DNA of 64,000 bases, from positions 5,263,207 through 5,327,206 of the forward strand of contig OX439036.1 of the NCBI GenBank assembly GCA_949317995.1, given 5' to 3'. A model generated the notes under the pieces. The model was not told where the DNA came from. It did not search any database and saw nothing but the letters and a program-made list of their open reading frames with translations. The position numbers and the translations under genes were made by a program. Below, in pieces: positions 1 through 64,000 of the stretch. The first letter of the stretch is position 1. Every line of letters starts with the position of its first letter. The stretch is from Acholoe squamosa. Taxonomy: Eukaryota; Annelida; Polychaeta; Phyllodocida; Polynoidae.

Positions 1-470
1 GTATACATGACTCAACCACCCCCCACCTCCCACCACCAGCGACACACACATATATTTTGTACCCTCCAGTAGTACTCAGGTAATGTCTATGTATACACTG
101 TATCTGAGGACGTGCCTAAATGACCTGCATTTGCACACCTGCACTGATACATTTCAGCCTTTGATTAGCCCCAACCTGCACTTCTTTTCAGTCTAATAGT
201 GTGTTGAATTTCAGATTTCAAAACTCCCCTCCTTTGTTTGGCTGAATCAGGACCTGTGCCTATTCGAAACCCTTTACTGAAATAGAGCAGGGTTGTATTG
301 CCAGGTAAGGCAATGACAACTCTGGGTTTGTATACTGAATGTAAGGTGTATCTCTGTTTCTCGTCTGCACCAAGTAGAATTACCAAAATAAAATTAATAA
401 GCAAATGTTAATGACAATGTAACATCGCCGCATCGTATTCACCTTATTCAATGATGCCTTATAGGCGGAG
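1..470. other. Unassigned sequence, no gene seen
   Basis: No open frame with coding character, splice-bounded exon or recognised repeat was seen. The left edge has a short C-rich run. Confidence 0.5.
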
Positions 471-479
471 TTGAATGCA

Positions 480-836
480 GACAGGAGCGTGTTGCTCCTA
501 TAGTAAATAGAGCTGCCAGTATGTGCCCTCTTTTCAAAACAAGTCGAGCACTGCTTCACCATTCAACTTACACTCACCACATTAGTCTGAAAAGTCACCT
601 GCCTTGTTTAAGATAGAGAGAGCTGCACTATCAGGTACCTACTCATGTCACACACTCTATAGTATAGTATACTGACTGACTTCTACCAACTAGGTACCAA
701 CTCAAATCTTCCTTTTTTAGCACCGTATTTGTGAGCAACACAAGAGAAATGTTATAACTACATGAAAAGAAAGTACTGGAAACAAGGTCCTTTTAAGCCA
801 GAACTACCTTTCACAATAGGAGCAACACTCTCCTGG
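480..836 (+). mobile_element. MITE, GGAGGGTGTTGCTCC-end family (copy 1)
   Basis: Non-autonomous DNA element of about 350 bp. The ends are inverted: the left reads GGAGCGTGTTGCTCCTATAG and the right contains ATAGGAGCAACACTCTCC. The body matches copies at 27.8, 45.5 and 46.0 kb (landmarks GTGCCCTCTTTTC, AAAGTCACCTGCCTTG, CAGGTACCTACTCATG, CACTTGTGAGCAACA-like). No coding capacity. The transposase superfamily is not evident, since no clear target duplication was found. Confidence 0.75.
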
Positions 837-1136
837 CCTCACAGAGGTGAATACGATGCAAAAATATTCCAGGGAAATTGACATTTGCATTTATGTCATT
901 GCTACACAAGTTTGGAAGCTTTTAAAGGAATAAATTAAACTATATTTAGCTGTTTTAATTGCAGCAGGTCACGTGATCATCAGCCATTGAATACAGACAT
1001 TACCAGTGCTGTTCTATAATAACGGTGGCATGTAATATTGTAATTGTCATGCACTTTCTTTCTCGCATCAACAAAGAATGTGTTTATGGATAATGTCCCA
1101 TTTAAGAGCCTCATAACAACCCATTCAATATCTTTG

Positions 1137-1255
1137 GCCCTCATATAAGACCGGCACATATATAAGATACAGTCTCTACCCTACAGTAACCCTGGTGCTT
1201 ATTTGAAACCAGCACTTTTTTGAGGCCCTAGCACTTAATAGGTGAATACAGTCAG
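1137..1255. repeat. Diverged copy of the GCTTATTTGAGACC repeat
   Basis: Contains degenerate repeats of the type GGTGCTTATTTGAAACC and ATAAGACCGGCACAT. The same words occur at 22.1, 45.3, 46.7, 58.9 and 63.7 kb, so this is an old copy of a short dispersed element. Confidence 0.45.
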
Positions 1256-1365
1256 TTACATCCACTTGAGGCAATCTTGTCCGGTTTGCAATCAGGGGAA
1301 TACCTCCGTTGTGTCTGGGGATTATGGTGGCCATTTTCTGGGGAAGATTTCTTCGTGAGGTACCT

Positions 1366-1480
1366 GCCTACAAATAAGCACTACAGCAACCAGTGGGCAA
1401 AACTATTTTTACCCAGCATCCCTGTAAGCTAGTGGTCGAGTTGGGGCCAGCTTGCAACTTGAGGAAGACACTCCTTGTAT
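1366..1480 (+). repeat. Dispersed repeat, matches 57.36-57.49 kb
   Basis: The stretch with CACTACAGCAACCAG, CCCAGCATCCCTGTA and AGTGGTCGAG recurs in the opposite orientation near 57.36-57.49 kb with small indels. It is a two-copy dispersed repeat of unknown class. Confidence 0.6.
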
Positions 1481-2334
1481 AACGTGACATGAAGACATCC
1501 ACATACAAGACCCCACCCCTTTTAGCACAGCGAGGTTAGAGTCTGGTCCAGGTACAGTGACATAGAGAGGGCTTAGGCCTATCTATAGTAGGAGTATGCA
1601 CCTTGTATAACATGATATCAGGAGATCCATCTATATCTATACCTGTCTACATAGGAAGGTCAGTGTCTGGTGCAGGCACAGATTAGAGCTTACCCACTCA
1701 TAGGTACCACACCACCTCACCAGGGCGCACCATAGGTCAGGCATTAGGGTATATATTATAACTCTATTCTATTTAAAAAGTCAAAGAGATCTCCAGCGGA
1801 TGTCATCTAACTGGGAATATGATGGCACCTATTCCTACCCAGACTTTAGGGAGTTGTCTGATAGCTTTTTACGTTTTAACAACCCTAAAAAACCTGGTAG
1901 GAATAGGTTCCATGAAGGACCTTGCCTTGTTTAGAGCCCTAGGTTACATTAGGACGCTGAAATAGTCTTAGTTCCCTACTACTGTAAAACCCTGCATATA
2001 AGAAGCACCCTGAATTCCCGCAGCAGCTAAAAGTCATTCAATCAAGCTGAAATGGTCTATACCGCATGGCTTATACGCCAGGTTTCACGGTACACTCTCA
2101 GATGCAGTTGTAAATGGGCTATAAATACTGCTGTAGTGCGGGACCTACATAGGGTCATTGGTTGTATACCTACAACAGCTACAACTGTATTCCAGAAATA
2201 GAAGCACTCTACTCCTAAACCCTTGTCGCGGTGTGACAGTGTACTATAGTCTATATGAATCACCCTGAGCTCCTGTAAGTGATGTAAACCCTCCTAGGTG
2301 TCGAAATGGTTTAATGATAGGTACCCGGGAGGAA
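1481..2334. other. Unassigned sequence, no gene seen
   Basis: Holds short similar phrases (CCTTGTATAACRTGA near 1473 and 1602) suggesting an old duplication, but no gene or recognisable element. Confidence 0.4.
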
Positions 2335-2339
2335 ACGTG

Positions 2340-2665
2340 ATGGTTTTTCTGACAGGGTGTGCGGCTGGGTCTCTGACAAGCCTTATCCTTGGTGAGAAGG
2401 ATTTCAGTCAAAAGGTAACCCTTGCTCAGAGGGAGTTTGGCAGGCTAAGGTTAACTTTTTAAAAATCTACCTGGCCGTCTACCCTTAATGTGAGGAATTT
2501 CCGTCAAAAGTGACTAGGTTTGGCAAATTCTTAGTTGAAATTTCTGAAAATCGGTGCTTATTTTGACGCGTGTGGTTAAAATATGAGAAAAGTGACCCTT
2601 GCTGAGAGGGATTTTGGTTAAAAAGTACCCTTGCTGAGAGGGTTTTTGACATAAAAATGACTTTG
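2340..2665. repeat. Degenerate short tandem repeats
   Basis: The phrase ACCCTTGCTGAGAGGG with the spacer TTTTGGTTAAAAAGT recurs in degraded form (about 2418, 2597, 2628). Unit length is about 30-40 bp and copies are diverged. An old minisatellite is the simplest reading. Confidence 0.5.
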
Positions 2666-3400
2666 TCAGCCACATATCCCTGTCAGTGACATATAGTGAG
2701 TGCCCCTCCCCTGCTCGGGGCACGGCACCATCAGGATCCTTACCTCTATTTGTGTGTGGGGACTAGACAAGACTCCTTCATCCTTGACTCGTTACTCCAG
2801 GGTCAGGTACGTCAAAGGGTGGCAGGTGAACTGACTCTCCTCTAACCAGATTACCCCCACCTCAGCCAAACCAAACAATAACAACAACCTCAAAGAAAAA
2901 GTGCTTGAAAATTCAGAGAAAAAAAAAGAATCTTGCTCTCTGATTTTACCTGTCTCCAGGTAGAGCCTTCCTTATTTCGGTCTCCATATTCAACTTACTG
3001 CAATATCTTAAATATAAGGCACACGCCGAGCTTAAGGGTATGCTATAAGAAGCAATTTTTTTTTAGAAATGTATGGGCAGATCTATCTGATTCTTTGAAA
3101 TCAAGGAACGAATATTGAAAACATATGAGCAATTTGAAAAAAATATGCAAAAGATGTGCCTAATAAAGCTATTAATTGTACTGCCAGAATATTTATCCAT
3201 GAACAATTGATGAAAATTCTTAAAAAATTATTTTGTCAGACTGAATTTATGCACTTTCATGACATTAAAAACTATGGCAACTGGAGATCTTGGGTTGTTC
3301 TGATTTATCTGTCAGACTCATACCGCTCAAGATGTGTAAAAGACCTTTGTGTTGCTCAGGAAATGAGCGGGTAATAATTGGGCAAAGTCTGTTTGTGTGC
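2666..3400. other. Unassigned AT-rich sequence
   Basis: AT-rich, with no recognised element and no splice-bounded coding block on either strand. Confidence 0.4.
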
Positions 3401-3401
3401 C

Positions 3402-3765
3402 GTGTGCTGTCCTTTTGTGAGTGACTTTGGGCAAAGTGTATACATTGTAATGTTGTCCATCCCACCAGGGAAGTATGACTACTATATATGCGAAGGAACT
3501 GTGGATATATAGGGGTATATTTCCCCACCTGATGGACCTTTCACCCACCTGAGTAAGGTGGTTCCTTGCCACCACACCAGGTGGCACAGCACCAGATTTG
3601 AACAAAGGGACAAGACAAAGACTTTTGGTCATGAGATTTTTTTTCTTTATTGTTACTGACATTGGTCTGTTTAATGTTGATAATAAGCCCACCCTTTTGT
3701 CAGTGACTTTGGGCAAAGTGTATACATGGTAATGTTGTCCATCCCACGAGGGAAATATATGAAAG
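3402..3765. repeat. 72-bp direct repeat pair with about 290-bp offset
   Basis: The segment at about 3402-3475 (GTGACTTTGGGCAAAGTG, then ATGTTGTCCATCCCACC) recurs at about 3693-3765 in the same orientation with few changes. The intervening DNA is not obviously mobile. It may be a local duplication or the two ends of a small element. Confidence 0.7.
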
Positions 3766-3997
3766 AAATTCTCAAGAATTCATTAAAGTTCTCTAAAATT
3801 AAAAAAAAAGAGTGTAGGGTGGGCCCTGTTTGCTAGGGTCGGTCGGGTAATTGGAAACAAACCTTTTCTTTATTTGGCTCAATCATGGGGCACTTTCCTG
3901 ATTCAGATATTTTGTCTCTTTGCCAAACTGGTATATGATACAAAGGGATTGGTATGTTGCACCAAATTGAAGGAAATTTATGAAAGCAATTATTCCT

Positions 3998-4168
3998 GGG
4001 CTTCCCTTGCAAATTTTAAAAGGTTTATATCGCCTTTTTCCTGTCCCCTCGGTGTGTCTGGCGCACATACATATCAATCTATGAAATTGTGTAATACAGT
4101 TTTCTCTCCATGGGTTTAAACTTAGCTGTCGAAATGGTGATAAATATCTATTACTCACTCGCTCACTC
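3998..4168 (+). mobile_element. SINE, old copy with (TCAC)-type tail
   Basis: Diverged relative of the SINEs at 55.4 and 59.4 kb. It shares the head phrase CCTGTCCCCTCGGTGTGTC and GCGCACATACAT, then AGCTGTCGAAATGG, and ends in TCACTCGCTCACTCA. Its divergence and the absence of a clear target duplication mark it as old. Confidence 0.65.
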
Positions 4169-4285
4169 AAACAGCCTTCCTTGATTATGGGCAGGCAATG
4201 AAGGCAATTAAGACAGACACTCTTGCAGCCAAATACACTTTTAATTATAGGTTGCTTGCAAAATAATGTTTTATTAGATATTTAA

Positions 4286-4493
4286 CCCTTTAAAGGCCGC
4301 TGATGCACGAGTGCATCATGTCCATTGGTCAGAATCGCCAGCACTTCATTGGAGCATCATGCCAACCATACGGGGTTGATAAATATACTCCCTGAGGGTT
4401 GGCATGATACTGCAATGAAGTGCTGGCATTTCAATGGTGCATCATGATGACCAATAGGCATGATGCATTAATGCATCAGCGGCCCTTAACGAG
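4286..4493. mobile_element. Cloverleaf piggyBac-like MITE, copy 1
   Basis: 208 bp between TTAA duplications at 4282-4285 and 4494-4497. The ends are inverted: CCCTTTAAAGGCCGCTGATG at left and CATCAGCGGCCCTTAA at right. TTAA duplication plus CCC-starting ends are the hallmark of piggyBac-type elements. The interior keeps the central inverted repeat (CCAACCATACGGGG / CCCTGAGGGTTGG) and remnants of the GAAGTGCTGG arm on both sides. No coding capacity. Confidence 0.85.
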
Positions 4494-4741
4494 TTAAGTA
4501 TTGGAAGCACCATCCTATACTCTATTGTGTCATGGTATTGTCGGTGGTCTATGATGATGCTTAGCTGGAATTTCTCAATAATGCTACGATTTCTGTTAAA
4601 CGCGTCACACCAAAAGTACCATGTACAACTAAATTGCGGCCTAGTCGTACAGACAATTGTACTGTCTCTGGTTATACCTCCATAGATCTCAGTGTAATTT
4701 CCCAAACCCCACTATGCACCGTAAAGAACACATTCGTTGCT

Positions 4742-4905
4742 TAGGAGGTCATTTATTAAGGCACTACGACTGCACACAGCCACTACGATTCGAAACCCCC
4801 AAAATATAGTGCCAGTAACTGTAGGTAGTGCTCTACGACTGCTATGTGATCATTGCTTATGTAGTTTTTACATAGCATTTGGTAGGGCAGTCGTAGTGCT
4901 GCAGA
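4742..4905. repeat. Partial MITE of the GGAGGCCATTT family
   Basis: Begins GGAGGTCATTTATTAAGGCA and contains CTACGACTGC and its inverse GCAGTCGTAG. It resembles the left half of elements at 6330-6598 and 39051-39292, but the opposite end is not recognisable. Confidence 0.5.
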
Positions 4906-5019
4906 CACTTAAAGACCAAAACCATTGGGCAGTAATGTCGATAAATCAAGGGTCCTCATTATGACTTAATGGTGTGGACAGAAATGGCCCCCTGTACGTT
5001 CCCTCTGAACAGAGTGTAA

Positions 5020-5107
5020 CCTGCCTCTAGCATGGCCACACTGATCCTGTTTACCATAGCGATAATGGCCTTAATAGGCTCAGTCCTGGATACTAGAGGC
5101 AGGTGAT
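5020..5107. repeat. Small foldback repeat, CCTGCCTCTAG ends (copy 1)
   Basis: Inverted ends CCTGCCTCTAG and CTAGAGGCAGG lie about 80 bp apart around a core with ATCCTGTTTACCATAGCG and AATGGCCTTAATAGG. A related copy lies at 5400-5512, and a left end alone occurs near 24252 (ACACCTGCCTCTATCATTG). Confidence 0.6.
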
Positions 5108-5387
5108 CTCAGGGATGTCAACACAAAAAACACATGAGTTCACGGCCAACTGACGGCCGGCAGTCAATGACTGATGGCATAGGGACAGTATCATTAGCCA
5201 TTTAATTCTTTCTAGTTCTATTACATCTTGGAGTATGATTATCTTGTTCACTATTCATTCTGAATTGTTATAATTCCACTATCACTGCACACCAGCAGTG
5301 GACTCCAGCCACCAGCTCGCCACCATCACTGCATGTGCAGTCATGACCTCTTGACCTACTTGGGCCTCAAAACAAGGCTTGCAGAGA

Positions 5388-5512
5388 TCACCTGCCTGTA
5401 GCATCAGGCTGATTCAGATCACCTGCCTCTAGCACTACCAGTGATCTTATTCCCCATAGCAGTACGGCCCCAATGGGATCAGTGGCGCCAGCTAGAGGCA
5501 CATGATTTCTGT
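5388..5512. repeat. Small foldback repeat, CCTGCCTCTAG ends (copy 2)
   Basis: Same architecture as 5020-5107: ACCTGCCTCTAGCACTACC at left, a core with CCCCATAGCAGTACGGCCCC, and CTAGAGGCAC at right. A partial third left end (CACCTGCCTGTAGCAT) sits immediately upstream. Confidence 0.6.
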
Positions 5513-5924
5513 TCTGAGAGCTGTCTGTACAACTGGAGTTGTATTTGGTCATATTGTCTGTATCTCGTTGTACCCTGTTGAGAAATGACCTCCAGAATTC
5601 ATGAGTGTTACATTGAATCATATATTTGAATAAAGTCTATATCTGTGGTTCAACGTGGCGTTGTCGGAACTTTAAGAATGTCCTGGGTGTTAATGATACA
5701 GTCGTCCTTGCAACACGCGGGCAAGCAGCATGTGTATAACTGTTTAAGATTAATGTCCAAACTACCTTGAGGAAGTCTTGTTAGGTAAGATGAACACAAA
5801 TACATTTACCCAGTCAATCATTGTTGTCTGTGCCAAAACAAAACTCCCGTCACATATCAGGATTAAAACAAATTAACGTGTCAAAGAAACCTTTTTGTTG
5901 TTTTAAAAACTCTCAGGTACTCAC

Positions 5925-5987
5925 CTTTCTCCCTTGAGGCGCCTGCTCCTGGTCATCGTTAAGGCTGTCGCCACTCATCTTTTTATC
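5925..5987 (-). CDS. Candidate host exon, 63 nt, gene unknown
   Basis: Read on the minus strand, a stretch ending TTGTTTCAG is followed by a 63-nt block and then the strong donor GTGAGTACC. Only one frame is open: it encodes DKK and then MSGDSLNDDQEQAPQGRK, exactly 21 codons, so the exon is symmetrical (phase 0-0). The other two frames hit stops at once. The peptide is polar and acidic, like a disordered linker or an N-terminus. The internal ATG has a good context (AAGATGAGT), so this could also be the first coding exon. It is unlike its repeat-filled surroundings and no copy was seen elsewhere in the window. I do not recognise the protein. It cannot be joined directly after the candidate exon at 33632-33696, because that phase would bring a stop; intervening exons or separate genes are required. 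Confidence 0.5.
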
Positions 5988-6278
5988 CTGAAACAACAGA
6001 AAATGACAACATTTAGATCAAAATGCTGTATATTTTGTTCAGTGACTGGCAAATATGCCCTATTTCTTCAGGACGGCTGTATAATAATACATCATATTTC
6101 TTCGTCCCTATATCTGGAAACCCTTTCTTTCCTGCTTAGTGGTTTTAGAAAATGATAGCTTTCATTCTTCTTTAATCTGCATTGAGGGCTGCCTTTACTG
6201 GCAGTAGTCTGTCAAATGAAGTTGAAAATGGACCCGACTGATAAGTTAGAATCAGACTTTTGAAGATAACCAGCAGGA

Positions 6279-6691
6279 AAAGATTCGTGTCACGGAAGTT
6301 ATACCAGTGACTGACTATGCATATGTATCAGGAAGGCATTTCTCAAGCGGGTACGACTAGACTCCTTCAAATCAGAATGAAATCCCTCAATCTTATAAAG
6401 CTATTACAGCCCTTCGTCTAGTGGCCACTAATGATTACTCTGGTAAGACTACCCTATCAAACCCAATCTAATTACTACATTAAGTTCTGAACATAGGGAG
6501 TAATTATAGTGCATTCCCTATGATCAGCCACTCTAGGTTCGATGGTCTCAAATCGTAGTGGATATATGTGCAGTCGTACCTTGTTGAGAAATGCTCTCCT
6601 GATATTTTGACCATGGGTCAAAGATTCGTGTCACGGTAGTTATACCAGAGACTGACTATGCATATGTATCTGATATTTTGACAATGGGTTA
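6279..6691. repeat. 72-bp tandem duplication interrupted by a MITE
   Basis: A 51-bp stretch (6279-6329, AAGATTCGTGTCACGG...) recurs at 6620-6670 with two mismatches. The adjoining TGATATTTTGACCATGGGT at 6599 recurs at 6671. The original state was therefore a two-unit tandem repeat of about 72 bp, with the MITE at 6330-6598 lying inside the first unit. Confidence 0.75.
6330..6598. mobile_element. MITE of the GGAGGCCATTT family
   Basis: About 269 bp. The left end reads AGGAAGGCATTTCTCAAG then GGTACGACT; the right end, inverted, reads AGGAGAGCATTTCTCAAC then AAGGTACGACTGC. The same ends occur at 39051-39292 and, shorter, at 46988-47106. No coding capacity. Confidence 0.7.
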
Positions 6692-7338
6692 ATCAGTTTA
6701 GACATATTAATGTGAACGATGTACATGTATACACTGAAATGTCATTACTTCATAGTTCTGCTAAGATGGCCCATTTAATGATGAGACATTTTTTTCTTAC
6801 CTTAAAGCTCATCTCATGAAAACAAATAATAATCCTGATATATTTGCTAAGAACACCCTGATATCAATGATTCATGAGGTACTATCTGTGTACATTGACC
6901 TTCGACTGTCCTTTCAGTGTACATTTTGGCCCGAGACTTTTGTCCACAATGCCAAACTCAACCCTTTCCACATCAGTCAGTGCCAGCCTTAGCCTATAGC
7001 TGATGTTGATGTGACCTGTACATGGTATTTTTCTTGCTCAGTCATTTTTCCGCTCACAAAGGTCACTACCGTAACGCCTTGTGTATAAAATTGTTATTTT
7101 CTTTAAAAAATATCAATAAACACCCAACTAAAGGTCCCTATGAAATAGTATCATCCTGTAGCTTTCAATATTCTGAATAATTTATAAACCACATTCCATG
7201 TATAAACAGAGCTACTCTTGATACATTTTTGCCATCATGATGTCATTGTATACACCACATAGACCAGCTGCATCCCCCTATAATGATCTCATAGTATATT
7301 TCAATAACCACACCAGATTCTTTTTATTTGACATCAAA
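6692..7338. other. Unassigned sequence, no gene seen
   Basis: AT-rich, with no recognised repeat, exon or RNA gene. Confidence 0.4.
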
Positions 7339-7424
7339 ATATGTGACAGGATATGCGAAAAGGGCCCTTAGTGCAAGGTACATCAAGGTCCCTATTCCCA
7401 GTACATGTCACATATGCTATCATG
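7339..7424. repeat. Short dispersed repeat, pair with 62.19 kb
   Basis: ATATGTGACAGGATATGCGA, GGCCCTTAGTGCAAGGT and AAGGTCCCTATTCCCAG recur in the same order at about 62193-62277. The ends (ATATGTGACA and TGTCACATAT) are inverted, so this is probably a tiny MITE of about 85 bp. Confidence 0.65.
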
Positions 7425-7754
7425 ATAAATGGGTAGTGTATGCCAACACTGATATTAAATAGTCAATTATCATGCAACCTAAATCCCTACACACAAGGAG
7501 CATCTCATATTCGAGGATAAGCCCCTGATGGACCTATGTAAATAGGAGCAGGAAAAGTAAGGACAGGATTTTCCATAAAATGTCCCCAACATTCCCCTAC
7601 TCCCTTCAAGTAAACTTTAAGGCGTTCCAAGATAGTCAAAGGTTTTTGTTTTTCCAAAACCCATTGATTAGAACAGACGTTATGTCAATTTTCATTTCCC
7701 CTCTCATGTCCACAAGTCAGTTGTATTGAAATAAGCCCTGGTTTCTGCTTAAAT
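7425..7754. other. Unassigned sequence, no gene seen
   Basis: No recognisable feature between the short repeat and the next MITE. Confidence 0.4.
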
Positions 7755-8216
7755 CTTTCAAGGGCCGCTGATGGATTAATGCATCATGACAATTGGTCGT
7801 CATGATGCACCAATGAAGTGCTGGTGAGACTGCTCACCAGCACTTCATTTGAGCATCATGCCAATCCTCTTGGAGTTTGCGTGTCAAACTTGTAGGTTCG
7901 GCAATGCAGGCCTGGCGGGTTACTGGCCAGGGCTACATTCATGCATCATGGCGACTGTAGAGGACGGTGAAAAGATCTAGGATCACTGGGAATCTAACCC
8001 GGATTTCTGGCATGACATTCCAGCATGCTAACCATTACACCAAGATCCCTTGCCTGATATTTCCACCTTCCAACTACACTTGGATCGGTATGATACACAC
8101 AAGGGGAGCAGTGATTACCAGGTATCTGGCCCCTGAGGGTCAATCTACCGGGCACAAGGATTTCTGGTCCCCTACACGACCAATGATGCAATAGTGCTCC
8201 AGTGGCCCTTAAAGGG
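7755..8216. mobile_element. Cloverleaf piggyBac-like MITE, copy 2, with insertion
   Basis: The left end is worn (CAAGGGCCGCTGATGG); the right end AGTGGCCCTTAAAGGG precedes TTAA at 8217-8220. The left arm is the GAAGTGCTGG inverted pair (near 7818 and 7842); the right arm is the GCCTGGCGGGTTACTGGCCAGG type. The element is about 200 bp too long because a tRNA-like segment and flanking DNA (about 7960-8180) sit inside it. Confidence 0.75.
7980..8048 (-). tRNA. tRNA-like sequence (tRNA-Asp-like, probably a pseudogene or SINE head)
   Basis: On the minus strand the segment runs from GGATCTTGG to CAGTGATCC. It has an A-box-like TGGTGTAATGGTTAGCATGC, an anticodon-arm-like CTGGAATGTCATGCCAG whose loop places GTC at the anticodon, and a degenerate B box GGGTTAGATTCCC (consensus GGTTCGANTCC). 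Terminal GGATC pairs with GATCC, but the rest of the acceptor stem mismatches and the length is 69 nt. A tRNA-derived fossil inside the MITE is likelier than a working tRNA gene. Confidence 0.5.
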
Positions 8217-8397
8217 TTAATGTTAGTGTAGTCATTGGCACCTTGACTGTTTTGCCTTTTAACACTGTTCCAGGGTTCTCTATGTGTACTGTTTATATAA
8301 GCTATGGTTCAATAGATCACTGGGTCACAAGGTACACATATATATAAATGTGTGTGTGGGGAAGGGGGTTTTAGTTGGTGACAGGTGTCTATAGTGT

Positions 8398-8628
8398 GCA
8401 CTGTCAAAAAATGTCTTCGAAACAGTGATGCAATCTGTGTCTCAAAGTTAACAGACATCCATCGTCATTTTTACAAAGCTTCCTCATACACTTGTTCACC
8501 ACCGCCCTGCCACCTGGGGCTTCGAGTAAAAACTACAGTGGCTCAATGCTATACCATGACGGTGGCCTACTGTTCAGTTTTATGAGGATCCCTGGTAGAT
8601 TCAATAGTTATTTTGACAGTGTAACACT
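8398..8628. mobile_element. MITE with CACTGTCAAAA ends (copy 1)
   Basis: About 230 bp, from GCACTGTCAAAAAATG to ATTTTGACAGTGTA, i.e. inverted ends of 12-13 bp. The body matches copies at 15843-16028 and 48362-48597 (AGTTTTATGAGGATCCCTGG, TAGATTCAATAG, CATCGTCATTTTTAC). No coding capacity. Confidence 0.7.
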
Positions 8629-9062
8629 GGCAGGATCAAGTCTGTGTGTTGCGGGAGGGGGGGGGGGGTAGGTATTGATATGGTGGCCGTGAGTGCGCAC
8701 CTGTATACATATTGGGTCACAGATTCTCCATCAATAACTGCACATATATCATATAAAGGGCGATTCATAAAAAAACTCATGATATCAGTAGGGGGAAACG
8801 AACAGAGAATTATGATGTTCGTCAATACTGATACTTCATGGAAATAATAGAATTACAGCCTCTGGAACACACTATTTCATTCACAATAATTAGTAATCTA
8901 ATCAATATCATTTAGAGTCTGGACAATTTAAGTGATGTGTATTTTCTGAAAATAATTCCAGAAATATATTTCTAGAAGGATCTTTGCTAGCCGCGGAAGC
9001 GGCCAGGAGCGTAGCGACCGTGCAACTCCATTATGTTTTCGGTTTGCCTGTGACCTCACTAG
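8629..9062. other. Unassigned sequence with a G run
   Basis: A G-rich run near 8655-8668 and otherwise AT-rich DNA; no gene seen. Confidence 0.4.
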
Positions 9063-9089
9063 TGACGTCATGCTGCCACTGTGACGTCA
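9063..9089. promoter_or_regulatory. Two perfect CRE palindromes, 19 bp apart
   Basis: TGACGTCA occurs at 9063-9070 and 9082-9089, just after a GC-rich stretch with CpGs (CCGCGGAAGCGGCC near 8993). CREB/ATF factors bind this palindrome. No transcript or exon is visible nearby, so promoter function is only a possibility. Confidence 0.3.
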
Positions 9090-10371
9090 TCCGTGACAAC
9101 TCCTATCCGTGGTCCTTGCAACATTTTTCTTGTTTAAATTCATTGTATGATTCTAGATGTGTCATCACTTTTTATGAATCACCCTGCTGATGATAGAAAT
9201 ACCACCTTGTCAGCTTTGTCATAGGGTCTTCACACTGACAACTCTAGGGGCTGTCACTCAAGGCTTGGCCATTAGAACACTCCACTGTCACAAACCAGCC
9301 CTAAACCCGTTTAGAAATGACTCGTCCCTTCTGTATCAGATACCGTAGCATATGTATATTGAAGTAAAATCACTGACTGATTCAATGATTCACTAAAACA
9401 TCGAAAAACTTAAAGTTGACTTGAACTTCAGAATAAATGAATTAGATTGTATATTGGTATCACTCAATATCAGCACAATATGTATATATGAAGGGCATTT
9501 CAATCACCAATAAATACCATCTAATACTGATCACTACAATACATCCCAACTGGTTTATAAATATATTTCATTTTACTCTGATCAATTAGAAGGCCCTAGG
9601 TGGTATTATCAGATGAGATCTCTTTCCAGTGTATGTCATATATAGGCTATATCGATGACAATCCGATCATCAACGATTTATGGCTCATGTCGATACAGTA
9701 TCAGTATCAATAGGTGTCCGTTACCTCTACCTCTATATGGCTGGGTTTCATTTAACATTGCTGGCACTGGTTGATGGCTCTGGTTCATTTAATGGGGCAG
9801 ACATTGCAATTGACAGACAGCTTTGCATATGAGGTTGCCTTAACAGAATTTCCTTTTCTGGAACATGTGAGGCATACATTGACCACATAACTTCACATGA
9901 GGACCACCGTCAGCCGAACAGCATGTGTACACTGTACCCAGCAAATTGTCGTCATCTGTCGCCATGATTGGTCATCAATGGTGATACCTTTTTGAGTGAT
10001 AACTCATTCCGTCATCTTTTGCCACTGTGTGTTAGACTCACGTTGCATAGCAATTGCTATTCCTGGTGATCTTGTGCTATAACGGCGTTGTGTTCCATCT
10101 AACGACATGTGTGAGCCACTTCACACAGGTTGACGAGGACTCACGACAATTTGCTGGGTACAATGCTACACATCAAAGCTTTAATTACATGTATGTACTG
10201 CTCTATAGTGTAATGTCTTTGCCTATGATTGAAACCTTGGTGAATTCTTTACTCTCTAAGGGTTCATCCTCATGTATAAGCTGTGCTCCATATGCTGGAT
10301 ATTACAGGATAAATGTCATTTATCCCTGTGTATTGATACAGTGCAAAGAGTGTCTAAACCCATTAATGTAC
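9090..10371. other. Unassigned sequence, no gene seen
   Basis: No recognised repeat or exon. The 148-codon open frame at 10054-10500 has no family resemblance and runs into a MITE at its 3' end, so it is treated as chance. Confidence 0.4.
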
Positions 10372-10515
10372 GCTAATACAAGAGTGCATCACACCCCTTG
10401 GCTGTCATTAGGGACCAATGAAGTGCTGGCGAATCTGCTCTCCAGCACTTCATTGGAGCATCATGTCAACTCCCTTCATGACAGTATCAACCCTGTATAG
10501 CGTCGGCATGATGCA
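10372..10515. mobile_element. Cloverleaf piggyBac-like MITE, copy 3 (partial)
   Basis: Contains the arm CAATGAAGTGCTGG / CCAGCACTTCATTG and the central repeat around TCAACCCTGTATAGCG then GGCATGATGCA. The terminal CCCTTTAAGG segments are not recognisable. It abuts the 5' side of the LINE. Confidence 0.6.
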
Positions 10516-10610
10516 TTTTCAACATGAGAGACCCTAGAAACCTATGGAACTTACCAGGTCGACTCTAGAGAAATTTTTAATTCCACCACCGGCACGGAGA
10601 GAAGAAATTC

Positions 10611-10622
10611 CAAGATGGCGGC
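10611..10622 (+). promoter_or_regulatory. YY1-like site in the LINE 5' UTR
   Basis: CAAGATGGCGGC matches the YY1 core AANATGGCGGC. Mammalian L1 elements carry a YY1 site near their 5' end that positions transcription start. Here the site lies about 90 bp into the presumed 5' UTR and about 180 bp before ORF1, a fitting place for the LINE's own promoter. Confidence 0.45.
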
Positions 10623-10793
10623 GCCCATGATTCTTCATTACAACGGTCTGTAAACATTGAGCGGACGAGTACACTCGAGCCTCTAAGGAACTAAAGTCTT
10701 ATTACCAAGTGATTATATGATATAGGAAATTGAAACCTATTGACTGTATAAGACATTTAGTAACATTTTGCAACCTCATTTATACGAAAACAA

Positions 10794-12296
10794 ATGCCGA
10801 CGACTAGAAATACGAAACAATCTCCTCACTCGGAGCTAGCTTCCGGCAAATCAAAAACAATGGCTGCCACTTCCGCTATGAACAATAATAATATTTTGCA
10901 ACGCGAAATATCAGATTCTGATGAAGAAAAAGAAGTCTTCTTGCCTCCATTAACCTACAAATCCTCTACAAAAGACATTGTGGATAAAATAAATGAAATT
11001 GATTCACGTCTACAGGTACAGGAATCTATAGCCAAGAGAACGATCAGACTGCTAGGAGGTATGGAGATGAGATTGTTCGGGCCAAATGGATTCCCAAATG
11101 GGAAAACTGTCACTATACCAGAAATTGAGACACGTTTGGATGAACATAGTTCTTCACTATCAATGCACAGTGATAAAATTGAATCAAATACCTCAGCCAT
11201 GACAAAAACCCAATCAGAGATTGATAAACATGAGAATCAATTTGAAAGGTTCGATCTTGAAAGGAAGAGAAGAATACTTGTTCTGGAAGGAATTGATGAA
11301 GACAGACCAGGTAGTCTCCGAGACACCCTTGACCAAATTATCAATGATCTGGGGCTTGATTTCAACAACTCAGTAGCTGAGGCTATATATCGACGAGGTA
11401 AGAAGCATGTACCTACTGCACAACAGAAGCAAAACACTAACTTCAAAAAAAGGAATCGTCCTATAGTAGTTATCTTTTCTTCAGCTCACTATAAAATCCA
11501 GATGTTCTCTAATGTAAAGAGACTACAAGGAAATGCTGCATGGCGTGGACTCCACCTAGCTGATGACATAACCAAGGAAGAAAAACAAATCCAAAATAAC
11601 CTGAGATCAATCCATGCATTGGCACGTGGTAAGGGGGTGGACTGCTCTATTAGAGGAACACAAATCATCATAGAAGGTCAAGCTTACCCATACAAGGAGC
11701 TGGGAAATTTACCCCACGACCTATCCCTCCAAAATGCTAAAACTGTTCAAACCTCAGACGGTATTGCCTTCCAAAGTGAACACTCAGTATTTTCTAACCT
11801 CTACAAGTCTGAAATAAAATTCGAAGGCCACACATATGACTCTGTTGAACGAGCATACCAAGCTAAAATGTGTGTAGTGTCCAACCAAGTTCATATCCTA
11901 AGGAAGGTAAATTCTGCAGCCACACCAATTGATAGCATGTTTGCTGGACGTGCATGTAAGAAAACCAATGACTGGTACGACATAGACGAGACTGTGATGC
12001 AGAAGCTGCTGGAGATCAAGTTCAATGACCCACCACTACTACACCATCTAATCCAGACCAAGGGCAAGTACCTGTATGAAGCTACACGACATCGTACATA
12101 TGGGGCTGGATTCCATCTTGGACAGAAAAAGGACATTAATATCAGAAATGTTGCCCATAATCAATACGAATGTGCCAACAAATTGGGAGAATTTCTGATG
12201 AAGATAAGATATAGACACACAGGTGAACAACCCCTCCCAACTGCTGAGGAAATTTGTCTTCAAGATGCAGCAAACCAGCAGCAAAATAATCCCTAA
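10794..12296 (+). CDS. LINE ORF1 protein with C-terminal NADAR domain
   Basis: 500 residues. Residues 1-55 are polar and low in complexity. Residues about 56-155 are heptad-like and likely coiled coil. Residues about 158-305 resemble the RRM plus C-terminal core of L1-type ORF1p (RRILVLEG, EAIYRRGKK, RPIVVIF, ADDITKEE), which binds RNA as a chaperone. Residues about 323-473 match the NADAR/YbiA pattern in order: FSNLYKSEIKFEGHTYDS, VERAYQAKM, FAGRACKKTNDW, VMQKLLEIKF, RTYGAGFHLG, NKLGEFLMKIR. NADAR proteins act on ADP-ribose or ribosyl N-glycosidic bonds, and some remove ADP-ribose from guanine in nucleic acids. Differences from common NADAR text are R for H after the E in VER and Y for W in the TYGAG segment. 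The ATG at 10794 follows ACAA, a fair context, and precedes all domains. A role in reversing host ADP-ribosylation is an inference. Confidence 0.85.
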   Translation: MPTTRNTKQSPHSELASGKSKTMAATSAMNNNNILQREISDSDEEKEVFLPPLTYKSSTKDIVDKINEIDSRLQVQESIAKRTIRLLGGMEMRLFGPNGFPNGKTVTIPEIETRLDEHSSSLSMHSDKIESNTSAMTKTQSEIDKHENQFERFDLERKRRILVLEGIDEDRPGSLRDTLDQIINDLGLDFNNSVAEAIYRRGKKHVPTAQQKQNTNFKKRNRPIVVIFSSAHYKIQMFSNVKRLQGNAAWRGLHLADDITKEEKQIQNNLRSIHALARGKGVDCSIRGTQIIIEGQAYPYKELGNLPHDLSLQNAKTVQTSDGIAFQSEHSVFSNLYKSEIKFEGHTYDSVERAYQAKMCVVSNQVHILRKVNSAATPIDSMFAGRACKKTNDWYDIDETVMQKLLEIKFNDPPLLHHLIQTKGKYLYEATRHRTYGAGFHLGQKKDINIRNVAHNQYECANKLGEFLMKIRYRHTGEQPLPTAEEICLQDAANQQQNNP

Positions 12297-12533
12297 TAAT
12301 CTGTAAAATACTCTACCATCACCTACGAAATCCTGAGCTAAGGTCAAACAACTGTAGTAAAAGCCTACTAAGTTCAATAACCTTACCGGTATACGGGACT
12401 GCATAAAGGCAGAAGTTCCTATATTGGTTAATTATCAATCTAGGAGTGTGTTTTGGGTTAATTTTATGTAATCCATATACTGTATTAATAGAGAGAAGAT
12501 GGAAAGATTAAAGAAAACAATTCACTGTACTAC

Positions 12534-15404
12534 ATGTATTATACAAATATAAAGAAACTAGAAGACTCCAAAGGTCTACGTATTCTGCACCTAAATGCAA
12601 GAAGTATCAAAGCCAAGTATGCATCTATTTGTGCTGAAATCTACCCATCCAACCTTGAAATTTTTACGTTCTCTGAGACATGGTTCAAATGTGAAGATGA
12701 TGAATCTAACTATCAATTCTATGGATATACTAGATATAGATTAGATAGGCAAGTTCTCGATAATAAAGGAAAAATTAAAACAGGGGGGGGTATATGTATT
12801 TATGTAAAACATGGTATCAAACATGATATTCAGAAATATGAATATCTAAACAAATCTGATGGTACAATTGAAATCCAATGTATATGCTTACTTAAAGACC
12901 ACATGAAACCAATTTTATTACTTAATGTATATAGACCACCGGACGGTGACAAAAATTTATTTGTTAACGTCCTATCGGACATACTCTCGAATTTAGAAAA
13001 TACAAACACATTCGAAATTATAGCCCTAGGGGATTTCAATTTTAATATAAATGAGGATACAGATATAGTTAATAATTTATTAAATAGAATGAAACACTTT
13101 GGATTGAACCAAGAAATTAAAGATGCTACAAGGAAAAAGGCAACACTTGACTTAATATTTACAAACCTCAGACCAAATCTTATTGTATCAGGTATATGTA
13201 ACAACTATATCTCTGACCATCTCCCAATATTCTTAATAAGGAAAAAAATGAAAAATATACAAGAAAAGGTATATATAACAGGTCGTTCTTATTCAAAGCT
13301 ATCCGATGAAATCCTTTTAACTGAATTTGATAAAGTAAACTGGGACAACTTTAATAATTCAACAGATGTCAATTACTCATGGTCACTGCTCGAATCAGCC
13401 ATACGTGGCATTCTTGATAAATTTTGTCCGGTACATAAATTTCTTGTGCATAGATATAGAGACCCATGGATGTCCCAAAATGTTTATGAAATCATAAGGG
13501 AAAAAAACAGAAAACTATGGAAAGCCAGACGTTCTAATAAAGAAGAAGACTGGGAGAGCTCGAGAGTTTTTAGGAATAATGCAAATAAGGTAATAGATAA
13601 AGCTAGAAAAAATTTCTTTAAAGAACAACTTGAAAATCAAAAAAATGACCATAGAAAATTCTGGAGAGTCATTAATAATTTGATACCAGGACACCCTTAT
13701 CGTGCGAAAGATATTTCATTAATTGATCACGATAATAACAATATGCCTATTGAGAAAAAAGAAGTTCCTGCTTTTATAAATCAATATTTTGCAAATATTG
13801 GACCTACTCTTGCCAAGGATCTATATTTACCATGGAAACCCTATGATGAATATGTTGTAAACAAAATGGATCCGATTGTTACGAATTTGCAAGAGGTTAG
13901 GAAACTAGTTCATGATATTAATGTTAACAAATCCTCAGCAATTTCAGATATATCTACCAGGGTATTAAAGAAAATTTTCATTCATGCTCCAGACAAACTT
14001 GTCAAAATATTTAATCTGTCGTTTTCCACTAATACAGTACCAGATGACTGGAAACTCTCGAAGGTAACCCCAATACCTAAAGCTGGTAATGATAAATTGG
14101 TGAATAACTACCGCCCAATATCACTTTTACCCCTGCCATGTAAATTGATAGAAAAAATTGTGCACAATAGAGTGTATGGTTTCTTAGTCAAAGAAAAAAT
14201 ATTAACACCCCATCAGGGAGGATTCAGATCAGGTTTTAGTACAATAGACACACTGGCAAAATTTACAGATGATATTAAAAGAAATCTAAATGTGGGTTAC
14301 TCTACTATAGCTGCCTTTATAGACTTAAGAAAAGCTTTCGACACGGTTGATCATTCTGTATTACTAATAAAATTAAATCACTACGGTATAAGATCTGACA
14401 ATTACCATTGGTTCAAAAACTACCTTACAAACAGACACCAAATAACAATAGCAAATGGTTTAACGTCTGGAAAAAATCAAGTACTGTGTGGTGTTCCCCA
14501 GGGGTCCATTTTGGGCCCTCTATTGTTCCTGATATATGTGAATGATGTAATAAATTGTGTAAAAAATTGTAATATTAAACTGTATGCTGATGATACTGTT
14601 ATATATTCAGCGCATCGCTCATATATATCTGCAAAAATTGATCTTCAACATGATCTTGAGATGTATGAAACTTGGTGTATTCAAAACAAATTATCTATTA
14701 ATGTGACTAAAACCAAGGTAATGATTTTCTCCTCAAGTACAAAAAAACTCAATACACTAACAGCTGATATACACCTAGGTGATCAACTATTGCAAGTAGT
14801 ACCTAGCTATAAATACCTTGGTGTTACCCTAGACCCTTTACTGTATTATAATCTACATCTGGCTAACCAAATAAAGACTATTGCATACAAAACCTATAAG
14901 CTATGTCAACTAAGAAGATATCTTGATGTAAAACTAGCTTTAAGAATTTATAAAGCTACTATCCTCCCGTATATTGAATATGCTGATATCTGTTTTGCCA
15001 CCACATTTGATAAATATCTGGATCCTCTGCAATATGCACAGAACCGCTGTATAAAAATATGTCTGGGTGTGCCCCATTTGACTAACACTAACTACATACA
15101 TAATGTAACAAAAATTAACAAGATTGGTGATAGAAGACATATCCACATATTAAATTACATGTATAATAGAGCACAAGATGATAAATATAAAGACAATAGG
15201 AGAATTGTTACTCGATTACATGATGCACCCACCTTGAAGATTATAACCCCAAATGGTATGGCATATGCTAGGAGCGTAGAATACTACGGAGCCTTAATCT
15301 GGAATGCTTTACCTACTGAGAGGAGACTTGCTGTAAACTTAAAACAATTCAAAATTGAATCCAAAAAATCATTAAAGTCTCTTATCCCGTATGTAAATGC
15401 ATAG
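12534..15404 (+). CDS. LINE ORF2 protein: APE-type endonuclease and reverse transcriptase
   Basis: 956 residues. The endonuclease spans about 15-235, with LNARS (20-24), SETW with catalytic E48, NVYRPP (131-136), GDFN (D167, N169), DLIFTN (D206) and SDH (227-229). The reverse transcriptase spans about 505-770, with NNYRPISLLP (524-533), FIDLRKAFD (catalytic D597), GVPQGSILGP (653-662) and YADD (D686, D687), then SYKYLGV. The C-terminal region ends with the RSVEYYGALIWNALP block (913-927) typical of CR1/L2-group proteins. It nicks target DNA and primes reverse transcription of the LINE RNA. Length is normal for the group and no damage is visible. It lies in the same frame number as ORF1 but is separated by stops and 237 bp, so reinitiation or a separate message is needed. 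The start at 12534 is the first ATG before the endonuclease. Confidence 0.95.
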   Translation: MYYTNIKKLEDSKGLRILHLNARSIKAKYASICAEIYPSNLEIFTFSETWFKCEDDESNYQFYGYTRYRLDRQVLDNKGKIKTGGGICIYVKHGIKHDIQKYEYLNKSDGTIEIQCICLLKDHMKPILLLNVYRPPDGDKNLFVNVLSDILSNLENTNTFEIIALGDFNFNINEDTDIVNNLLNRMKHFGLNQEIKDATRKKATLDLIFTNLRPNLIVSGICNNYISDHLPIFLIRKKMKNIQEKVYITGRSYSKLSDEILLTEFDKVNWDNFNNSTDVNYSWSLLESAIRGILDKFCPVHKFLVHRYRDPWMSQNVYEIIREKNRKLWKARRSNKEEDWESSRVFRNNANKVIDKARKNFFKEQLENQKNDHRKFWRVINNLIPGHPYRAKDISLIDHDNNNMPIEKKEVPAFINQYFANIGPTLAKDLYLPWKPYDEYVVNKMDPIVTNLQEVRKLVHDINVNKSSAISDISTRVLKKIFIHAPDKLVKIFNLSFSTNTVPDDWKLSKVTPIPKAGNDKLVNNYRPISLLPLPCKLIEKIVHNRVYGFLVKEKILTPHQGGFRSGFSTIDTLAKFTDDIKRNLNVGYSTIAAFIDLRKAFDTVDHSVLLIKLNHYGIRSDNYHWFKNYLTNRHQITIANGLTSGKNQVLCGVPQGSILGPLLFLIYVNDVINCVKNCNIKLYADDTVIYSAHRSYISAKIDLQHDLEMYETWCIQNKLSINVTKTKVMIFSSSTKKLNTLTADIHLGDQLLQVVPSYKYLGVTLDPLLYYNLHLANQIKTIAYKTYKLCQLRRYLDVKLALRIYKATILPYIEYADICFATTFDKYLDPLQYAQNRCIKICLGVPHLTNTNYIHNVTKINKIGDRRHIHILNYMYNRAQDDKYKDNRRIVTRLHDAPTLKIITPNGMAYARSVEYYGALIWNALPTERRLAVNLKQFKIESKKSLKSLIPYVNA

Positions 15405-15842
15405 TATATCTTGAAAATCTAAAAAATAATATTAAGCTTGTTGTTGATTTCTTTCCTTTATTTTCAACCAGTTTCCAATGTGTGACATGGATTACTGAAT
15501 TATCTCTATGACTCCATCAATGTATATTATATTATTACTTTATTAAAATACGTGCCAAAGTTTTCGTACATATTTTGGGAAGATAGGTAGGACCAGAATT
15601 ATCAACCTAACACTGTTATAGTGGGGATGAGGTCCTCTACCTTCTGTTTGACTTATGCTATCGTCCGTAATACATGGAAACTATATGCATTTATTTAAGA
15701 AAACATTGTATATCCATGTTAAACTAGGATGTTTCAAACATATATGACATATCATCTTGTATACCTCGATCTCTGTACTGTTATTAAAACTATGCTCGAT
15801 ATGTAATAAGTCAATAAAGTAAATTCAAACCAAAAAAAAAAA

Positions 15843-16028
15843 TGGCAGAATCCTTGTCCTAAAGTTGCCAGAGATCCAGCGTCATTTTCACAGAGATTCC
15901 TTGCACATTTGTGTACCACTGTACTGCCATCTGGGTGCTTTTTGTAAATTCTACACTGGGTCACTGCCATACACCTATTGTGCTTCACTCTTCAGTTTTA
16001 ACAGGATCCCTGGTGGATTCAACAGGTT
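15843..16028. mobile_element. MITE with CACTGTCAAAA ends (copy 2), cut by the LINE
   Basis: The body matches 8398-8628 and 48362-48597 (GTTGCCAGAGATC, GCACATTTGTGTACCAC, AGGATCCCTGGTGGATTCAA). The left part is missing where the LINE tail ends, so the LINE probably landed in or beside this element. The right end is also worn. Confidence 0.65.
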
Positions 16029-16029
16029 T

Positions 16030-16510
16030 TTCCTCACAGCCTGAGAATTATTAAGTTGGAAGGAATGAGAGTTCCTAACCTTCTGAGTAAGAGACAGCAG
16101 CTTAGTCTACAGAGTAGCCACATAAACTGCTGATACCTGGGGGTTAGTAACCCATGATTTATAAATCTGCCACTACAATGTGTGAGGACAATTATATTTT
16201 GATTACTTTGATGACTTTGATCAGGCTTGGAAAACATTGACTCCCCTCCACCATACGAGGAGCGCTAAACGTTGGCCTATCCTCCAATATTTCTGGATGA
16301 ATTTCATATACCATAAGGTTAAAGGTCACCATGCATGAAAAGCTCAATCTCGGGATAAACCAGTGTTTGCATACATTTAATTTGTTATATCTATGTAAAG
16401 AAAAATATTATGACAAAATTTGTTTCTTTTCATAAATATCCCCACTTTTGTTCAGTGGTCTGACAGATGCAGCTCTTCTTTTACTTCCCAGGGAGTGTTT
16501 TCATACCCTC
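16030..16510. other. Unassigned sequence, no gene seen
   Basis: No recognised element or exon. Confidence 0.4.
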
Positions 16511-16620
16511 CCTCAAGGGGGCACCCCAGTTCCCCTGACTGACCATGGTTGCCTTCACTGATAAGGGTACTGATGATATCATCAGTACCCTTATGCACAC
16601 ACTATCCACAAGGGGGCACC
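16511..16620. repeat. 34-bp perfect palindrome between two AAGGGGGCACC repeats
   Basis: 16561-16594 is a perfect palindrome (half ATAAGGGTACTGATGAT). It is flanked by CCTCAAGGGGGCACC at 16511-16525 and CCACAAGGGGGCACC at 16606-16620. The second matches the CTCF core CCASYAGRKGGCRS at all but one position. The function is unknown. Confidence 0.6.
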
Positions 16621-16860
16621 ATTCCTGTTTTTATTTTAGGCCTTTGGACAGATTCTCATCATACTAACGGAATTAGTATTAGCTTACATGGACCCTTAAT
16701 CAGTCTATTTCAAATTCAATTCTGTTATAAAAAGTATATAGAAGGTTATTATAATGGAATTTTCCCTTGAAAAGGAACGTGCATGATATCCTACCCTTAT
16801 TGCCCAACAGTCTGATACTGGCAGACAGGCAGGGCGTAAAACATAGTACCCGTCTAACTC

Positions 16861-17085
16861 TGAAAGGGACACTAATGCAGTAATGAATCATGCCCATTGG
16901 TTGGCATGTTTCATGAATGTATGAGTTAGCCTACCCACGAGGGTTGCATTCATGCAGGGGTTGATACACTCCCAAAACGTCATCATGATACACTCATGAA
17001 GTACTGGCTTCCAGCATTCTATTGGTGCATCATGATGCTTAAACGACACTTTGCATTGTTGCATTATGAGCCCTAAAAGTGTTAA
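16861..17085. mobile_element. Cloverleaf piggyBac-like MITE, copy 4
   Basis: Diverged: the left end reads GAAAGGGACACTAATGCAG, the right end GAGCCCTAAAAGTG, then TTAA at 17082-17085. The interior keeps CATGCCCATTGGTTGGCATG, the central CCCACGAGGGTTGC and AAGTACTGGCTTCCAGCA. Confidence 0.65.
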
Positions 17086-17585
17086 AGTAGCTGAGATAAC
17101 TGATATGGAAAGCAGAGATAAAGAGGAGGCAGATATAATGATTATTCACGATCCGTTTCAAACTGTGTTGAAGGAAATGCTATTAGACGCAGCTGGGGCT
17201 TGATTTTGAGCACACTTGTGCAATATTGTCCACTACATGGTGTGGTCTGACGTAAGACAGATTCTACAAGGTGCACTTAGGAGTGCCCCTCAATGGTTTG
17301 AAATATGCGAGGCACATGAACCTGGTCACACCTTCTGATGAGGTATTGAATGAGGAAAACTATGACAATGGATTATGCAGCTTTTTAAACAGAATTATGA
17401 GCCGGGGTAGATCTAGATTCAATTCCCGTCTACCGGACTGTCTCCAGGCCTGATGAATGCGTGGTAAAGGTTTTTTTTTTATAATGAACGCTGTCATGGT
17501 GACTGAAGTGGGGCCTTGTCATTCCCACTTATAGTTGGTATTCGATTTTATGTATGGTTTAACATGTTATTAGGTATTCAAGTCT
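17086..17585. other. Unassigned sequence with one tRNA-like phrase
   Basis: GGTAGATCTAGATTCAATTC near 17405 resembles a tRNA T-arm, but no A box or cloverleaf could be built around it. Nothing else was recognised. Confidence 0.35.
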
Positions 17586-17589
17586 TTAA

Positions 17590-17785
17590 ACCCTTAAGGG
17601 TCACTAATAATGTACTGATGCAACACGCCTACAGATCGTCATGATGCATGAATTCAGGTGTTGGAAGTAGGCTAACTCACCAGGGCTACATGTATGCATC
17701 ATGAGGACTCTACAGACCTGAAACACTTCTTGATGCGCCAATTAAGGCTTTATGTCAACCAATGGGTCTGATGCAATAATGCACT
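17590..17785. mobile_element. Cloverleaf piggyBac-like MITE, copy 5
   Basis: Starts CCCTTAAGGGTCACTAATAA and carries ATGATGCATGAATTCAGG, GGGCTACATGTATGCATCAT and CAACCAATGGGTCTGATGC. Its right terminus runs into the inverted end of the 17.79-19.16 kb element. Confidence 0.65.
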
Positions 17786-19163
17786 ATAGGTCCCATCACC
17801 AAGTATAGGTAAACACCAACATGTGTGTTCAGTCAACTTCATTTCAACTTCATTTCAAAGCATTTGCAATGGACATTTTGGCAAAAACCTTCATTTTTAT
17901 GGCAAGTTTGGTCCCTGAAACCAATGAAAATTGTGGTTATTTTGATCCCAACAGGCCAATCTCTCCCGCTTTCGGAGGTCTCTAGATCACACTTGTTCTA
18001 TCGTTGCGGCTGCAAAACCACAAGTTCTCTCCCAATATGAATGTATGAGGGGTCAATTTCATGCAAAATTCCAGTGGCTTTCACCTCAGTTAAGTTTCTA
18101 AGCTGTCAGATGCATTTCAGGTTGGCTTATAGGGCCAGAAAATGCTGCCAAACAATAAGATTTTTTACAAGAATAATTCTGTAATATGAAGTTTGCAATC
18201 AAAATCTACGACTAAGATATCAAGGCAAAGCAAAAAAAAGTGTACTTTCAGTATAGTAAGTTTTCATAAAAAAAATTCTAATCAGTTTCAGATATAGAGT
18301 CAACAAAAGAAAAAAAACTGTTGTGATTTTCTGAAGGCTTGATAATGCTTCCTTTTGAATTATATTGATGCTAAGAGAGAGTCTGTAGTGGGGCAAAGAT
18401 GCTGGTGAAATTCATTATTAGCTAGGTCTAGTGGTTGATCCACAATTAGCCTCTGAAAATTGAAAAAATCACCCGTATTCCTACGCTGCCTAGGAACCGA
18501 ATCACTACCGTGTAGGCACATTCAATGGATTGGTCCTGAATGTTTAAAGCACACTCAGGGCCCACCCTAGGGTGCAGTCTAGCCCTCCTGGACCCTTTCC
18601 CGCTCACCTCCCACCCACACATCTGAGAAATCGCTTGTTTTACATAGAGCTCCTTTACGATACTTCCAAAATCCATCCTGCTCACTTACAGCTCACTTAT
18701 ATGCAACACATATCATTTACAATGCGAGGTCTCTGGTTCCCAATGGAAATCTGCCAATTTCACACATTTCAGTTGCCTCTTCAGAGGGCCATATCCTCAA
18801 AAGTAGAGACGCTAAAGCTATCAAATTGGACTCAAAAGAAGCAGAATTTATTCCTCCAACGTTTGCCCACTTGCCTTCCAAATGGTCATAATAGCTTCTC
18901 TGCATGGGGACCTAGAGTGCTGAAAGGTAGGGAAAAACTGAAGATTTCGGCAAAGTTTGGGCATGGTTTCCATGGCAACTAGTCACATGATTCTCAAAAC
19001 ATGGCCACAGGACATGTACAGTCAGAAAGCCCATGATCTTAGCTTTAAGGTAATATTTAAATCACTGCTGTATGTGGAGGGGCTGCGAAATAATCAATGA
19101 TTACTTGAAACAAACAGGGGAACTTTTAAACCTTTTACCTATACTTGGTGATGGGACCTATCG
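17786..19163. mobile_element. 1.38-kb non-autonomous DNA element with about 28-bp inverted ends
   Basis: The left end ATAGGTCCCATCACCAAGTA (continuing TAGGTAAA, 17786-17813) is exactly inverted at 19136-19163. No transposase is visible inside; the 136-codon frame at 18572-18982 has no family resemblance. TA could be the target duplication if the ends are taken from GGTCCC. It sits at the right edge of a cloverleaf MITE. Confidence 0.65.
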
Positions 19164-19432
19164 TGAGGACAATTTGAGGATTGAAGGTTCAGCTTGCAAG
19201 GGTTAAAGTGTTGCAACTTCCACTAGGAGGTATTATGTAGGCCTCTCCAAGTGTCTTAACATCACAGAATTCAAACCTCACAAATAATTCTCCTGATTAA
19301 CCAAACCTTTTAGACATCAAAAACACATACAATCAATTCAATTCAGAACCATGGTTCCTTTTCAAATACAGCTTTTGTTTCACTGCTTGCATACTCCACT
19401 CTGAAGAACCTTGTCCCTTTTAGTTAATTTAA

Positions 19433-19695
19433 CCCTTTAAGGGCTGCTGATGTAGGAGTGCATTATGCAGATTGGTTGTCATGATGCACCAATGTAGTCC
19501 TTCATTGATACATCATGCCAACCCTCTGGGAGTGTATCAAACCATAGGTCAATGTGATACATGAGTGTAGAATGGGCGAATTATTAGCATACATACATAA
19601 TGTAGATCTGGTCAGTAACTCCCCAGAGCTGCATTCATGCTTTATGCTGACGCTATGAATTGACACACTCTGTGTCATCAGAGGTGACACTATTT
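19433..19695. mobile_element. Cloverleaf piggyBac-like MITE, copy 6
   Basis: TTAA at 19429-19432 is followed by CCCTTTAAGGGCTGCTGATG. The interior has GGTTGTCATGATGCACCAAT, CATGCCAACCCTCTGGGAGT and GAGCTGCATTCATGC. The right terminus is degraded, so its end is approximate. Confidence 0.7.
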
Positions 19696-19794
19696 AACAA
19701 TATGTAATAAATATCACATTAATTAAGTGTTTCAGAATCATTAAAAGGTTTCTATATTTTTCAGTAGTCAAGAAAAGTTCAGTAGTGATACTTT

Positions 19795-19992
19795 AAGGGC
19801 CATTACTGCTTTAGTGTATAATGCCAATTGGCCACCTTGATGCAGGTACTAATTTTTTACTTAATGCCAACAGGTTGGGAGTGTATCAACCCTCGTCATG
19901 ATGCACGAATGAGTAACTCACAACTGCTTCATTGATACATCATGACAGCTGGCATAATGCATTTAAGATTTAGTGGTCCTTGTAGGGTCAGC
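19795..19992. mobile_element. Cloverleaf piggyBac-like MITE, copy 7 (diverged)
   Basis: Ends TTTAAGGGCCATTACTGC and AGTGGTCCTTGTAGGG remain inverted. The centre keeps GGTTGGGAGTGTATCAACCC and GTCATGATGCACGAATG. Confidence 0.6.
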
Positions 19993-19994
19993 AT

Positions 19995-20770
19995 TTAATA
20001 AAACCTGTTTTCTTGTTTCCCCCAAGCTGCATGATAATCCAATCGCAGCTCCTCTTAAAACATTTTCATCAAACAAAGTATTAATCTCAGTTTTCTTCAT
20101 CGCAGAAACAAAACCTCATCTTTAAGAGACAGTTTTTCTTGAGTTTCTTTTCTTACACCTTACTCATCTTGCACTGGAACTGGCCACTATTTTTCCACAA
20201 GCAAAGGAAATCTGTAATCATTTAAGAAATTAATCTTTGATTTTTAAATCAGCCTATTTGCGCAACTCAGGAGTTACCATCTTTTTTTTAATATTTTATA
20301 AGGCTCTTTGCATTTTTTGTCTCTTTCCTGATCTGATCTTAATAAAAGAAATTCTGGTAATTTTCTGGAGTAACAGTTGAGAAGTGAGACTGTGACATGC
20401 TTTCTTAGGAAATGCCATGATTAATTTATTCTATAGATTCTACCAAGGAATTCACTTTTGAATCAAATACAAAGGCAGCACATATTGAAATACAAATGTT
20501 ATACAGTGCCAAACAATAGCTAAGCGATGAATCACAATTGGCCTCCTTCATAGCAAAAAACATACTTTTCACATGCGATAGATAAATGTGAACATGTAGA
20601 AGAGTGGCTCAGGAGGATTCAATACAAAAGGCAATACAATAGGTAGTACAAGAGTTAAACAATAGGTGATTCATATGTTAAAACACTAGGGGTTACAGAC
20701 GGTCTTGCAGTAAGTAGTGTGATTAGTGATATGGGAGTAGGGAGGAAGGTTGCACTAGAAAAAAGAAAAT
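19995..20770. other. Unassigned AT-rich sequence
   Basis: AT-rich with no exon or element recognised. It may be the remains of an older LINE insertion, given the LINE tail that follows, but no ORF2 similarity is visible. Confidence 0.4.
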
Positions 20771-20796
20771 GAAGTAAATTCAAACCAAAAAAAAAA
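20771..20796 (+). mobile_element. LINE 3' tail, extremely short copy
   Basis: AAGTAAATTCAAACC followed by a run of A is identical to the last bases of the full-length LINE at 15818-15842. Upstream sequence does not match that LINE, so this is either a severely 5'-truncated insertion or a diverged relative. It directly abuts the right half of a cloverleaf MITE. Confidence 0.55.
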
Positions 20797-20895
20797 TTCA
20801 TGCAGCCCTGGCAAGCCATTTGCCAGTGCTGCATTCATGCATCATGATGACCTATTGGAATGATGCATTCATGCATCAGCCACCTTTAAAGATTT
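20797..20895. mobile_element. Cloverleaf piggyBac-like MITE, copy 8 (right half)
   Basis: Begins inside the arm (TTCATGCAGCCCTGG / CCAGTGCTGCATTCATG) and runs through GATGCATTCATGCATCAGCC to CACCTTTAAAG. The left half is missing beyond the LINE tail. Confidence 0.7.
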
Positions 20896-21741
20896 GCAGA
20901 CAGTGTCTGGTATCACCATGGTCTGTTTTGTCTCACATTATGATGATCTATGATGACCCCTATACTCCATAGTCCGCTTTGTATCTGGTTATTGTCATTG
21001 TAAAATGGGAAATTGAAAATGATTGCTCAAATGAAATTTGGCCTACACCTTTGCCCTCGATCTTGAATATCTGTCGTAAGTGTCTCGCCCCATATACCAT
21101 CCCACTGCCACTTCTGTACCTGCCTATGGTTAGAAAGGTCTTGTCGAAATAGGGGACAAATTTTCTTTTCTGTCTTGCCTTTTTAATGATGCCAAAAGGT
21201 AGTCAGGAAGAAAGGCATGAGAAAGTTGCAATCTGGGTGATTGTCGGCAAATTAGTCTATTTTCTATAAAGCTGGGTGGCTCTTGTCTTTAATCAGGTAC
21301 GTGCAAGTCGAAGTTGAAGGTTACGGTTCAAGCAAAATGAACCTGAGATTTTTAGGATGTAGGGGAACATGCAACAATCACGTCACTGCTTAGGGGGTGG
21401 GAGGGGGGTCTTTGGGTTCGGGTGAAAACCTTCTATGTTCTATACAAACACAGTTACAAGGCGGTGGGTAGGTCCTAAAAAATGAAAAAAAAAACAGTGA
21501 CATAATTGTTGAATGTTCACTAGTACACCTTATAACATTTCAGCAAGAACCTTCAGGTGCCTTTTTTGCAAGTCTGTTCTATAGTTGATTTACTCCTTGT
21601 CACTGCCCACTATGGTATTAACATTGCTTTCTATTTCCCTAGCCCCGCGACTCTTACTGCCATGCTCAATTTCCCTAACGCATGCTCTCACCAACCCATG
21701 TTCTCACTACCCAATAAAGAGGAAGTCTGTTCTGCTTAAAA
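20896..21741. other. Unassigned sequence, no gene seen
   Basis: No recognised repeat. A G-rich run lies near 21390-21410. Confidence 0.4.
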
Positions 21742-21905
21742 CTACACTGTCAGCCTAGCGCATCAGTTTTACAGTGGATTGCTTATTATTCTGGTCAACA
21801 GGGGGAGTTGCTGTTAGTAAAAATCTGATGACTCTACAGTAGCTTACCCTGTACCGCGTACAGGGCAAGCTACTGCCTATTTGCAATGGGGACTGGGAGT
21901 GTACT
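21742..21905. mobile_element. MITE with TACACTGTCAG ends, copy carrying a hairpin
   Basis: Begins CTACACTGTCAGCCTAGC and ends GGGGACTGGGAGTGTACT; copies lie at 23109-23256, 37640-37745 and (end only) 58723-58765. A hairpin at about 21839-21877 (CAGTAGCTTACCCTGTA / TACAGGGCAAGCTACTG) is present only in this copy. Confidence 0.65.
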
Positions 21906-22099
21906 CAGCATAGGTATTTGCTTAGGACCATTCGGTAATTCATGTCTCTTTCGTCATTTTGTAGAATAGGAAAATGTAGCATTTATGTTGTCTTTACACA
22001 TGGCTTTTGAAAATGTTATAGACAAAAACTTCATGACCTGAGTATGTTTATGCCCAGTTTTTGAAACCAAGCTGTAAAGTACCATAATTTCCTGTTCAG

Positions 22100-22192
22100 G
22101 TTCCCCGGTGCTTCTTGCGGTCAATGTAGTTGTACTCGGCCCTTTGAGACCGACGCTTATTTGAGACCCTGGTGCTAAAATAGGCCGATACC
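22100..22192. repeat. GCTTATTTGAGACC repeat, copy
   Basis: Contains CCCCGGTGCTTCTTGC and GACGCTTATTTGAGACCC, tandemly arranged words shared with 45.3 and 58.9 kb. Confidence 0.5.
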
Positions 22193-22585
22193 CAAAACAC
22201 TGCTTGGTTTATTCAAACTAATCCCACATACAAATAAAACTGTATATCTGGACCAGCTCCCTGGATTGCTATGTGCATGCCCACATATTTGACTTCCACC
22301 TCTGATCTCGTACGAGACGTGTCCCTTGCATGTGATACAGTATGGCACCTCTCTTAACATGTGAAAATTTCATATTGCAGCTGCGATGGCTGACCGTACT
22401 GTATACTTATACCACAGTTATCCCATTTCAGAACGATTTTGGGTGCCCAAACTGGATAATCTGAGTGCTTTTATCACAGGATAGAGGCACTGAGAGTTGA
22501 CACTTTAATATTGACAGTGTTCTTTTTCTATACTATTCTTATGTGACAACACCTTTGATAGTGTTTCATACAGAAAGGTTCAGCA

Positions 22586-22656
22586 TGGGTGGGACGAGAA
22601 CCAGGGATCTTGTGATCCAAAGTGCTTCACGCTATCCATTAGGCCAAGGAGGTGGA
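22586..22656 (-). tRNA. tRNA-derived sequence (tRNA-Arg-like), probably a SINE head or pseudogene
   Basis: On the minus strand: A-box-like TTGGCCTAATGGATAGCG, the loop region CTTTGGATCA (anticodon position TTG), and a degenerate B box TGGTTCTCGTCCC. Similar wording is seen in tRNA-Arg (GGCCTAATGGATAAGG). The acceptor ends do not pair well, so it is not a functional tRNA by eye. Confidence 0.5.
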
Positions 22657-23005
22657 CAATGGTGCTGGGTTAGATGAGTCTTATGTCTGGGACCCTATGG
22701 ATACCATACATAACTTTGTGTGTCAGTGAATACAGAATGCATTCTGATGCATTCTAATACATCCTACAGGTGCAGGCCGGGGTATAAATGCAATATGTAA
22801 TGATTATGCTTGCACGTGGGCCTTTAAGGTACTTGATAAAGACACTTGGCTCTGCCTCATGCCTCTATCAGTACCTATAAGGCACTAGTGCAGGCATAAT
22901 CAGCATATTCTAAGTCTAATGTTACCACTAACCCTATGGTATACTTTTTCATTTTCTGTAAACAAGCAGAAAGGGCTCTATTGGTAAATTGAAGAAAAGG
23001 CGACT

Positions 23006-23046
23006 GCGCATGCGCGACTCCACCTCTCTCGTAGGTTTCCGGAAAC
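23006..23046. promoter_or_regulatory. NRF1 palindrome plus TTTCCGGAAA palindrome
   Basis: GCGCATGCGC at 23006-23015 is a perfect NRF1 half-site palindrome. GTTTCCGGAAAC at 23035-23046 is a palindrome fitting ETS (CCGGAA) and STAT (TTC...GAA) sites. NRF1 plus ETS is a common CpG-promoter pair. No first exon could be identified downstream on either strand. Confidence 0.35.
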
Positions 23047-23108
23047 GCTTAGGTTTCAGAGGGATAATCATACATATGACTGCAGTGCCATTATGTCTAA
23101 TGTTACCA

Positions 23109-23256
23109 CTGACCCTACAGTGTCAGACTGGAGCTTTTTACAGTAGATTGCTTCTATTTTTTGGAAAACAGTAGTAGTTGCTGTCATTACAAATCAAATG
23201 CCCTGAACCCACTACAGTGGTCTTTATAGCCCATTTACAACTGGGGCTGAGAGTGT
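23109..23256. mobile_element. MITE with TACACTGTCAG ends (copy 2)
   Basis: CTACAGTGTCAGACTGGAGC at left and GGGGCTGAGAGTGTAGG at right are inverted. The body TACAGTAGATTGCTTC and TTTTGGAAAACAGT matches 37640-37745. Confidence 0.65.
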
Positions 23257-23596
23257 AGGGTAGCAGCAGCAGGAACAGCACAGCTGGCCATCCTTCCCCT
23301 TCTAACCAGTCTGCAGGAAATTCAATTGGTGGCGGCGTCCCATTCAGGCTGTACTCGGAGCTTGTCAGACAAGCCCCGCACGCCTCCCCCCAGCCGCAGT
23401 CAACATGCTCTATATGCATTTACATGGGATTGGCTACTCCCCAAATTACATTATTACTGTGGATGGGCAAACAGAGGGGTAGGGGGAGGATGGGTTCCCT
23501 AGGGAGGAGTTAGCTCTGGGCCCCTGGGTCTAACAGATAGGAGAAGGCTGGGGGACGTCCATCATGCAAACCAAATCAGCTGCTGCCCGCTCGCTC

Positions 23597-23960
23597 GAAC
23601 CTGTGTCGCCATACCAATGTTAACATGTAGAGCTATAATCTGTTACTACACTTTTTGCATCTGTGTTTCCATAGCGATGTTAACATGTAGCGCTAAAGAC
23701 TGTTAATGAGCTATTGGAACCTGTATTTCCATAGCGATGTTAACATGTAGTGCTAAAGATTATTACTGAACTGTTGGAACCTGTGTTTCTGCCGCGATGT
23801 TGACATGTAGCGCTAGATTTTGTCATTATGTAGCAATACAGGTGTCCTGGAGCTACTGGCGCTGTTTCTCCACAATGTTAACTTGTGTGGCCATAGTTTG
23901 ATACTAAATATATAGAGCTATACATTGTTATTGACGTATTGGAACCTGTCTGAAACAGGT
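23597..23960. repeat. 60-bp tandem repeat
   Basis: Units start GAACCTGTG at 23597, 23657 (GCATCTGTG), 23717 and 23777, an exact 60-bp period. Each contains CGATGTTAACATGTAG. Beyond 23837 the array decays, and ends with a short hairpin (GGAACCTGTC / GACAGGTTCC) near 23940-23966. Confidence 0.85.
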
Positions 23961-23966
23961 GGACAG

Positions 23967-24982
23967 GTTCCAATAGTTCAGTAACAAAGCATTTCATTAG
24001 GGTATCCGGAGCACTTCTGAAAAATGATACCCTTGCCAACTATTATGCACTTACATATAGGCCCGATATTCACATTTGATAAACCAATCGTAGAAAGTGG
24101 ACAGACTAACTACAGGCTAACCTGAATAAAAATACCTCAATGTTATATAACATTCTTTGTTGATTGGATCTATAATGATTTGGACATTATACCATGGCCA
24201 GCTGGTGGGGCCCTGTATTGATTTTTCTGTGCAAACTTGTCTGGCGACCTTTGACACCTGCCTCTATCATTGTCACTCCAAAATAATCCTGTTCATCTAT
24301 ATTAGGGCTACTTGTGGCAATTTTTGTTTATTTTAGCACCTTATTATTTTTCAAATGATCCTCAACCTTAAAAGTGCACTTTTTAAGCACTTATTTTACA
24401 TTGGAAATTATTTTTATATGTGAAAATAGAATAAAGGATGGTTAGGCCTAAAGAGAGTACATATGTTTAAGAAAAGGAATCTTGTTAAAATGTTGATTTG
24501 CAGGTGAATGATAGCCATTCTCCCAACGATCAGGTTCAAGAAGAAGGCATGAAAAGAACTGGGGGAAGGTAAAATCAACGTCTACGTTAAAGTTTATCAA
24601 TGAATTTGCCCATGAAAGTGTATGAATTAAGCCTAAATCTTTTTGTATAGGATACTTCCATCCAATATCATCTTTAATCAAGTTAGTAGAGATCTCAACA
24701 CTGTCTCTATCCAGAACGGAAAGCTTCTAGAAAAGTGGTGTTTACTATAGCATCAGATAGGAGTCGGCGAATCAGCCTGACCCTCCGGCCGACATATACT
24801 TATATACTGCTATCCCACTATGTACAGCATTTGTTGATGAACCATTCAATGACAGGAATTTTTAGATATTAGAGGAGGGGTGAGGGGAGAAACTGCTTGT
24901 GTCTGTGACATAATGAGACTCCTATGAAATTCCCATTGTGTTTTAATTTATTTCATCTGAATAACAACTGCCTATAGACTTA
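23967..24982. other. Unassigned sequence, no gene seen
   Basis: No exon or complete element. A lone left end of the CCTGCCTCTAG foldback repeat occurs near 24252. Confidence 0.4.
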
Positions 24983-25205
24983 ACACTAAAAGGCCAATCG
25001 CCACACCCCTAGTGGTGTAACATCAATACTGCTGGTCACGTGACATATTTACATGCTAAATTCAGTGAATTTAAGCATCTAAAAAGCAATTTAACATGAA
25101 ATAAATACAGAACTCAACTCCCGGACATACATTGGGATCCATCCACCCCTCGGGGATCAACCCGTATGTATGCCATGGTTGTTAAGTTCTGTGTATTTAT
25201 TCATG
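24983..25205 (+). mobile_element. Element with conserved body and terminal hairpin (copy 1)
   Basis: Begins with CCACACCCCTAGTGG, shared with 38.1 kb in the opposite orientation, and ends with a hairpin at about 25103-25201. The outer arms are AATAAATACAGAACT and AGTTCTGTGTATTTATT; the inner arms are around GGATCC..CCCCTCGGGGATC. The two share AAATAAATA-GAACTC at the hairpin base. Confidence 0.55.
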
Positions 25206-25410
25206 GTCTTAACCAAAGGCTGTGTAATACAGCTGACAGCAGGCTATTTCATGCATCTAGTTTGGCAGATGCATATGCAATGTTACACAATGCATACAAT
25301 ACTGTTTTAGCTATCAGGCTTGAAAAAGCGCCGGTCTGGAATAAGTGCCAAGGACACAGACTGCTGGAAATCAATGAGTGCCTAGTGCACAGAGTGAACA
25401 GGTTATTTGT
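25206..25410. other. Unassigned sequence, no gene seen
   Basis: An 82-codon open frame covers it (25166-25414) but starts within the hairpin element and has no family resemblance. Confidence 0.35.
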
Positions 25411-26503
25411 TTGATTTGGAAAAGATAATTCTCTACATAGTCAAAGAGGAAAAGGGTTTCTATTTTGATAATCGTGTAAAAATGGGGACCATTTATAACC
25501 GTCACAAAGATCATGAAGATATTTTCAACCATCATTTTAAAATCTCAAAAGCTAGAGATCATTTCATTTCTATTGTGGTTTTGAGGATAATGTCATAGTT
25601 TCACGACCATATTTGAAGATCATATGACGATATACAGTCTTGCTAATGGGTAGGTTTACTTTTTGGTCTAGACCTAAAAGTAAGTGGTATTTATTTTCTA
25701 AAACATAATAAATCTTTCAAAAAAGGGCACTAAATGGTTGTAGGGCACTTATTGTTGCAAGTTATAAGGAAAAATTTAGATTTCCAAACATTTTTGTACC
25801 CTTTTATCACTTGAGGTTATGATCTAATCATCATAAAAATTAACAATGATCGTGAAATAATAAATGTAACAATAAAAATGTCATGGACATTATTCTTTTT
25901 TTTTCAACAATTATTGAACGATTACCTGATGATTATTTCAAACCTCCAAGATTAGGCATTTCTAAAAGAAAAATCATGAGATCGTGTTTCAAGCTCCTTT
26001 TGAGAAAATCACACGATTTTCCTATTAGAAATGCCTTGTTGTGGAGATAGTCCTCAGATCAAAAATAATCATCAAATAATCGTTGAAAAAGAGAAAAATG
26101 TCCCTGACACCTTTCATTATTCAATTAATTAGTTCATGATGAATGCCGGTTTTTAAATCATTATCTTTTTGATAATTTCTGATATAAAAAAATAGGTACC
26201 CTATAATCCTTTAGTGTCCTTTATTAAAAGATTTATTGGTCTACACCAAAAGGTAACCCCATCGATCAGCAAGACTGTATAGTCGTCATATAATTGTCAA
26301 ATCTGGCCCAGGAAATTTAACATTATCCTCAAAAACACAATAGAAATGAAATAATCTCTGACTTTTGAGACTCTCATGATGATTATTGAGACTCTCATCA
26401 TAATCTTTGTGACGATTATAAATGGTCCCCATTCTTAGACAAATATAAAAAAAGAAACACTTTTTCTCTATGACTATGTAAAGAATTGCCTTTTCCAAAA
26501 CAG
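25411..26503. mobile_element. 1.1-kb imperfect palindrome (foldback element)
   Basis: The arms are about 500 bp and run to a centre near 25990. Matching landmarks are TTTGGAAAAGATAATTC / GAATTGCCTTTTCCAAAA at the outside, ATGGGGACCATTTATAA and its inverse near 25483 and 26426, ACAGTCTTGCTRAT, and AGGCATTTCTAA / TTAGAAATGCCT near the centre. The arms have diverged by substitutions and indels. Short open frames in the two arms encode related peptides (MGTIYNRHKD), a consequence of the symmetry rather than proof of coding. Confidence 0.85.
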
Positions 26504-27762
26504 TAAAAGGCCCCTGAAGTGATAAATCTTGAGACACATTGAAATGTGAATTTGAAACATCTTCTGGGATTTAACTGAATGTCATCATTTGCCTTCATTG
26601 CAAGTGCATGTAGCAAGGATGAGCACCAAGCGCTGATGACCGAAGAGAACGGAAATTGGCCCGGAAGTGCGTCCGCTCTAGTGCAGACACAAACCAGCGT
26701 ACCTTTTGTAGCACCATGCACTTATGTGTGTATGTGAGTGTGTGTCTGTGTGTGTGTTTGGAGCCTAGATGAGTGGAAATAGGGCAATGTAGTTATTATA
26801 GTCTGTTTTTGTCTTCTTAGCATCTGGCACAGAAGCGATCATAAAACAGTAAGCAGGATATTTGAACTACTTAAAATTGACTCCAGGCTTAGTTTCAACG
26901 CACAACTTGATGATTTAAATATTAGATTGACTTGGAAATGCTAATATCACTACCTACACACCTTAGGTGAGTTTCTGCCTTTCATCAGGTAAAACAATTT
27001 GGTATCTCCGTCTTTGCCTGTTTTAGCACAGGATCTCAAATTAACGCGGGTGTTGTTTTAGCCACAAGTTAGAAGTAGGTTTTGAGATCTAACTTTCCAC
27101 TTTTATGGTTTGAATAAGTGCAGCTCTCATTAGTGCAGGGGGAATCCTACTTTTTAATATAACACTACAGGCATGCTAAAATTGGCCACTGTGGTACACA
27201 CACCTGTCATAAGAGGCTATTCCACTGCCATTGGTCAGCAGAAAATTTGCTTAACAGATTTCTTTTATACTTTTGTCTTATCAGAAATAATTGGATAAGG
27301 AAAGATTTGACCGACCGATAGCAGTTAAGCACTTGCTACAGGGTGCTATTGTGGACATCTCATGCAGTTACTTTCTTGAATTGAAAGACACAGACATGAT
27401 CTCATGTACAGCAATATGCTCTAGATAGCTGTTACTAACTGAAAACAGAAACCCACCACCCTCAGTTTGCCCTGCCCCCCCCCCAAAAAAAAAAAAGAAA
27501 AGAAGGATCAAAGGAAAGAAAAACGAAATGTAGGCTTAGTCAAAGGGAAAATAGATACTCAATTGGAAAAGAAACTATAACCTCCCCAAATAACTGCACA
27601 GTCCCTTTCGCCCACAGCTCACAAACATAGTGTAGTTCATCCATTAAGGAAGAGAACACGGTGCTCCCCCTGTTGGCATAGACAGTACCTACCCCTGCTG
27701 TCACACGACAATTTAGACCAACCCCCCCACCCCTCACTGCCTTTTTCCCACCAATAACAGCT
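26504..27762. other. Unassigned sequence with a TG-rich tract
   Basis: A TG-rich microsatellite at about 26727-26760 and an A-rich run at 27484-27500 were seen. No gene or element recognised. Confidence 0.4.
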
Positions 27763-28127
27763 GGAGGGTGTTGCTCCTATTGTAAAAAGAGCTGTGAGTA
27801 TGTGCCCTCTTTTCTAAACAAGTCGTGCACTGCTTCACCTAAGTACTTGCACTCACCACATTAGTCTGAAAAGTCACCTGCCTTGTTTAAAATAGAGAGA
27901 GCTGCACTACCAGGTACCTACTCATGTCACACGCTCTATAGTTTGTTATTCTGACTGACTTCTCCCAACTAGGTACCTACTCAAATCCCCCTTTTTCAGC
28001 ACCGTACTTGAATGACCACTTGTGAGCAACAAAATGGACAAGTTATAGCTACATGAAAAGAAAGGACTGGAAATGAGGGCATTTTTAGCCAGCTCTTCCT
28101 TTTACTATAGGAGCAACACCCTCCAGG
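27763..28127 (+). mobile_element. MITE, GGAGGGTGTTGCTCC-end family (copy 2)
   Basis: About 360 bp with clean inverted ends: CTGGAGGGTGTTGCTCCTAT and ATAGGAGCAACACCCTCCAG. The body is nearly identical to 45450-45816, suggesting recent spread. Confidence 0.85.
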
Positions 28128-28730
28128 CGTTACTCCCTTCTCTCACCTTGTAAGACATTCCACGATCAGTGGATTAGGTGCAAGGCTTTGTACTGCAAGA
28201 CGTCAAGTAGGCACACAATAGATGTCTTTATTAAATGCTTTTCAAAACAGAAATGCCATTAGGGTGAATACCTTAATCAACTTAAAGATTTAAGTTTGGT
28301 GGTAAAGAGAAAAATAAAGGCCTTCTAACCTTCCATGTTCAAACATTGGGCTAAATACTTCACACAGGAGACAAAATTTGTCTGCAGGCTACGTATGAAT
28401 GGCAAAAAAGACAGTCCCTACATATTTCCTTGCCTCCTTAACTCTATAGTGAGAATAATTTGAGCTTCCCTGGCCCTACGCCTATGACTATTGCGCTGTG
28501 ATTGATCCATTACTGGGTAGACTACCTTTACTTAGGTGCAATTCATTAGCGCTCATTGATTGTGTGTTCTTTTTCCTCCCCTCATCCCTCAATGGGTGAC
28601 AGGTACCTGGGCAACAGGCGCAATGGTGATCAGGTAGAGGCGGGACTACTAACTGTGATGTAAGCAGATATGGAGGGACCTTTTTACTGCCAGTTACTAT
28701 ACATTTTACTACTTATTACTAGTACTCACC
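28128..28730. other. Unassigned sequence with one splice-like block
   Basis: The pyrimidine-rich stretch before GGGTGACAG near 28603 and a following 31-nt block ending before GTAGAG would suit a microexon, but the block is too short to judge. No other feature. Confidence 0.3.
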
Positions 28731-29075
28731 CCTATCAGTTACTGCTCATTCTACCTCCCGTCAGTTACTGCTTTCTCTATCTCCTATCAGTTACTGCTCA
28801 TTCTACCTCCCGTCAGTTACTGCTTTCTCTATCTCCTATCAGTTACTGCTCATTCTACCTCCCGTCAGTTACTGCTTTCTCTACCTCCTGTCAGTTACTG
28901 CTCATTCTACCTCCTGTCAGTTACTGCTTTCTCTATCTCCTGTCAGTTACTGCTCATTCTACCTCCTGTCAGTTACTGCTTTCTCTACCTCCTGTCAGTT
29001 ACTGCTCATTCTACCTCCTGTCAGTTACTGCTTTCTCTATCTCCTGTCAGTTACTACTCATTCTACCTCCTGTCT
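28731..29075. repeat. 25-bp repeat organised as a 50-bp higher-order array
   Basis: Two alternating 25-26-bp forms, CAGTTACTGCTCATTCTACC and CAGTTACTGCTTTCTCTAYC, each followed by TCCYGT, repeat about seven times as a pair. The open frame across it (192 codons) is the product of the repeat length. Confidence 0.9.
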
Positions 29076-30620
29076 CCTTACCAAAGTACTCATTATTTCC
29101 CATAGACTGCATTAGATTGCATTTTTCAGATTCTAGCGAAAATTGCTTTCTGAAGCAATCTCGGTATTGTATCAGGACAAACTCATATTTTGGCTTAATC
29201 CATCAAATGACATATGGATGTGTGTTAAAGAAGGGATCATCCACATAGAATATTGGGGAAGTAGTCTCCTCATTCTAAATCCTTGTAGGTGGTGAGCTCT
29301 AGATACATGCTTCCCACTCAGTCCTGTTTTATAGCAGCACCAGAGCTACACCCAAAGGAAACCATTAGCGGGTAAATCAGCAGGTGCGACAAACACTAGA
29401 TAATGCAGAGCACCATTATAGTGTTTAATGAGGAGCATCGATTCCTGGTATCGGCCATGTAAGGACTTCTAGGAAAATTTCAAATTGCCTACAACTATAA
29501 ACTGTCGATTGGTTTTGCAATGGAAAAATAAACAATGTTCTTGGAAAAAATGATGCTGTAATGCAGGATGGAAATATTAGATAATCTCAGTCTCTGAGTT
29601 CTGCCAATTTGCTAAAGGACTCTATAAACGTTGAGACACAAGAACATTTATTTGTATAATTTGGCACATACATGGTTGAACTATGTGCACTATACACCAT
29701 TATGATCCTATTCCATCTCTCTATCAAAGTTAATCTTACATTTAAGGATTTGGTTGCTATGGAAACTAAATCGAACAATAAGATTATTTTTTTATTTCTT
29801 TTCCTTAGAACGGCTTTATGGGATAGATAATTAACATAATTTTCTGATTTAATGATTGGAGCCTAATCCTGAAGTCATTATCTGGAGGAGTTTTTTTCTG
29901 TTTCTTGATATTCCTATTATTAAAGTCTACAGAGCATTTCAACGTTGCCTAGTTGGTCAACAAATTTAAAAAATGCTTATATTCCCCTATTTTCGCCTAT
30001 TTTTCACATGTTTTGACCAACTAGTGCTTTATATTCATTATTATTACACTGCTGGGAAAATCATAGTTCATTTCTCAACAATGCTGCTTTCTGATTGGCT
30101 GATTGACCATGGATTATCTAGATGAATAATGCTCTCCCAGTGCAGAAGATTAACCTCATATCACCTTTAGACTTCACAATTGATGGCAGATGTGTAATTT
30201 TTCTTGAAATAAGGCACTTGGTCATGGCGATATAAGACCGAAAGCTCTCATTAGATGCATAGAAAGTACTACATAGAAACCTCTACTTTGCCATAACGCA
30301 AATGTTTTACCAGCTAAATTTGACCATCAAGTGTTCGATACTTTCATTGAAGGGCGCTACTTGACCGAAATATTAGTGATAAATGGAAAACCTCTGACCT
30401 CCTTGTGGTTTCCGGTGAAAGGAACGCATTCAGAGCCTTGACTACTTCTTTGATGGTTTTTACTATAATTTCCTCACATGTGGGTGCGTGCGGTGTAGTG
30501 CTATTGAGGTGAACATGCCTTGGTGCACGGATTAAATGGTGGGTGCACACTGCAGTGCATCTTCACTATAGACCATTTCACTGAGAGAAAGGGGCATTTC
30601 TGAAGGATGGCGATGATGAA
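29076..30620. other. Unassigned sequence, no gene seen
   Basis: AT-rich, no recognised repeat, exon or RNA gene on either strand. Confidence 0.4.
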
Positions 30621-30627
30621 ACATGTG

Positions 30628-30695
30628 TGGATCAATACGGTAAAAGGTACACCTGCGTACCCCCTCGCGGGTGTATCTTTTACCGTGTTGATCCA
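30628..30695. repeat. Short hairpin element (copy 1)
   Basis: 26-bp arms (left 30628-30653, TGGATCAATACGGTAAAAGG...) with two mismatches around a loop with TACCCCCTCGCGG. The same arms and loop type occur at 35328-35405. Confidence 0.85.
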
Positions 30696-30699
30696 TGTG

Positions 30700-31132
30700 T
30701 ACTTTTGTGCAGAAATACTTAGATGAGTGCAAATACTCTGCAGTTCGAACATAACATATTAAGAATTGAGCTTAATGGAAAATGCCTGGAAATTTCTAGT
30801 GTGCATTAATTAGGTGTGCATCTATCACTAAAGTAAACATTATTTTCACCGAAACATCAAACTGACGATACACTACCTAGGGGAATTTTCTTCTTTGAGA
30901 AATGGATGGGGAGACGACAAAAGTCAACCTAGTTAATTACCATTCTTGTGTCGGATTGCAATGAGTCAATTTTATCTATCAATTTGTAGAGTATATTTGA
31001 TGGATTGTGACATGTAAACACCGTGTATCAATCACCTACTGGTGGAACCACAGCTTAATGATGCCAATTTATATCAGTCTTTATTGGCCAATATCAATAA
31101 CCCTAGCATAGAGGATATAAGGCATGACATAG
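30700..31132. other. Unassigned sequence, no gene seen
   Basis: No recognised feature. Confidence 0.4.
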
Positions 31133-31343
31133 CTGTAGACTATAATGATCTGTCTCATGTTTGCCCATTGGTCAGCATGATGCACCAAAGAAGTAATGCT
31201 CAGCAGCACTTCATCTGAGCATCATGCTGACCCTCGGGGAGTATTGACCCTCTAGGGTGGGCATGATGCTTGAATGTAGCACTGGCAAGTTACTTGGGAA
31301 TCGTTACTTGATGATCAATGCGTCAGCGGCCTTTGAATGGTTA
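31133..31343. mobile_element. Cloverleaf piggyBac-like MITE, copy 9
   Basis: Interior TGCCCATTGGTCAGCATGAT, GAAGTAATGCTCAGCAGCAC, the central CTGACCCTCGGGGAG / CTCTAGGGTGGG and GCGTCAGCGGCCTTTGAATG. The left terminus is worn. Confidence 0.7.
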
Positions 31344-31551
31344 AAATGTCCATAATCTGGCCCTACGTGCCCTAGGTGAGAATTTAGGGTACCTGTATGA
31401 TGGCTAAACATATTTGTATCATGCCCAAATCACTTTGCCTCTCATCATGTACACTGTACACTGTACATTGGAAGGGATTTCTAAACATGATACAACCTCC
31501 ACATACATGAACACTTCCAGTAGTAGAGATCAACTGTACCAAATACAGTAT

Positions 31552-31680
31552 ATGCGAAAAGTCTCCCCCCCCCCCCACAAACCATGCGGTCCTGAAGATC
31601 GTGATGTTCTGCAGGACCAGACTCATTTTGGTAGGACGGGATTCATCAAGATCATTATTGTCAAGACAGAAATGACGAAT
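31552..31680. repeat. Dispersed hairpin repeat, pair with 47.31 kb
   Basis: CATGCGGTCCTGAAGATC, TTCTGCAGGACCAGACT, ATTTTGGTAGGAC and CATCAAGATCAT recur in order at 47310-47425. The words CGGTCCTGC and GCAGGACCG inside are inverted. A related phrase (ATTCGGTCCCGCAG) occurs at 31815. Confidence 0.6.
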
Positions 31681-31784
31681 AACAATAATTAACTCACTAT
31701 TTCAATCGTTGACCCCTTTTAATCTTGATGAACAGTGGTGCCTTTTTAAAGGCTGTAAAAACCTTAGTACATGCAAGCTGAAAT

Positions 31785-31862
31785 GTAGCCCAAGGTCCCA
31801 AGATCACAGCCAGACATTCGGTCCCGCAGTCTGTTCATTTCTGCAGGCCCGGCAGTAATTTT
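31785..31862. repeat. Related CGGTCCTGC-type fragment
   Basis: AGACATTCGGTCCCGCAGTC and TTCTGCAGGCCCGGCAG echo the hairpin repeat at 31552 and 47310; old or partial copy. Confidence 0.4.
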
Positions 31863-32284
31863 TGACAGCTTATGTGCTATACTCTTCATATTGTTGTTTT
31901 TGGTGGTGGTGGTGGGGGGCGGGTATCTATGGAGGTACAACTTAACCAATAAGAAAATTACTCTATAGTATTAGACTGTTACTTAGACATACAGGATGTT
32001 GCCGTTACGACAACTGAACGACCAAACCCTATACAATTACTTCATTAATTGCTGATCGCTCAGAGCAGTCTTAGGACATCACATATGATCACACACTGTA
32101 GATCTGAAGGTTTCAAGTTGTAGTGCCTGTATACTCCTACTAAGAGTATATCAAGAATTCAATCCATAAAACGACAACATACACAAAACCCACATGAATG
32201 ATTAAGTATGTTGTGGTCATTGTTCTATGCTGTGCACGTCACTCTACAATGACCAATCTATTAACCCTCCCATTACCTATTTAT
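31863..32284. other. Unassigned sequence, no gene seen
   Basis: A short GGT-rich tract near 31900-31920; nothing else recognised. Confidence 0.4.
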
Positions 32285-32535
32285 TAACCCTTTCAGTGTC
32301 AGTAGAGCATCATTGCAGCATGGTCCTTGGACCTCATGATGCATCAATGCACGCCTGGTGGGTAATTTAGTAGGGCTGAATCCAAAGATCTTGCAAACCT
32401 TGAAGTTGATAAACCCTCGAAGGACAGCATGATGCTTCAATGAAATGCTGTATTGGTGCATCATGCCAACCCTGTAGGGCCAAGGCTTCATTCATGCATC
32501 AGCATAAAGAGCATGATGTATTAATGCATCAATTT
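32285..32535. mobile_element. Cloverleaf piggyBac-like MITE, copy 10
   Basis: Starts AACCCTTTCAGTGTCAG; the interior has GGACAGCATGATGC, AATGAAATGCTG, GTGCATCATGCCAACCCTGT and GCATGATGTATTAATGCATC. Moderately diverged. Confidence 0.6.
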
Positions 32536-32559
32536 GCATGATGGAATTTTACTGACATG

Positions 32560-32765
32560 CCTTTGGTTTCCCTGATACATCATTGGTTTCTGACATTGAC
32601 TATTCTGCACTGAATTTCACTTTATTGGAGCATCATGCCGACCCTGCTTGGACTCTATCAGCCCCCTAGGTTCAGCATGAATGCATCTCTGATGTGCGAG
32701 TCACCAAGGCGTTCTTGTCGTAATGCATCATGACAACCAGAACGATGTATTATGGCATTATTTGG
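32560..32765. mobile_element. Cloverleaf piggyBac-like MITE, copy 11 (old)
   Basis: GAGCATCATGCCGACCCTGC, TTCAGCATGAATGCATC and AATGCATCATGACAACCAG are recognisable; the termini are not. Confidence 0.5.
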
Positions 32766-33429
32766 CATCCTTCGATATATTGAAATAACAGTTTTGGTGA
32801 TCAACACGGCATTGGTTTGTGACACGGACAGCGAGTACTATTCTGCTGTATGTTGACCTTAACGGGTTACCAGGTATCCCATTGTGACAGAATGTGCTGA
32901 GCTAGTACATTTTGTTGATAGGAGTTAATGCCTGGTACCTGTCCGCCCGGAGTAGTGTTGCTATATCACTCAGCACTCCGTGCTATGGGAATAAAGGATT
33001 CTGCTGATTTGGGATATTTTTAATGCACTTCTTGTGAATTATGCAACAAGGAGAACGATTGTATGTAATAACAAATACAGGATGTCAGGCATCTAACTGG
33101 ATCTTTGTAAATATCTACTCTATGCAACTTATGAAACCCCTGTATTCTGTTCATAGTATACAATTGTCAATTAGGTATTAAATGATGATTTCTCCAAAAT
33201 TGAAGTTAGTGGAAGAACCTGTGAGGCATTATTTGAGATAATTACATGATTCTGAGTGCTTTTCCTGGATATTCTCATTCTGATACCTGTCGATATTGCA
33301 CACCATGATGCATGCATCATGACTTGTACGGCGTACCTGATATCCATGGATATCAGGCACCCAGTGCCTGCTATCCAGGGATATCAGCCATGCCTTACAA
33401 ATTTAAGACCTACAAGAAATCTATTGCCA
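32766..33429. other. Unassigned sequence with GATATC palindromes
   Basis: A perfect palindrome TGATATCCATGGATATCA near 33340-33357 is followed by a degenerate second (CTATCCAGGGATATCAG). No gene seen. Confidence 0.4.
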
Positions 33430-33484
33430 GGAGCAGGGGTCGAACCCATAGCCTACTGATCCCAAGACCATTTTCCCGCCACGG
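33430..33484 (-). tRNA. tRNA-derived fragment with good B box
   Basis: On the minus strand, ATGGGTTCGACCCCTGCTCC carries a near-perfect B box. The expected A box region (GTGGCGGGAAAATGG) is weak and no full cloverleaf forms. Likely a SINE promoter remnant. Confidence 0.4.
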
Positions 33485-33631
33485 GGACTGACGAGAAATG
33501 GTTGGTTAAAACCAGGTCTATACAAGTCATTGATATGATACAAAGCCTGGGGAGGTCACTCACATATAAGTAGTATACATTCAATGTTTGAAAATATCCT
33601 GGCGTCTGGGTTGTAACCCCCTCCCCCTTAC

Positions 33632-33696
33632 CTTGCTTCAGTGGCCAGAGCTGCCTCTTCCATAGCCGTGACAGCCGTGATACTGCTGGACACGTT
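33632..33696 (-). CDS. Candidate host exon, 65 nt, gene unknown
   Basis: On the minus strand, GGTTTGCTGTCAG is followed by a 65-nt block and the strong donor GTAAGG. The favoured frame reads N, V, then SSSITAVTAMEEAALATEA and ends in phase 2 (trailing AG). A second frame is also open, the third has a stop. The peptide is alanine-rich with helix-forming spacing. The pyrimidine tract is modest, and a tRNA-like sequence on the opposite strand begins about 15 bp upstream of the exon, so the acceptor sits close to an insertion. It cannot be spliced straight to 5925-5987. I do not recognise the protein. Confidence 0.35.
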
Positions 33697-33711
33697 CTGA
33701 CAGCAAACCAG

Positions 33712-33785
33712 CGGCTGCCGGATGGCCAAATGGATACGATGTTGCACTCATGGTCTGGCACAGGTGTTCGCATCCCAGCCTGGCC
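33712..33785 (+). tRNA. tRNA-like sequence, probably a SINE head or pseudogene
   Basis: A-box-like GATGGCCAAATGGATACG, an anticodon-arm-like ATGTTGCACTCAT (loop TTGCACT, GCA at the anticodon position) and B-box-like GGTGTTCGCATCCC in tRNA order and spacing. Acceptor pairing is poor. Confidence 0.45.
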
Positions 33786-34154
33786 GACCTTTTTGCCTGT
33801 TCTATGTACAATCATATTATGGCTAGGATCGAGTCCAACGGGGAGGTGAAAGATTTTTTTTTCGAATTGAATTTACAGCCCCTCGTTTGATATCCTACGA
33901 TACAAGCAATGAGGTGCCTGTTAGCCCATGTATACATTACTCCCTCAATAAGACCCTTCCTATGAGTTGTATCTGGAGTGAAGTTTTGATCATTCTAGTA
34001 CTGTCCTTTGGTTTATGATCCTAATAGTCTAGGTACAATTTCAGAAACTCCATCAAGTGACCCATGGAAAACATTCTGAATGCGGCGCGCAATGGGGTGA
34101 GTGTGCAGAGAGAGAATTACGTTATAGCAAGACATCTAAAGAAAGGATGGAAGA

Positions 34155-34156
<2 letters not shown>
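33786..34156. other. Unassigned sequence, no gene seen
   Basis: No recognised feature. Confidence 0.4.

Positions 34157-34219
<63 letters not shown>
34157..34219. repeat. (GA)n microsatellite
   Basis: About 31 uninterrupted GA units. Confidence 0.98.
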
Positions 34220-34224
<5 letters not shown>

Positions 34225-34493
34225 CTCTAGCAGATGAAACTAATTTCACTCTACAACTAAAACTAGAAACTTCCACTTCAGCAACTGGAAGTCCACTCAG
34301 ACCATTTCTGTTTGGACACAAGAAAATCTAACATGACATTAGTAATGTTACCACTCCCCTCGCTACTAGACTAACTGACTCACTATCCCTATCATCGCCC
34401 ACTCTTCTCTGTTATCATTACCACCACCAACTGGTGAACTGACTAAGAGTTCAGTTAACCACGCACAGTAATACTCAATAGTTTTAGTACCGG

Positions 34494-35028
34494 GGCGATA
34501 TTCTCATGGGCATCTCGTGCGGATAAGACTTTTTTTTTGCACGGGATTGTCTAGTACACAGGACATGGGAAATTTGGGAAATGGGACTGCAATAGAAAAT
34601 TTGGGAAACAGGACATTTTATGTTTTTTGACAATGAAATTTGGGAAACGGGACTGCAGAGAAAATTTGGGAAACAGGACTGCACGAGGAAATTTGGGAAA
34701 CGGGTCAATACAAGGACATTTGGGAAATGGGACAATATTTCCTCATCATGGAAACGGGACCTACCCTCGAATTTGGTAAACAGGACATAAATATTTCATG
34801 CACTGGACTTTGTTACCTATATGTGTTTCTCTGTACTAGAAAATCTTGTGTGTTCCCTTTTCCCAAATCTTCATGTAGATCTAGTCCTGTGTAATAGAAA
34901 ATCCCGTGTGGTCCCTTTCCCAAATTTCTTCATTTAGTCCTGTTTCTAAAAAAAGTCCTGTGTACTAGAAAATATCGTGCAAATAAGGATCTTATTCACA
35001 CGGGATCCTCATGAGAGTATCATCGGCC
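34494..35028. mobile_element. Foldback element with repeat-bearing arms
   Basis: About 535 bp. The outer arms of about 70 bp are inverted: GATATTCTCATGGGCATC at 34497 against GATACTCTCATGAGGATC (reverse complement near 35025). Both continue to CTAGTACACAGGAC. The left arm continues into about seven degenerate repeats of AATTTGGGAAACGGGACTG, while the right arm holds the inverse (GTCCCTTTCCCAAATTTC). Long inverted arms built of internal repeats are typical of foldback (FB-type) transposons. No coding capacity. Confidence 0.8.
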
Positions 35029-35327
35029 TTTAGTACCTTTCATCTTCTGGTGGTCAGGTTTGATACAAATAGGCTCTGCAATGAAAGGTCTGAAATGGTG
35101 GAGAACTTGCAGCTTCTATGTAGACTTTAAGGCTTTATCTATGCAGACTTTATCATGCAGACTTTATCAAGCAAAATGTATGCCCGATTGCAGGACATGG
35201 TTTTCAGTATCGTCATTTGCCCAAGGCTTGCCAAGATACAGTAGCGGATTAAAACTAGGATGTGGGGTCACACACTCTCTCTTTACATCCATAGCTAAGA
35301 GTTTATTTGATTATTTTTGACCCTAAA

Positions 35328-35405
35328 AATTGTGGATCAACACGGTAAAAGGTATGGCCGCGCACCCCCTCACGGACATACCTTTTACCGTGTTGATCCA
35401 CAATT
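35328..35405. repeat. Short hairpin element (copy 2), perfect 29-bp arms
   Basis: The left arm 35328-35356 begins AATTGTGGATCAACACGGTA and the right arm 35377-35405 is its exact inverse. The 20-nt loop is GCCGCGCACCCCCTCACGGA. It is related to 30628-30695. Confidence 0.9.
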
Positions 35406-35739
35406 CTAAAAATTCTTACCCCCCCCCCCCCACTCGTCTTCCATAAATCCTGGATCCTCGAATGAAACAGTTTATATTTCAGCCGATGTTGAGACTAGCA
35501 TCATGTTTAGATAAAAGATACATGCACAGGGGTCACACTTTCCCATACAGGGTCCCTGGTGTGGGACCATGTGGTCAGTCACGTGCCAAGTCACACTGGG
35601 ATTATCCTGGCTACAAAATCTCTCTGCATGGGAATGTTGGATAAAGACCCTTTCAGGTTATCAAAAAGGTCTCAGGGACTTGATCAAACAGACTTTTTAG
35701 ATAGAAAAACAAAAAAAAAACTCTGCATCAAGTGTTGTA

Positions 35740-35825
35740 TCAGAGCACCATGCCGTCTTATCCTAGTGCATCATGACACCTTATGGGCATGGGCATGATG
35801 CTCCAAGGCTGCATGAGCAGGGTAC
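35740..35825. mobile_element. Cloverleaf MITE fragment (copy 12)
   Basis: AGAGCACCATGCCGTC, AGTGCATCATGACACC and GGGCATGATGCTCC are recognisable family words; no termini remain. Confidence 0.4.
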
Positions 35826-36332
35826 TCACTGGGTAGTATTCCTGCATTATCAAATGGCACCGTCCAATAGAGCACGGGCGGAAAACTAGTCCCCATTACA
35901 TTCTCAGTGTAGTCCCCTTTAGTAGTAAAGATAGGGTGTGACAGTCAGCAAAGTACCGAGTCTCCCCTGTGTTTACACAACCCCCCCCCCCCCAATCCAC
36001 ATGGCTACTTTGAATATGCATTATTCCTAGGTATCCAACATCTGACCATAGCACTCTTAAACTGAGCTAGGTGACAGGGCACACTGAATGATTGGTTCTG
36101 TATAGGCCACTTCAGGCAAACTATCCAATTAACTACATTGCCCCCTGGGTATGTGTTGGGTAAGGAGACAATATCTCACCCTCTTACATTTCATATACAC
36201 ATGATAAATAGGATCACGAGGCCTTTTTTCTACGTTCAATAATATAACTTCCTTTTTTTCAAAATAAAGTTAGAAAATGTATTAGTATCAGCTTTGTATA
36301 GCTCTTAGAGTAATATATACACTTTTTGACAC
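35826..36332. other. Unassigned sequence with a C run
   Basis: Homopolymeric C near 35980-35992. No gene seen. Confidence 0.4.
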
Positions 36333-36525
36333 CGTAAAGGGCAATAACACATTATTGCATCATGCCTTTGGATTATCATAATGTATGTACGCATGCAGCT
36401 CTGGCGAGACACTCGTAAGGGCTAGGCATACATTTATACACCATGCTGACCCTACAGGGTACCTAGCCAATATGGTCATGATGCAACATGATAACTGATA
36501 GGTATAATGTACTGCAGGCCCTCAC
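36333..36525. mobile_element. Cloverleaf piggyBac-like MITE, copy 13 (old)
   Basis: GTAAAGGGCAATAACACATT at left, CATGCTGACCCTACAGGGTA at centre, GTCATGATGCAACATGATAAC and GTACTGCAGGCCCTCAC at right. Confidence 0.55.
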
Positions 36526-36768
36526 CCAGTCACACTCAAGACACACTATAGAGGTAGTGCTGTGGTAAGAAGTATAGGGTTGAACCGGGAAGCGTTTTCA
36601 ACCAATCAGATAATTCCCTGTGTTCACTGAAAAAACTTTGTGGGTACATTATGGTATCCTTAATGCTAGTTGTTATCAGTGGTTATCTTGGCAGGTGCCA
36701 GATCAAGCAATGGCTGACTCACTGGACGTCCATACTGAACCCTATATAGCTTAGTTCCTGAACTCTCA

Positions 36769-36893
36769 GCTCCATTCCTCCCTGAGAGTTCAGGAAAGGT
36801 GCCGTTTAAAAGTGGAGGAAACCCTTATATCATGGTCAGCACTTTGATAGGCTGACTTCCGTCACCAGTGACAGAAGGTCAGCCAATCAAAGG
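36769..36893. repeat. Two adjacent short hairpins
   Basis: CCTGAACTCTCAG / CTGAGAGTTCAGG has perfect 13-bp arms around 36757-36794. GGCTGACTTCCGTCA / TGACAGAAGGTCAGCC lies around 36850-36884. Confidence 0.6.
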
Positions 36894-37639
36894 CTTACTA
36901 TGGCCACTAGGCCAGTCTGGATTTAGAACATGCAGAATCGGGAAGGGTTTGAAAAAGAGTGCTCTAAAATATTCAATTTCACCCATCTGCATTCCAAATT
37001 GGGTGGATTGGAAAGCAGATATTTTGGACTACTGGGGCAGCTGGAGAAATCACAAAATTTCAAGTATTAGTGGTTCAAAAGGTGTTTACAAGCCCATGTT
37101 ACTCCTTTCCCCTAGTTTGAAACTACGGCTTTCTCTGCCTCACTACGGGAGTAGGAGAGGCAGAGTTCCTCAGCCTATACCCTATAGTGAACTTAACATT
37201 GTACATGAGTAGTATAGTATAATGTGGCCCTGCCTCAGTCACACTGAATGACAGTTGATGTTAGTAGTACAGTGAAAGAGGGCTATGAGAGAGGCACCAT
37301 TTACAGCCCCAAGCCCTATTTTGGGGCCCACCCTGACTGTTGGGGAATGAAATTTCATCATCATCATCATCAAGCCCTACCTAAACCGATACAGGAATCA
37401 TACAGTCTGTTTAATAAGATGCTGCTATGTGCAAGGACAAAGGGAATGTGGTTAACTAATCTACTTAAAAAGTTCACCTCTCCTTTTAATACCCCTGTAC
37501 AACCACTATCTGTGTAAACGAGGCTGAGAGAGGCTGACCATCCACCCGATATCTGTGTAAATGAACGCTGTCAGTAGAAACTTTGCAATCAACATGTTAA
37601 GTAACAAAAATAACTTTGATGCACTTGAAGTAAATGGAA
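36894..37639. other. Unassigned sequence, no gene seen
   Basis: Open frames of 89-114 codons cover part of it but show no family resemblance and no splice signals at sensible places. Confidence 0.35.
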
Positions 37640-37745
37640 ATCTACACTGTCAGACTGCAGCAAGCTTTTTACGGTAGATTGCTTCTTTTTTTGGAAAACA
37701 GTGACAGTTGCTGTTTTTAATACTGGTGTCAGGTCTTTGCCACAC
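37640..37745. mobile_element. MITE with TACACTGTCAG ends (copy 3, partial)
   Basis: CTACACTGTCAGACTGCAGC, TACGGTAGATTGCTTC and TTGGAAAACAGTGACAGTTG match 23109-23256; the right end is not found. Confidence 0.6.
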
Positions 37746-37861
37746 TGAATTTGATACAGATAGCGTTATTTTAACACAGATAGTGGTTGGATGGTTAGCC
37801 TCTAACTGTAGTACTGCAGATAGTGGCTCTTTACACAGATAGTGGCTGTACGACCCCTAAA

Positions 37862-38160
37862 CTCATAGAGAGAACTAAACGACCGTGGTGTACGAGGTGG
37901 CAGATCCACCCCTCGTGGTGGATCGGCCACCGAGGACACCAGAGTTCTCTATTTATTTTATGTTTTTAAAGGGTTTAAATAAGGAAAAATCAGCAAAATC
38001 CGTAGTTTCCCGTACATGTAACGGTCCGCCATTTTGAATGTTTACATGCACCCGGAACGAGGCTGTGGTACCGGATCGGCCGCTGTGGTGGATCGGCACA
38101 CGTTAGGCCACTAGGGGTGTGGTGATCCGCCCCGCAATGCTATCTCTATGGGAAGAAGTT
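37862..38160 (-). mobile_element. Element with conserved body and terminal hairpin (copy 2)
   Basis: Read on the minus strand: CCACACCCCTAGTGG, then GTAAACATTCAAAATGGCGG (a YY1-like site, shared exactly with 63.4 kb), GGATTTTGC, AAACCCTTT and AAATAAATAGAGAACTC, then a hairpin. The hairpin (about 37865-37952) has arms around GGTGGCCGATCCACC and a CCTCGT loop, different in sequence from the hairpins of the 25.1 and 63.5 kb copies. Confidence 0.6.
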
Positions 38161-39050
38161 ATTCACATAAAATAAAAGATCATACTTCAACACCTTACGT
38201 ATTTATAAAGGCGCACTTTGCCTATAGTTTACGACAAGCATGTAGGGTGCACCTTAGACATACTTTAGCTGGTGTTCCATCAGAGCAAATTTGCTCCTGA
38301 TTCAAAGCACAAAAAAATCTCAAGCCCTTTGTGCAATTTCATCCAGAGGCGTCTGAAACACAGTCTAAAACATCACAGATTTTCACCATTTTCTTGGCCC
38401 TGAAACAAACTTAAACATTCCATTTTTTTTCAATTTCCACTGACGGAACAAAGCTGCAGATACAAGGCTTCATGTAGGGAGTGTAGCCATCAGCAGCACC
38501 ATAGATCATGCTGAGACTCCAGGCCAGGCCTGCAGTACTGTAAATAGCCTTAGCAATGCCCCCCTCCACACCCCTTCCTCTGCCACTGCTCATTCCTAGC
38601 CTCCCTTCACAAAATGTCAAATCCTTCTACTTTTCATGTTTCTATGAGTGTGGCTCTTACATAACAGACCCAAATGTCAAATTGGCAATGTTCAACAATC
38701 AGTATAAAACCACCACAAGCAGCGACCATCCGCTGCCCGACCAAACCCAAGTGTCTGTGCTCCATACCAAATGTATGTACTCTATTGTTTTGACCTCTAG
38801 CACTTGGCTTTTGTTACAGTAAGCTGAGGTGATGATTACATTAGTTGTACAGCCTGGCCAGTTGTCACCCTGTGACAGGTTTAAGTGTCTCTATTTGTGA
38901 GCGGGATGCTGGCCGGTCGGGTCCTGAATAGGGCTGTACTGTTACAGTGTACTGATGTATTGTGATCTCAAGTGAACAAATGGAGAGCAGCAGCAGCAGG
39001 GGTAACCCTGAATGGCGCAGTGTGCTTGGAGCTGGTCCACAGACAGGTCT
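38161..39050. other. Unassigned sequence with weak coding-like stretch
   Basis: A minus-strand frame at 38411-38620 (contains GLAWSLSMIYGAADGYTP) has a protein-like composition but lacks a convincing acceptor or homologue. Nothing else recognised. Confidence 0.3.
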
Positions 39051-39292
39051 GGAGGCCATTTCCTAAAAGGCTACAACAGCTCACTTTCAAATCGTAGAAG
39101 TAACCCTTATACAGTCCAACATAATTGGTTATGTAGTACCTGCAGCACTATGGCTGCCCTGCTAAACTCTGTGATTGCTATTCAAGGGCTGATTGTACAG
39201 AGCAGTCGTAGAGCGTTCCTACAATAACTGGGGCTACCTCTAAGGGTTTCAACTCATAGTAGCTGTATGGAGTACCTTACGAAATGGCCTCC
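39051..39292. mobile_element. MITE of the GGAGGCCATTT family (best-preserved)
   Basis: 242 bp with inverted ends GGAGGCCATTTCCTAAAAGG and its partner GGAGGCCATTTCGTAAGGTA (reverse complement of the right end). No target duplication is obvious. Confidence 0.75.
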
Positions 39293-39637
39293 TGTGCAAG
39301 AATGAATCTCTAAGCTGCTCATACATTGTCAGAAAACCTGTGTGCAGTTAAAAAACTAAGATCTACCGTGTCAGACATGGTATAGTCTCTTCATGTTGAC
39401 AAGGTTTTTGCCTACTTTGACAACTACATGGCCTGTGACTCTAGGAGTCTAGGGTCATCAGGTAGGGCCATGTACCAGCCCTATCTTAAGAAAGTCATCA
39501 ATATGAAGAGTACCAGAGCTGACATGTTCAATTGAACAGGTTTTGACTCTTTTATAATGCCTTTCAATTAGAAGACCCTGGTGACTCTTGATTTTTGTGT
39601 AAAGGTCACACCTTGGTTAAGCTGTATAACCATTCTT
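39293..39637. other. Unassigned sequence, no gene seen
   Basis: No recognised feature. Confidence 0.4.
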
Positions 39638-39653
39638 ACACACACACACACAC

Positions 39654-39714
<61 letters not shown>
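39638..39714. repeat. (CA)n then (TA)n microsatellite
   Basis: About nine CA units followed, after AAA, by about 28 TA units. Confidence 0.98.
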
Positions 39715-39718
<4 letters not shown>

Positions 39719-40144
39719 AATAAGCCATTATAATTGTATCTAAAACTAATTATTCGTAACAATATACAAAGGTATATGTACATGCCATGATATACCTAGT
39801 ATAAGACTAAGGCTGAATTAACACAAAAACCAGCACCAGCTCTATACAGTGGTACAGAGTCAAGTACATGCATATAAAGGATACAGGGCCCTGGGCGGTT
39901 GTCGTTAAGTGCTCAGGATATTGACCGTGTGCTACCACATGTGGGCACACTCTCTCATTATGGGATGGTTATGTAACCGCCTTTCAGTTGTGAGTAGCTC
40001 CTCCCCCCCATACACACCCACCAAACACACATTCATATACCTCACGCCCTCCCCCCACCCACTCCATCCCCATATTGCTCAGGGACCAGCCTGGGAACTG
40101 GTAAGGTACTGTATTCATTTGCTTTTTAGCACTGATTCCACCAA
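39715..40144. other. Unassigned sequence, no gene seen
   Basis: C-rich near 40000-40070; no gene recognised. Confidence 0.4.
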
Positions 40145-40375
40145 AGCTGATTGAAAAAAGAAATCGGCCAAAAACGGCCCAATTTCAATCGGATTTTGAT
40201 TGGATTTGAGAGAAATAGTTGATTAAAATTCACGATTTTCTCATGGTATATTCCTGATGTATTTCCTCACAATTCCATCAAAATTAAACCGTTTCAATTT
40301 CACTGGAACAGGGCAGAAATGCATCGGGAAGAATCGATTTTAAAATCGAGAATAAGTCGGCTTCGGTAGAACACC
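40145..40375. mobile_element. MITE with ACCGAAGCCGATT-like ends (copy 1)
   Basis: Ends AAAGCTGATTGAAAA and AATAAGTCGGCTTCGGT are inverted. The body (CCCAATTTCAATCGGATTTT, TTTCACTGGAACAGGG, AATGCATCGG) recurs at 46385-46600. Confidence 0.6.
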
Positions 40376-40377
40376 CG

Positions 40378-40612
40378 CTTAAACCGTAGGGCTTGATGCA
40401 CCAAATATACAACCGTTATTGCATCATGCTCATTGATCGTCATAATGCATGACGGCAGCCTGGTCTGATTCATGCTTCATGCCGACCAGACTGGGATCAC
40501 ATTTACCTGGAGGGTCTGCATAAAGCACCAATGAAGTGCTGCGAGCAGTCTCGCCAGCATTTCATTGGTGCATCATGACGAACAATGATCAAGATGCACT
40601 CCTGCACCCACA
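40378..40612. mobile_element. Cloverleaf piggyBac-like MITE, copy 14
   Basis: The interior keeps CATGCTCATTGATCGTCATA, the central CATGCCGACCAGACTGGG and the arm CACCAATGAAGTGCTG / CCAGCATTTCATTGGTG. The termini are worn. Confidence 0.65.
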
Positions 40613-41631
40613 CCAAACATACAGCCATATTGCTCACCTTCACCTCCTCCATTCCCATATTCCTCATTCACAACTCTGGGGACAGACTGGTAAGGCAGCA
40701 AAGTGGTTCATTTATGTCCTTGGTACCCAACTCAGTGCCGGTCTTGAATAAGCACGGGTAGTAAGGGAATATTGAGGTACGGTACTCCATGACTGTAAGG
40801 TTTCCTGTTTGGCATTTAGTGAAGGAATATGACACGGAATGAGCTAACATCACTGTACCATTATAATGTTAGCACACTAGTGTAAGATGTCATGATCCTC
40901 TATTGGGATACGTCACTCTTAATCTATGGTCTTCATGAAAGCTGTAAGAATCACCTGAATAAGTACAAATTAAACATCTAAAATCAAAACCCATTGTTTC
41001 ACAATAAAATCACTACATGGCTGTCTGCTTTCACCAGTTTAGTGATATTCAATATTTGTATTGGTTTGTCCCCAGGGCCTTACCGGATAGGGTGGGAAAA
41101 CAATCCTTTTAAAGGAAAACAGTGCCCAAAAACTACGATATCATATTTTGATAGCATTTATATCAAATAAAAATATTCTGGCATAGTTAGTGAAATATAT
41201 ATCAGCATAGAGGAAAACAGCAGGCTTATCTGATGCATTTGATGACGTCACAATTGGGCAAATGCAGCAGATTAGTGCTTGCACAGTACTGTTAGCCCAC
41301 AATCAGATATTGCTCGTTGCATTTTACTGGCACTATATCCTTTGGGAGATATTATAAGATAACCCTATAGAAGGTCAGGATGGCATATAATTTATTATTC
41401 TAATTATGATACATTTGTCACGCACCCATACACTAACAATACAACACCTGATGCATTTAGCCCAAACGTGACGTCATTAGATGCATCACATAAACCTACT
41501 GCTCTCCCCTATAGTGATAAATATTTTGACAACTATGCCACAATCCTTTTATCTAATACCAACGCTATTAAAATATGCTGTCTTGAAAGTAGAGCACTGT
41601 TTCCCTTTAAGGACAACATATTGTTGTTCGT
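40613..41631. other. Unassigned sequence, no gene seen
   Basis: No recognised element or exon. Confidence 0.4.
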
Positions 41632-41702
41632 GCATGTCAGCATGATGCAAAGATGCATCAGCGATTAATGTCTCGCTGTTGCTTCATTGGTGCATCATGC
41701 AG
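41632..41702. mobile_element. Cloverleaf MITE fragment (copy 15)
   Basis: GTCAGCATGATGCAAAGATG, GCATCAGCGATTAATG and TTCATTGGTGCATCATGCAG. Confidence 0.45.
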
Positions 41703-42094
41703 TACAATCACCATCACTCTGGCAGTGGGATATTTAGTTATATTTTTACTAGGGCTACTCGTGTTAGCTGACTGTGTTCGATAAGCGGCTCATTTTTAAT
41801 CTATTGAACAAACACTGTGGTGTTCCGTTTGTGGATGTGTTATTACTCTGTTATTAGAATAACAGGGATTGACTGCTTTGTTTGATTAAATAAACTGGAG
41901 ATAAAGATGATTGATCATGCCTTTTTTGTTTGCAATGCTATTGTAGACACAAAAATACCATATTAGCTTGCCTTGATATCTGGATCGAACGTAAACACCG
42001 GTCTTAGATACTCCCTAGGGGTAAGGGAGATTTTGAAAATAAACCAGAGAACTAATCCTGAGTAGTATTCAAATACGTTCTTACAGGTCTCAAA
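41703..42094. other. Unassigned sequence, no gene seen
   Basis: No recognised feature. Confidence 0.4.
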
Positions 42095-42322
42095 CAGGTG
42101 CTGGTTCTACACATATGATGCAATCAATGCAATCTCCCATCATAGTGTGACTCACAATATCTATCTGGGTATATCTATGCATTATGCTGATTTTGCAGAG
42201 ATGATACACTCTCCGGGGTATTGGCATAATGCACCATGGCGCGTTATGTAAATCTGTGCCTGTGCACCATGACGACCAATGGGCGTTGATGCTCTTCGAC
42301 ATTAGCGGCCATTAAATTTAGT
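42095..42322. mobile_element. Cloverleaf piggyBac-like MITE, copy 16 (old)
   Basis: GCATTATGCTGATTTTGC, GATACACTCTCCGGGGTATT, CACCATGACGACCAATGGGC and GACATTAGCGGCCATTAA are diverged family words in the right order. Confidence 0.6.
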
Positions 42323-42904
42323 GAAGTGAAAGAATTAAATGTATTTACTTATCTTAACAAGATGGATTATTAATATCTTGGCTACATACACATCCTGAGT
42401 CACTAGCCTGCCTAATAAGCTAGAAGCAGTTAGTGCTGCACTGCGTAATGTTACTAAGCGAGTGAGGAAGTGAGGGTTCAACCCTTGTATTGTGGCATAA
42501 TCCAAGACCTTTGTTCAAGGTTTCCAAATCAGGGTTCCCTTGGGGTTAATGTAACCAGTATATACCCTGTAGGTTTCAACTGGGATTTCCAGAAGCATTT
42601 ATATTTCAATACACCGTTGGGCAACCTAAAGGCAAGATTTCTATTGATTTTAAGTAGACTTTATTGCCTGTATATCTTGATTTTTGGCGCAGTGTGCTAT
42701 GCTTAAATGCAGCCTTGGTTTGAAACTTAAAAAGAATCGCATTCTTACATAACACTAACACAAGTTGGGTGCCAAGGTGTAATAAGCTTTGATACATTTA
42801 GCGTCTGGGGGTCAGTCGTAAATGCTGCATTGATGTAATAGTAATCGAACCGCAGGGATTTAGCTATCATGTTGTCCTAAATGATCTACGACATATAGCA
42901 GGCA
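42323..42904. other. Unassigned sequence, no gene seen
   Basis: No recognised feature. Confidence 0.4.
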
Positions 42905-43222
42905 CATTGCCCACCTACTCATGATATTTTGAATAATAGGTGCTCCATCTAGATAAAGTATGTAGGGTAGTCCCCATGAAACCAGGAACTTATAATCTAT
43001 AAAACATAGAGCTATCTTCAGACAACATAGGGCTAGTATAAGTACTGTATTACTAAGTCAATATGTTATAACAGGCTCATTTGAGCCAACCTCCTCAGGA
43101 TCCTTTGAATAATAGGTGTTGCATCTATGCAGTATGTAGGGTAGTCCCCATGGACCCGGGCTCTTACATGAGGGTGTCATCTATAAGTTATAGGGCTACC
43201 CACAGAGGCCATAGGGCTTGTA
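42905..43222. repeat. Direct duplication, about 175-bp offset
   Basis: About 42905-43040 and 43085-43222 share TTTGAATAATAGGTG, GTATGTAGGGTAGTCCCCAT and CATAGGGCT in order: a diverged two-unit tandem duplication. Confidence 0.7.
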
Positions 43223-43507
43223 TAACCTGCTGTAAGGACCCTACATTAAAATATTTTATACCCCACTTGACTCTAGTAGAGACAGATGAGACCATGAAGG
43301 AGCCTCAGGAATAGAGCCATATATAAAGTACTAGATAAGAGGCCCCTCATTAATTCGACATGGTCACATGGTCATGTCTTGAACATAGACATGTGGCATG
43401 GGTCGTGGGACAAGATGCAAAAGGTTAGTGACACGACAAAGGTGCTTGGAAAGTGCTATATGCAATTCTGAAAACTTTGTCCCAGAACGAGACTGCCCAA
43501 CTACAGA

Positions 43508-43922
43508 TTCCAGGAGGTTCTTGCTTTTGTGCTGAATAGAGCTCAGAGTAGGTGCCCTTATAACAAGTCATGTTCTGCCTCACATGCAAATGCTTACTTC
43601 CCCTTACTACATTAGACTGAAAGGTCCTTGCCCTTGCCTAAGATTAGCAGGTCTTGTACTATTTGGTATTCGTTCAAGTGCCCTTGAGACCGATATAGAC
43701 ATGCCTCACTGACCTGCCACAGTACTTACACTGAGAAGGTACTAGACTGACTTACTTCTGCAAACTAGGTACCTCCTCACCTGGCACTTTTCTAGGACCT
43801 GACAGACATGACCACTTTTGTGCAACACAACATAAAAGGTAGGACTACTAGGAACGAGAGTACTGCAGGTGAGGAACTTCTTAGGCAGAACTGTCTTTTA
43901 CCATAAAAGCAACACCCTCCTG
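43508..43922 (+). mobile_element. MITE, GGAGGGTGTTGCTCC-end family (copy 3, diverged)
   Basis: About 415 bp. Ends CCAGGAGGTTCTTGC and AAGCAACACCCTCCTGG, with body words TTAGACTGAAAGGTC, CTAGACTGACTTACTTCTGC and AACTAGGTACCTCCTC. It is longer and more diverged than the other copies, so older or a distinct subfamily. Confidence 0.65.
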
Positions 43923-44217
43923 GACTATATATGTATATCAGAGTAAACCTTTGTGTGTGTTTAAGTAGCTGAATTGCCTGACCCGGGGGTCAGTGTATGA
44001 AATATTGATTGAAGGTCCCCAATCCATTAGTATGACATAATGTCACAAGTGTCTCACTGACTTCTACATTCGTGACGCAACGTCACAAGGGTCTTACTGC
44101 CCATGGAACCCTTACTAACTCTGTACTCAATAATAACCCCCCCTCTGCTCCATGCCACAGGGGATATGAGAATACGAGTATGTCATGAAATTGTCCACAA
44201 GGTGCCAATTATGTCGC
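43923..44217. other. Unassigned sequence preceding the CRE array
   Basis: Contains single TGTCACAAG and CGTCACAAGGG words that echo the following array. Confidence 0.35.
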
Positions 44218-44325
44218 TGACGTCACAGACAAACCCATGATGTCACATACATACCGAAGACATCACGGACATATCCATGATGTCACAGACATACCCATGA
44301 CGTCACAGGCATACCCATGACATCA
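44218..44325. promoter_or_regulatory. Six CRE-like sites at exact 20-bp spacing
   Basis: TGACGTCA or a one- to two-base variant begins at 44218, 44238, 44258, 44278, 44298 and 44318. The two TGACGTCA sites (44218, 44298) are perfect palindromes. Linkers are similar (CAGACATACCCA), so the array arose as a 20-bp minisatellite. The 20-bp step is about two helical turns, which would place bound CREB/ATF dimers on one face. No exon is visible next to it. Confidence 0.55.
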
Positions 44326-44582
44326 GCTCTGTCATCTTAATAATGACCTTGTTGAGTTGAGTATTGCGGGTGGCTCCAGGTATCGGTGGCAGAGGTATCT
44401 AATTATTGAAATAGCTCTGGTCAGTCGTTGACAGGCGGAAGGAGGGACATTGACCACACACATTGAGTGGCTCCTCAATCGCCTTTCAAGTGGTCGGTCT
44501 TTTCAAAATGTCTTAAAAGGAGAGGGTGATGCAGGAGGTTGAAGAGGTTCTTGTGTGTGGGAAGGAGGCTGGAGGGGGTTAA

Positions 44583-44836
44583 CCCTTTAAGAGCCGCAGA
44601 TGCATTAATACATCATGCCCATTGGTCGTCATGATGCATGGATGTAGCCCTGGTGAGTCACTCACCAGGGCTACATCCATGCATCATGCAGATCCAAAGG
44701 GATTGATACACATACTCCGGGAGGGTCGGCATGATGCATCAATGAAGTGCTGCCGAGCAGTCTCACCATCACTTCATTGGTGCATCATGACAACCAATGG
44801 GCATGATGCATTAAGGCATCAGCGGCCCCTAAAGGG
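44583..44836. mobile_element. Cloverleaf piggyBac-like MITE, copy 17 (type copy)
   Basis: 254 bp between TTAA at 44579-44582 and 44837-44840. From left: terminal CCCTTTAAGAGCCGCAGATG and CCATTGGTCGTCATGATGCA; arm A GATGTAGCCCTGGTGAG / CTCACCAGGGCTACATC; centre GATCCAAAGGG..GGGAGGGTCGGCATGAT; arm B CAATGAAGTGCTG / TCACTTCATTG; and right terminal CATCAGCGGCCCCTAAAGGG. Each arm is an inverted repeat, and the whole is also one. Confidence 0.9.
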
Positions 44837-44840
44837 TTAA

Positions 44841-45244
44841 GGTGGTGGATTCAGCTACTGGAGTGGTAGGAATAGGGTTAGTACAGTGGCTGGGGAGTGA
44901 AAGGGTGATCAGTTAACCATTTGGGGGGGGGGTGCGTGTGTACCTATTGATGTTGCCTTATTGCTTCAGCCTCATTGGGCACCAGGAATTGGTTAACAGG
45001 GGGGGGGAGTAGCTTCAAAAGGAACGGGTTGTATCCCCTACATAGAATATAGAAAATAAGGAGGGGCGCGCCCCTTGTATACCAGTCTGAATCTGCATTA
45101 GGACAAACAGGGTGCTTTGTTCCTGGTAATACATAGTGGACTAGTAGCTTAGTATTATTGATAGGAATGAGTGTATTCATGAGACATTTATTTCAAACAT
45201 GAAGGGGCCTATTATCAGGGTGCCTTCATTCCATAGGGCCTCAA
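44841..45244. other. Unassigned sequence with G runs
   Basis: G runs at 44923-44934 and 44999-45008. No gene seen. Confidence 0.4.
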
Positions 45245-45385
45245 ATCTGGACACTCTTGAGACCAGCACTTATTTAGGCTAGTGCTTAAGATTTATTATA
45301 ATACTCCTGTAACCCTTGCGCTTATTTGAGAGCGGTGCAAGCTTATTTGAGAGCCCGGGTCTTACATAAGCCAGTACAGCAGGAA
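45245..45385. repeat. GCTTATTTGAGACC repeat, copy
   Basis: CTTGAGACCAGCACTTATTT, GCGCTTATTTGAGAGC and AAGCTTATTTGAGAGCCC occur as degenerate tandem words of about 18 bp. Confidence 0.55.
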
Positions 45386-45401
45386 GGGGTGAGTAGCTCT
45401 C

Positions 45402-45857
45402 TACCACTCTGTACATGGTGATGGTAGCACATCCAGCACCCCACCACTCCCCTGGAGGGTGTTGTTCCTATTGTAAAAAGAGCTGTGTGTATGTGCCCTC
45501 TTTTCTAAACAAGTCGTGCACTTCTTCACCTAAGTACTTGCACTCACCACATCAGTCTGAAAAGTCACCTGCCTTGTTTAAAATAGAGAGAGCTGCACTA
45601 CCAGGTACCTACTCATGTCACACGCTCTATAGTTTATTATACTGACTGACTTCTCCCAACTAGGTACCTACTCAAATCCCCCTTTTTAAGCACCATACTT
45701 GAATGACCACTTGTGAGCAACAAAAGGGACAAATTATAGCTACATGGAAAGTAAGGACTGGAAACAAGGGCATTTTTAGCCAGCTCTTCCTTTTACTATA
45801 GGAGCAACACCCTCCTGTACCACTCTGTACATGGTGATGGTAGCACATCCAGCACCC
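45402..45857. repeat. 40-bp direct repeats flanking a MITE
   Basis: TACCACTCTGTACATGGTGA plus the next 20 bp (45402-45441) is repeated at 45818-45857, directly after the MITE's right end. This is too long for an ordinary target duplication, so a tandem duplication carrying the MITE is favoured. Confidence 0.8.
45451..45816 (+). mobile_element. MITE, GGAGGGTGTTGCTCC-end family (copy 4)
   Basis: Nearly identical to 27763-28127 over its length; ends CCTGGAGGGTGTTGTTCCTA and ATAGGAGCAACACCCTCC. No coding capacity. Confidence 0.85.
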
Positions 45858-45966
45858 AACCAACCCCCTGAGGCCTCAATGTCTGGCTGCCCACTGCTCC
45901 CCAGGGTACTACCAGGGTAGCAGGAGTGCTCTGTGATTTGGAGCCATTACGACCTCAACAGATCCA

Positions 45967-46322
45967 GGAGAGTGTTGCTCCTATTGAAAAAAGGTAGTAC
46001 TGGCTAAAAAGGCCCTCATTCCCAGTACTTTCCTTTTCATGAAGCTATAATCTGTCTCTTGTGTTGCTCACAAGTGGTCATTCAAGTATGGTGCTAAAAA
46101 AGTGGGATTTGGTTAGGTACCTAGTCAGTCAGTATAATATACTATAGAGTGTGTGACATGAGTAGGTACCTGATAGTGCAGCTCTCTCTTTTTTAAACAA
46201 GGCGGGTGACGTTTCAGATTATGTGGTGAGTGCAAGACGAATGGTGAATGAAGAGCATGACCTTTTTTGAAAAGAGGGTACCTACTGAGAGCTCATTTTA
46301 GTATGGGAGCAACACCCTCCTG
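45967..46322 (-). mobile_element. MITE, GGAGGGTGTTGCTCC-end family (copy 5, inverted)
   Basis: Opposite orientation to the copy 150 bp away: CAGGAGAGTGTTGCTCCTAT at left, GGGAGCAACACCCTCCTG at right, internal CATGAGTAGGTACCTG and ACAAGTGGTCATTCAAG. Confidence 0.8.
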
Positions 46323-46384
46323 AAGTCACAGAGGAGGGTGGGAGTGGCGGCAGGGGTGAGGGCATAGAGTAAAGTAATGTCAAT

Positions 46385-46600
46385 TGACAAAAACCGATCC
46401 AATTTCAATAGGATTTTTATCGGTGTTGAGGAAATAATGAGTAGAATTTTAATTTTCTTTTGGTGGATTTAATATGTTTTTCCCCACAAAGCAGACAAAA
46501 TTAATTCTTTTAAATTTGACTGGAACTGGGCTTAAATACATCGGAAAGATGACCGAATTTGCTTCCTATTCAAAAATGCGAATGAATCGGCTTCAGTGGC
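46385..46600. mobile_element. MITE with ACCGAAGCCGATT-like ends (copy 2)
   Basis: TCCAATTTCAATAGGATTTT, TTTGACTGGAACTGGGC, AATACATCGGAAAGA and GAATCGGCTTCAGTGG match 40145-40375 in order. Confidence 0.55.
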
Positions 46601-46987
46601 ATCAAAACATAAGAGGTCCTATAAATTAGGTAATGATTGGTCCATCTGGCTACTGCACATGTGGGGACCGACTTTGAGAGTTTGAGAGAAAATACTGCAA
46701 TGGTCCGAAAACGCACCAGGGTAGGTTTCAAATAGGCTCAACCTATGGTCCCAAGTGAAAACCGGCACTTATTCAAGCAATAAATTCTGGCTTAAACCGT
46801 ACAGCATTTGCGAATTTGAGAATACTCTGTACTCCTTTTGCTTGTATGTGAACTGGGATGTACATTTCAAGATACATCTTTAGAATACACTCAGGTGAAA
46901 CCTTTAGCCTGAAACGTCATCTTACTACATGGGCACAGCCCTGTGATCAGTTGTCACGGGCCTGCAGCCTGCAGCACTGATGAAATT

Positions 46988-47106
46988 CCAGGAGGCCATT
47001 GTGAAACAATTTGGTATTGCTTATGTCGGAGTTGCTATTCCTAAAACGGAGCTACAGTCAGAACTCGTTCCAATTCTTTTCAGAACAGCCTCCTGGCTTA
47101 ACACTA
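46988..47106. mobile_element. Small MITE with CCAGGAGGCC ends
   Basis: About 119 bp; ends CCAGGAGGCCATTGTGAAA and, inverted, CCAGGAGGCTGTTCTGAAAA. Related in its ends to 39051-39292. Confidence 0.65.
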
Positions 47107-47309
47107 TGTGATTTTTTTGTCAGTTGAGAAGCTTCTAAGGATACTGTTCCTACACCATCCGTCAGTAACTGATGGATGTCAGTCGGCCGTTAGTTTATTT
47201 TGGTTTTGTATTCAAACAATTACAGTCACGTCACCATTCTGGGCCGTCAACACAATGAAGTCTCTCAATTGACAAAAAAAATCGTTAAGCCCGGAAATTT
47301 GTCAGCAGT

Positions 47310-47425
47310 CTATACAAAAAGTTTTTCCCCCCACAGGCCATTCGGTCCTGCAGATCTTATTGCTCTGCAGGCCGAGACTGATTTTGGCAGGACCGGATTC
47401 CTCAAGATCATATATGTCAACTCAC
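47310..47425. repeat. Dispersed hairpin repeat, pair with 31.55 kb
   Basis: CATTCGGTCCTGCAGATC and TTTTGGCAGGACCGGATTC hold the inverted words CGGTCCTGC / GCAGGACCG; same order of landmarks as 31552-31680. Confidence 0.6.
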
Positions 47426-48151
47426 TCAAACCTTAATAATGTTCTGATTTGCAAGCAATACAGCTTTGTACAATTCAAATTAAAAAAGAAAAAAAAAACA
47501 ACCAGTAAACTCATGTACACTAATTGACCCTTTACTTCCCACAAATGTTTCTGAGTTAACATCTAATTATGGTAGAATTATTACAAATCCTGTTAAAGAC
47601 CACTAATTGGATTGAGTAACTACAGTCCCATGACCTTGCTAGATGACTTGGACTGTGAAGTAATTAGTACTCAGCATTCTGCAGGGTGATATATAACCAG
47701 GGGGTTAATTCATAATTTGAAAAGAATGTTCTATCATTGAAATCATCAGGTTGGCATGGTCGTTTCATGCTGCAAATGATACTTTCATTGTAACGGAAAT
47801 CTTTCCCGAACATTGTTTACAACTTCCATAGAAAAAAAAATACAGTACGTTTTGAATATCATCAAAATGATCAAGTGTATTTTTTCCTTGATACCTAGTC
47901 GTTTTCAAATAAAATTTATACCTCATAATTCTCTAACTTATGAATCTCCGTCCAGATGATGTTGTGTTATAACCTTAGTTTATTTTTTATTAGTTAGCAC
48001 CGTATTGGCTGTGATTTCTAAATATAGTCTATTGAAGTAGAACCGCTTGTACAAGCCACACCCTGACTTTAGGAAGACTCTGTAAGCCGCAGTAGCATAG
48101 AGTTCACATTATCTATAAGATGTTTGTATATGTGCACTGATAGAATTTCTT
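47426..48151. other. Unassigned AT-rich sequence
   Basis: No recognised feature. Confidence 0.4.
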
Positions 48152-48185
48152 ACTCATTTCAGTCTGGATCCAGACTGAAATGAGT
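48152..48185. repeat. 34-bp perfect palindrome
   Basis: Half-site ACTCATTTCAGTCTGGA followed by its exact inverse, centred on GGATCC with no loop. Single occurrence. Confidence 0.95.
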
Positions 48186-48361
48186 ATAATTTGAGACTCA
48201 GCCTGATCCTAGGATGATACTCAAGTGAGTAAGACTTTTTTTCAGAGTACAATGGCAGAAGCATTGCTGTTGCTGTGCAGGTGTATACTCTAGTGACCAA
48301 TTTAGGCTCACAGGCCCTCATGAATTTCAATACACCTGTACTGGAGACCCTCACTTGAGAC

Positions 48362-48597
48362 ACCTAAGATTAATTTCAATACCGCTGTTCCTCTGGCTCT
48401 CGTATTCCTCATCCAAACGTTGCCAGAGATCTGAGGTTATTTTCACAAAGATCCCTTGTCCATTTGTGTACCACCATACTGCCAACTGAGGCTTCCTGTA
48501 AAAGCTAAACTGGTAAGTGCTTCCCAATAACAATGGCCCACTGGTAAGTTTTACAAGGACCCCTGGTAGATTCAACAGCTATTTTTGACAGTGCAGA
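48362..48597. mobile_element. MITE with CACTGTCAAAA ends (copy 3)
   Basis: The body GTTGCCAGAGATCTGAGG, CCATTTGTGTACCACC and CCCCTGGTAGATTCAACAGC and the right end TATTTTTGACAGTG match the other two copies; the left end is worn. Confidence 0.65.
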
Positions 48598-48957
48598 TTA
48601 TCTTGTCTAAAAATCTGGGTGCGTTTTACGATTATATTGTGGTGGCATACACTTAATGTGCTCTAAACTAGTCAAAATCAGGCACAAGGTGGATTCTTGT
48701 CATAGTATCAGTTTATAGTAATCACAATGTGCCCTTTATATATATATGGGCATTTAGAGTTTAGCTCAAGTTGAATACAAGAGCCCCATAGGTTTAACCA
48801 AGAACCTTTGTATCACACTCCCCAGTGTGATAACCCTCCCCTGTAACACACTGCCAGGGAAAACATCCAAAATGGTTAAATAACTGATGATGAAATCATT
48901 TCTAATGCCAAGTAAATGGAATTTTGAACATGTCTGACTAGATTATTTTTAAATAAA
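48598..48957. other. Unassigned sequence, no gene seen
   Basis: No recognised feature. Confidence 0.4.
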
Positions 48958-49056
48958 TACAAAGGTGCACGCGAATTGGTCAGCACTGATGATTATCTCA
49001 CTCGGCTTCGACTCATCTGATAACCCTCAGTGCTAACCAATTTTCGTGCACCTTTG
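48958..49056. repeat. 95-bp hairpin
   Basis: Arms CAAAGGTGCACGCGAATTGG and CCAATTTTCGTGCACCTTTG, continuing to AGCACTGA / TCAGTGCT, around a loop with CACTCGGCTTCGACTCATC. Confidence 0.85.
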
Positions 49057-49382
49057 TCTATATAGCAATTAGCATGACAGTTTACTATGTGAATACCTTA
49101 GGTAGCTGAGCCATATACATACTCTGTGGTTCTAGGTATATATATAAGCCCCAATATGGCTGACCCTGGGTGGGTGGCACACATGTCGTGACTGTGTACA
49201 CATGTGTGTGTCAGAGTGTTATATAACGCGGGTACACAGAGCCAAGGGACAGAAGTGCTGCACTGAGAGCTATATCAATATGCCATGAACTGATGATGGG
49301 CGCCATGAATAAGTGTCGCCCCATGTTAGACTGCTATATAGAGACAGACCCAATATTAATCTGCATATGGGCTGCTAGCGCC
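49057..49382. other. Unassigned sequence, no gene seen
   Basis: No recognised feature. Confidence 0.4.
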
Positions 49383-49610
49383 GGGGCACATCATGCCCGT
49401 TGGCCGTCACGATGCACCAATGAAGTGCTGGTGAGACTGCTTGCCATCACCTCATTGGAGCATCATGTCGACTCACTAGGATTGCATCAACCCCTTACAG
49501 ATGGCATGATGCATGAATGTAGCCCTAGCGAGTTACTCACCAGGGCTACATTCATGCATCATTCTGACCTGCATCATTGATGTAAGAATGTATCAACAGC
49601 CGTCTTAAAG
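49383..49610. mobile_element. Cloverleaf piggyBac-like MITE, copy 18
   Basis: Arm B at left (CAATGAAGTGCTGGTGAG / CTTGCCATCACCTCATTG), centre CATGTCGACTCACTAGG, arm A at right (GAATGTAGCCCTAGCGAG / CTCACCAGGGCTACATTC). The arm order is reversed relative to copy 17. Confidence 0.8.
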
Positions 49611-49923
49611 GTTATTCTGCATATGGACTGTATAGTGCACAGACCTGAAACACAGATCTCAGGTACTCTCCACCAACCCAGGGATCATGTATGGCAGAGG
49701 GGAGCAATGGATAGCCTATCTAATATTTAATTGTCATTCACACATATAAGTGCTCCCCCTTGGCTCTCAATATAGACTTGCGCCATAGGCCTATATATGT
49801 GTAATACTGGACTAGATATGTGCATATATAATAATGGAATATGTGCATCTTTATAGCTCCATGAATGACTGATATATGTTACGTTATATCAGTGCATATA
49901 TAGATGACAATCAGCTAAAATAA

Positions 49924-50168
49924 CCATTTAAAGGCTGCTGATGTATTGATGTGTCATGCACATTGGTCGCCATGATACAATAATACAGCCCTGGGGAGTT
50001 ACTTGCCAGGGCTGTATTTATGCATCATTTATAACGACCCTTCATGGTGGATACTGTCCCGGAGGGTCGGCATGATGTTCCAATGAAGTGCTCGCGAGTA
50101 GACTTCATTGGTGCTTCTTGACGAGTAATTGCCGTGATGCATAAATGTATCGGCGACCCTTAAAGGGT
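49924..50168. mobile_element. Cloverleaf piggyBac-like MITE, copy 19
   Basis: Ends CATTTAAAGGCTGCTGATG and CGGCGACCCTTAAAGGGTT; arm A at left (TACAGCCCTGG / CCAGGGCTGTA), centre CGACCCTTCATGG..CCGGAGGGTCGGC, arm B remnant at right. Confidence 0.8.
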
Positions 50169-50326
50169 TGACTGATGATTGACAGTCCACTGTGTACCTA
50201 TATTCTGATGTTCGGTGTAAAGTTGATGTGGTTTTAATGCCCACTTTTCTATAATGTAAATGGTATATATGTGGGAACAGCCATCATGAATCACTTCCCG
50301 CTAGATTAATTCTGCAAAAATGCCTT

Positions 50327-50892
50327 TCACCTTTCAAGGGTTGATGATGTGTGAGCATGTCATGACCATTGATTGCCATGACGCACGCCATGATAAGTAA
50401 CTTGCCATGGATGCATTCAGCCATCATGCCAATCACCATGGATGCATTCAGCCATCATGCCAATCACCATGGATGCATTCAGCCATCATGCCAATCGCCA
50501 TGGATGCATTCAGCCATCATAACATTCACCATGGATGCATTCAGCCATCATGCCAATCACCATGGATGTATTCAGCCATCATGCCAATCACCATGGATGC
50601 ATTCAGCCATCATAACATTCACCATGGATGCATTCAGCCATCATGCCAATCACCATGGATGCATTCAGCCATCATGCCAATCACCATGGATGCATTCAGC
50701 CATCATGCCAATCACCATGGATGCATTCAACCATCATGCCGACCCTATAGGGTTGAGACACTCCCATGGGGGCTCTATGATACTCCAATGAAGTGCTGGT
50801 GAGCAGTTTTGCCGGCACTTCATTGGTGCATGATACCGATCATACCGGGCCACAATGTACTCCTGCATCAGTGCTCCTTGAAGGGCTAGTCT
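50327..50892. mobile_element. Cloverleaf MITE, copy 20, expanded by a 31-bp array
   Basis: The left end CACCTTTCAAGGGTTGATG and the right end ATCAGTGCTCCTTGAAGGG bracket an element about 300 bp longer than normal. Arm B (CAATGAAGTGCTGG / CCGGCACTTCATTGGTG) is intact near 50786-50828. Confidence 0.75.
50405..50745. repeat. 31-bp tandem array, 11 units, inside a MITE
   Basis: CCATGGATGCATTCAGCCAT plus CATGCCAATCA repeats with CCATGG at 50405, 50436 and so on to 50715 (ten exact 31-bp steps). Unit words match the arm-to-centre part of the MITE (ATGCATTCA, ATCATGCC). Confidence 0.95.
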
Positions 50893-51780
50893 CAATACCA
50901 TGTGGGCATTGTAAGGGCAAAATGGTAGTAAGGCCACTCTACAGCAACACCGTCCTTTTTTTTGTTTTATTTTTAAACAACTGATATAAGAATAAATATT
51001 TGTTTATCATAATTATTGAAAATAACTCTCAGAATACAGTGCACACTTTCTATAATCATGTATAAATTACAGACGTATTGAATGATACTCTAGTATGTCA
51101 TACATCAACAATGACTTCGTTTTGTTGTGAATAAAATACTTAACCCTGTCGTTACTACAGACAGGAAGTCAAAAATTTGTGTATTAGATTACCATGGTAA
51201 CTAGATTTATGTCTCTATTTCTATTCATGATATTACTACAGGCGTAGAACAGCCAATGTAGTCTTCCTCTAAGATAACATATTATATTTCCTTGAAACAA
51301 GAAATTTCATTTTGGGTTAAAAAAACATGTCTTTCATTATTCATAATGTTGATTTATGCTGGAATCCTAAAGGGCGAAAACATGTTATTCTGCACAATTA
51401 TAGTGAGACATGCCGAGGAGGGTCTTGGATTTTATCATGCCCATGCAAAAATTCTTCTCGCCTCCACCCTTCGGAATACTTTCCGTTCCCCCTTTTGCTC
51501 TATAGTAATACATAGGATCTTTTTTTTTTACTAAAGGGAAGTGACATTTCTGTCCCCTGCAATCCAGCAACCCCCACGCCTGTTCATAGAAAATGGCCAC
51601 TCCTTAATTTGCCTATTAGGTTGCTAGCATGCCCTCAGTGCTTTACACCTGGAACCCTGCCTAACGAGACCATGTCGCATGTTAACAAATCATGGCGGCA
51701 TGTCGACCCACCATTATGGTTCACAAACAGCTGTAGATTATCCCACCATGTATCCGCACCGCTATCATAACCCTTTACAC
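50893..51780. other. Unassigned AT-rich sequence
   Basis: No recognised feature. Confidence 0.4.
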
Positions 51781-51784
51781 TTAA

Positions 51785-52597
51785 TGCTTTAAGGGCCGCT
51801 GATGCATTGATGCATCCTTCCTATTCGTTATCATGATGCATGAATGCATCCCTGCTGACTACTCACCAGGGCTGCATTCATACATCAAACAGATCCTACT
51901 AGGCTAGCTACTCCACTATGCTGAACTATGGACATGACATACTCCAGCATTTTCAGCCCTTAAATATTTAAAATGGAGCTTTAATACATTGAGCCAAATG
52001 CTGCCATGATGCATGAATGCAGCCATGGTAACTCCACTTTCCAGGGCTGCATTCATGCTGACCCTAAAGGGCTGATACACTCCCAGAGGGTCATCATGAT
52101 ACACCAATGAACCAGCACTGCATTGGTGCATCATGCTTTACCAGCACTGCATTGGTGCATCATGATGTACCAGCACTGCATTGGTGCATCATGATGTACC
52201 AGCACTGCATTGGTGCATCATGCTTTACCAGCACTGCATCGGTGCATCATGATGTACCAGCACTGCATTGGTGCATCATGCTTTACCAGCACTGCATCGG
52301 TGCATCATGATGTACCAGCACTGCATTGGTGCATCATGCTTTACTAGCACTGCATCGGTGCATCATGACGTACCAGTACTGCATTGGTGCATCATGATGT
52401 ACCAGCACTGCATTGGTGCATCATGATGTACCGGCACTGGATTGGTGCATCATGCTGACCCTATAGGGCTGATACACTCTCATAGGTCATCATGATGCAC
52501 CCCCAATCATATGCTGCTCCTAGCAATCCCTTTATTCATGTGTCATGGCGGCCAACTGATGCGTTCTTGTGGGTACCATACAGGCTGCAAAGGGTTG
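51785..52597. mobile_element. Cloverleaf MITE, copy 21, expanded by a 29-bp array
   Basis: TTAA at 51781-51784, then GCTTTAAGGGCCGCTGATGC. Two arm-A-like pairs are present (near 51845-51885 and 52010-52055), so this may be two nested or fused copies. The right side (CATCATGCTGACCCTATAGG, then CAGGCTGCAAAGGGTTGATG) follows the array. Confidence 0.65.
52111..52458. repeat. 29-bp tandem array, 12 units, inside a MITE
   Basis: ACCAGCACTGCATTGGTGCA followed by TCATGATGT repeats at 52111, 52140, 52169 and so on to 52430, an exact 29-bp step. The unit is the outer arm-B segment of the MITE (CCAGCACTTCATTGGTGCAT). Variants such as GCATCGG and GCTTTAC alternate, suggesting unit-pair duplication. Confidence 0.95.
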
Positions 52598-53858
52598 ATG
52601 CCAACCCAGCACGCATTGGCATAATATGGTTCTGACATCTTATGTCATGCAAAACTCTGGTTTAACAAGGAATTTATTGAATGCTTATCACGTAATTAGT
52701 GGTCTGACCACATATACCTGACCCGCAATCTATGGGACAACAATATTAAATTTCCTGCATTTGTGATGCCACTGTCATTGAACCGGAAGTGCCTTGTTTC
52801 GTGGATTGTGCACATACTCATGTGCATGCCCATGGAGGGAGTGCGTGACTGGTTGCGTGACGACTTGACATTTCCATGCCATCTGTATGGCACTTTTGGT
52901 ATGACTTGGGGGGGGGTGTAGTCTTAGTATGTTAAGAAATAATCCCTAGCTCTACCTTTTACACTCCCAAAGGTCTACAATTTAAATGTTGTTGTTATAA
53001 TTATTAGCATGTCATGCCTATAGGTGAGTATGATTCATCAATGAATTGTTGGACCCAGTGAGCTTTTCCTCCAGCACTCCTTATGTGTGTTATTAGTGTT
53101 TATCTCACGATTCTGGGCCCACAGTGCCGTTTTGGTCATAACCCCGTGCAGTTATCGGGGTATAACCGCATTCTCAGAGTCCACTTTTTTTTCTAAGACC
53201 ATCCTGCTTAGAACCTGGACATGTTAATAAATTGGAGAAGGATACAAAGTCACCCTCGCCATACATTTTCCAGTTAGAACTGTTTCAGGTTCAATGGGGA
53301 ATAGATCCCTGGCCACTGTGGCAGGAGGCGAGCTCGCTGTCAACTATACCAAGCCGACCGGTGATACAAATCAATGTACAATGAGTATTTGAAAAAATTT
53401 TCCCGCATACCTTATATTCACATACCTCGTCAGCCTAGAATCCATGGAAACTGGTGGAGTTATTAACAGGGAAACATCCTAACATATCCTAGATGATCAT
53501 GCCATGCCGAATTTCTCCATTTTCTTTGAAATAAATAAGAATCCAATGATTTTTCATATCGATACGTGTCTGCACCCGCCCCGTCCTTGTTTGATGCATC
53601 TCTGACCTAGTTCTTACATCCAGGCACCTACCCGCTTCATAAACAAGATGCAATGGCCGTGTACCAGGCCATGTGCGTTGGATCGCTATGGAAAATCAAT
53701 GGATTCTTATTTATCTTTAATAAAATGGATACAAAATGTAGGCGAACACCAACAAGAGATCGTATATTTGGTGGCGCTAGAATAACAGGGCTTGACACGC
53801 TTGGATTATACCCGAAAAGTGTGTGTAAAGGTGGTGGTATGTCGGGCAGGGTTACAAC
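52598..53858. other. Unassigned sequence, no gene seen
   Basis: A G run at 52908-52917 and a small inverted repeat ATAACCCCGTG / CGGGGTATAAC near 53139-53166. No gene recognised upstream of the candidate exon. Confidence 0.35.
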
Positions 53859-53939
53859 ATGGCCACGACGGCTTGGCAAACCGAGCGGATCACATGCACT
53901 TACAAAATGTCTTCTCATGGATTAATTCTGGGTTATAAG
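53859..53939 (+). CDS. Candidate first coding exon, 27 codons, gene unknown
   Basis: The ATG at 53859 has a strong start context (AACATGGCC). The frame encodes MATTAWQTERITCTYK and eleven more residues, ending GLILGYK exactly at AAG before the donor GTAAGA at 53940 (phase 0). Upstream in frame there is a stop 12 codons earlier, consistent with a 5' UTR. The surrounding 300 bp are free of recognised repeats. No signal peptide or known motif is visible. Longer open frames on both strands overlap it and lack splice signals, so this reading is tentative. Confidence 0.3.
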
Positions 53940-53981
53940 GTAAGAAATTAATACATAATGTATGAATAAGTGTGATAAACG

Positions 53982-54054
53982 CATTAATGCATTGATATTA
54001 GCTTGAAATATTTCAAGCAAACCTCACCGAGTCCTCCAATATCAATGCATTAAT
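53982..54054. repeat. Hairpin with an internal 18-bp palindrome
   Basis: ATTAATGCATTGATATT and AATATCAATGCATTAAT are exact inverses; between them GCTTGAAATATTTCAAGC (54001-54018) is a perfect palindrome. Confidence 0.85.
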
Positions 54055-54396
54055 AGCTTAAAAATGCCTGCATAGACTTGGGCAATATGGCACTATGGAA
54101 CAGTGATATTTATCTAAACTGGCCAGCTGCACTAGTGAAAAGATGTGTTACTATGTTCTAAGGAAATAACCGATGTTAGGTGATGTTGGAGGGGTTGTCA
54201 TTGTGATGTTTACAGGGCTGTTATGGGGTGTTATGACGTCCATGTTGGTTTTCTATCATGGCGGCTTATGGCGGGATATCCTGCTGATGGCCAGCATACC
54301 CTGAGGTATTACACAGTAATTATTGGGAATATCTACAAACAGTGTGTAGTGTGATCACCAGGGGTGTGTATGGGGGGAGGGTGAGGGGGACTTTAA

Positions 54397-54653
54397 CCCT
54401 TTAAGGGCTACTGATGCATTAATGCATCATGCCAGTTGGTTCTCCTGATGCACCAATGAAGTACTGCCGAGACTACTAGCCAGCACTTCAATGGAACAAC
54501 ATGCTGACTCTACGGGGTTGAAACATATATAGTCCCTGAGGGTTGGCATGATGCTCAAATAAAGTGCTGGTGAGCAGTCTCACCAGCACATCATTGGTTC
54601 ATCGTGACGACGAATGGGCATAATGCATCAATGCATCAGCGGCCATTAAAGGT
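54397..54653. mobile_element. Cloverleaf piggyBac-like MITE, copy 22 (two B arms)
   Basis: 257 bp between TTAA at 54393-54396 and 54654-54657. Termini CCCTTTAAGGGCTACTGATG and CATCAGCGGCCATTAAAGG. Left arm CAATGAAGTACTGCCGAG / CCAGCACTTCAATGG and right arm AAATAAAGTGCTGGTGAG / CTCACCAGCACATCATT are both type B. Confidence 0.9.
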
Positions 54654-54784
54654 TTAAGCACTTAACCCCAAATCAGGTCTGAGCAACTGGGGGGGGGGGA
54701 GAGAAGACGCCCTGTTTTGAGAAGTGCGGGGACGCCTGCATCACACCCTCCCCCCTCCACTACCCCCTACCACGGTTTCACCAA

Positions 54785-54974
54785 GGATTGAAGAGTGTGA
54801 GAGACTGTCGCCAAGCAGAGGCAATCCTAGGCATAGTAGTAGTAAGAGGGAGTGAAGGCTCTAGTCCCAACTCTCCTTTGCCACCTGTGAAGGGCCTAGG
54901 ATCAAAGAGGGCTACCTCAGTAACCAGCTCTTGTCCCAAGTCTCCTTTGTCCACCTGGGGTGCCAATGCACAGG
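54785..54974 (+). CDS. Candidate host exon, 190 nt, gene unknown
   Basis: A pyrimidine-rich stretch (CCCCCTCCACTACCCCCTAC) precedes CACCAAG, and a long open block ends at CAG before GTAGAA at 54975. In the open frame (one base carried in) it reads LKSVRDCRQAEAILGIVVVR and later SPNSPLPPVKG and SKRATSVTSSCPKSPLS, a serine/proline-rich, disordered-looking sequence. A second frame is open for its first third. AAG is a weaker acceptor than CAG. The composition differs from the flanking MITE. No family recognised. Confidence 0.25.
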
Positions 54975-54979
54975 TAGAA

Positions 54980-55412
54980 AATTGGGGAAACCAGCAAACG
55001 CAGGTTCACCCTCTGACCTTACATATAGAAGTAAACAGGAAGCCTCACCGGAAGCGGGACTGACCTCGTGCCCCCTACCCCCCATGGGAGCATTTCCCTC
55101 TAGCTTTGTCAGTATACAGTTGTATAATGCAGGTTGCTAAAGTAGGGAAGGTGGGGGGACAGGCTTTTGGAGTGCATTTACAAAGAGCACTAATTATATG
55201 AGCTATATATATGACAGTGACTTCTCAGGCAAAGTAATTAAGACATAACTATATGCTGCTGTGGGAGTTTACTTGAGCATTCTGTTGGGATTATTGGTGA
55301 TTCAGTCATGCCATATCTTACTAGCAAGGGAGCATGGGAGGTATGGTGGGAAGGGAAGCTACCCATTTTGGTAAAAGGAAACTCAGTATAACTCTGTTAT
55401 TCAAGATAGGGT
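54980..55412. other. Unassigned sequence, no gene seen
   Basis: Follows the candidate exon; no further exon could be supported. Confidence 0.35.
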
Positions 55413-55426
55413 ACCTCATATCTTGC

Positions 55427-55605
55427 GGGCTTCCCTAGCCCACTTAAAAGGGTCTATTTCTCCTCTTTCCTATCCCCTCGGGATGTGTGGTGCACATATT
55501 CGCGGGCACTGACACATTCCCCTGTGAATTTGTGTAATGTAGTTCTCACCATGAATATGACCACAGCTGTTGAAATGGCGTTAAACATCTATTACTCACT
55601 CACTC
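55427..55605 (+). mobile_element. SINE, (TCAC)-tail subfamily, with target duplication
   Basis: 179 bp between 14-bp target duplications ACCTCATATCTTGC at 55413-55426 and 55606-55619. The head (GGGCTTCCCTAGCCCACTTA, CCTATCCCCTCGGGATGTG) is shared with 59433-59615. The 3' part is TTGAAATGGCGTTAAACATC followed by TCACTCACTCAC. Duplications and a simple-repeat tail show LINE-mediated insertion. No clear A/B boxes were found in the head. Confidence 0.85.
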
Positions 55606-55619
55606 ACCTCATATCTTGC

Positions 55620-56234
55620 AGATTTGACTAGATGAGATTTGCATCCAGTAGTTCAAAACCCTAACATAAAAATCACATTTCAGTTATAGTTTTCCTGGTG
55701 TTTTGTGGCAGTGAGATATGAGGATGCTGCCATTTCCCAGTACCAAGAGTGTCCAGAGTCCAGGGGATGGCATCCTGAGTCTTGAGGACACCCTGTGAGT
55801 TAGCCATGTCCTATGATGCCATTGTCAACTGACGGGACCTGCCTATGGACACATGGTACTGTAACACAAACTCTGTAAAACGAAGGTTGAATTACCAGGG
55901 ACCACGGCAAACACTGAACCACTGCATTTGCTAAGCCGTAATTTCTAAAATGAAGCCCCCCCCCCGAAAAAAAAGGTTTAAATGTAGCATGAACTTTTAT
56001 GAGGAATATCCATAAAGATACTGGTGAAACCTTTGTCCCAAAGTTCCTGAAGAAGTGTTGATAGGCTGCTGATTGGTGTAGGCAGTTGCTTGGTACGTGA
56101 CCCCCCCCCCCCAATCAGGTCCTCCGGGGTTTAGCACCAATCAGTGTGTTTATAGTTGATGTAAGAAAGTAATTACTTCCACCATGTACCACCCATTAAC
56201 CTACACGTGCCTACTAACTGGACACATACCTGCC
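55620..56234. other. Unassigned sequence, no gene seen
   Basis: C runs near 55957-55964 and 56101-56112. No exon supported. Confidence 0.4.
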
Positions 56235-56235
56235 G

Positions 56236-56692
56236 TAATACATGAGGTCCGAGTTACTCCAGCACGCCCCTAAAGCCGCGGATATGTCCGCTAGGTGGCG
56301 GTGTAGGGAAGCCATGGTGGGTCCCTTTCATACCACGACAGGCAGGCACCTTGACCACCCGGGAGGCAGGGGGTGGGGAGTGGACAACATACCATGCACT
56401 CACGGTCTCAGCTATGTAGGTCAGTGTGTGTATCATACACAGACCAATATCTCCTATTTCTATAAATCATAATGTGTTTATTTTTCACACTAGCCAACAA
56501 GGTGTTCATACCCACACTATCATAATTTTTTAAGGCAAAATTCCTGAAATTACCTATTAAAAGTTGACTATGAAATTTATCTCCCATTGACACAGCATTG
56601 TGGCCTAGTTAGGGAGACCCACCCTCCTCCTGCTGCCCGACCAGCAACCAGCTCACAAGTGGGTGCGAGGGGTAACTCGGACCTCATGTATA
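56236..56692. repeat. 19-bp inverted repeats 420 bp apart
   Basis: TACATGAGGTCCGAGTTAC at about 56239-56257 is exactly inverted at about 56671-56689 (GTAACTCGGACCTCATGTA). They may be ends of an unrecognised element. On the minus strand the left one forms part of a start-like reading (CACCATGGCTTCC) ending in GGCAG before GTATGT, a possible exon that is weakened by this repetition. Confidence 0.55.
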
Positions 56693-56842
56693 CAGCATGC
56701 AGAAGTGTCAGGGCACTTAACCCCTAATGGCCCATTTAAATGCCTGGCTCTCAAATATGTGTCATAAATAAGTGCCGGGGGTATTGGGCAATTATCTCTG
56801 ATGATTCTGTGCCACTAAAGACACTATTCAGATAAGCATCTG

Positions 56843-57175
56843 CAGGGGCGTAGGAAAAGGGGGGGGGCAGGGGGGCCTGGGCCCCCCCAATCATGAAGGA
56901 GGTGGGGCCTGAGTATGTCTGGGCCCCCCCAAAATTTGCCAAGAATTCATAATGAATTGAACAAGAGCTAAAACTTTGCATCGCAAATAAGATTGATATA
57001 GTAATGATATAGGGAAAATGAGGGCCTGGGCCTCAAATAAGATCTAAAATTCATCAAAAAATTCTTTTCTATACAAATTTTATATAGCTATGTGTATGCC
57101 CTATTGCGCTTGAGCCGAAAATTTAAGTTGGTCGAGGAGGGCCCCCCCAATGAAGATTTGCTTCCTACGCCTCTG
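56843..57175. mobile_element. hAT-like MITE with 5-bp target duplication
   Basis: 333 bp; ends CAGGGGCGTAGGAA and TTCCTACGCCTCTG are inverted; ATCTG flanks at 56838-56842 and 57176-57180. CAGGGGCGTAG-type ends are common in hAT elements. Internal GGGCCCCCCC runs; no coding capacity. Confidence 0.8.
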
Positions 57176-57362
57176 ATCTGTCTCGAATTTATAAGCGCTG
57201 GAGGTACGGAAAGATAGAAATCAATGAGGTGCCCGAGCACTCATACGGGCAACTACGGTATTACGATACTCCTCACTGACCCTGGGGGTTGTTTCGCAAA
57301 GTTAAATTGGCTAAGTAGTCTAGGGTCTGTTACATATTGTAACATTTCCCTGGGGTAAGAGT

Positions 57363-57492
57363 GGGACGCTGCATGTCTCAACAACACAATCAAGCTAGCC
57401 CCACCTCGACCACTACTGTGAGTCATCGCTGGCATACAGGGATGCTGGGATAAAGTAGTTCTGCCTGCTGGTTGCTGTAGTGCTAAAGATGT
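57363..57492 (-). repeat. Dispersed repeat, matches 1.37-1.48 kb
   Basis: Inverse of CACTACAGCAACCAG, CCCAGCATCCCTGTA and AGTGGTCGAGGTGGGG; contains an extra 20-bp segment absent from the other copy. Confidence 0.6.
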
Positions 57493-58722
57493 ACGCAGGA
57501 AGCACGCACAGTAATCTTCCCCACCCAATGGGGAGCATCATGTCTAAAGATAGTCCCTAGAATGTGTCTCGGGTGAGATTAGAACACAATAGAAGTACTT
57601 GAACTTGAACGTCCGATCAGAAAATGGTTTTAGAGTTCTATGAAATTTGGCAGATTGCAATGACCAATGCTGGCCGTTTTGCCCCCAAACACGTAAGCAA
57701 GCCTGAGTTTCGTTTTGAAGTTCCCTCATGTCTACCAAGCCTCGTTGTGGATTTATATATGGCCGCTGGTCATGAAGTGGACGCTGCTTAGGGCCCGGAT
57801 ATCGGACAGCATCCGGGGTGGCAGAAGACCGGAGCAGTATAGATCCGCCACCAGTTACCCTCATCTGTCATTGACTGGTCTACCCTGCACCCTGATCTTG
57901 AAACTCTCAATCTCACATGTGTCTCTCCGTCCCTTAGGGAAGGCTCATTCATTATCATGTGGACTGAGGGCAGAGCTACTTTTTCAACCTATCCTTTTTC
58001 CTGAAAATCTTCAATGTATCTTTTGTATCCCGACATGTTTTATTTCTATGTTAAACAATGTGTTTCAATGTAATCTAAGAAACGTTTTGAAAATATAAAA
58101 ACATCTCCTTTACTGACAAGTCAGAATCAAAATAAAAATGTCAAAACATCCTTTTTATGCTGAGTTGGTTGAAGCACTACATTGTAGCAAAGGTTGTTTG
58201 TTTTTTGCAGCCAGTAGTTTTTGATGATCACGTGTCGATACCAAATTTTCCCGAGGTGGGTCCCCAATCCCCGCACTCAGATACCATTTTAGACACCATC
58301 ATAGTTAGGAAATAGGGGTCCCTGGTGACCATCAGCAATGTCCTCGATTTTGGGAAAAAAAGGGGGGGGGGGAATTTCAAGAAATATCTGTGGAAATAAA
58401 AAAAAAAAAAGGGGGGGGGGATTTTGACCCTCATAAGATCATGATAAAACACTGAAGTCACAATATCCATGTTTTCCTTTCAATAGGGACAGTTGTTGGG
58501 CTTACAAATCCACATTTTAAGGAAAACTATGTCAGCGTTTTATGAAATTAGGGGTGCTTTTGGACCCTGAAAAATACGTGTTTTTCCCATAAAAAAGGGG
58601 TATTTTTCAGCCCAAAATCTGCAGAAAAGGGGGTCAATTTGACACCCCAGAACGATGATGGTGTCACATAATTATGCTCTCTGAGTGCAGGGACCGGGGG
58701 TAAGTCCTGCTGTATGGACTAT
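57493..58722. other. Unassigned sequence with mixed A and G runs
   Basis: Homopolymer tracts near 58358-58372 and 58398-58422. A minus-strand frame at 57544-57864 looks protein-like but lacks an acceptor. No gene supported. Confidence 0.35.
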
Positions 58723-58972
58723 GGCGGTATGTTTAATCCATTTTCAATTGGGGCTGAGAGTGTACTTTTGTTACACATTCCATTCTCTCTAACATACCGT
58801 CATGGTCTGTTTAAGCGCCCAGGCACTCATTAATTTCATTTTCACTGTAGCCCCGGCACTTATACGAGACAGACCGGCGCTTATTTGAATAATTATTGTG
58901 CTTAATTTTAATACCCCTAGACCTCCGACACTAATTTGAGACCCCAGCGCTTGAACGGGCCATTACGGTACA
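58723..58972. mobile_element. Fragment of the TACACTGTCAG family followed by a TACCGTAATGG-end MITE
   Basis: 58723-58765 has the end GGGGCTGAGAGTGTAC. From 58797 to 58972, inverted ends TACCGTCATGGTCTGTTTAA and TACCGTAATGGCCCGTTCAA (reverse complement) enclose degenerate words GGCGCTTATTTGA and CAGACCGGCGC, giving a 176-bp MITE carrying the GCTTATTTGAGACC repeat. Confidence 0.65.
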
Positions 58973-59161
58973 AGTAACCTGGGCATGTACCCAAGACTAC
59001 CCCCCCCCTCCCCTATACTATAACACATGGGGTCCTCTATCACAACTAAAACAACGATTAGACGACGACACCAGCCCAATACTCCCACCACCCCTGGTGT
59101 GAATCTAACATCCACTGCTGCAGTTTGTATCAAAAATCGAAAGTCGTCTGCTCTGTCCTGT

Positions 59162-59173
59162 TTTGGCGCCAAA
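59162..59173. promoter_or_regulatory. Palindromic E2F-type site
   Basis: TTTGGCGCCAAA is a perfect palindrome matching the E2F/DP consensus TTTSSCGC on both strands, in a local CpG-containing stretch. No adjacent exon is confirmed. Confidence 0.3.
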
Positions 59174-59334
59174 ACCGCCGATCGACGCTGCGCCTCCTGC
59201 TGCGGGACTCATCCCCGAGAGTGACTCTTGGGAAAATTGGAATCGACCAGGACAGAGTTTAGTACCTGCTGGTGATGGGGTGTGGGTCGGGCATCCTGGG
59301 CCCTGGTCGTGTCAGCCAGCTTTACCCTTTAAGG

Positions 59335-59740
59335 GCTGCTGATGCAGGAGTGCATCATGCTCATTGGTCGGCATGATGCACCAATGGGGCATCATGCCGA
59401 CCCTCCTTCAGTGTGTGTATCAATCCCGTAGGTTGATTGATTGATTGATTTGTGTTTTACAGCACTTTAGCAGCACTAAGTGGCTATCCCGTGCTTCACA
59501 GGTTGATAATTTAACAGAGGAATGTGTCAGTGCCCGCGCATATGTGCACCACACACATCCTGAGGGGATAGGAAAGAGGAGATATAGACCCTTTTAAGTG
59601 GGCTAGGGAGGCCCGATCAATCCCGTAGGGTCAGCATGATGCATTAATGTAACCCTTGCGAGTTACGTACCAGGGCTTCATTCATGCATCATGAGGATCA
59701 ATGGGCATGATGCATTGATGCATCAGCGGCCTCTAAAGGG
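59335..59740. mobile_element. Cloverleaf piggyBac-like MITE, copy 23, split by a SINE
   Basis: CCCTTTAAGGGCTGCTGATG at left, CATCAGCGGCCTCTAAAGGG then TTAA at right (59741-59744). The SINE at 59433-59615 lies in the central arm; without it the element is about 210 bp. The right arm is type A (CTTGCGAGTTACGTACCAGG). Confidence 0.9.
59433..59615 (-). mobile_element. SINE, (TCAA)-tail subfamily, with target duplication
   Basis: 183 bp between 14-bp duplications ATCAATCCCGTAGG at 59419-59432 and 59616-59629, which are MITE sequence. On the minus strand the head matches 55427-55605 through GCGGGCACTGACACATTCC, but the 3' part (CACGGGATAGCCACTTAGTG, GTGCTGTAAAACACAAATC) and tail (AATC)n differ. 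Confidence 0.9.
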
Positions 59741-59744
59741 TTAA

Positions 59745-60799
59745 GAGTACAATAACCAAAGGCTGCTGAAGCTGGTGTCGTCTGCTTCCAGCATCAGAGC
59801 AGACGACTTTTTATAAAGCCAAACGACTTTGGCACAAATTGTGTTAACACTTGGAGAAAAAGCAGAGTGTAGACGTGGATATAGACTGTTTTATCTTACT
59901 ATAACGTGAGGTTTGTGTTACTCTATCTATTTCCTAACAGACCAGGAGTATGTTTGAGAACGATTAACGATCACCAAATGACCCTAGGATCACCACTTTC
60001 AGATTCTAGTAGGAAGTTAGACCTGTAGACGATCACCAACTATCTAATACAAATCAAATTGTACAAGGAGATAGTGCAAATAGCCCTACGCAATGTACAA
60101 CAACACTACTTGTTTTATAGTTTTAATTAGTCCAGGTTCTTGTCCAGCAATCTGTACGATTTTATGTTAGTAATTGAAAGCTATAATCATAATAATTGTA
60201 CAAATCTTACAATTGTGATTGTAAACGATCCCCAAAAGGGCCAAATCGTTAATCCTTTTGAAACATACCCCTGGACCGAAAACTTCAGATCATACCGAAA
60301 TTCCCATTGGAATAGCACAGGGACAAATTTACATTTGGAGCTCTTCACGCACTTTTCCGCTCAGGCTGATGGACAATAAGCTGCCTGATATCTGCCTGAT
60401 TTTTTCAGAGATAATGGATGAAATGATATCTCTTCTTTTTTGTAAAGTGACGATTGTTTGAAATGCCCTTCTATACTCTTAATAGAATCTATAACAGCAT
60501 TACCTAGTCTCAGTTCACAGTGTCTTCACGGATAGTTATCATGTACAGGGCCTATGTTGAGACATTTAACTTTACCACTATGGCTGTTCCTGGAAACGTT
60601 TTTCTTTTTTTTTTGTGGGGATTGATCCCTTTACATTCAGAATTTGGCACGATGGGAAGCTCGATTCCTTCTTACTTCTAACCCAATAGAGTGTATGCCT
60701 ACAATGGGCCTGCACAGCTATAGCAGGAAGTAAACAGAATTCGAAGATAAGATCTATCCTGCATTATATACCTTTAAGACTTGACCCAAGTCTTAAAGC
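59745..60799. other. Unassigned sequence with one hairpin
   Basis: GTCGTCTGCTT / AGCAGACGAC forms a hairpin at about 59778-59806. No gene or element otherwise. Confidence 0.4.
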
Positions 60800-61000
60800 T
60801 CTCAGGGCCCCCAGGTCAGGGCCTCTGACGCAGGAGTGCATCGTGCCCATTTCTCATCAAGATCAACATATAGTGGCAAGCAGACTCGCCAGCACTTCAT
60901 TTGAGCATCGTGCCAATCCTCGGGGGGGGGGGGTAATCAGTTCCGTAGGTAGGGCATGATGCAGGATACATCAATGCATTACCAGCCATTCAGTGGTTAA
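60800..61000. mobile_element. Cloverleaf piggyBac-like MITE, copy 24
   Basis: GCAGGAGTGCATCGTGCCCA, CGCCAGCACTTCATTTGAGC, CGTGCCAATCCTCGGGG and ATACATCAATGCATTACCAG. A G run has grown in the centre; the termini are worn. Confidence 0.65.
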
Positions 61001-62192
61001 AGGCGCACAGTGACTCCTATATACTTGAACTTATCTTGGTCTTTGTACTTTTTATAATGCACTTTTATCAGAGAAAATTAAAAGATCCTAAATGGAGAGA
61101 TTTCTTTTGGAGTGTCCTTAGCTACTGGGCTGCCTATGAGGCTGCCTGTGGGGTTGTCTCCTGTAGCTCAGGTTAGGGCTAGGCTGGAAGGGGGTTGGGG
61201 GAGGGAGTAAAAAGGGGTGAGATTACAAGCCAAGGGGCTGTGTGGACACGTGATGAGACTGACAGGAGGGGGACATGTCAGGCTATGTGAGGGAGGGGGA
61301 GGGTGGGAGGAGGTCCCAGGGGGCCCGATGAGACAGGCCTAAGACTGGCCTAAGACAGGCCTGAGGCAGGACTGAGATAGGCCTAGCTGTCCCTAGGGGT
61401 TGATGTAAGGGGTGGTGGATGGACCTGGGGTCAAGGGTCAGGATGCCATCCGTTAATCAGACACCCCCTTAGACAGGGGCTAGACATTGCATCCCCTTTG
61501 CTGCTCTCCTTCAACCCCCCCCCCTTCTACCACCCATGTTTCCTCTCCCCTCCTACCCAGCCCCTGCCTCCTCTGCAGCAACTTAACCCTAAGGCCAAAA
61601 TAAAAGAAATGTTTGTTTCCAGTAACCCGACCGACCCTACCAAAACAGGGCCGATTTATTTTCTTTTTTTTTTTTTTTTTTTTGCAGAACAATACAAAAC
61701 TGTCAGGGCCTACCCTGAGCAGGGCCTGGCTTCTGACCTTGACCAGGCCCACGACTAACAGTGGTTACTGCATGTATTTCATACATAGGAATTATTTCAT
61801 ATATATACTCCATTGGATTAACCAACAACCTTTGCAGATATGATCGTTACCATATATTCTCTTGTAAAAGCCGCCCCTGGGTTTGTGAATTTCTTTCTTC
61901 TTGTGAATGGATCTTCAAAATTTAAAGAGTTATGGGATCCTAAGGGCACCCCGGACCCCCTCCTCTCTGCTGCTGGAATAGTTTGGAAAAAAAGGCCATG
62001 CGCTACTATATCAAAGAGGGCGTAAAAATGCATCACGCCTGAGGTGCAGGGTGGCCCAAAAAGTTTTGTCATCAAGGTGGGGACGTAAGAAATGTTTATG
62101 GGTCCAAGTGAAAAACCACCTACCCCCCCCCTTTGATACATAATGACAACTCCCTTATGTCTTAGCTTAACATGGAACGAACCAGTACACCT
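61001..62192. other. Unassigned sequence with low-complexity tracts
   Basis: Degenerate 12-bp repeats (GACAGGCCTAAG type) at about 61332-61385 and a T run at 61662-61683. The longest open frame (61818-62282, minus) has no recognisable family. Confidence 0.4.
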
Positions 62193-62277
62193 ATATATGT
62201 GCCAGGATCTGCGAAAAGAGCCCTTAGTGCAGGGTGCATTAAGGTCCCTATCCCCAGACCATGTCACATATTGTAGT
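62193..62277. repeat. Short dispersed repeat, pair with 7.34 kb
   Basis: ATATGTGCCAGGATCTGCGA, AAAGAGCCCTTAGTGCAGGG and AAGGTCCCTATCCCCAG; ends again ATATGTG / CACATAT. Confidence 0.65.
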
Positions 62278-62761
62278 AACATGTCCTCTGAGATTCGCCT
62301 TGAAATTACGTTTCTTTTGATATATAACTTGCCTATATAGGACGGGAGGTAGACACCACCTAGGTAGGGACAAGGAAATCTTCACAAAAAAAGAAAATCC
62401 GACCTACCGACCCTAGAATTTCTGTTCATGTTACTGGAAACACACCTTTTTTTTGCCTAACTCTCTCCCTCAATCGTACATTCCCAATCATCCAACTTCT
62501 TGTCATCCCCAAACCTGTATACCCATGACTCATCCTCTGGTCCTCACGCTCTCTTGTCCCCTATGTTCCAAAATATTTTTCTACTTGTCAAAAATGACAA
62601 CCGACCTACCATTTTCTCTCTATTGCCCTGCTTCAATATGCCTGTACGTGCCCATGCTGAGGACCTGTATTCCACTCAGACATCCGGTCTAGGATCAAGG
62701 TGTCCATCAATATCCACTCAAATGTTCTGTCTGCAACTTACCATAATGCTTGAATATAAAG
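62278..62761. other. Unassigned sequence, no gene seen
   Basis: Pyrimidine-rich on the plus strand (62440-62660); no exon supported. Confidence 0.4.
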
Positions 62762-62766
62762 ACATA

Positions 62767-62899
62767 CAGTGGCAGATCCAGGATCTGGAAAAGGAGGGGG
62801 CGCGGCCCAAAAGGAGGGGGCGCACCCCTATCTTTGAGCAAATATTGGGCTCCAAAATATGTAATTAAACTCTTAAGTATTGGGCAAAATCCGCCACTG
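62767..62899. mobile_element. hAT-like MITE, 133 bp, 5-bp target duplication
   Basis: Ends CAGTGGCAGATCC and ATCCGCCACTG; ACATA flanks at 62762-62766 and 62900-62904. CAGTGGCGGATCC ends are typical of hAT MITEs. GGAGGGGGCGC is repeated internally. Confidence 0.85.
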
Positions 62900-62997
62900 A
62901 CATAGAGTTTGAAAATGGTACATTTGTCTTGTCTATAGATCATGTTTGCAACCATTTAGTCTTCTTTCTGAATTTGATGGTCTGTCCCTCAGAGTGT

Positions 62998-63000
<3 letters not shown>

Positions 63001-63068
<68 letters not shown>
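63001..63068. repeat. (TA)n microsatellite
   Basis: About 34 TA units. Confidence 0.98.
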
Positions 63069-63071
<3 letters not shown>

Positions 63072-63304
63072 TTGATTCAAACTTACCACAATATCAGGAG
63101 CACCCAATAGCAATCTCCAGAAATGCAAATATTAATTTCCTCCTAGTTTCTCTATTAATCTCTTCATTATTAATGGGATTTACAACCATGCTCATCTCCT
63201 TTTAAAAAAAAATTATCAAAGTTCTTAGGTAGGCTATCCCTTATCCTTTGAAGTCTTATAGTTTATGTCAAGGTGAATATCGATGCTCCATTGACAATGC
63301 ACTA

Positions 63305-63640
63305 AACCCCCGTATTGCACCCCTGCGTTAAATAACCAGCGCCAAGTCCGCACGATGACGTCATAGGTCTATCGCGCATGCGCAGCATTTTTGAAACGTA
63401 AACATTCAAAATGGCGGCGGTCAGGATTTCGCGATGAAGACGGGTAAATAAGGGTTTAATTTCAATCTTATTGATGAAATATTGATTAATTATCAACCCA
63501 AACACCTTGACATAAATGTAACGATGAACTCTGACCAGTTTGAGCGTCTTGTTTCTTCACGAGCGTGTCCTGCCCGCTCCGGCAGGACACGCTCGTGAAG
63601 AAACGTTCAGCTCAAACTGCTCATCGTTCACCTTTACCAT
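63305..63640 (+). mobile_element. Element with conserved body and terminal hairpin (copy 3)
   Basis: Order of landmarks as in 37862-38160: GCACCCCTGCG, GTAAACATTCAAAATGGCGG, GGATTTCGC, GGGTTTAA, TGAACTCTG, then a hairpin with 39-bp arms (63536-63574 and 63581-63619) around the loop CGCTCC. The inner 24 bp of the arms (GTTTCTTCACGAGCGTGTCC...) are perfect. Arm sequence is unrelated to the other copies' hairpins. Confidence 0.55.
63356..63417 (+). promoter_or_regulatory. CRE, NRF1 and YY1 motifs in 62 bp
   Basis: TGACGTCA at 63356-63363, GCGCATGCGC at 63374-63383 and AAAATGGCGGC at 63408-63418. This is the classic arrangement of a TATA-less CpG promoter with start near YY1. It could drive a host gene, or be carried by the repeat element it lies in, since the YY1 part recurs at 38.0 kb. 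Confidence 0.45.
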
Positions 63641-63667
63641 TGTATATTCTAATTTCAATGCTACTGT

Positions 63668-63705
63668 ACCCCCGGCGCTTATTCAAGACCGGTGCTCATT
63701 GAAGG
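63668..63705. repeat. GCTTATTTGAGACC repeat, fragment
   Basis: CCCGGCGCTTATTCAAGACC then GGTGCTCATTGAAGGAC. Confidence 0.5.
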
Positions 63706-63712
63706 ACCCTAC

Positions 63713-63832
63713 AATAACTCACCAGGGCTACATGTGTGCATCATGCCGACCCTATGGAGTCCATACAGTCCCAGAAGGTCAGCATGATGCACCAATGAAG
63801 TGCTGGCTAGTGGACTACCCAGCAAGCCATGT
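63713..63832. mobile_element. Cloverleaf piggyBac-like MITE, copy 25 (partial)
   Basis: ACTCACCAGGGCTACATGTG, CATCATGCCGACCCTATGG, GAAGGTCAGCATGATGCACC and AATGAAGTGCTGGCTAG: half of arm A, the centre and half of arm B. Confidence 0.65.
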
Positions 63833-64000
63833 CTAGTTCTGTAGATCCTACAGCAAGGTTCCATGGACCTGTTCTACTGGATACATAGATGTGCATTCTA
63901 CACACTGCTCCCCGTCCCCTATCTGGGCCCTGCGTCTGGTTGCTGTGGTTACAATGGCTAATTCCATGCGCCTACCCTGGGGAGTCCATGACTACCGTCA

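Follow-up and report, generated by a model that had tools for sequence, protein, structure and literature searches.

NADAR domains have been reported in retrotransposons. A Repbase query located them in ORF1 of several Crassostrea gigas Tx1 LINE families, the Pol protein of an Ectocarpus Gypsy element carries one, and RNA processing has been suggested as the role of retrotransposon NADARs (PMC12477816, Genome Biology 2025). Virus-derived RNA helicase domains have also been gained by LINEs, in Jockey ORF1 and in TRAS ORF2 (PMC5563155). The domains named in a survey of Jockey-superfamily ORF1s are CC, RRM, CTD, CCHC, PHD, esterase, and zinc finger/leucine zipper (PMC4120745), and the word NADAR is absent from the main text of that survey, as it is from the main text of one bivalve (PMC10294476) and one gastropod (PMC11203168) LINE paper. 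A literature search for NADAR together with LINE and ORF1, with Repbase entries and preprints outside its range, returned PMC12477816 as the sole paper on transposable elements. Searches that combined DUF1768 with retrotransposon, or that used the three reverse transcriptase motif strings of the ORF2 described below, returned no papers. From these searches we do not claim that no Jockey-group LINE with such a fusion has been published.

The locus described here lies within a 64-kb stretch of Acholoe squamosa DNA, the whole of which is referred to as the window. There, a LINE with an open ORF2 was confirmed to encode a NADAR-fold domain in frame, on the C-terminal side of its ORF1 (Table 1). 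The C. gigas Tx1 LINEs likewise have an ORF1 with a YbiA-family NADAR (PMC12477816). They probably differ in LINE type from the present element, the ORF2 of which has GVPQGSILGPLLF and WNALP and no CCHC pattern. The Ectocarpus case is likewise one of recruitment by a retrotransposon, but that element is an LTR element and its NADAR is in Pol rather than ORF1 (PMC12477816). The helicase-bearing Jockey and TRAS LINEs share the gain of an extra enzymatic domain and a parallel in RNA viruses, whereas the domain and its activity are different (PMC5563155).

Table 1. Features of the LINE and of its NADAR domain, in window coordinates. Fractions are members with the stated residue in a bacterial set of 34 NADARs and in a set of 133 NADARs that come mostly from viral contigs.
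Feature	Position	Strand	Remarks
Probable LINE 5' end and 5' UTR	10517..10793	+	5' boundary approximate
ORF1	10794..12296	+	500 aa, ATG 10794 to stop 12296, no internal stop
Long predicted helices, coiled-coil-like, ORF1 residues 59-166	10968..11291	+	AlphaFold2 full-length model
Presumed RRM and CTD-like nucleic-acid-binding core, residues 167-305	11292..11708	+	pattern only
NADAR domain, ORF1 residues 328-473	11775..12212	+	Pfam PF08719; Foldseek to 8bau, 2b3w
E352 (E43 equivalent, distal ribose)	11847..11849	+	E in 34/34 and 133/133
K358-M359, M at the place of the conserved lysine (K50)	11865..11870	+	K or R in 34/34; K in 133/133 (biased count)
D398 at the place of pyrophosphate-binding R93 (W+4)	11985..11987	+	K or R in 31/34 and 130/133
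E429 (E125 equivalent, YbiA-family glutamate)	12078..12080	+	E in 31/34 and 126/133
Diverged active-site loop with insertion, residues 433-459	12090..12170	+	without D/N-x2-W; pLDDT <50
ORF2	12534..15404	+	956 aa, open
ORF2 endonuclease	~12591-13232	+	Pfam Exo_endo_phos_2 E 2.9e-6, Exo_endo_phos E 8.2e-5
ORF2 reverse transcriptase	~14073-14831	+	Pfam RVT_1 E 4.9e-40
3' UTR	15405..15831	+	AATAAA at 15813-15818
Poly(A) run of 11	15832..15842	+	treated as the insertion's 3' end

The element looks like a complete non-LTR retrotransposon with two ORFs and a poly(A) tail, and it probably belongs to the Jockey/CR1/L2 group. It has the two ORFs, the endonuclease and reverse transcriptase in ORF2, and the poly(A) 3' end of a LINE. 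Its completeness is suggested by the order of its parts: after ORF1 come a spacer of 237 bases, an open ORF2, an AATAAA signal, and a run of A. In the 5' flank a dispersed repeat, with a second copy at 49389-49514, stops near 10516, and from ~15849 the 3' flank matches a dispersed repeat that is also present at 8432-8613 and 48406-48584. Thus, the LINE sits between other repeats. A comparison of 9801-10790 with the region after the poly(A) run, made with the 5' end not fixed, gave no candidate target-site duplication: exact matches did not exceed 8 nt, and near matches of 12 to 18 nt were not found. Target-site duplications are variable in this LINE group and are often short or absent. Within the 5' UTR, CAAGATGGCGGC at 10611-10622 resembles the YY1-site motif of the human L1 5' end and may be an internal promoter element.

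The type of LINE was judged from ORF2. Tx1 belongs to the L1 superfamily, the marks of which are an RQGCPLSPLLF-type reverse transcriptase motif, the human L1 version of which is visible in the phmmer alignment with ORF2, and a C-terminal CCHC in ORF2. At the place of that motif this ORF2 has GVPQGSILGPLLF (residue 653), followed by YADD at 684 and WNALP at 923, and a motif search of ORF2 gave no CCHC pattern. We take this combination to be of the Jockey/CR1/L2 type and not of the L1/Tx1 type. In phmmer comparisons ORF2 was distant from both R2 (7.8e-14) and human L1 (2.3e-11). The original prediction had called ORF2 CR1/L2-type, and by these motifs it does read as CR1/L2/Jockey-like. It had also stated that no standard LINE clade defined by a NADAR was known. 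That statement is partly overtaken by the NADARs reported in ORF1 of oyster Tx1 LINEs (PMC12477816), though the ORF2 motifs here are not those of Tx1. Because those motifs are of the Jockey/CR1 type, the element probably represents a further LINE group with a NADAR fusion.

Several methods agreed on the identity of the domain. An intact ORF1 with a NADAR at about residues 323-473 had been proposed, and the 500-residue open frame bears this out: residues 328-473 matched PF08719 with an E value of 2.6e-15 and 57.5 bits, above the gathering score of 35.1, and the match covered positions 8-160 of the 163 in the profile. The NCBIfam model TIGR02464 matched with E 2.7e-14, but at 53.7 bits, below its cut-off of 73.7. 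The PHROGs family phrog_1017, to which that library gives no function, matched residues 320-478 (E 1.8e-22), and the PADLOC model PDC-M42C matched residues 328-473 (E 2.2e-7). In a phmmer search of the PDB, YbiA (2b3w) was found with E 1.4e-4 and the P. nicotianae NADAR (8bau) with E 0.035. An AlphaFold2 model of residues 311-484, built with 50 relatives, had a mean pLDDT of 80.6, with values of at least 90 in 113 of 174 residues; ten-residue blocks of the core had pLDDT values of 86 to 98, and the loop 433-459 fell below 50. When this model was compared with the PDB library of 350,542 chains in Foldseek, the sole matches at E ≤0.001 were 8bau (E 2.3e-6) and 2b3w (E 1.1e-5), the next match having an E value of 3.5. 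The predicted structure is thus like YbiA, as had been expected. Among the best 50 of 135 matches to viral predicted structures, 46 had E ≤0.001, and those with names included phage and giant-virus NADARs, an Ingleside virus RdRp, and pieces of the yellow head virus polyprotein.

The identity of the LINE domain to its 50 aligned relatives is low, at 28-37%, and this, together with the TIGR02464 score below the cut-off, is what could be said for a chance resemblance or a false profile match. However, four profile libraries, phmmer, and Foldseek all point to NADAR, and the Pfam match covers nearly the whole profile. The NADAR match is not chance; that explanation, which we regard as exceedingly improbable, was ruled out by the combination of Pfam, NCBIfam, PHROGs, PADLOC, phmmer, and Foldseek.

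The rest of ORF1 was less distinct. The full-length AlphaFold2 model had a mean pLDDT of 67.0 and a pTM of 0.42. It has a low-confidence N-terminus (residues 3-57), helices at 59-87 and 108-166, a stretch with pLDDT <50 (residues 202-254), a unit of one helix (248-279) and three strands (284-299), and a helix C-terminal to the NADAR domain, in which the loop 433-459 was again of low confidence. The long modelled helices would fit the coiled coil that had been predicted upstream of the NADAR. The L1-type RNA-binding core predicted between these helices and the NADAR was not borne out: no L1 ORF1p match was found in Pfam (E ≤1), in PDB phmmer with residues 141-315 (E ≤10), or in Foldseek with the full-length model, and the model is poor there. 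Mitochondrial ferritin also came up for residues 141-315 in PDB phmmer (best E 0.28), which we attribute to chance. A putative coiled coil ahead of a presumed nucleic-acid-binding core, in an element of Jockey-superfamily type, is a likeness to the type II (L1-like) ORF1s of CR1 and L2 elements (PMC4120745). Those ORF1s consist of a coiled coil, an RRM, and a CTD (transposase 22), whereas here the helices are modelled and the core is without a Pfam, PDB, or Foldseek match. An RNA-binding core in ORF1 is plausible from the sequence pattern.

Residues that contact ADP-ribose in the P. nicotianae NADAR include E43, K50, G78, R79, W89, R93, E125, D130, and W133, and mutagenesis of the E. coli C7 NADAR supports a role for E88, K95, and D171, which are the equivalents of E43, K50, and E125 (PMC11543638). 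In the same study efficient hydrolysis needed the conserved lysine (K50/K95), E88A had merely a minor effect in vitro, and the E43 and K50 equivalents were largely conserved across the NADAR superfamily (PMC11543638). A last-strand glutamate, and not D or H, is the mark of the YbiA family (PMC11125620). When these positions were mapped onto the LINE domain, with the P. nicotianae contacts Y84, D86, and V81 omitted from the mapping, E43 corresponded to E352, G78 to G385, R79 to R386, W89 to W394, and E125 to E429. E429 is thus the glutamate that identifies the YbiA family. Of the E43/K50 pair found in catalytic NADARs, the glutamate is present as E352, and the lysine place is occupied by M359. 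N462, G465, and R472 are also kept. The retention of these three residues and of E352, E429, W394, G385, and R386 despite the low identity to the aligned relatives suggests that the fold core outlasted a long divergence.

Two sets of NADARs served for the residue counts, both of them phage and bacterial, with LINE and other eukaryotic NADARs outside the sample. The larger set drew on 80 loci retained out of 267 that were confirmed, on 80 retained out of another 271, and on 2 further ones; three loci that were too short were dropped, and removal of exact duplicates reduced 159 sequences to 133. The 34 bacterial NADARs came from profile or protein searches in which the residues at issue were not fixed, and represent 40 loci minus duplicates and short pieces. 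They were the best-scoring loci, so that canonical members are favoured. The D/N-x2-W motif is absent from the LINE domain and present in 34/34 bacterial NADARs and in 132/133 of the larger set, the latter count being biased, like that for the lysine, because the search patterns for the larger set included EHAYQAAK and E[LEG]NTWGD. Other positions vary more among the bacterial NADARs: the K75 place, M382 in the LINE domain, has K in 13/34, and the retained G385 and R386 are each matched by only 17/34. In the loop, where two alignments differ, the D130 region corresponds to R434-T435 or to a gap, and the W133 place to Y436 or A438. A salt bridge may have been swapped here, to judge from the opposite charges at position 398 and near 434, subject to this uncertain alignment.

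In the set of 133 NADARs, 24 columns are conserved at ≥95%; the LINE domain agrees with 16 of them and departs from 8, among these the lysine, D, and W positions, and other members lose at most 5. In the bacterial set of 34, where 18 columns reach a conservation of ≥90%, the LINE domain has 13 of these and lacks 5 (the H353, K359, D433-region, W436, and G460 positions), and other members lose at most 4. Overall, the LINE domain is only slightly more divergent than the most divergent bacterial NADARs. The pattern of kept and lost columns indicates that the fold core and the ribose-facing carboxylates were retained and that the phosphate-facing side changed. Put in terms of solved structures, the fold and the two ribose-contacting glutamates are common to YbiA (2b3w), the P. 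nicotianae NADAR (8bau), and the LINE domain, whereas the phosphate-binding residues and the D-x2-W loop differ. As judged from the alignments, the pocket is either rewired or decayed. An ordinary NADAR hydrolase, as the original prediction had it, is made less likely: E352 and E429 are kept, but the lysine, the basic W+4 residue, and the D/N-x2-W motif are changed.

The reading that we prefer, at somewhat less than an even chance, is that ORF1 carries an RNP-bound ribosyl hydrolase, or eraser of ADP-ribosyl marks, with changed specificity; we infer all steps beyond the predicted fold and residues. ORF1p would multimerise via its coiled coil on the LINE RNA, so that the multimer would display many NADAR domains on the particle. 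The substrates of these domains could be (ADP-)ribosyl-guanine or ribosyl N-glycosides related to it, whether part of the LINE RNA, of the nascent cDNA, or of small molecules nearby, and the domains would remove marks placed by host ADP-ribosyltransferases, with the ribose chemistry done by E352 and E429. The rewired phosphate-binding side (lysine shifted by one, R to D, and possibly D to R) suggests a changed rather than a standard substrate. A hydrolase is favoured by the NADAR profile and fold matches, by the kept core residues, and by the fact that both ORFs are open. It is also favoured by the occurrence of NADARs in RNA-virus polymerase polyproteins (Ingleside virus RdRp and yellow head virus). 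RNA-virus NADARs have been argued to target host ADP-ribosylation of macromolecules (PMC9503650). Guanine ADP-ribosylation is reversed by NADARs, including an oomycete member unlinked to DarT, and a guanine-modifying transferase from clam, CARP-1, appears as a reference entry in the same paper (PMC11543638).

Hydrolase activity is made less certain by the lysine off its place, the acidic W+4 residue, and the loss of D/N-x2-W in a low-confidence loop, by the finding of a single LINE copy, and by the R/D swap resting on a loop that was aligned in two ways. Closely behind it, and a quite credible alternative, is a pseudoenzyme in which catalysis was lost and the NADAR fold was retained for binding, whether of a partner protein, of ADP-ribose, or of nucleic acid, and might, for instance, serve to localise the RNP. 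D398 at W+4 would be consistent with this, as would the losses of conserved columns, which exceed those of every other member in both sets, including the less biased one. However, in that less biased set the excess is small (5 versus 4), and in the larger set the next most divergent members (L007 and L008, with 5 and 4 columns lost) are sequences that were fetched without the biased patterns. The comparison is also one with phage and bacterial NADARs, so that LINE and other eukaryotic members are not represented in it. Furthermore, both ribose-contacting glutamates are kept, including the one that defines the subfamily. Another possibility is that a host or viral NADAR was joined to one LINE copy as a one-off chimera that founded no lasting family. 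The single copy within the 64-kb window and the lack of a confirmed relative in the viral-contig scans would fit such an event, as would the third-position GC, which is 0.41 in the NADAR part, 0.34-0.35 in the rest of ORF1, and 0.30 in the last 20 codons. Overall GC, in contrast, is similar across the three main parts of ORF1 (0.39, 0.41, and 0.42), and the domain is in frame, has diverged far from the sampled NADARs, and is followed by an ordinary spacer and ORF2. Several oyster Tx1 families are also reported with a NADAR-bearing ORF1 (PMC12477816), and we consider a one-off chimera improbable.

The hydrolase reading can be extended to a Jockey/CR1-group LINE clade in which a NADAR in the RNP, with altered specificity, would strip LINE RNA or cDNA of an ADP-ribosyl mark set by the host, and which would have gained the domain separately from the Tx1 and Gypsy cases. 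We regard this fuller version as unlikely, if less so than the chimera. If it is true, the LINE NADAR would be the retrotransposon counterpart of viral macrodomains, and hosts would mark retroelement nucleic acids by ADP-ribosylation. If LINEs of different superfamilies, Gypsy elements, and RNA viruses all took up NADAR, this would point to a host activity directed at RNA-based parasites, possibly ADP-ribosylation. The altered pocket also makes this domain a possible example of a shift in NADAR substrate specificity.

Searches for relatives did not place the origin of the domain. Scans of viral contigs with ORF1, ORF2, the reverse transcriptase core, and a two-sequence NADAR alignment gave no confirmed relative of the LINE, in scans seeded by a few exact or nearly exact peptides that distant copies would escape. 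The same NADAR alignment gave 94 pattern matches in genome contigs, from which 2 bacterial NADARs were obtained. Matches of ORF1 to phages (best 20 of 184 records) and to plasmids (11 of 11 records) were NADARs that matched the C-terminal part only, and none covered 80% of ORF1. ORF2 matched one phage record at E ≤1e-3 (E 5e-6, 24% identity) and one plasmid record at E ≤1e-10 (E 7e-17, 26% identity). The plasmid match, at 20406-21611 of the Alicyclobacillus record NZ_CP104070.1, has no listed gene and is perhaps a bacterial reverse transcriptase. When the LINE domain was put in a tree together with 99 NADARs from viral contigs and 34 from bacteria, its branch was very long (2.53) and sat on nodes with support of 0.0 and 0.16. 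A branch of this length on such poorly supported nodes leaves the origin unplaced.

Elsewhere in the window, ten ORFs outside the LINE, among 35 stop-to-stop ORFs of at least 95 aa, had no Pfam match at E 0.01. A tRNA-Asp (GTC) was found by ARAGORN and Rfam at 7978-8049 on the minus strand, and is either a gene or a tRNA-derived repeat. A dispersed family of ~200-300 bases has copies at 44552-44843, 54365-54660, 49921-50169, and 7748-7955, some pairs of which match in both orientations and are thus foldback-like. Tandem arrays with 31- and 29-base units lie at 50405-50740 and 52107-52454, respectively, and parts of the 29-base array match a dispersed repeat in the 5' flank of the LINE. A repeat of ~365 bases occurs at 27761-28128, 45452-45817, 484-837, and 45964-46322, and because two of its copies are 96% identical, it is perhaps a recently active element.
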